A stretch of DNA of 23,597 nt from a virus. The stretch spans positions 1 through 23,597 of the IMG/VR virus record IMGVR_UViG_3300014050_000142; one strand, written 5' to 3'. The notes beneath the pieces are model-generated. The model did no database searches, was not told where the DNA came from, and saw nothing but the letters and a program-made list of their open reading frames with translations. Shown here one piece after another: positions 1 through 23,597 of this stretch. The stretch's first letter is position 1. Every line of letters begins with the position of its first letter. The position numbers were made by a program, and so were the translations under genes.

Positions 1-1883
1 ACACGCAAGTTGGACCCCAAGGACCACAAGGACCACAAGGACCACAGGGGGCTACCGGTAGTCAAGGAACTACGGGACCTCAAGGCACACAAGGAGTACA
101 AGGACCCCAAGGAGTACAAGGGTCTACCGGTCCCCAAGGCTCAACAGGTCCTCAGGGAACTCAAGGTCCAACTGGCTCTCAAGGCGCTACCGGTAGTCAA
201 GGACCTACGGGTCCTCAGGGACCACAAGGCTCAACTGGTGCTCAGGGAGCAACTGGAAGTCAAGGACCGCAAGGACCCCAAGGTTCTCCGGGAGCACAAG
301 GAGCCACAGGAAGCCAAGGCGCAACTGGTCCTCAAGGTGCTCAGGGTCCTCAAGGTGTACAAGGTTCAACTGGTCCTCAGGGTTCCTCCGGAGCGCAAGG
401 CGCTACCGGTAGTCAAGGAGCAACAGGACCACAGGGTACGCAGGGACCACAAGGGTCGGCTGGTACTAACGGAACCAATGGAGCTGCTGCAACAATAGCT
501 GTTGGTACTACCACCACTGGTGCTGCCGGTACATCTGCCTCGGTAACCAACTCGGGCACATCTTCGGCTGCAACCTTTAACTTCACAATTCCACAAGGAG
601 TGCAGGGAGCACAGGGTCCTCAGGGTCCTCAGGGTCCTCAGGGTACTCAGGGTACTCAGGGAACACAGGGAACACAGGGTACTCAAGGTGCTCAGGGACC
701 TCAAGGTCCGCAGGGGGCTGCCGGAACTAACGGAACTAATGGAACGCAAGGAAGTCAGGGACCACAGGGTACGCAAGGACCACAAGGTGCTGCGTCTACA
801 GTTGCTGGTCCTCAAGGAAACCAAGGCGAGTCTTCTGGGTTACAGTTCTATTGGAAATCTGCAACAGCAGATGATGTACCTAATGGTTATGTGTATGGAA
901 TCACTGCAACAAATGCCACACCACCAACATCTATAAATCAAGTTGCATCTCTTCTTTTTAATGGTAACGACATATATGGAATGCAACTATATGACTTCAT
1001 AAATACGTGGGATGACTCTACCTCAACCATAAAAGGCTACATCCATATAAAAAGTAATAGTAATGCTGATAGTGATTATGCAATATATAAAGTAAATTCG
1101 GTTTCAGACTATAATGCAAATAGTGGACCATATAACAGCGTTAACGTTACTTTCATCACAGGTAATGGAACAATTTTTAGTCTTGATGAAAGAGTAACAA
1201 TTGAGTTCTACCGTACTGGAGATAAGGGTTCTCAAGGAACGCAAGGAGCACAAGGAGTACAAGGTGTGCAAGGAGCCACAGGAAGTCAGGGACCGCAGGG
1301 TGCACAAGGACCGCAGGGTACTCAGGGTGCCCAAGGACCTCAAGGTGCTAGCGGTAATGGTCTAGTACCAATTGTGCCGTCGAGTGTGACTGTTGGTTCG
1401 GGTTCTGCGAGTGTTGGAACTAACGGTCTTGTCACGTTTACGAGTGCGTCAAGCGTGCGACTCAATGGTGTTTTTAGCGCGACCTACAAGAACTACGTTA
1501 TTTATTTTTCAGCCCCAATTGGAAATGCAAACAACACACTAGCTAACACAACCCTTGTTCGTTTTTCTACAAGTGGAACTGTAAACACAACTAGTTCCTA
1601 TACACATACAGGCGCCTACACACAAGCCGTTGCACTAGCTTCTACAAGCCGAGGCACATCAACAGGAGCAACTTCTTCGGTTCTAGACTTTCTGCAAGAC
1701 ACCTGCATAACCCTATACGCGCCTTTTGAATCTCGTGGAACATCCGCGACATTTACCAATGCATACGCTCAAACAAATATTTTTGGACAATTTGGATTCA
1801 ACGCCGCAACATCTTTTGACGGTATTCAATTTTTCAACAACACATTTACAGGTACTGTTCAAGTTTACGGATTGGCTAACTAA
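1..1883 (+). CDS. Collagen-like phage tail fibre / receptor-binding protein, 5' end missing
   Basis: The reading frame is open from the window edge (first full codon at base 3) to TAA at 1881-1883, giving 626 visible residues; the true start lies upstream. Gly-X-Y repeats rich in GPQ, GTQ, GAQ and GAT occur in three blocks: about residues 1-160, 199-275 and 407-450. Between the first two is a Thr/Ser/Ala-rich linker (about 161-198). A globular insert with no repeats fills about 281-406, and a C-terminal beta-rich domain fills about 451-626, beginning GNGLVPIV and ending VQVYGLAN. Known biology: collagen-like triple-helical shafts are common in phage fibres, with the C-terminal domain usually trimerising or binding the host. 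Receptor binding here is inference. An internal GTG at 600 lies in the same frame but inside a repeat block, so it is not the real start. The next gene begins at the overlapping TAATG. Confidence 0.88.
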
Positions 1884-2107
1884 TGGAAGACATTACACCT
1901 GAAGACTCTGCTGCGCCGGTATACCTTGTTCCGCCAACTCAGGAGGAGTTAGATGAGCTTGCCATCTTTGCCGAGGAGCAAAGACTTCTTGAAGCAGAAC
2001 TTCTTGCTCAAGAGAACATGAGACAGGAAGCGCGAAGTGCTGCTTTGGCTAAATTAACAAAGCTAGGTCTTACAGAAGAAGAAGCCCGTGCTGTTCTCGG
2101 TGTGTAG
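1883..2107 (+). CDS. Small acidic helical protein following the tail fibre gene, unknown function
   Basis: 74 residues. The ATG shares one base with the fibre stop codon (TAATG), so translation is probably coupled to the fibre gene. The protein is rich in Glu, Ala and Leu, with a predicted long helix over about residues 18-55, and it ends in a short helix-turn-helix-like segment (KLTKLGLTEEEARAVLGV). Similar Leu/Glu-rich tails ending in L-x-x-x-E-A-R-A-V-L-G occur in many small phage virion-associated proteins, but I do not recognise a specific family. Position suggests a tail-fibre accessory or assembly factor; that is inference only. Confidence 0.8.
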   Translation: MEDITPEDSAAPVYLVPPTQEELDELAIFAEEQRLLEAELLAQENMRQEARSAALAKLTKLGLTEEEARAVLGV

Positions 2108-2156
2108 GAAGAATATAAGATAAAATGTGTAAATACGTTTTGATAGAAAGACACAC

Positions 2157-2627
2157 ATGTATGAAGTGAAAGATGGGGCCAGGACTCTTCAGTTTGATGG
2201 GTCCCTCCTGGGGTCTTCTACATCTAAAAAACGTGGATCCATTAGATGGATAGAATTTGAGATCTATAAAACAGACAGTGGTTCATACATTCTTTCTAGA
2301 GTCGGTGTTTCTCTTGTTTACCATTCTGGAGCCTGTGTTCTAGTTGATAAATATAAACTCCGTGAAGTTAACTCTGGTGATCTAACTAGAGGATCAGTAC
2401 CTTGTGAGCTGTGTCAACCCACTTTCGAGGCACCCTTTGTATTTCCTGAAAAGTTACGGTACTGGGCCCAGGTATCAGACGATCCGCAGGCTGTTCTAGA
2501 TGCTCTTTATAAGTATGATGAAAAGGGTGCTAGATATTTAACTTGGGTTGCTAGTAGAGTGTTGGAAGAAGCTGCTGATAATGATGCAGAAATAGATTCC
2601 ATTTATAGGGTTGAATATATTCCGTGA
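2157..2627 (+). CDS. Conserved-looking phage hypothetical protein with a CxxC motif
   Basis: 156 residues, not recognised. The start ATG is preceded by AGAAAG at 2145-2150. A 49-base gap separates it from the previous gene and holds possible -10 boxes (TATAAG, TAAAAT near 2114-2126), so a new transcription unit may begin here. The N-terminal two-thirds look like a small beta-rich domain (segments such as EIYKTDSGSYILSR, VSLVYHSGA, CVLVDKY). A PCELC pair sits near residue 82 and could bind metal together with the upstream Cys, though the site is incomplete. The C-terminal third is helical and acidic. The stop overlaps the next gene by 4 bases (GTGA), indicating coupling. Confidence 0.75.
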   Translation: MYEVKDGARTLQFDGSLLGSSTSKKRGSIRWIEFEIYKTDSGSYILSRVGVSLVYHSGACVLVDKYKLREVNSGDLTRGSVPCELCQPTFEAPFVFPEKLRYWAQVSDDPQAVLDALYKYDEKGARYLTWVASRVLEEAADNDAEIDSIYRVEYIP

Positions 2628-2881
2628 GTGACGAAGAGAAAGACAGCGATACTCCAGCTCAAGCTGAGTATCCAAGTCCACTAAGATCCCTAATTACAGA
2701 GCTACACGAGGTGTACCAGGAGCTCCGTAGCGTTGGATTCCCTAGACGAACCGCAGATAGCATTGTTGCTAATATTCTTTTTGATGCTATGCTCAGTCGT
2801 CCACTAAATGAAGATGAGTACGGTGGGTATGACGACGATGATGATAGTGACGAACAAGACAGTAATGACATTGGAGTTTAA
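2624..2881 (+). CDS. Small acidic hypothetical protein
   Basis: 85 residues from a GTG start that overlaps the preceding stop (GTGA). A helical centre (LRSLITELHEVYQELRSVGF, then PRRTADSIVANILFDAML) is followed by a very acidic Asp-rich tail (YDDDDDSDEQ). Acidic tails of this kind are seen in phage DNA mimics and in regulators that bind replication enzymes, but nothing here proves such a role. It ends two bases before the DNA polymerase gene, so the two are almost certainly co-transcribed. Confidence 0.75.
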   Translation: MSDEEKDSDTPAQAEYPSPLRSLITELHEVYQELRSVGFPRRTADSIVANILFDAMLSRPLNEDEYGGYDDDDDSDEQDSNDIGV

Positions 2882-2883
2882 TA

Positions 2884-4704
2884 ATGACTAGCGGACTAGA
2901 CGGAGTCAATGTTCACTTTGTAGATAGTTCTGAAAAAGCCGCAAAATTTATGACTTGGCTTAGTGAACGTCGCCCCATGAGTGCTGTGGGTGTGGACATC
3001 GAAACAGGAGAATACCCGGGCACCGACAAAAAAGGTGCCCTCTCTCCTTGGCACGGTGATATTCGCCTTGTTCAGATCGGTGATGGTATGGACGGGTGGT
3101 CAATTCCTTGGGATGAGTGGAAGGGTGTCTTCTACGAAGCTATGGACCGCTTTGATGGCCCAATTGTCTGCCACAACATTGCTTTTGAGGCTCGCTGGTT
3201 TGCTGTAAAGTCTCGCTGGGATGTACCGTGGCACCGAGCACATGACACGATGCTCATGGCCAAGATCATTGATCCGCTTGGGACCGGTGCGCTCAAAGAA
3301 TTGGCTCGTCGACATGTAGATACCGATGCTATTGCACTTCAAGACACCTTGGATCTAAAGTTTCGGGACAATGGCTGGACTTGGGGTACTGTTCCAGTCA
3401 ATTTCCAGCCTTATTGGTCATATGGTGCGCTAGATACTGTCCTGACAATGCGTCTTTTTGAGCAGTTTTATCGAATGTGTGGCCCAGGGGCTGCCTATAG
3501 CATGCCATATGAGATTGAGATGCAGACCCGCAAGATTGTTACTCGAATGGAGATCAATGGAGCTCGTGTAGACCTCGACTACTCTCAGAAAAAGCTTGAT
3601 GAACTCACTCAGTACACCGAAACAGTGAAAAAGTGGGCAAAAGATACCTATAACACCTCGATCACTAGCAATCTTCAGCTTGCTAGAACATTTGAAAGTC
3701 TTGGTGCTGTTATTAATGAGCGTACAAGAACTGGTGCGCCATCTATGACCAAAGATCAGATCGAGCTTTTGTATATCAATGGAAATAATGAAGTAAAGAT
3801 GCTTGCTGATGCTGCTTTGAAGCAACGTAAGGCTGACAAGCTTGCTAGTTCATACTTCAGTAACTTCCTCAAGGACAATATTGACGGACTGGTGCATCCA
3901 TCCATTGGGACTCTTGCAGCACGGACAGGTCGTATGTCTATCACCGAACCGGCCCTACAGACTCTACCTTCGGGGGACTCTACAGTCCGTCGAGCATTTA
4001 TCCCACGTGAAGAGGACAACGTAATTATCTCATCTGACCTTGATCAGGTTGAATTTCGTCTCACCGCTGCTCTTTCTCAAGATGAAAAACTCATTCAGCT
4101 ATTTCATGATGCAGATACGACTGGTGGTGACGTGTTTACATCGATCATGCGTCAGGTTTACCAGGACGATACACTCCAAAAGTCAGACCCGAGACGAAAA
4201 CTCATCAAGGGTGTTGTCTACGGAAAGCTCTACGGTGCTGGTGTAGATAAGATGGCTCTAACAGCTGGCGTACAAACCCACATCATGAAAGATGTTGTTG
4301 ATGCGTTTGATAGCAACTATCCGGGAGTGAGGGGGCTACAACGAGGAATTGAAGATGCTGGCATGCGTCGCCTCCGTGAAGAGGGACAAGGCTATGTCCA
4401 GACTCGAACTGGTCGTCGTCTTCCCTGTGATGAGGACCGTGTCTATTCGCTCACTAATTATCTCATTCAGGCGACTGCCGCCGAGGTCTTTAAACAAAAT
4501 CTGATTAAGCTTGATCAAGCCGATTTGACTGACTACTTGATTGTTCCCGTTCATGATGAGATTGTTCTTGAGGCACCACGAAGCGAGGTGCAGGAGGTTA
4601 TGCAGGTTGTACAACAATGTATGACTACAACTGAAGGTTGGTCTGTTCCGTTGACTGCTGGTGTAGATGGTCCCTTTGATAACTGGGGATCAAAGTATGA
4701 CTAA
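2884..4704 (+). CDS. Family A DNA polymerase with 3'-5' exonuclease domain
   Basis: 606 residues; the replicative DNA polymerase of the phage by context. The N-terminal proofreading exonuclease shows Exo I (VGVDIETGEYPG, D38/E40), Exo II (CHNIAFEARWF) and Exo III (YGALDTVLTMRLF). The polymerase domain shows motif A (SDLDQVEFRLTAALSQD, standing for the usual DYSQIELR), motif B (RRKLIKGVVYGKLYGAG) and motif C (VPVHDEIVLEAP). There is no 5'-3' exonuclease domain, and the length fits phage or Klenow-like polymerases. Incoming nucleotides are polymerised with two-metal catalysis through the Asp of motifs A and C. The gene lies between the small acidic ORF (2-base gap) and the RuvC-like gene (8-base overlap), in the replication operon. 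All catalytic motifs appear intact. Confidence 0.97.
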   Translation: MTSGLDGVNVHFVDSSEKAAKFMTWLSERRPMSAVGVDIETGEYPGTDKKGALSPWHGDIRLVQIGDGMDGWSIPWDEWKGVFYEAMDRFDGPIVCHNIAFEARWFAVKSRWDVPWHRAHDTMLMAKIIDPLGTGALKELARRHVDTDAIALQDTLDLKFRDNGWTWGTVPVNFQPYWSYGALDTVLTMRLFEQFYRMCGPGAAYSMPYEIEMQTRKIVTRMEINGARVDLDYSQKKLDELTQYTETVKKWAKDTYNTSITSNLQLARTFESLGAVINERTRTGAPSMTKDQIELLYINGNNEVKMLADAALKQRKADKLASSYFSNFLKDNIDGLVHPSIGTLAARTGRMSITEPALQTLPSGDSTVRRAFIPREEDNVIISSDLDQVEFRLTAALSQDEKLIQLFHDADTTGGDVFTSIMRQVYQDDTLQKSDPRRKLIKGVVYGKLYGAGVDKMALTAGVQTHIMKDVVDAFDSNYPGVRGLQRGIEDAGMRRLREEGQGYVQTRTGRRLPCDEDRVYSLTNYLIQATAAEVFKQNLIKLDQADLTDYLIVPVHDEIVLEAPRSEVQEVMQVVQQCMTTTEGWSVPLTAGVDGPFDNWGSKYD

Positions 4705-5167
4705 GCATGTAATTATTGCAGTGGATCCTGGTAAGGCCACTGGAGTGGCTATATTTGAATTTATCAAAGGTGAAGAGCCAGTGATGATTGAGACAACAGA
4801 AGTTCAGTTTGAGACTTTTGCTCCATGGGTACGTAAATGGGTCAACCACTACGTAATGGAAGATGTATCTCTACATGTCGTATGTGAGCGATTTACGATC
4901 AATGCTCAGACAGTAAAAAACTCACAGGCTCCGTTCTCTCTCGAGGAGATTGGTGTACTCAAACAGACCATGCTTGATTGTGGATTAAATATAGAAGATC
5001 TAAAATTTCAATCTCCAGCTGATGCAAAAGCAATGTTTGACAACACTAAACTTAAAAAACTGGAATACTGGAATAGGGGTGGAGAAGGCCATGCACTTGA
5101 TGCTATTAGGCATGGACTGTTATATATGGTAAAGTTGGGCTGGAATCCGTTACCAAAACTTAGGTAG
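4697..5167 (+). CDS. RuvC-like Holliday junction resolvase (RNase H fold)
   Basis: 156 residues. The start is ATG 4697 (MTKHVIIAVDPGKATG), which overlaps the polymerase stop by 8 bases; an in-frame upstream start at 4667 would bury ten more residues in the polymerase gene and lies outside the fold. The first strand carries the RuvC-type D10 in VDPGKATG, a second acidic residue is E64 in VVCERF, and the C-terminal catalytic helix is EGHALDAIRHGL (H132, D135, H139). This matches the RuvC/phage resolvase arrangement D-E-HxxD. It probably resolves branched DNA during replication, recombination or packaging. Specific junction cleavage is inferred from the family. Confidence 0.88.
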   Translation: MTKHVIIAVDPGKATGVAIFEFIKGEEPVMIETTEVQFETFAPWVRKWVNHYVMEDVSLHVVCERFTINAQTVKNSQAPFSLEEIGVLKQTMLDCGLNIEDLKFQSPADAKAMFDNTKLKKLEYWNRGGEGHALDAIRHGLLYMVKLGWNPLPKLR

Positions 5168-5193
5168 ATTCTAAAAACAAACTAAGGACAAAA

Positions 5194-7020
5194 ATGACAA
5201 TCATTGCGGAACTCAACGAGTCCGGTGATCAGATAATTATTGACGCCGAGTGGCGTTACAAAGAGTTGTGTAAAAGTATCCCCGGAGCAACGTGGTCTGC
5301 CAAAGATAATCAGTGGCGTATGCCAGTCTCTTGGTCTGGCTGCTTGGCTCTTCGATCCACTTTCAAGACTCAACTAGAAATTGGTCCAGCACTCTCTGCC
5401 TGGGCTATGACAGAAAAATCTACGAGAGTAGACCCATCAAACGCATTGCGTGAACTTGTAGAAATAGAGGATGGATATGGAGATCTTTTCCCCCACCAAC
5501 GTGCTGGTGTTGAGTTTCTTGCTACCGCTCGACGTGCTCTTCTTGCTGACGAGCCGGGCTTGGGTAAGACTGCTCAGGCTATCCGAGCTCTTGCACGCTT
5601 AAGTGAGCGAGGAGAGGATGTATTTCCTGCTCTTATTGTTTGCCCCAATACATTAAAGAAAAACTGGGAACGCGAATTTGCTCAGTGGTGGCCAGGTATT
5701 CGTGTACAAGTCATTGGTGGCACTGCTACGGTCCGTCGTAAGCAGTTTGATACCCTCATTGATCCCGAAGATGGTGATCCAAGACCGCATGTCTTAGTTA
5801 TTAACTGGGAATCTCTCCGCAGCCACTCGCGTCTTGCTCCGTATGGTTCTGTTGCTTTGGCACGATGCCCCGAATGTGGTGGGCATAATGATAGTGTCAG
5901 CACTGCTCGATGTGAGGTACATGAGCGAGAGCTCAATAAGATAGATTTCAAGTCTGTTATTGCTGATGAGATCCACCGCTCTAAAGACCCCAAGGCCAAG
6001 CAGACTCGTGCGCTATGGTCAGCTACTGGGGATGCAGATATTCGCTTTGCACTCACTGGTACCCCTATCGCGAATAATGTTCTTGACATTTGGACTATCC
6101 TGCATTGGCTCTCTCCCGAAGAATGGCCCTCAAAGACTCGTTGGATTGACCGCATGGTAGACACAATGCTCAATGCGTTTGGTGGTCTCATGGTTATGGG
6201 AGTCAAGTCCCACATGAATGACGAGTTCTATGCCTCTATCAACCCCCGTATGCGTCGTATGCTTAAGCAGGTCGTACTCCCGTGGCTGCCCGAAGTAGTC
6301 GTAGATCGTCGTGACGTTGAGATGTCTGCCAAGCAGAAGAAGGCATATAACGACATGCGTGACCTAATGATTGCTGAGTTGGAAAATGGAGAGGTAGTTA
6401 CGGCACCAAGTGTCTTGACTCAGACTCTTCGACTACTGCAATTTGCAAGTTCTTATGCAACTATTGAAATTGATGAAAATACTGGAGAGCCTAAGACTCT
6501 TTTGTCGGAGCCATCATGTAAGATTGATGCTCTAATGAATGACATTCAAAGCGGAGATTTTGGCGACGACTCGGTGGCCGTCTCCGCTGTGTCACGTCAG
6601 TTGATTGAACTACTAAGTGCTCGACTCACTAAAGCTGGTATTCCTCACGGATTGATTACTGGAAAACAGAGTGCTGAGGAACGTCAAGATGCTGTAGACG
6701 ACTTTCAGTCTGGTCGTACCAAGTGGGTATTGTTTACGGCCCAGGCTGGTGGTGTTGGTATTACTCTTACCGCAGCTCGTCGCCTCATCCGTCTTCAGCG
6801 TCCGTGGTCACTTGTAGACGACAAACAGGTAAATGACCGTGTCCACCGTATTGGCTCTGAAATTCATGACTCAATCATCATCACAGATTATGTGACTGAG
6901 GGAACTATTGAAGAGCGTGTACGTCAGGTGCTTGAAAGCAAGGCAGATAACTTTGAACAGATCGTCAAGGACAAGGATCAACTCCTCGCCCTTCTTAAGC
7001 AAGAAAAGGAGAAAAAATAG
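5194..7020 (+). CDS. SNF2-family (SF2) DNA helicase/translocase with zinc-binding insertion
   Basis: 608 residues. Walker A is DEPGLGKT (residues 119-126), motif II is DEIH (258-261) and motif III is ALTGTPIANN. The C-terminal RecA-like lobe has FTAQAGGVGITLTAA and the motif VI segment QVNDRVHRIG. The first 80 residues (with WRYKELCKSIPGATWSAKDN) resemble the small N-terminal domain of SMARCAL1-like phage helicases. A probable zinc knuckle is inserted before motif II: C225, C228, C240, H243. Family members translocate on dsDNA and remodel or anneal forks; a role in phage fork restart or recombination is inferred. A Shine-Dalgarno (AAGGA) precedes the ATG. The stop TAG overlaps the next start (TAGTG). 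Confidence 0.95.
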   Translation: MTIIAELNESGDQIIIDAEWRYKELCKSIPGATWSAKDNQWRMPVSWSGCLALRSTFKTQLEIGPALSAWAMTEKSTRVDPSNALRELVEIEDGYGDLFPHQRAGVEFLATARRALLADEPGLGKTAQAIRALARLSERGEDVFPALIVCPNTLKKNWEREFAQWWPGIRVQVIGGTATVRRKQFDTLIDPEDGDPRPHVLVINWESLRSHSRLAPYGSVALARCPECGGHNDSVSTARCEVHERELNKIDFKSVIADEIHRSKDPKAKQTRALWSATGDADIRFALTGTPIANNVLDIWTILHWLSPEEWPSKTRWIDRMVDTMLNAFGGLMVMGVKSHMNDEFYASINPRMRRMLKQVVLPWLPEVVVDRRDVEMSAKQKKAYNDMRDLMIAELENGEVVTAPSVLTQTLRLLQFASSYATIEIDENTGEPKTLLSEPSCKIDALMNDIQSGDFGDDSVAVSAVSRQLIELLSARLTKAGIPHGLITGKQSAEERQDAVDDFQSGRTKWVLFTAQAGGVGITLTAARRLIRLQRPWSLVDDKQVNDRVHRIGSEIHDSIIITDYVTEGTIEERVRQVLESKADNFEQIVKDKDQLLALLKQEKEKK

Positions 7021-7139
7021 TGGCTGCAAAAAATGCAAGTACCAGAAATGCGGATCGCAAAGGCGGTAAGGCTTGGAAAAAGCACCCCAAAATTTTTGAC
7101 AAGACCAAGCGCCGACTTGTACCCGATGTCCCCAAATAA
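7020..7139 (+). CDS. 39-residue basic microprotein
   Basis: A GTG start at 7020 overlaps the helicase stop (TAGTG) and the frame runs to TAA at 7137-7139. The peptide is strongly basic (Lys/Arg-rich, for example RNADRKGGKAWKKHPKIFD and KTKRRLVPD), with no hydrophobic core to suggest a membrane role. The next gene starts 10 bases later with its own AAGGA. Tight coupling inside the replication operon supports it being translated. It could be a nucleic-acid-binding accessory protein; no family is recognised. Confidence 0.6.
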   Translation: MAAKNASTRNADRKGGKAWKKHPKIFDKTKRRLVPDVPK

Positions 7140-7149
7140 GGAATGACAA

Positions 7150-8100
7150 ATGACACTTCACGATAATACTGGCGAGGTTTATACCCTCTCCAATTCTGAA
7201 ATTCAGACGTTCAAAGACTGTCGTCGTAAATGGTGGCTGACGTACTACCGTCGTCTCAAGCCAAAGCAACAGAAGTTTACTGGACCTCTAGCTCTCGGTT
7301 CTCGTGTTCACGAGGCTCTTGATCAGTACTACACGACTGGTATCCCTCTCTTGGATGCTCACGCTAACTTGGTAGAACTTGATCGAATCAAACTGGCTGA
7401 GGATATGCGTGATCCCAGCGAGATTGATGGTGAGGCCGATCTTGGTCGTATCATGCTCGAAGGCTACCTTCAGTGGGTAGAAGAAGAAGGCATCGATGCT
7501 GAGCTCGAGATGATCTCCACAGAAGAAATTCTCTCAATGCCAATGTTTGACGGCTCTATTGAGCTGCAAGGCAAGATTGATATGCGCGTTCGTCGAAAGA
7601 TCGATGGTGTGCGTATGTTCCGTGACTTCAAGACTGTGGGTGGGTCGTTCTCAGACTTCTCATCTACGGCCCACATGAACGAACAGATCCTCACATACAT
7701 GCTTCTTGAGAATGCTAAGAACGAGGGAACTGATGAGCGTTCTGAGGGCGGTATCTTTACTTTGCTCAAGAAGGTGAAGCGTACAGCTAATGCCAAGCCC
7801 CCGTTCTTCGAGCAGTTTGAGGTCCGTCATAACTTGTTCTCACTACGATCTTTTTGGCAGCGTCTTCACGGAACTGTCTCAGATTTGATGAGAGTTAAGA
7901 AGTCACTTGATGATGGAATATCTCACCTGGCCGTAGCATACCCTCGTCCTAGTCGTGACTGCACCTGGAAGTGCCCGTTCTTTTCTGTATGTCCATTGAT
8001 CGATGATGGTAGTGCTGCAGAGCAAGCAATCCAGGAAATGTTTGTGGAATCCAACCCATATGAGTATTATGGGGTAGAAGAGAAGAAAGGTACTGAATAG
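7150..8100 (+). CDS. Cas4/RecB-like PD-(D/E)XK nuclease with 4Fe-4S cysteines
   Basis: 316 residues. The N-terminal SNSEIQTFKDCRRKWWLTYY is the typical Cas4/AddB-like opening with first cluster cysteine C24, followed by GSRVHEALDQYY (H54). The nuclease core is GKIDM (D144), RDFKT (D159-x-K161) and the QILTYML helix. The C-terminal cysteines C271, C275 and C281 (CTWKCPFFSVC) complete a 4Fe-4S site with C24. Known relatives are ssDNA exonucleases that process DNA ends for recombination. Here the gene lies directly before a Sak4-like ATPase and an SSB-like gene, fitting a phage recombination set rather than CRISPR adaptation; no CRISPR array is seen. The TAGTG junction couples it to the next gene. 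Confidence 0.92.
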   Translation: MTLHDNTGEVYTLSNSEIQTFKDCRRKWWLTYYRRLKPKQQKFTGPLALGSRVHEALDQYYTTGIPLLDAHANLVELDRIKLAEDMRDPSEIDGEADLGRIMLEGYLQWVEEEGIDAELEMISTEEILSMPMFDGSIELQGKIDMRVRRKIDGVRMFRDFKTVGGSFSDFSSTAHMNEQILTYMLLENAKNEGTDERSEGGIFTLLKKVKRTANAKPPFFEQFEVRHNLFSLRSFWQRLHGTVSDLMRVKKSLDDGISHLAVAYPRPSRDCTWKCPFFSVCPLIDDGSAAEQAIQEMFVESNPYEYYGVEEKKGTE

Positions 8101-8870
8101 TGTCAGAAGTTCAGCGTTCGCTGACGATGCTCGTATACGGTGAATCAAAGGTGGGTAAATCCACATTCGCCGTGACAGCACCGTATCCGCGTCTGATGCT
8201 TGATGTTGAGGGTGGTCATCGCTTCCTCCCTATCAATGTCAAGTATTGGGATCCGCTCCGTGAGGAGCCTCCTATTGCAGACGGAACTTGGGATACATGT
8301 GTAGTAGTCGTTCACGACTACGACACCGTTCTCAAGGCTTACCAGTGGCTCCAAGCCGGTAAGCACCAGTTCAAGTCTCTCATCATTGACTCCATCTCGG
8401 AGTTGCAGGTGAAGTGCATGGACAACATTGCAGGAGTAGAAGCTATGAAGATGCAGCAGTGGGGCGAATTGCTTCGCCACATGGGTGCACTCCTTCGTGA
8501 TCTTCGCGACCTCACGATGCATCCGACAGCACCGCTGGAAGCAGTTGTGTTGACGGCCATGGCTACTCCAGATCGGGATGGTCGATACCACCCCTATCTT
8601 CAGGGGCAGCTTAAAGTTCAGGCTCCTTACTTTTATGACATCCTCGGTGCCATCTCAGTAGAGACTGTTCCTAATCCAGATCCAATGCAACCGCCATACA
8701 AGGTTCGCCGTATGTATGTTGAGCGCACGGATAAGTACGAAGCTGGTGAACGTGTCCAGGGCCGTCTTGGTCAAATTGTTGAACAAGAGAACCTTGGGAT
8801 TGAGCGTATGCTAGACTTGGTCTTCGGATCGAAACCCAATCCACTACAAAACGAAGGAATGAATCAATGA
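8100..8870 (+). CDS. RecA-fold ATPase, Sak4-like single-strand annealing/recombination protein
   Basis: 256 residues from GTG at 8100 overlapping the nuclease stop. Walker A is GESKVGKST (residues 14-22), followed by PRLMLDVEGG. Walker B is SLIIDSISEL (D97). The rest has the single-domain RecA-core pattern typical of phage Sak4/Rad51-like ATPases (AAA_24-type). Family members promote strand annealing with an SSB partner, which fits the next gene. The stop overlaps the following start (ATGA). An alternative is a generic phage AAA ATPase, but gene order nuclease - ATPase - SSB favours a recombination role. Confidence 0.88.
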   Translation: MSEVQRSLTMLVYGESKVGKSTFAVTAPYPRLMLDVEGGHRFLPINVKYWDPLREEPPIADGTWDTCVVVVHDYDTVLKAYQWLQAGKHQFKSLIIDSISELQVKCMDNIAGVEAMKMQQWGELLRHMGALLRDLRDLTMHPTAPLEAVVLTAMATPDRDGRYHPYLQGQLKVQAPYFYDILGAISVETVPNPDPMQPPYKVRRMYVERTDKYEAGERVQGRLGQIVEQENLGIERMLDLVFGSKPNPLQNEGMNQ

Positions 8871-9436
8871 GTACGCTTAATTGGGGCGAACTTATGCGGG
8901 AAGCCAAGGCTTCTGGCGGTGTAAGTAGCTATGAGCCACTTCCAGATGGTGACTACGAGCTGAAGGTGCTTGAGTCTGTCATTAAAACAACTAAAAATGG
9001 CAAGCTAATGTTCTCCACGAAGAACGAGGTCCAGGGTGGTGCACATGCACGTCGCCTAGTTTGGGATAACTTGGTTGTCTCAAATGAAAATCCGGATGCA
9101 ATGGGCATCTTCTTCCGCAAGATGGGCTCACTTGGTCTAGGTCAGGCATTTTTTGATCAGGAACCAAGTGAAGAGCAAATTGCTTCTGCAATGGTTGGTC
9201 GCACGTTCCGCGGTACTTTGGGTACTAAGGACTATCAAGGTAAAAAGAGCAACGAGATCCGAAACTACATGCCGGCTGGTCTTGCACTAGGTTCTCCCGC
9301 TCCCGCAGTTGCTTCGGCTCCTGCTCCTGCACCCGCTCCTGCACCCGCTCCTGCACCCGCTCCTGCACCTGCTATGGAGCAGCCAATGGCATTTGCACCA
9401 TCCCCTGCAGCCGTACCACCGGCTCCTCCCTTCTAA
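8867..9436 (+). CDS. Probable ssDNA-binding protein (DUF669-like) with Ala/Pro tail
   Basis: 189 residues, start ATG overlapping the previous stop (ATGA). The first 145 residues form a beta-rich domain (YEPLPDGDYELKVLES, GRTFRGTLGTKDYQGKKSNE) resembling phage DUF669/SSB-like proteins that accompany Sak4. The last 45 residues are a low-complexity (AP)n spacer ending PPAPPF. A final Pro-Phe is reminiscent of the SSB C-terminal partner-binding tip, though the acidic residues usual there are absent. ssDNA binding is inferred from fold and neighbours, not from a catalytic motif. It is the last gene of the replication operon, followed directly by a strong terminator. Confidence 0.75.
   Translation: MSTLNWGELMREAKASGGVSSYEPLPDGDYELKVLESVIKTTKNGKLMFSTKNEVQGGAHARRLVWDNLVVSNENPDAMGIFFRKMGSLGLGQAFFDQEPSEEQIASAMVGRTFRGTLGTKDYQGKKSNEIRNYMPAGLALGSPAPAVASAPAPAPAPAPAPAPAPAPAMEQPMAFAPSPAAVPPAPPF
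9317..9373 (+). repeat. In-gene 12-base tandem repeat encoding the Ala-Pro linker
   Basis: The unit GCTCCTGCACCC is repeated about four times with small variants, in frame with the SSB-like gene, and encodes alternating Ala-Pro. Such repeats can change copy number by slippage, so linker length may vary between relatives. Confidence 0.85.
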
Positions 9437-9448
9437 CATTAATCTCAA

Positions 9449-9484
9449 GGGGGCTAGGATAATACCTAGCCCCCAATTTTATTT
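9449..9484 (+). terminator. Rho-independent terminator of the replication operon
   Basis: A perfect 10-base stem GGGGGCTAGG / CCTAGCCCCC (9449-9458 with 9465-9474) with loop ATAATA is followed by AATTTTATTT. It sits 13 bases after the SSB-like stop codon. Confidence 0.93.
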
Positions 9485-9495
9485 AGGTAGGAAAA

Positions 9496-9945
9496 ATGGC
9501 AGAACACATTAATAGAAGCATCGATAAAGACTGGGTACTTTCACAGCTTGATGCGGCCAAGATCAAAGATCCGTTAGTTCGTACTGAAGTTGGACGGATC
9601 TTAGATGCCTGGGAAAGCATCCCCACAACGGTAGATCCAGAAGTGGCAGAAAAAGCACTGAATATTGCAGCACGTCTTGCTATGGGATATACGCTAGTGG
9701 AGCCTAAAGCAGATGAAGAGGAAGTATGGGTTGATGTAATTCCTGGCCAGATAAAAGTTGCTGACATTGTCCGAATCAAAGCTCAAGCATTTTCTGGTAC
9801 AACGGGTCAAATTCATAATGGTCGAGTAGGAAAAATTGTTGGAATTAGATATGGAGATATTATTTTCAAATCTACAGACAACAAAAAACCAGAGCTCGAT
9901 GGGACCCACTATTCTCCATATAATTTGGAAAAAAGAATTAAATAA
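9496..9945 (+). CDS. Hypothetical protein, helical N-half and beta-rich C-half
   Basis: 149 residues, not recognised. A Shine-Dalgarno-like TAGGAAAA precedes ATG 9496. The N-terminal half is helical (IDKDWVLSQLDAAKIKDP, VGRILDAWESI, VAEKALNIAARLAMGY). The C-terminal half (IKVADIVRIKAQAFSG, GRVGKIVGIRYGDIIFKS) looks like a small SH3-like or KOW-like beta barrel of the kind that coats nucleic acid, but this is only a shape impression. The gene lies alone between two terminators, so it may be its own transcription unit. Codons are more A/T-rich than in the replication genes. Confidence 0.75.
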   Translation: MAEHINRSIDKDWVLSQLDAAKIKDPLVRTEVGRILDAWESIPTTVDPEVAEKALNIAARLAMGYTLVEPKADEEEVWVDVIPGQIKVADIVRIKAQAFSGTTGQIHNGRVGKIVGIRYGDIIFKSTDNKKPELDGTHYSPYNLEKRIK

Positions 9946-9960
9946 CACAACTTCCCACAT

Positions 9961-10004
9961 AATTAGGTCATCTTTAAAAAATTAAAGATGACCTAATTTT
10001 TTAT
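9961..10004 (+). terminator. Rho-independent terminator with very long stem
   Basis: AATTAGGTCATCTTTAA pairs with TTAAAGATGACCTAATT (9961-9977 with 9982-9998), about 17 base pairs with an AAAA loop and flanking A/T runs, so it could work in both directions. It ends the 9496 gene and insulates the leaderless gene at 10027. Confidence 0.9.
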
Positions 10005-10014
10005 TATTTTTCTA

Positions 10015-10026
10015 TATACTAAATGT
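10015..10026 (+). promoter_or_regulatory. -10 box placed for leaderless transcription of the 10027 gene
   Basis: TATACT (10015-10020) is followed by exactly six bases and then ATG at 10027. No Shine-Dalgarno is present, so the transcript probably begins at or next to the start codon. The same geometry recurs at four other genes in this window. Confidence 0.65.
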
Positions 10027-10374
10027 ATGGATATTAATAGAAAAGGTGAAAGTCTCTGGTCCGAGTGGACTGGAGCAGAGCTACCTATAAAAACATATGG
10101 ATCTGTGCTGTACTACACAATTGGTCATGTAGATCTAGAAAATGAAACAGTACGTAGGGCACTAGCTTCTGCCATCCAGAGAGATGGAGTTGCTGATGGA
10201 CTAGGACATGCATATAAAGCTATAAATGATTGGTCAATTTTTCAGGCTTGGGCCGGAGAGATAGATGAATCTTATGAATTATTTATATGTGATGAATCTG
10301 GTGAAACAGAGTATGGAGACCTGGTAGATGAAGCACTACCTATTACATGGGTAGAGGTGTCTACAATTGCTTAG
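10027..10374 (+). CDS. Small hypothetical protein upstream of WhiB
   Basis: 115 residues, not recognised. It appears leaderless (see the TATACT box). It is acidic and rich in aromatic residues (WSEWTGAELP, HAYKAINDWSIFQAWAGEID). It ends inside the start of the WhiB gene, overlapping it by 8 bases, so the pair should be co-expressed. It could be a partner or regulator of the WhiB protein, but that is context only. Confidence 0.75.
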   Translation: MDINRKGESLWSEWTGAELPIKTYGSVLYYTIGHVDLENETVRRALASAIQRDGVADGLGHAYKAINDWSIFQAWAGEIDESYELFICDESGETEYGDLVDEALPITWVEVSTIA

Positions 10375-10849
10375 CGACGATACCAATTCGCTAGATTGGC
10401 AAAAAGATGCAACTTGCGCTGATCCAGATTTTATTGACTATAGAGATTTTTTCTTTTCTGAATTACCTGAAGAAATAGAAGATGCCAAAGAAGTTTGCTC
10501 TCACTGCCCTGTTCGTAGAGAATGCCTATCTTGGGCTCTCAATAACAAAGAGATTTGGGGCGTATGGGGAGGTAGAGATCAAAATGAAATTAGAGATGCC
10601 CTATCTATTTCTGAAGAAGGACAAGAGGTTAGAAGAACTAAAGAAGGTATTGCCCCGACCTGTCTTAATTGTGGATCTCATACCGAAAAATTAAAAACTA
10701 AAGAGATTGACATACCAGGTGGTGGACGGTGGACAACTAAAAAAATTGTTACATGCAGCACATGTGGTTTTTATTGGACGAGTAGAACTAGTGCAAATGC
10801 TATTGAAGCTTATCTAGCTACACAAAAAAAGATCACACAAGAGGAATAA
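10367..10849 (+). CDS. WhiB-family iron-sulfur transcription factor with extra C-terminal zinc ribbon
   Basis: 160 residues from TTG 10367, chosen because GTAGAGGTG lies just upstream at suitable spacing and no ATG or GTG fits before the first cysteine. The four WhiB cysteines C17, C44, C47 and C53 (C-x26-C-x2-C-x5-C) would hold a 4Fe-4S cluster, and IWGVWGG (63-69) is the family turn that contacts sigma factor. After about residue 90 a second module carries CLNCG and CSTCG (C99, C102, C130, C133), a likely zinc ribbon not found in minimal WhiB proteins. Phage WhiB proteins, such as that of mycobacteriophage TM4, can interfere with host WhiB-dependent genes. Whether this one acts on host or phage promoters is unknown. 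It converges with the minus-strand phosphoesterase, overlapping by 17 bases. Confidence 0.93.
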   Translation: MLSDDTNSLDWQKDATCADPDFIDYRDFFFSELPEEIEDAKEVCSHCPVRRECLSWALNNKEIWGVWGGRDQNEIRDALSISEEGQEVRRTKEGIAPTCLNCGSHTEKLKTKEIDIPGGGRWTTKKIVTCSTCGFYWTSRTSANAIEAYLATQKKITQEE

Positions 10850-12035
10850 TTCCAATAAACTCACGGGCATCATAGCTACCACCCATAACAAATGTAAGAA
10901 TTCCAGGTTTTGACTGATCCCCCGATCGATCACGAAACCAGTCACTTCCCGGATCAACTGTTGGAGCTTGAATCCAAAATCGATGACCAACATCTAAACT
11001 TTTGAAATGGTGGTAGTGACCGGACACCCACACATCGCAACCACCCAAAGCGGTCTGACCGAGCATCTGTCCAGATAAATATTTCTTTACATCAGTAGAG
11101 AATTGGTGACCGTGAAAAAGTCCTAGCATTGTTCCATTAACGTCAACCGCAAGAGTCTGGTGTCCTGAAGCGGGGAACCTGAACTCCACATGAGCAAGAG
11201 CTGGATTTTCAGCACACGCATCTTGCACCGCGCTAGCTATTTCGACATTCCAACCATCTGCTGGATCCGCGGTAACTTGTCTAGTTGCTTCGTCGTGATT
11301 TCCATTTACTACAGGAACAATAATTCTCTCGGCAAGTGGAGCAAATATTTTAATTTGCTGGAGTAGAAGACGACGAGCGACTCGGACCTGTTCAGTCTGG
11401 CCAAGATCAGATGCTGCCTGACCTTGAAGGCGGCCGTTCTGTGAGACGTTTCCTTCAACGTGATCTCCCACTTCTGGGAGTACAACTGTCCCTAAAGACA
11501 GTCCAAACCGTCGTAGTCCTTCGAGTCGCTGAACAGACGCCTCTGTTCCATTAAGAATTCTTTCAACCGTCTGGGCTGTACCACCTGAAGAGGCTCTTTT
11601 TCCAAGCTGCTTATCAGCTCCGACATGGACGTAGGCTCCATCTCCTCCGACAATTTTTGATGCCTTTCCTGGTTTCCAAGTTTTGATTTCATTGACCAAC
11701 TGCTCGAGGTCGAAGTCACGGATAGACGAGAGAGGGTGTCGAGGAGCAAGATTAATTCGTGACGACTCAAGCCAGTCACCATTAAAGGTTTGCCACTTAC
11801 CGTGGCGAGCTGATGTAACAACCCACTCTTCTGGGTCGAGACCATGCTCGATCAAAATTTCTTCAGCACCGGGTGTATTCCCGAGTGGTCGTGGTGAAGA
11901 GACAGCAAATCCACCATCAGACCCTATCTCGGAACGAGGACGCCAGTTTTCTGGAGTATTAGAGATTCGAGTATCTGATCCAGATTTACCGGGACTGGAT
12001 AGATCTTCCAACTTTTTTCTGATCTCCTCAGACAT
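10833..12035 (-). CDS. Phage calcineurin-like metallophosphoesterase
   Basis: 400 residues on the minus strand, start ATG at 12035. Core metal motifs: GADKQLG (D141, with Gln at 143 where DxH is usual), EVGDHVEGN (D191), NGNHDE (N246, H247, D248), FHGHQF (H308, H310) and SGHYHHF (H340, H342). The first roughly 115 residues form a separate domain (LIEHGLDPEEWVVTSARHGK) resembling an HTH-type or DNA-contact region. Known relatives include SbcD/Mre11-like nucleases and many phage phosphoesterases; nuclease versus other phosphodiesterase activity cannot be decided here. The start overlaps the upstream HTH-like gene by 8 bases, so both are probably made together. Confidence 0.88.
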   Translation of the reverse strand: MSEEIRKKLEDLSSPGKSGSDTRISNTPENWRPRSEIGSDGGFAVSSPRPLGNTPGAEEILIEHGLDPEEWVVTSARHGKWQTFNGDWLESSRINLAPRHPLSSIRDFDLEQLVNEIKTWKPGKASKIVGGDGAYVHVGADKQLGKRASSGGTAQTVERILNGTEASVQRLEGLRRFGLSLGTVVLPEVGDHVEGNVSQNGRLQGQAASDLGQTEQVRVARRLLLQQIKIFAPLAERIIVPVVNGNHDEATRQVTADPADGWNVEIASAVQDACAENPALAHVEFRFPASGHQTLAVDVNGTMLGLFHGHQFSTDVKKYLSGQMLGQTALGGCDVWVSGHYHHFKSLDVGHRFWIQAPTVDPGSDWFRDRSGDQSKPGILTFVMGGSYDAREFIGIIPLV

Positions 12036-12303
12036 TCAAGTCCTCATCCCAGACGCAAGAGCAGTGTTTATTGTAGTGGAGACCTATAGCTGTAGAACCA
12101 ATATTGTGGTCTTCAGAGCAGAGAACCCGGGATAAAGTGGCGTAACTTAATTTTCTGGGGTGGCGTTGAGGAAGAGCAACACACTCTGAGATATATGAAC
12201 GTGTCTCTTCATCTAACTTATCTAGGATAAGTTGATATTTGCATCGATCTGACTTTTGACGTACAGATACACTCTGCAGCTTCTGTAGTAGTGGTGATGT
12301 CAT
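12028..12303 (-). CDS. Small HTH-like protein paired with the phosphoesterase
   Basis: 91 residues, minus strand, with a strong Shine-Dalgarno GGAGAAGA directly before ATG. The segment YATLSRVLCSEDHNIGSTAIGLHYNKHCSC looks like a helix-turn-helix in which the second helix begins at IGSTAIG, with a Cys/His-rich end. Similar small HTH proteins precede phosphoesterase genes in actinophages, but I cannot name the family. Two palindromes lie just upstream (12316-12351) and could be its operator. Confidence 0.7.
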   Translation of the reverse strand: MTSPLLQKLQSVSVRQKSDRCKYQLILDKLDEETRSYISECVALPQRHPRKLSYATLSRVLCSEDHNIGSTAIGLHYNKHCSCVWDEDLNV

Positions 12304-12315
12304 TCTTCTCCAATC

Positions 12316-12351
12316 GGTACAAATGTACCTCTGAACATACTAACGTATGTT
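12316..12351 (-). promoter_or_regulatory. Pair of palindromes upstream of the HTH-like gene (candidate operator)
   Basis: GGTACAAATGTACC (12316-12329) and AACATACTAACGTATGTT (12334-12351) are perfect inverted repeats four bases apart, starting 13 bases before the HTH-like start codon. On the minus strand a TAGTAT or TATGTT box falls inside the distal palindrome. This fits autoregulation, though the distal palindrome might instead be an RNA hairpin. Confidence 0.45.
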
Positions 12352-12366
12352 TGGAGAAAGTCTCTA

Positions 12367-12798
12367 TTATGGGATGAGACTATTTATGACAACAGCAGAG
12401 ATAATACTTACTAATAAAGAGAGACCGGCACCTATCATAGAAAGAGTAATAGCAACAGTTCTTGATCTCTTTTGCTTTTCAATTTCTAATTTAGCCGATT
12501 CAATATTGTCAATTCGAGCGTGAAGTTCTACGTGCTCGGCAATGTTCTCTTCTTTATAGTCTCTAATGCTGTTGAGCATTTCTTGACGAAGAGCGCTTTG
12601 ATTTTTTGAAGATTCGACTTCCCACTTTTTCAAGTCGCTTTCGAGACGACCCATACGCTCGTTGTATGTATCAAATTTTGCGTTTACAAACTCTTTTGTG
12701 GCCATAGTCTCTTTTACTTCACGTAAACTAGACATAATTGTTTCGAACATAATTCGAAGTTCGCCTGGAGTTGGATCGCGATCAATTGGAAAAGTCAT
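12367..12798 (-). CDS. Coiled-coil protein with one C-terminal membrane segment
   Basis: 143 residues from ATG 12798 (MTFPIDRDPTPGEL), with AGGA about 9 bases upstream; a TTG ten residues earlier is less likely. Residues about 15-110 are a long charged amphipathic helix (LREVKETMATKEFVNAKFDT, RMGRLESDLKKWEVESSKN), probably a coiled coil. KRSRTVAITLSMIGAGLSLL then leads into a single membrane helix near the C-terminus. The layout resembles phage hemolysin XhlA-like or pinholin-associated proteins, so a lysis accessory role is possible. It lies far from the endolysin, however, and next to regulators. Anchoring of a partner at the membrane is the alternative. Confidence 0.72.
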   Translation of the reverse strand: MTFPIDRDPTPGELRIMFETIMSSLREVKETMATKEFVNAKFDTYNERMGRLESDLKKWEVESSKNQSALRQEMLNSIRDYKEENIAEHVELHARIDNIESAKLEIEKQKRSRTVAITLSMIGAGLSLLVSIISAVVINSLIP

Positions 12799-12855
12799 GG
12801 GGGTCGGTCCTATAGATGAGAAAATCAATTACTACAATAATAACTTATTTTAGAC

Positions 12856-12886
12856 TTGCTCACTCTGGGTTGTGACGTGCTACGAT
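12856..12886 (+). promoter_or_regulatory. Extended -10 promoter for the primase-helicase gene
   Basis: TTGCTC (12856-12861), a 19-base spacer ending GTGC, then TACGAT (12881-12886). The GTGC-TACNNT core and spacer length recur at 18936-18966 and 21823-21853. Transcription would start about 40 bases before the GTG start of the primase gene. Confidence 0.6.
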
Positions 12887-12933
12887 GGTCGAACCAGATT
12901 TTTATCCACTCCTATTAACTAACAGGACGCTAC

Positions 12934-15606
12934 GTGAATGACGAAAACAAACTCTTAAGGGGGGCATCATGGTATGCCTCTCAGGGTTGGAAAATCATAA
13001 AATGCTATGGAATTAGTTCAGATGGATCTTGTACATGTCATGGCAGCCACACCGATCCCAAAGACATCGGGAAGCATGCAGCACTCAAAGAGTGGCAAAT
13101 TAATGCATCGGATGATCAAGTAGTCATTGAAGACTGGTGGAGAGCGGAACCAGAAAATAACGTAGCCGTCAACTGCAAACTTTCGGGTTTTGTAGTCATT
13201 GACATCGACCCTCGAAACGGCGGGTTCGAGTCATTTGAAATTATGATGCAGCGCGTCAATGGAGAAATACCCGAGACCGTTGAAGCAATTACTGGCGCGT
13301 ACTCGGACAAAAGAAAAAAAATTGTCCGAGGTCGTCACCTCTTTTTTAAGTGTGACCCATCTATTGCACTCAAAGGTCGATTCACAAAAGAAGATAACCT
13401 ACCCGGTATCGATATCAAACACACCGGATACGTCCTCGTTGCCCCATCTAAGCACCAGTCCGGTGTTGAGTACGAGTGGAAGCCTGGCCACGCTCCGTGG
13501 GAGATGGAGATGGCCGAGATTACAGAAGAGATGTTGGAATTTCTTCGTGATCGTAGGAGAAGTGGTCGAACATCTTCTGGTGGGGTTGTCGGCTCATATA
13601 GTACCGAACTTGGAGAGACAGATTGGTCCGCGTTTGATGGTTTGTCGTATAAAGGGGAGAAGTTCAATATTGAGCAAATCCTTGAAGAAGGTATTGAAGA
13701 GGGTAGTCGTGCAGTAACTGTCTATGCTCTTGCTTGCGCTCTTGCAAACAAATATGGCACTGACTCGGTAACACAAATTTTTATCGAAACAACAATGATG
13801 CGGTTTAATCACGAAAAGATTAATCCGCCTATGGAGCTCGAGGGGCAAAACAGTCTTTTAATGCACGTACGTCGTGCTATTCAGTTTGTCGCAGAAAACC
13901 CTAAGCACTTGTGGGGGAACCCAGAACTTGCCGAGTGGCAGAAGCGGACGGCAAAAAATCTTGGAACAGACAGATCACTCGGATCATCAATATCTCATAT
14001 AAACACTTCTGATCCTGATAATCGTCAAGATATTGATGGCATAGAAATCACTTCTGAGCCGGGAACTATTGGAAATGCTGTTGAGTATGGAGTAAAAGCC
14101 GGAGCATCCATTATGGATGCAACTTCTTTTCGAAATATGGACATACCACTTGATCCAGATGCTATATCTGCAGACGATGGTGGAAATAAAAAGCAGCGAT
14201 CACTCACAGATGTGGGGAACGGTCGTCGTCTAGTAGATAGTTTTCTAGCTGGCATCCGATACACACCTGTTCTTGGGTGGCATGTGTGGGACGGCACTCA
14301 CTGGCGCCGAGATCCCGAAAATCTTCAAATTCGAGAATTATCAAAAAAGCTATCATCAATGATTGCTAGTGAAACTATTGAATATGAAGATATCGACAAG
14401 AAAAATGAAATCATTGCATTCTCAAAGCAGGCAAAATCTGCCTCAAGAATGAAATCTGCAATTGATAATGCCACTTCTGATATTCGCATTCAGGTCCCAG
14501 TCTCTCAGTGGGACAGTAATGTAGAGCTTTTTGGTGTTGCGAATGGAGTTGTCAATCTTCGTACTGGTGAGTTGATGCGAGGTGTGCCAGAACTCCACAT
14601 CACTCGACATTCCCCTGTGGCATTTACTCCTGGACTGACACATCCTCGGTGGCAAGAGTTCCTTGACTTTGCTACATATGGAGACAAGGAGTATCAGGCG
14701 TATCTACAGCGTGCTATTGGGTACAGCATGACTGGGCTCAACGACCTCGACATTATGTTCTTGATCCACGGCCGTCCCGGCTCGGGTAAGAACACATTTA
14801 TTGAGTCATTTTGTAAAGCTCTTGGTATGTCTGAGTACGCATATCCAATGGAGTCTACGGTACTTGCTCAAGACGACGGACGCAGCACAAACACAGACTC
14901 ATACCACTACGCTGAACTTCGTGGTAAGCGCGTTGTGTGGGTAGATGAGTTGCCTGAGACTGAGCGACTTAAGGAGAACGCAATCAAGCGTCTCACCGGT
15001 TCAGCAACTATCTCTGCACGTTCTCCTGGCGAGAAACCGATCAACTTTGAGTCACAGGCTAAATTATGGATTACTACGAATCACCGTCCTATCATCACTG
15101 ACGATGCTATGTGGCGACGTATGCGTGCACTTCCGTGGGACCGTATCCCCGAGAAATCTGACCCGACACTTAAAGCATTCTTGTCGGATCCTGAGGTAGG
15201 TCTTCCGGTTTTGCTGTCGTGGGCTGTTCAAGGTGCAGTGGACTATTTTGCATCCCCCGAACTAGATCCACTAGCTCCCGAGACATGTACCGTTGTCCTC
15301 AATGCAACTAATTCATACCGAAGTGATGAAGACCGTATGGCGATGTTTATTCGTGAAGAACTTGTTGAAGCTCCAGGAAAAATTACAAGTGTTAAAAAAG
15401 CGCGTACAGTTTATTCTTGGTGGTCTGAAGAGCGTGGTGAGAAGCCCATGACTCAGATTTCCTTTACTCGTAAGCTTCGCGATCGAGGAATTCATATTGA
15501 AGGTGTTGGATCTGATGCTCAAATTTATGGCTACGAAATTAAAACTAAAACTCCATCTCCTCTCGGGGGAGATGATTGGTCGTCCCTCAGTAAAATGGCA
15601 AGATAG
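12934..15606 (+). CDS. Primase-polymerase / SF3 helicase fusion (D5/P4-like)
   Basis: 890 residues from GTG. The N-terminal prim-pol domain (about 1-210) has KHAALKEWQ, the metal-binding VVIDIDPRNGG (D90, D92), GRHLFFK (H135) and GIDIKHTGYVLVAPS. The C-terminal half holds the D5_N-like region and an SF3 helicase: Walker A GRPGSGKNT (613-621), Walker B VVWVDELPE (D671, E672) and motif C LWITTNHRPI. Such proteins make primers and unwind the fork as hexamers; this is probably the phage replicative primase-helicase. A Cys-rich CTCHGSH segment near residues 33-39 could be a small metal site. It has its own promoter and lies divergent from the minus-strand regulators. The stop is immediately followed by the next GTG. 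Confidence 0.95.
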   Translation: MNDENKLLRGASWYASQGWKIIKCYGISSDGSCTCHGSHTDPKDIGKHAALKEWQINASDDQVVIEDWWRAEPENNVAVNCKLSGFVVIDIDPRNGGFESFEIMMQRVNGEIPETVEAITGAYSDKRKKIVRGRHLFFKCDPSIALKGRFTKEDNLPGIDIKHTGYVLVAPSKHQSGVEYEWKPGHAPWEMEMAEITEEMLEFLRDRRRSGRTSSGGVVGSYSTELGETDWSAFDGLSYKGEKFNIEQILEEGIEEGSRAVTVYALACALANKYGTDSVTQIFIETTMMRFNHEKINPPMELEGQNSLLMHVRRAIQFVAENPKHLWGNPELAEWQKRTAKNLGTDRSLGSSISHINTSDPDNRQDIDGIEITSEPGTIGNAVEYGVKAGASIMDATSFRNMDIPLDPDAISADDGGNKKQRSLTDVGNGRRLVDSFLAGIRYTPVLGWHVWDGTHWRRDPENLQIRELSKKLSSMIASETIEYEDIDKKNEIIAFSKQAKSASRMKSAIDNATSDIRIQVPVSQWDSNVELFGVANGVVNLRTGELMRGVPELHITRHSPVAFTPGLTHPRWQEFLDFATYGDKEYQAYLQRAIGYSMTGLNDLDIMFLIHGRPGSGKNTFIESFCKALGMSEYAYPMESTVLAQDDGRSTNTDSYHYAELRGKRVVWVDELPETERLKENAIKRLTGSATISARSPGEKPINFESQAKLWITTNHRPIITDDAMWRRMRALPWDRIPEKSDPTLKAFLSDPEVGLPVLLSWAVQGAVDYFASPELDPLAPETCTVVLNATNSYRSDEDRMAMFIREELVEAPGKITSVKKARTVYSWWSEERGEKPMTQISFTRKLRDRGIHIEGVGSDAQIYGYEIKTKTPSPLGGDDWSSLSKMAR

Positions 15607-15810
15607 GTGAATAAAATTTTTAACATCGAAGATTTACCAGAGATTATTGTTGAAGAAAAATCAGGAAATTTTACATATGTCAAAGTAGGAGTCTGGTCTT
15701 TTTGCATAGAAGATGATCTGGATAGAACGCCAGAACAACTAATGGACGATGCACGGGCATTCGCTGCTTATGCCCTCTATCATAAAAAAATTAGATCAGA
15801 AAAGGACTAA
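15607..15810 (+). CDS. 67-residue hypothetical protein
   Basis: GTG start directly abutting the primase-helicase stop, so translation is likely coupled. The sequence alternates short strands (IIVEEKSGNFTYVKVGVWSF) and ends in a helix (TPEQLMDDARAFAAYALYHK). It is acidic overall and no family is recognised. Confidence 0.7.
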   Translation: MNKIFNIEDLPEIIVEEKSGNFTYVKVGVWSFCIEDDLDRTPEQLMDDARAFAAYALYHKKIRSEKD

Positions 15811-15815
15811 GACTA

Positions 15816-16868
15816 GTGAAGATTGCGGTCTATACAATTGCTCTAGATGAAGAGAAGCACGTAGAACGCTGGTACGAATCTTCTAAAGAGGCTGACTACC
15901 ACCTAATTTTAGATACTGGATCTGCAGATAAGACGGTGGAGATTGCCGAGCGTCTCGGAGTCACGGTCTATAGAGCGTCAATCAACCCGTGGAGGTTTGA
16001 TGTGGCCCGTAACACTGCTCTAGCTTTACTCCCGGCAGATATTGATTTTTGTATTTCTATGGACGCTGATGAGATCTTGATGCCGGGGTGGAGACAAGAG
16101 CTCGAGAAGATCGAAGGATCGAATATAACTACACCTCGACACACATTTACCTTCTCATTTAATCCTGATGGCACTCCGGCTTTTCAATTTGGTGGGAACC
16201 GTATTCACGCTCGCCATGGTTTTGTCTGGAAACATCCGATCCATGAACTTCTTACACCAACCGGGATTGAGGATATTCAGGGGTGGGTAGATGTGGAGAT
16301 GCAACACCACCCGGATCGAGAGAAGTCTCGTGACCAATACTTATCTCTTCTAGAGAGGGCTGTGAAAGACGAGCCCACCGATGCGCGTATGTCTTTCTAC
16401 TATGGTAGAGAACTTTACTATCGAGGTAGGTATAAAGAAGCGGCTAAACAGCTTAATGATTTTCTTGCTCTTCCTGGGGCAACATGGATCGGTGATAGAT
16501 CTGACGCTTACATTTTTATCTCTAGGTGTGTAGATGACCTAATAGAGGCCAGACAATGGGCATGGCTTGCTATTCAAGAGGCCCCCGATCGTCGAGAAGG
16601 ATATGCTCGAATGGCTACTCTTTGCTATCACGCCGAAGACTATGAGGAGGGGTTGATATATGCAGAGCAGGCACTTGCTATTACTGAGCGTCCACTGCAG
16701 TACATGTGTGAAGATTGGGCTTGGGGTTGGGAGATCTTAGATGTGGCTGCCATCTGCGCATGGGTTTTGGGTGACGTAGAAAAAGCCCGTAAATATGGGA
16801 TTGAAGCACTAAATCTCAACCCAGACAACGAAAGATTGCAAAATAACGTTAAATATTATCTCGGGTAG
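15816..16868 (+). CDS. Family 2 glycosyltransferase with helical-repeat (TPR-like) tail
   Basis: 350 residues from GTG 15816, with AAAGGA ten bases before. The GT-A domain covers about residues 1-130: MKIAVYTIALDEEKHVERW, nucleotide-sugar motif DTGSADKT (33-40) and metal-binding MDADE (82-86). Residues about 170-350 are paired helices (FYYGRELYYRGRYKEAAKQL, YAEQALAITERP, ARKYGIEALNLNPDNERLQN) of TPR type. Phages use such enzymes to glycosylate DNA bases, virion proteins or host surface sugars. The acceptor cannot be told from sequence; the next gene being virion-like and then an endolysin suggests a structural or surface target, but this is weak. No signal peptide or membrane segment. Confidence 0.9.
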   Translation: MKIAVYTIALDEEKHVERWYESSKEADYHLILDTGSADKTVEIAERLGVTVYRASINPWRFDVARNTALALLPADIDFCISMDADEILMPGWRQELEKIEGSNITTPRHTFTFSFNPDGTPAFQFGGNRIHARHGFVWKHPIHELLTPTGIEDIQGWVDVEMQHHPDREKSRDQYLSLLERAVKDEPTDARMSFYYGRELYYRGRYKEAAKQLNDFLALPGATWIGDRSDAYIFISRCVDDLIEARQWAWLAIQEAPDRREGYARMATLCYHAEDYEEGLIYAEQALAITERPLQYMCEDWAWGWEILDVAAICAWVLGDVEKARKYGIEALNLNPDNERLQNNVKYYLG

Positions 16869-16898
16869 AATAGAGGGGATAGTTTTTTAATTCAGGAG
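16866..16898 (+). promoter_or_regulatory. Possible -10 box and Shine-Dalgarno for the 16904 gene
   Basis: TAGAAT at 16866-16871 overlaps the glycosyltransferase stop region, and AGGAG at 16894-16898 is well spaced for ATG 16904. No convincing -35 is seen. Confidence 0.4.
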
Positions 16899-16903
16899 CT
16901 TCC

Positions 16904-17620
16904 ATGCCCATCATCAACCTGAGCACCCTCAAGGACATTCTTGGTGGTACATCTCCGGTGAGCGCTACCATATCCGCATATGTTTATCGTGGTGGTCAAA
17001 GGGCTGTTCGTTATGTTGGAGAAGATGTTATTTTTCCCGCACCAGTTACTGTGGACATTATTAATGGAGTTCCTCAGCACGATCTAAATCTTGCAACTAT
17101 TCCAATTGACTGCTACTGGAAAATAATTGTTTGGTCAGATAGTAAAACACCTCTCCGTCGAGATGTGATACTTCCAGCCGGGACTGGACCATTTGATTTT
17201 GACGAATTAGTAGACATAGATCCATCAACTGCTTTGCCAAATCCTGGTACTGAACTTGCTACTGCGTATCTAACTTCGATCCAGGATGCTGCTGATATAG
17301 CTCAAAATGCAACCATACGTCAAAATGTATACTCACTGACTTATTCCGCGACTCTCACTCCCAATCCTATTAATGGCCCAATTCAAACAGTGACACTTAC
17401 GGGAAATACAACTATAAACGGTTTTTCTTCGCCACTAAGCGGGCAAACAATCAGATTGATTCTGACTCAAGATGCAGTTGGGGGGCGTCTTTTGAGTTCC
17501 ACTATGAAATTTGCTGGTGGGGTTAAAACTCTCTCTACTGCAGCAAATGCTATTGACATTCTTACCATTTCTTATATTGGGACCACATACTATGCCACCT
17601 TGGATAAGGGTTACGCATAA
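16904..17620 (+). CDS. Beta-rich virion-type protein (putative tail fibre or attachment protein)
   Basis: 238 residues. The N-terminal domain (about 1-110; SATISAYVYRGGQRAVRYVG, IPIDCYWKIIVWSD) and the C-terminal domain (about 140-238; QTVTLTGNTTINGFSSPL, GQTIRLILTQDAVGGR, ISYIGTTYYATLDKGYA) are both typical of repeated beta modules in phage tail and head-decoration proteins. A short helix (LATAYLTSIQDAADIAQN) joins them. A tail-associated role is inferred from this composition; no enzyme motif is present. It lies between the glycosyltransferase and the endolysin. Confidence 0.72.
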   Translation: MPIINLSTLKDILGGTSPVSATISAYVYRGGQRAVRYVGEDVIFPAPVTVDIINGVPQHDLNLATIPIDCYWKIIVWSDSKTPLRRDVILPAGTGPFDFDELVDIDPSTALPNPGTELATAYLTSIQDAADIAQNATIRQNVYSLTYSATLTPNPINGPIQTVTLTGNTTINGFSSPLSGQTIRLILTQDAVGGRLLSSTMKFAGGVKTLSTAANAIDILTISYIGTTYYATLDKGYA

Positions 17621-17711
17621 TTTAGATCTTTCACTACTTAATTAAAAAGATAGACCGTCGTTATACGATACACTTGTATTACAGAACTAATTACATTGGA
17701 GAATTATATAC

Positions 17712-18872
17712 ATGGGAATGCCCAATCCTTTTTCAAAATATCCAGTTAGCGATGACTGGGCAGCTCACCGCGCCCGCGGGTCTCTTGGCGGGACTGACTA
17801 TGCCACTCCCGTAGGTACCCCAATCTATTCGCCCAATCCCGGCTATGTAAGCTACGAATACGGATCTGGGTCTGGTGGGTACATCATCACCCTTGCCCTT
17901 GCTGACAGCCCCGGATACAAAATGCAGTTTTTGCACTGCTCATCTTTTGAAGGCACTAACCGCAATGTAAATACGGGCGATCTTCTTGGCTACACCGGAG
18001 GGGCTGCAGGTGCGCCTGGAGCGGGATCCTCAACGGGGCCTCACGTACACGTCCACATCATCAACCCCGGCGGTGGACGTGAAGATGTGCAGCCGTGGTT
18101 CAATGAATCTAGCCCCTCCTCTTCTTCTTCTGGGATCAATGCCAGCATGGCTGCTGCTCAGCAAATACTTGCAAATGTAGGTCTTTATAGTGGACCTATT
18201 GATGGCGTTTTTGGACCTAAGTCTTGGAAAGCTACACAAACATGGCTAACAAAATATGGACTCTATGATGGAGCAATTGACGGAATTCCTGGACCTAAAA
18301 CGTATAGAGGAGTTCAAATGTATGGTCAAAAGAACGCTAACTATGCTCCTCCCGGAGTAATTGATGGAGTTCTTGGCCCACTCTCTTGGGCTGGATTTGT
18401 TCAGTCGTTGAAAGAAGATACAGCGCCTGCTCCCACTCCCACTCCCACTCCCACTCCCACTCCCACTCCCACTCCTGAGCCCGTAAAGCCTGAGCCCGTA
18501 AAACCCGAGCCGGCTAAACCTGAACCCGTCAAGCCCGTAAAGCCGACACGACCAACCAAACCCACCAAACCCACCAAACCAATTAAGGAACCAACTGTGC
18601 CAACCGTGCCAACTGTACCTTCACTACCCGATGATGCAAATAATGCAGCTCAAGATGCCCTCGGAATTCTCATTCCAAAAGCAAAGAGTCGTAAGCTCGC
18701 TTACGCCCTTTATGGTCTAGTTTCTCTAGTTGTCAGCAATGTCTCGATCGGTATTGTTGCTTCTGGATTGCCGGCTCCATCCTGGATGATCGTCCTACTC
18801 GCTGTTGTCGGTAACCTCGCAGCCCCCTTTGCAACACTTGCAATCGCGAATGCTGGTACCACCAAAAAGTAA
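17712..18872 (+). CDS. Endolysin: M23 peptidase, peptidoglycan-binding repeats, Pro-rich linker, two-helix holin-like end
   Basis: 386 residues; GGAGA at 17698 supports ATG 17712. The N-terminal M23 (LytM-type) metallopeptidase has H19, D29, FLHCS (H75) and GPHVHVHI (H111, H113), expected to bind Zn and cut peptide cross-links in the wall. Residues about 145-235 hold three related units with (I/P)IDG-x-x-GP-(K/L)-(S/T) signatures (SGPIDGVFGPKSW, DGAIDGIPGPKTY, PGVIDGVLGPLSW), a peptidoglycan-binding fold. Then follow (PT)7, PEPVKP and TKPTKP linkers, and from about residue 323 KAKSRKLAYALYGLVSLVVS and PSWMIVLLAVVGNL form two membrane helices resembling small actinophage holins. There is no N-terminal signal peptide. 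The gene ends just before a strong terminator. A fused lysin-holin is unusual; tail-anchoring of the enzyme is another reading. Confidence 0.9.
   Translation: MGMPNPFSKYPVSDDWAAHRARGSLGGTDYATPVGTPIYSPNPGYVSYEYGSGSGGYIITLALADSPGYKMQFLHCSSFEGTNRNVNTGDLLGYTGGAAGAPGAGSSTGPHVHVHIINPGGGREDVQPWFNESSPSSSSSGINASMAAAQQILANVGLYSGPIDGVFGPKSWKATQTWLTKYGLYDGAIDGIPGPKTYRGVQMYGQKNANYAPPGVIDGVLGPLSWAGFVQSLKEDTAPAPTPTPTPTPTPTPTPEPVKPEPVKPEPAKPEPVKPVKPTRPTKPTKPTKPIKEPTVPTVPTVPSLPDDANNAAQDALGILIPKAKSRKLAYALYGLVSLVVSNVSIGIVASGLPAPSWMIVLLAVVGNLAAPFATLAIANAGTTKK
18432..18473 (+). repeat. CCCACT tandem repeat encoding (Pro-Thr)7
   Basis: Seven exact six-base units in frame with the endolysin gene make a stiff Pro-Thr linker, which continues into PEPVKP-type repeats. 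The tract is prone to slippage by multiples of two residues without frameshift. Confidence 0.9.
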
Positions 18873-18883
18873 GCTAAAATAAG

Positions 18884-18930
18884 AAAGCAGACCTGGCCAC
18901 ATTCGTGATCACCGGGTCTGCTTTTTTTAT
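18884..18930 (+). terminator. Terminator after the endolysin gene
   Basis: AAAGCAGACC (18884-18893) pairs with GGTCTGCTTT (18915-18924), followed by TTTTTATTTAA. The 21-base loop contains GTGATCAC. It separates the endolysin from the non-coding RNA promoter that begins a few bases later. Confidence 0.88.
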
Positions 18931-18935
18931 TTAAT

Positions 18936-18966
18936 TTGACAAATAATCATAAAGTTGTGCTACAGT
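18936..18966 (+). promoter_or_regulatory. Strong promoter for the non-coding RNA
   Basis: Consensus -35 TTGACA (18936-18941), a 19-base spacer ending GTGC, and -10 TACAGT (18961-18966). It matches the other two GTGC-TACNNT promoters of the window but is the only one with a perfect -35. Confidence 0.8.
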
Positions 18967-18972
18967 ATCTAT

Positions 18973-19225
18973 AACGCAAGGGCGACGGTCCAAGCGGAGT
19001 GATGGCTGAATGTGCCTTTCCAGTGAGGGCCTAAAGCATTCCCCGGGTTAGCGCCCTGCCTTAGCGGGTAAAAGGGGAAGTCGGGTGCGGTACTACTATG
19101 TATTGCTGGAAACCCGTGGTGGTAAAATGCAATCCACCCACTCAATATAACCCCCGTAGTACGCGGGCTTAGCGGTGTACAAGTCCGCAGGTGCACAACC
19201 CCCTCACAGTGAGGGGGTTTTGTGT
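18973..19225 (+). ncRNA. Structured non-coding RNA candidate with own promoter and terminator, family unknown
   Basis: About 250 bases, G/C-richer than its surroundings, with no credible ORF. Stems seen: GAATG/CATTC (19008-19012 with 19037-19041) enclosing GCCTTT/GAGGGC (19014-19019 with 19025-19030); CGGGT/ACCCG (19082-19086 with 19112-19116); GTGGTGG/CCACCCAC with one bulged C (19116-19122 with 19134-19141); CCCGT/GCGGG (19153-19157 with 19163-19167). A likely H-type pseudoknot combines GCG/CGC (19172-19174 with 19186-19188) and GTGTAC/GTGCAC (19175-19180 with 19191-19196). A consensus promoter lies just upstream and a terminator ends it. It heads the tRNA cluster, a setting where large phage RNAs such as GOLLD or ROOL have been found, but it is smaller and I cannot match it to a family. 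Confidence 0.72.
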
Positions 19226-19229
19226 TTTA
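19197..19229 (+). terminator. Terminator of the non-coding RNA
   Basis: AACCCCCTCA pairs with TGAGGGGGTT (19197-19206 with 19210-19219) around a CAG loop, followed by TTGTGTTTTATTTT. Confidence 0.9.
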
Positions 19230-19253
19230 TTTTGTCTTTAACTTTTTAGCTAG

Positions 19254-19265
19254 TAGATTGATCTC
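19254..19265 (+). promoter_or_regulatory. -10 box for leaderless DUF1232 gene
   Basis: TAGATT (19254-19259), six bases, then ATG 19266, with a possible -35 TTGTCT at 19232-19237 (16-base spacer). No Shine-Dalgarno. Confidence 0.6.
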
Positions 19266-19481
19266 ATGAATAAAATTAAAAAAGCATGGAGGGCCGTAGA
19301 GTCTGCTCCTTGGCATGTAAAACTTATTCTTGTTTTATCTATAATTTATTTACTTTCTCCAATTGATTTAATTCCTGATTTCATCCCTGGGCTAGGTCAG
19401 TTAGATGATATTGTTCTAGTGGTGCTAGTTACTCGGTATGTGCGTAAACATATTCCGGAGTTCAACATCAACGGGATGTAG
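19266..19481 (+). CDS. DUF1232 (YkvA-family) small membrane protein
   Basis: 71 residues with the DUF1232 signature [20 protein letters not shown] followed by [13 protein letters not shown]. Two hydrophobic stretches ([13 protein letters not shown] and about residues 46-58) suggest membrane association. The function of YkvA-type proteins is not established; they are common in bacteria and rare in phages. The gene appears leaderless. Its last ten bases overlap the tRNA-Pro gene, and its stop TAG (19479-19481) is the U8-A9-G10 of that tRNA. Confidence 0.88.
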
Positions 19482-19545
19482 CTCAGCTTGGTAGAGCGCT
19501 GCGTTTGGGACGCAGAAGTCGCAGGTTCGAATCCTGTCGTCCCGA
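19472..19545 (+). tRNA. tRNA-Pro (anticodon TGG)
   Basis: 74 bases. Acceptor CGGGATG/CGTCCCG (one T-G wobble), D arm GCTC...GAGC, anticodon stem CTGCG/CGCAG with loop TTTGGGA, T arm GCAGG-TTCGAAT-CCTGT, discriminator A. CCA is not encoded. Its first ten bases overlap the end of the DUF1232 gene. Confidence 0.95.
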
Positions 19546-19546
19546 C

Positions 19547-19619
19547 GGCGGTGTAGCCCAATGGCAGAGGCACACGGTTTAGGTCCGTGCCAGTGTGAGT
19601 TCAAATCTCATCACCGCTA
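19547..19619 (+). tRNA. tRNA-Leu (anticodon TAG), short variable loop
   Basis: 73 bases, one base after tRNA-Pro. Acceptor GGCGGTG/CACCGCT (G1-U72 wobble), anticodon stem CACGG/CCGTG with loop TTTAGGT (TAG, reading CUA), T arm GTGAG-TTCAAAT-CTCAT, discriminator A. The variable loop is only CCAGT, whereas bacterial tRNA-Leu normally has a long variable arm. CCA is not encoded. Confidence 0.88.
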
Positions 19620-19635
19620 CAAAGATCTTGTATGT

Positions 19636-19647
19636 TAGACTCTCTTC
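19636..19647 (+). promoter_or_regulatory. -10 box for leaderless 54-residue gene
   Basis: TAGACT (19636-19641), six bases, then ATG 19648, without a Shine-Dalgarno. Confidence 0.6.
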
Positions 19648-19812
19648 ATGCAAGAGAATATTGTTAAAATGCTTATTCGAGACGAAATGATAGAAGCCGG
19701 AATCGTCTCTATTGAGGGCACTATGCTCAGTTATTTTCACGAAGATAGAGAATATCTTGTCATGCTGAGCGTTGTAGATATTACTGATTGGGATCTTGAA
19801 AATGACGAATGA
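19648..19812 (+). CDS. 54-residue acidic hypothetical protein
   Basis: ATG 19648 to TGA 19810-19812. The protein reads MQENIVKMLIRDEMIEAGI at the start and ends ITDWDLENDE; it is acidic and mixed alpha/beta. Support comes from the leaderless promoter pattern and from an 11-base overlap with the DUF3310 gene, which lacks another obvious translation signal. No family recognised. Confidence 0.65.
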   Translation: MQENIVKMLIRDEMIEAGIVSIEGTMLSYFHEDREYLVMLSVVDITDWDLENDE

Positions 19813-20020
19813 TCCGGTCCGACAACCATCCCACTACTTTCACCCAAGTGGTATTGAAGTTATTGAGATCACAAAATATGAGTCCTTTCTTAGAGGAAAC
19901 ATCATTAAATACATTCTCCGTGCTCCATTTAAGGGACAAGAACTAGAGGATCTACGCAAAGCTCAGATGTATCTTGAGTGGGAAATTGCCAGAGTTGAGA
20001 AAGAACTAGAAGATAAATGA
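19802..20020 (+). CDS. DUF3310 (SaV-like) nucleotide-kinase-type small phage protein
   Basis: 72 residues from ATG 19802 (MTNDPVRQPSHYFHPSGIEV); a TTG two codons earlier is less likely. It carries the DUF3310 pattern DPVxxPSHY, GIEVIEI, GNIIKYILRAPFKG, EDLRKAQMYLEWEI. The family is widespread in phages and sometimes labelled nucleotide kinase, but its biochemical role is not settled. Position beside thyX supports a link to nucleotide metabolism. It overlaps the thyX start (ATGA). Confidence 0.9.
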   Translation: MTNDPVRQPSHYFHPSGIEVIEITKYESFLRGNIIKYILRAPFKGQELEDLRKAQMYLEWEIARVEKELEDK

Positions 20021-20715
20021 TTTTTACCAGTGAGCTAGACGTAGAGCTTGTTCAATGTGTTGGAACTGATGAAACAATTGCAAATGCTGCTCGAGTCTCT
20101 ACGGGGGCCGTAGCCGATGCGTATACCGAAGAAGAGAACGCCAAGCTACTTGGGTACCTCATTAAGAATCGACACGGTAGCCCATTCGAGCACAACTCGA
20201 TGACTTTTAAGATCTCTGCTCCTATCTTTGTGTTCCGAGAGTTTCAGCGTCATCGAATCGGCTGGTCTTACAACGAAGTGTCGGCTCGATACAAAGAGAT
20301 GGATCCGGTTTTCTATGCGTACCCACCAACTAGGCCTCTAGTCCAGGAGGGGTCGTCTGCTCACCCAAAGCTTGTTGATGGTCATCCGGCTATGACTACG
20401 ATGGTCAACCACGAAATGATGACTGCATATTCTCACGCTTGGGCTACCTATAAAGCTCTTTTGCGTCAGGGGGCTGCTAATGAAGTTGCTCGATCTGTGC
20501 TTCCTGTCGGTCTCTATAGCCAGATGTATGCGACATGTAATGCTCGCAGCTTGATGGCATTCTTATCCCTGCGAGTCGATGCTGAGAACGCTCAGTTTGA
20601 GACAAAGCCCCAGTGGGAGATCGAACAAGTTGCTCTGAAGATGGAAGAGCACTTCTCTAAATTGTTTCCGGACACACACTACTTTTTTAACAAAAATGGT
20701 AGAGTAGCTCCGTAA
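20017..20715 (+). CDS. thyX: Flavin-dependent thymidylate synthase ThyX
   Basis: 232 residues. ThyX converts dUMP to dTMP using methylene-tetrahydrofolate, FAD and NADPH. The signature is FQRHRIGWSYNEVSARY (RHR at 78-80). Other family features are HGSPFEHNSMTF near residues 53-64 and NEVARSVLPVGLYSQMYATCNARSL in the C-terminal half (read as NEVARSVLP then VGLYSQMYAT). The spacing from RHR to the conserved Ser is eight residues, one more than the textbook RHRX7S. The start overlaps DUF3310 (ATGA). It ends six bases before tRNA-Thr. Together with nrdB it supplies dNTPs for phage replication. Confidence 0.96.
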   Translation: MIFTSELDVELVQCVGTDETIANAARVSTGAVADAYTEEENAKLLGYLIKNRHGSPFEHNSMTFKISAPIFVFREFQRHRIGWSYNEVSARYKEMDPVFYAYPPTRPLVQEGSSAHPKLVDGHPAMTTMVNHEMMTAYSHAWATYKALLRQGAANEVARSVLPVGLYSQMYATCNARSLMAFLSLRVDAENAQFETKPQWEIEQVALKMEEHFSKLFPDTHYFFNKNGRVAP

Positions 20716-20721
20716 CAACTT

Positions 20722-20797
20722 GCCTCCTTAGCTCAGTTGGTAGAGCGCGATACTTGTAATATCGATGTCATCGGTTCGATTCCGGTAGGGGGCCCCA
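20722..20797 (+). tRNA. tRNA-Thr (anticodon TGT), CCA encoded
   Basis: Acceptor GCCTCCT/AGGGGGC (one T-G wobble), D arm GCTC...GAGC, anticodon stem CGATA/TATCG with loop CTTGTAA, T arm ATCGG-TTCGATT-CCGGT. N73 is C, followed by genomic CCA (20795-20797), the only tRNA in the cluster with it. Confidence 0.94.
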
Positions 20798-20812
20798 ATA
20801 TTTTATTTGTGT

Positions 20813-20824
20813 TACTCTAACACC
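20813..20824 (+). promoter_or_regulatory. -10 box for leaderless HNH gene
   Basis: TACTCT (20813-20818), six bases, then ATG 20825, without a Shine-Dalgarno. This geometry favours 20825 over an in-frame TTG at 20807. Confidence 0.6.
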
Positions 20825-21304
20825 ATGAGAATCTGTACGTCTTGTGGAGTATCTTCAGTAGTTAACTCTAGTAAATGCCGCCCGTGCTACAACGAGTACA
20901 TGCGTATCTACACATTGAACAGATATCATCGTCGACGCGCTGAGGCTATCTTATATCTTGGTGGTTGTTGTTCCCGATGTGGTTCCACAGAAAGCTTGGA
21001 ACTTGATCATATTGACTCCAGTACTAAGGCTTATGACATCTCAAAAATACTTGGTGGGGGAAGTAAAGCTAAAGTCCAAGAAGAACTTATGAAATGTCAG
21101 GTTCTTTGTCACTACTGTCACGTCACAAAGGGAAAAGAAGTTGGTGATGACGGCGCTGTTGAGCATGGTGGTGGGGTGACTGGGAAACGAAATTGCAGGT
21201 GCGATCTGTGTGGTCCACTAAAGAGTGCATATATCCGAGAGAAGCAGCTTAAAAAAGAAACAAAAGAGCGTGATAGGCTTTCTAAAAATGAAGACCCCTC
21301 GTAG
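20825..21304 (+). CDS. HNH endonuclease with zinc-binding cysteines
   Basis: 159 residues from ATG 20825. Cys pairs CTSCG and CRPCY near the N-terminus probably form a zinc finger. The HNH core is CSRCGSTESLELDHIDSS followed by KCQVLCHYCHVTKG, where the structural zinc sits on four cysteines and the catalytic His is in LDH. A third Cys cluster (CRCDLCG) follows, and the end is a basic helix (REKQLKKETKERDRLS). Such genes are often homing nucleases that sit between tRNA genes of phages; a packaging-linked HNH is the other common role. The stop TAG (21302-21304) is the U8-A9-G10 of tRNA-Arg, a 10-base overlap. Confidence 0.9.
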   Translation: MRICTSCGVSSVVNSSKCRPCYNEYMRIYTLNRYHRRRAEAILYLGGCCSRCGSTESLELDHIDSSTKAYDISKILGGGSKAKVQEELMKCQVLCHYCHVTKGKEVGDDGAVEHGGGVTGKRNCRCDLCGPLKSAYIREKQLKKETKERDRLSKNEDPS

Positions 21305-21366
21305 CTCAGCGGAAGAGCATATGGTTTCTACCCATCAGGCCGGGAGTTCGAATCTCTCCGAGGGGA
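21295..21366 (+). tRNA. tRNA-Arg (anticodon TCT)
   Basis: 72 bases. Acceptor CCCCTCG/CGAGGGG, D arm GCTC...GAGC, anticodon stem TATGG/CCATC (top pair mismatched) with loop TTTCTAC, T arm GGGAG-TTCGAAT-CTCTC, discriminator A. CCA is not encoded. It overlaps the end of the HNH gene by ten bases. Confidence 0.92.
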
Positions 21367-21369
21367 CAC

Positions 21370-21443
21370 CGGGAGTTAGCTCAGCTGGTTAGAGCCCCGA
21401 ACTCATAATTCGGTCGTCGCGGGTTCAAGTCCCGCACTCCTGA
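21370..21443 (+). tRNA. tRNA with CAT anticodon (elongator Met or Ile2)
   Basis: 74 bases. Acceptor CGGGAGT/ACTCCTG (one G-T wobble), D arm GCTC...GAGC, anticodon stem CCGAA/TTCGG with loop CTCATAA, T arm GCGGG-TTCAAGT-CCCGC, discriminator A. The anticodon stem lacks the three G-C pairs of initiator tRNA and C1 pairs with G72, so it is not tRNA-fMet. Met versus lysidine-modified Ile (reading AUA) cannot be told by eye; AUA would fit the A-ending bias of the cluster. Confidence 0.92.
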
Positions 21444-21444
21444 C

Positions 21445-21488
21445 AACACAAAACCCCTTGGCCGATATATGCCGAGGGGTTTGGTGTT
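21445..21488 (+). terminator. Long hairpin closing the tRNA cluster, likely terminator
   Basis: AAACCCCTTGGC pairs with GCCGAGGGGTTT (21451-21462 with 21471-21482), extended by AACAC/GTGTT outside a mismatch. The downstream T run is short, so it may also act as a 3' processing or protective hairpin. Confidence 0.7.
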
Positions 21489-21489
21489 A

Positions 21490-21737
21490 GATTCTGGATC
21501 ACCGCCTATGTAGTTGCCAGTTAACCTTTCGTTGGGTGAGTTTGAACATTTGAATCATTCAGCTCCTAACTGGCCATGCGGCCATCTCATACAAGATACT
21601 TCTATTTTAGAAGTTATTGAACTGTTCTAGATCTTTGCTTGTGATCGATATATCAGACCTGTCTTACAATAGAAGTAGCCAAGGCGCAGCTCCCCTGCTG
21701 CCCGGCATTGTGAATTTCGCTACCTCACAAAAGCTAA
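21490..21737 (+). other. Gene-free structured stretch, possible second non-coding RNA
   Basis: No believable ORF. Inverted repeats include GCCAGTTA/TAACTGGC (21516-21523 with 21567-21574), ACTTCT/AGAAGT (21598-21603 with 21609-21614), a competing TACTTCTATT/AATAGAAGTA (21597-21606 with 21668-21677), CAGC/GCTG around a CCCC loop (near 21687-21700) and TTGTGA/TCACAA (near 21709-21731). A strong terminator follows directly. A weak promoter (TTGTGA at 21639, TACAAT at 21665) could also make a short RNA from about 21676. Co-transcription from the tRNA cluster is an alternative. Confidence 0.45.
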
Positions 21738-21738
21738 T

Positions 21739-21774
21739 CCCCCTCTTAAAATATATTAGAGGGGGTTTAGTTTT
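21739..21774 (+). terminator. Terminator ending the structured stretch
   Basis: CCCCCTCT pairs with AGAGGGGG (21739-21746 with 21758-21765) over an A/T loop, then TTTAGTTTT. With no coding gene ahead of it, it implies a transcript ends here. Confidence 0.85.
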
Positions 21775-21822
21775 AATAAATATATATGAGAAGTTGGGGG
21801 TATATAATAACAATTTATATAC

Positions 21823-21853
21823 TAGCTCGCAAGATTTTAAGGGGTGCTACACT
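21823..21853 (+). promoter_or_regulatory. Promoter of the ribonucleotide reductase locus
   Basis: TAGCTC (21823-21828), a 19-base spacer ending GTGC, and TACACT (21848-21853), third member of the GTGC-TACNNT set. Transcription would begin near 21860, giving an A/C-rich leader of about 65 bases before the CxxC ORF. Confidence 0.55.
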
Positions 21854-21880
21854 AGATAAACCCAAACAAAAACCCACAAA

Positions 21881-21931
21881 ATGGCCAAGTTTTCTTGGTC
21901 AATTTTCATCTCACCTGGAGGTCAAATATGA
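21881..21931 (+). CDS. Possible 16-residue leader peptide
   Basis: ATG 21881 encodes MAKFSWSIFISPGGQI and its TGA overlaps the next ATG (ATGA at 21928). No Shine-Dalgarno precedes it, so translation is uncertain. A hairpin covers its first codons. If used, it would couple ribosome flow to the downstream ORF; otherwise it is chance. Confidence 0.3.
   Translation: MAKFSWSIFISPGGQI
21882..21906 (+). promoter_or_regulatory. Leader hairpin, possible attenuator
   Basis: TGGCCAAG pairs with CTTGGTCA (21882-21889 with 21894-21901) around TTTT and is followed by ATTTTC. It lies between the promoter and the Shine-Dalgarno of the CxxC ORF, where it could pause or terminate transcription. Confidence 0.4.
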
Positions 21932-22011
21932 AAGATAAAGTAACAACCCTTGGCGAATACCAGGTACCAATCGACCCGATGGATGAATTCCAATGCGAGG
22001 GGTGCCAATAG
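21928..22011 (+). CDS. 27-residue ORF ending in CxxC, resembling a ribonucleotide reductase alpha C-terminal tail
   Basis: ATG 21928 to TAG 22009-22011, with a strong Shine-Dalgarno TGGAGG seven bases upstream, the best ribosome site in this region. The peptide begins MKDKVTTLGEYQVPIDPMDE and finishes FQCEGCQ. Class I reductase large subunits end in a flexible tail with a C-x2-C (or C-x4-C) pair that re-reduces the active site, and nrdB follows just downstream. A detached tail, a relic of a larger nrdA, or an independent redox peptide are all possible. No other part of nrdA is in the window. Confidence 0.5.
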   Translation: MKDKVTTLGEYQVPIDPMDEFQCEGCQ

Positions 22012-22077
22012 GCACGACCCCGATTATCGGGTCCGGCCCGGTGCTCCTCGATCGTTGCTAGAGTTGAGCGCCGGGCC
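22000..22077 (+). promoter_or_regulatory. Strong RNA hairpins between the CxxC ORF and the intein-like gene
   Basis: GGGGTGCC can fold with GGCACGACCCC around AATA across the ORF stop. GACCCCGA/TCGGGTC is an alternative that competes for the same CCCC. Then GGCCCGGTGCTC pairs with GAGCGCCGGGCC (22035-22046 with 22066-22077), 12 pairs with one wobble. No T run follows, so this is not a simple terminator. It may be a processing site, an mRNA-stability element or a cis-regulatory switch. Confidence 0.5.
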
Positions 22078-22088
22078 AACCAATCTTA

Positions 22089-22100
22089 TAAAATGACTAT
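22089..22100 (+). promoter_or_regulatory. -10 box for leaderless intein-like gene
   Basis: TAAAAT (22089-22094), six bases, then ATG 22101, without a Shine-Dalgarno. The gene may thus be transcribed separately from the upstream promoter. Confidence 0.6.
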
Positions 22101-23051
22101 ATGACAGGCGTAACTCCGGAGACCTTAGTTCTTACTTCTGAGGGTTATCAAAAAATTTCATCACTAACTGGATCTCCATTTTTAGTGTGGAATGGGTTTG
22201 ATTACACTCCAGCAGTTGCGCAAAAAATAGCCGAACAACAAAAAGTTATTCGGATAGAGCTTGTTTCTGGGACTGAAATTGAATGTGCAGCTAACTTTGA
22301 ATTTCGGATCCAACGTGACTACTACGTCACTGCAGTACACAACCAAGAAGCAAAACACCTTACCGCCGGAGATCGACTTATTAAGGGTTGGTTTCCGATA
22401 GTCACTTGTGGAGATAAAGAGTTTCCTTACTCATATACACATGGCTACTACTCGGGGGCTGAAAAGTTTCGATTAGGAAATAAAGTTCTCGCAAGATCTG
22501 CGGTCTATGGAGTAAGACGACAATCTTTAAAACTTTTACAACTAAATACAGAGCTAGATCAAAAAACAAGTCTCAAGTTTTTAGAAGATATGCCTGAAGA
22601 TTATGAGATCCCATTTGATTCTGACTACTCACTAGAAACAAAACTAGAGTGGCTAGCTGGACTTTTTGATTCTGGTCTTATCAAAAGAAAAGTAGGGATC
22701 AGGCCTATTTGGGATATTTACTCAGAAAATCTTGATTTCTTAAAAAGACTAAAACTGTTTAGTCACACATTAGGTGGAGACGCTCGAGTAATAAAAAATA
22801 GTGATCTTGGAAGAGCTCACTACACTTTTCGTCTAGCCAATACTTGGATACAAAATCTAAGAAAAATGAATATACCCGTCGTTAATCACACATTTCCCGA
22901 GATCAACTACACAAGAAGAAGTATCGATTACCCAAAAATATCTCAAGTAATTGATGACTATAGATACTCAGACCTGTATAACATCACGCAAGAAAACAAA
23001 GATACGGTTGTCCTCAATGGCATCCTTGTCCCAAACAACTCAGAAAGGTAA
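22101..23051 (+). CDS. Free-standing degenerate intein-like protein (Hint + LAGLIDADG remnants)
   Basis: 316 residues. The N-terminus MTGVTPETLVLTSEGYQKIS matches intein block A with Gly at the Cys1 position. Block B appears as SGTEIECAANFEFRIQ, where the usual T-x-x-H reads A-x-x-F. HLTAGDRL matches the following GD segment. Two LAGLIDADG-type motifs are recognisable, THGYYSGAEK (113-122) and WLAGLFDSGLI (185-194), but each lacks the catalytic Asp. Blocks F/G read SDLYNITQENKD then TVVLNGILVPNNSER, with terminal Asn followed by Ser as in an intein-extein joint and only two more residues. So the whole intein frame is kept as its own gene, with start and stop where the exteins should be. A/T-rich codons contrast with the following nrdB, suggesting separate origin. 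Confidence 0.82.
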   Translation: MTGVTPETLVLTSEGYQKISSLTGSPFLVWNGFDYTPAVAQKIAEQQKVIRIELVSGTEIECAANFEFRIQRDYYVTAVHNQEAKHLTAGDRLIKGWFPIVTCGDKEFPYSYTHGYYSGAEKFRLGNKVLARSAVYGVRRQSLKLLQLNTELDQKTSLKFLEDMPEDYEIPFDSDYSLETKLEWLAGLFDSGLIKRKVGIRPIWDIYSENLDFLKRLKLFSHTLGGDARVIKNSDLGRAHYTFRLANTWIQNLRKMNIPVVNHTFPEINYTRRSIDYPKISQVIDDYRYSDLYNITQENKDTVVLNGILVPNNSER

Positions 23052-23055
23052 CACA

Positions 23056-23597
23056 ATGGGAATCCTCGGAAAAGGAATCCAGGAGGGCCTCCTCCTCAAG
23101 CCAGTTAAATATCAGTGGGCTATGGACCTGTACGATCAGGCTGTGGCAAACACCTGGTTCCCCAACGAAATCCAGCTCGGTGAAGATATCGCCGACTTCA
23201 AGAAGATGACAGAGGAAGAGCAACACGCCATTACATTTCTAATGTCGTTCTTCAACCCCTCGGAGCTGATTGTGAACAAGGCTCTGGCATTTGGTGTCTA
23301 CCCATATCTGAATGCTCCTGAGGCGCACCTGTACCTCGCGAAACAAATGTGGGAAGAAGCAAACCACTGCATGTCGTTCGAATACGTTCTCGAGACGTTC
23401 CCGGTAGATCGTACAGAAATCTACAATCAACACGTTTCGGTTCCCAGTATCAAAGCCAAAGAAGACTTCGAGGTCAAGTTCATCAAGCGCATGACCGAAG
23501 AAACTCTCGACATTGAGACTGTAGAGGGTAAGCAGGACTTTGTTCGCAACCTTGTGGCCTACTCGGTCATCATGGAAGGTATCTGGTTCTACCCGGG
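23056..23597 (+). CDS. nrdB: Ribonucleotide reductase small subunit NrdB, 3' end missing; Tyr-less, class Ic-like
   Basis: The first 180 residues, cut by the window end. ATG 23056 has AAAGG at good spacing, five bases after the upstream stop. NrdB holds the dinuclear metal cofactor that starts radical chemistry in dNTP synthesis. Visible features: WFPNEIQLGED, first metal ligand Glu in FFNPSELIVN, second set EEANHCMSFEY (Glu and His ligands), and the start of the second helix pair (SVIMEGIWFYPG). The residue four after the ligand His, the radical Tyr in class Ia/Ib, is Phe here, with Tyr two residues later, as in Chlamydia trachomatis class Ic (Mn/Fe) NrdB. The first ligand being Glu also fits class Ic. 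Codons are more C-ending than those of the preceding gene. Confidence 0.93.
   Translation, partial: MGILGKGIQEGLLLKPVKYQWAMDLYDQAVANTWFPNEIQLGEDIADFKKMTEEEQHAITFLMSFFNPSELIVNKALAFGVYPYLNAPEAHLYLAKQMWEEANHCMSFEYVLETFPVDRTEIYNQHVSVPSIKAKEDFEVKFIKRMTEETLDIETVEGKQDFVRNLVAYSVIMEGIWFYP

What the first reader, a model, noticed from the sequence alone, without database searches (positions are those of the whole stretch)
22101..23051. Intact free-standing intein that has lost its splicing and nuclease residues
The ORF keeps intein architecture from block A (GVTPETLVL) to block G (VPNN-S) but starts and stops at the extein borders. Visible changes: Cys1 to Gly, block B Thr/His to Ala/Phe, penultimate His to Asn, and the catalytic Asp missing from both LAGLIDADG motifs. 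A decaying selfish gene should pick up stops or frameshifts, yet this frame is open for 316 codons with its own leaderless promoter. That suggests the fold was kept for a new job, perhaps binding RNA, DNA or the adjacent reductase.
Basis: partly seen in the sequence, partly recalled or inferred. Interest (0 to 1): 0.75.

Follow-up and report, generated by a model that had tools for sequence, protein, structure and literature searches.

The report
Domesticated, catalytically dead phage intein
A self-splicing parasite that once sat inside a phage's ribonucleotide reductase has become a separate gene that has lost the residues for splicing and DNA cutting, yet natural selection still preserves it, so it probably does a new job for the phage.

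Summary
ORF 22101-23051 (316 aa) is a full-length intein (AlphaFold2 pLDDT 87.5, pTM 0.87; best PDB matches are complete intein-endonucleases); its relatives are the inteins inside phage NrdA. It stands alone between a 27-codon micro-gene and nrdB. Cys1, the block B Thr/His, the block F Cys and Cys+1 are gone, and both LAGLIDADG acids are replaced. It is not a fresh relic: five free-standing members (four lineages, the others 38-41% identical to the window copy) form one clade (100/96), all open, all without the splicing residues. Between the window and its 91%-identical relative dN/dS is 0.093 (30 residue changes; 84 +/- 4 expected without selection). Two corrections: the nuclease acids were already lost in the closest in-place intein, whose splicing residues are intact, so that loss came before release; and the family naturally ends in Gln or Asn with no penultimate His. 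Best reading: an intein domesticated after both activities died, comparable to yeast HO (nuclease kept) and WhiA (dead LAGLIDADG regulator). Its molecular role, most likely nucleic-acid binding at the nrd cluster, is inferred. In passing: the neighbouring micro-gene belongs to a conserved family that looks like a NrdA redox tail encoded separately.

The parts
22101..23051 (+). Free-standing, splicing-dead and probably nuclease-dead intein gene (316 aa)
   Evidence: Homology to phage NrdA inteins over residues 4-315; predicted full intein fold; dN/dS 0.093; one clade of free copies
22101..22394 (+). N-terminal half of the Hint domain, blocks A and B (residues 1-98, approximate border)
   Evidence: Secondary structure of the model and alignment; Cys1 -> Gly at 22107-22109; block B Thr -> Ala at 22287-22289 and His -> Phe at 22296-22298
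22395..22931 (+). LAGLIDADG endonuclease-like domain (residues 99-277, approximate borders); acids replaced at 22458-22460 (Ala120) and 22674-22676 (Gly192)
   Evidence: Alignment with 22 in-place inteins; model
22932..23048 (+). C-terminal part of the Hint domain, blocks F and G; block F Cys -> Asn at 22980-22982, terminal Asn312 at 23034-23036, Cys+1 -> Asn at 23037-23039, then Ser-Glu-Arg and stop
   Evidence: Alignment
23056..23597 (+). nrdB, class I ribonucleotide reductase beta subunit, cut by the end of the window; starts 4 bases after the intein stop
   Evidence: Pfam PF00268 E=2e-36
21928..22011 (+). 27-codon micro-gene ending CEGCQ, member of a conserved family resembling the NrdA C-terminal redox tail; the constant upstream neighbour of the free intein
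   Evidence: Conserved in phages and hosts; directly upstream of every free intein found
22035..22077 (+). Strong hairpin between micro-gene and free intein, with a like hairpin at the same place in L022 and before nrdA in L042
   Evidence: Folding

Best explanation
The gene descends from an intein that sat in the active-site motif SNL|C of this phage lineage's NrdA. Its endonuclease died first, while it was still in place. Later both exteins were lost around it, the splicing residues decayed, and the whole Hint plus LAGLIDADG protein was kept as a separate gene of the nrd cluster. Shown: origin, single clade, residue losses, purifying selection, predicted full fold. Inferred: the order of events. 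Its most likely way of working is non-catalytic binding: the retained LAGLIDADG scaffold, with the conserved FDSGLxKRK and YxHGxYxGxE[KR] segments, binds nucleic acid and acts as a regulator of the nrd cluster, as WhiA does with a dead LAGLIDADG domain. That binding step is inferred and only about 40% likely on its own; the stated confidence is for domestication of a dead intein.
For: Full-length homology to NrdA inteins. Predicted complete intein fold. Five free copies form one clade (100/96) with the in-place L138 intein as sister (100/100). All free copies lack Cys1, block B His, block F Cys and Cys+1. dN/dS 0.093 against L002, 85 of 123 changes at third codon positions, 30 residue changes against 84 +/- 4 expected, open frame in 0.6% of neutral runs. 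The endonuclease-like domain is at least as constrained as the Hint-N part (0.07 against 0.18), and the LAGLIDADG helices and FDSGLxKRK are the best conserved stretches. Same place in the nrd cluster in all lineages.
Against: Only two close genomes allow a reliable dN/dS; deeper pairs are saturated at synonymous sites. Net charge is neutral, not basic as in many DNA-binding proteins. No copy of the ancestral homing site lies in the nrd region. No added DNA-binding domain. Free copies have much lower third-position GC than their nrd neighbours (0.30-0.45 against about 0.6), so some are perhaps weakly expressed.
Confidence: 0.8

Rival explanations
1. Reductase partner: the free intein binds NrdA or NrdB (phage or host) and acts as an assembly factor, inhibitor or tether. 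Its ancestor was translated inside NrdA, so it was long under selection to coexist with it.
For: Constant position directly upstream of nrdA or nrdB, with only 4-20 bases to the next gene. Low dN/dS over the whole protein, Hint domain included.
Against: It persists in phages with no recognisable nrdA (window relatives G001 and G002, and G009), so phage NrdA cannot be its only partner. Position may be mere inheritance. No interaction data.
Confidence: 0.2
2. Still a nuclease: a free-standing homing endonuclease in the style of HO/WHO that cuts intein-less nrdA of competitors or host, using a shifted acid (Glu121 beside the lost catalytic position) and Asp190.
For: Glu121 and Asp190 are invariant in all free copies and in L138; the endonuclease-like domain is strongly constrained.
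Against: The canonical catalytic acid is replaced in both motifs in every free copy and in the in-place sister (Ala/Ser and Gly), while all 20 other in-place inteins that have the domain keep Asp or Glu. Asp190 is also present in active relatives, at a non-catalytic position.
Confidence: 0.15
3. Recent relic: an intein left over after nrdA was deleted, still open by chance.
For: Splicing residues are lost, nrdA is missing from the related contigs, third-position GC differs from the neighbours.
Against: dN/dS 0.093 with 30 of an expected 84 residue changes; intact frames in four lineages only 38-41% identical to the window copy; single old origin.
Confidence: 0.04
4. Residual protein chemistry: the free protein still performs a cleavage or trans-splicing reaction.
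For: A terminal Asn or Gln is kept in all four lineages.
Against: In three lineages a stop codon follows at once, so nothing is left to release; Cys1, block B His and block F Cys are all lost.
Confidence: 0.03

Closest known systems
NrdA inteins of tailed phages (Rheinheimera Barbavirus, Curvibacter P26059A, Vibrio ICP1 and others)
   Same: Homologous over the full length, same domain order, same host gene and site family
   Different: Those are embedded in NrdA with intact splicing residues and, except for L138, LAGLIDADG acids where the endonuclease domain is present; this one is a separate gene with neither
HO endonuclease and WHO elements of yeasts (PMC7282813)
   Same: Free-standing genes descended from or close to inteins, no exteins, no splicing, outside their host gene; HO is domesticated
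   Different: HO and WHO keep endonuclease activity, lack intein motif G and carry a zinc finger; the phage gene keeps motif G region, has no zinc finger and has lost the nuclease acids
WhiA / DUF199 (PMC3781837)
   Same: LAGLIDADG fold that lost metal-binding and catalytic residues and was kept for another role
   Different: WhiA is cellular, has no Hint domain and has an added helix-turn-helix that binds DNA; nothing of the kind is present here
Bacterial intein-like (BIL) and Hedgehog Hint domains
   Same: Hint fold (2lwy Z 16.7, 6y75 Z 16.6, 1at0 Z 16.5)
   Different: From general knowledge those keep self-cleaving chemistry and are fused to other domains; this one has neither

Membership tests
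Functional intein | Hint fold with N- and C-terminal intein blocks | tested here: met
   Alignment blocks A, B, F, G; predicted fold matches complete inteins over residues 1-312
Functional intein | Splicing residues: Cys/Ser1, block B Thr/His, terminal Asn/Gln, Cys/Ser/Thr+1 | tested here: not met
   Gly3, Ala63/Phe66, Asn294 in block F and Asn313 at +1; only the terminal Asn is kept
Functional intein | Embedded in frame between two exteins of a host protein | tested here: not met
   Own start and stop; a stop lies 3 codons upstream of the ATG; no NrdA sequence in the window or in the related 58- and 77-kb contigs
LAGLIDADG homing endonuclease | Two LAGLIDADG helices and the surrounding fold | tested here: met
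   Helices at residues 111-119 and 178-192; match to 1dq3, 2cw7 and PI-SceI
LAGLIDADG homing endonuclease | Catalytic acid at the end of each LAGLIDADG motif | tested here: not met
   Ala120 and Gly192, and the same positions altered in all free copies
LAGLIDADG homing endonuclease | Site-specific DNA cleavage | not testable with these tools
   Needs an enzyme assay
HO/WHO-type domesticated intein | Free-standing intein relative without exteins or splicing | tested here: met
HO/WHO-type domesticated intein | C-terminal zinc finger and retained endonuclease | tested here: not met
   ORF ends 4 residues after the intein; nuclease acids replaced
WhiA-like regulator | Degenerate LAGLIDADG domain without catalytic residues | tested here: met
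   predicted fold
WhiA-like regulator | Helix-turn-helix DNA-binding domain | tested here: not met
   The 316 residues are fully taken up by Hint and LAGLIDADG parts
WhiA-like regulator | Regulates transcription | not testable with these tools
   Needs binding and expression experiments
Domesticated selfish gene | Purifying selection after loss of the selfish activities | tested here: met
   dN/dS 0.093, neutral simulation, four intact lineages in one clade

The most novel reading that the evidence does not exclude
The free intein is part of a phage module that takes over the host's reductase: the phage supplies nrdB, a NrdA redox tail as a separate peptide, and a dead intein that recognises the NrdA active-site region it once inhabited (protein or gene), so that host NrdA is redirected or controlled without a phage nrdA.
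Probability: 0.08. Interest if true: 0.9.

Novelty: new variant of a known kind. Interest (0 to 1): 0.62.

Why it matters
Inteins are usually seen as selfish elements that either keep moving or disappear. HO in yeast, the best-known domesticated relative of inteins, kept its nuclease. Here a whole intein appears to have outlived both activities, left its host gene and stayed under selection in several phage lineages, and an in-place relative records the intermediate step (nuclease gone, splicing intact). That gives a traceable path from parasite to gene and a small protein ready for direct binding tests.

Tried and rejected
(1) Rfam search of 20700-23597: only tRNAs reach a gathering score. 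(2) The idea that the micro-gene is a remnant of a deleted nrdA: rejected, because it is a conserved gene of its own in hosts and in many phages. (3) Search for the ancestral homing site in the nrd region: no match above shuffled sequence. (4) More free-standing members: an alignment scan, a protein scan, a motif scan, 300 genomes of the host family and the plasmid collection gave no further one (the genome search had no positive control). (5) Free-standing copies among annotated phages: three records were opened. In Bacteroides phage DAC23 and Corynebacterium phage Darwin the match lies inside one long coding sequence; in Proteus phage PM135 it falls in an unannotated gap between nrd genes and was not pursued. 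(6) Promoter scan: nothing above background. (7) Searches of the held literature for free-standing or domesticated inteins in phages found none. (8) A first dN/dS for the micro-gene used a start one base off and is void; at the right start only 6 codons differ from L002, 3 of them silent.

Full report
What is there. The window is a 23.6-kb virus record with tRNA genes, ORFs that read as ThyX and WhiB-like proteins (named from their sequences) and, at its right end, nrdB. ORF 22101-23051 is 316 codons, ATG to TAA, 4 bases ahead of nrdB and 89 bases behind a 27-codon micro-gene at 21928-22011.

Homology. Profile libraries see it only faintly (Pfam Intein_splicing E=0.005; TIGR01445 E=0.008; no PHROG). 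A translated search of annotated phages finds 298 records, 290 of them covering at least 80% of the query and typically aligned over residues 4-315; nearly all listed hits are annotated as the ribonucleotide reductase alpha subunit. In the relatives read here the intein sits in the NrdA active-site region, most often between SNL and the Cys of C[ST]EI. In the PDB the best sequence match of the family profile is 1dq3, PI-PfuI. AlphaFold2 with a 25-sequence alignment gives pLDDT 87.5 and pTM 0.87. The model matches complete intein-endonucleases over residues 1-312 (7qss Z 21.6 over 295 residues at 5.3 A; 1dq3 Z 19.8; Foldseek E down to 5e-12). The alignment used as input holds inteins, so the model is not independent of the homology, but it shows that the window sequence is compatible with both halves of the Hint domain and with the endonuclease-like domain.

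Dead residues. Against 22 in-place inteins the window protein has Gly for Cys1, Ala and Phe for the block B Thr and His, Asn for the block F Cys, and Asn for Cys+1; a terminal Asn is kept. Both LAGLIDADG acids are replaced.

Relatives. Scans of IMG/VR found the same free-standing gene in L002/L015 (91% identical), L022 (41%), L036 and L043 (38% each). L001 is a 99.7%-identical copy and not an independent lineage. In L022 and the window the order is micro-gene, free intein, nrdB. In L036 and L043 it is micro-gene, free intein, nrdA without intein, nrdB. In L042/L138 it is micro-gene, nrdA with the intein in place, nrdB. Three of the other free copies stop directly after the terminal Asn or Gln. 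All free copies have lost Cys1, the block B His and the block F Cys. A tree puts the five free copies in one clade (100/96) with the in-place L138 intein as sister (100/100). L138 keeps Cys1, TxxH, block F Cys, Gln and Cys+1, but already has the altered LAGLIDADG motifs (YLGAEKF, FDAGLEKRK). So the simplest history is that the nuclease was lost in place, before the intein became free. Parallel loss is possible but less simple. How the exteins were lost is not known; the hairpin that precedes nrdA in L042 precedes the free intein in the window and L022, which fits deletion of the exteins in place.

Selection. Window against L002: 123 nucleotide differences in 948, 85 of them at third positions, no indel, no stop; dN 0.053, dS 0.57, dN/dS 0.093. 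Neutral simulation with the same number of changes gives 84 +/- 4 residue changes (observed 30) and an open frame in 0.6% of runs. For scale, dN/dS is 0.019 for nrdB and 0.053 for thyX in the same pair. By part: Hint-N 0.18, endonuclease-like domain 0.07, Hint-C 0.05 (few sites). For the deeper pairs synonymous sites are saturated, so only the intact frames and conserved motifs speak there. A relic is rejected.

How it may work. Shown: origin, loss of catalytic residues, predicted fold, selection, constant place in the nrd cluster. Inferred: function. The best conserved stretches are the two LAGLIDADG helices and the basic FDSGLxKRK segment, which in active relatives belong to the core of the DNA-binding domain (general knowledge of the family). 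A binding role without catalysis, as for WhiA, is therefore the first choice. Against it: neutral net charge, no ancestral homing site near nrd, no added DNA-binding domain. A partner role with NrdA or NrdB and a residual nuclease remain open.

Compared with what is known. HO and WHO (PMC7282813) are free-standing intein relatives that kept the nuclease, lack motif G and have a zinc finger. WhiA (PMC3781837) is a dead LAGLIDADG protein with an added helix-turn-helix. No paper found in the held library describes a free-standing intein with both activities lost, or any such gene in phages; most subscription papers are not in that library. Verdict: new variant of a known kind.

The micro-gene beside it. 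Its product ends in CxxCQ, like the redox tail of many class I NrdA proteins (Curvibacter phage NrdA ends CEACQ). In all 17 actinobacterial genomes inspected, mostly Microbacteriaceae, NrdA itself ends without a CxxC and a short ORF directly downstream ends DPMDxLxC[DE][SG]CQ; in many of the host sequences nrdB begins within about 100 bases after it. Eighteen of 31 phage records with this nrdB carry it within the fetched DNA and two more have a distant version. A pattern scan of IMG/VR found it in dozens of further contigs without this nrdB in the fetched DNA. Half of 60 genomes of the host family carry the pattern, mostly in two or more copies, with zero in the reversed-pattern control; some extra copies lie beside genes that read as hadA/hadB and murB. 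Twenty-seven of the 31 phage records have no recognisable class I NrdA or class-II-like reductase from this search, although many are fragments. This looks like a NrdA tail supplied in trans and deserves its own study; that function is not shown.

Noticed in passing
window 21928-22011 (+); host loci L053-L130; phage loci L019-L043 and L162-L240: Conserved micro-gene of about 21-40 codons ending DPM[DE]xLxC[DE][SG]CQ. In the Microbacteriaceae inspected NrdA lacks its own CxxC tail and this ORF follows it directly, so the redox tail of the reductase seems to be a separate peptide; phages carry it too, mostly without nrdA.
   Followed up: partly
L288 1405-1539; L291 near 2625; L292 near 2850: A second, solitary copy of the same micro-gene family in host genomes, next to genes that read as hadA/hadB and murB and far from nrd. 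Its role is unexplained.
   Followed up: partly
L276 1853-1935, L201 3057-3137, L269 5666-5746, L191 2313-2393: RNA of 81-83 bases directly downstream of the micro-gene in some phage contigs matches both ends of the tmRNA model (E 1e-17 to 2e-14, two over the gathering score) with the whole middle missing; ARAGORN does not call it. Looks like a tmRNA without a tag frame.
   Followed up: partly
31 IMG/VR records: A group of phages with nrdB but mostly no recognisable nrdA (3 of 31 over the PF02867 cut-off; one other, L050, has a class-II-like RTPR reductase). Many records are fragments.
   Followed up: partly
L160 4998-5393: In-place NrdA intein of about 132 residues that has lost the endonuclease domain but keeps the splicing residues: a natural mini-intein.
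   Followed up: no
L158 and L159, 4998-5981: Related intein in a reading frame whose flanks look like NrdB rather than NrdA, so the family seems to have moved between reductase subunits.
   Followed up: no
window 22035-22077; L022 about 4981-5017; L042 about 2550-2590: Strong hairpin after the micro-gene, with the same bulged shape in the window and L022 and a like one before nrdA in L042; no Rfam match.
   Followed up: partly
window 21440-21900: About 460 bases without a clear gene that are almost as well conserved towards L002 as coding DNA, with several hairpins; possibly a non-coding RNA or control region.
   Followed up: no
window 20807-21304: HNH endonuclease gene (phrog_4234, E 1e-28) between tRNA genes, a second mobile-element gene a short way upstream of the nrd cluster.
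   Followed up: no
window 1-1883: Collagen-like Gly-x-Gln repeat protein, possibly a tail fibre, cut by the left end of the record.
   Followed up: no
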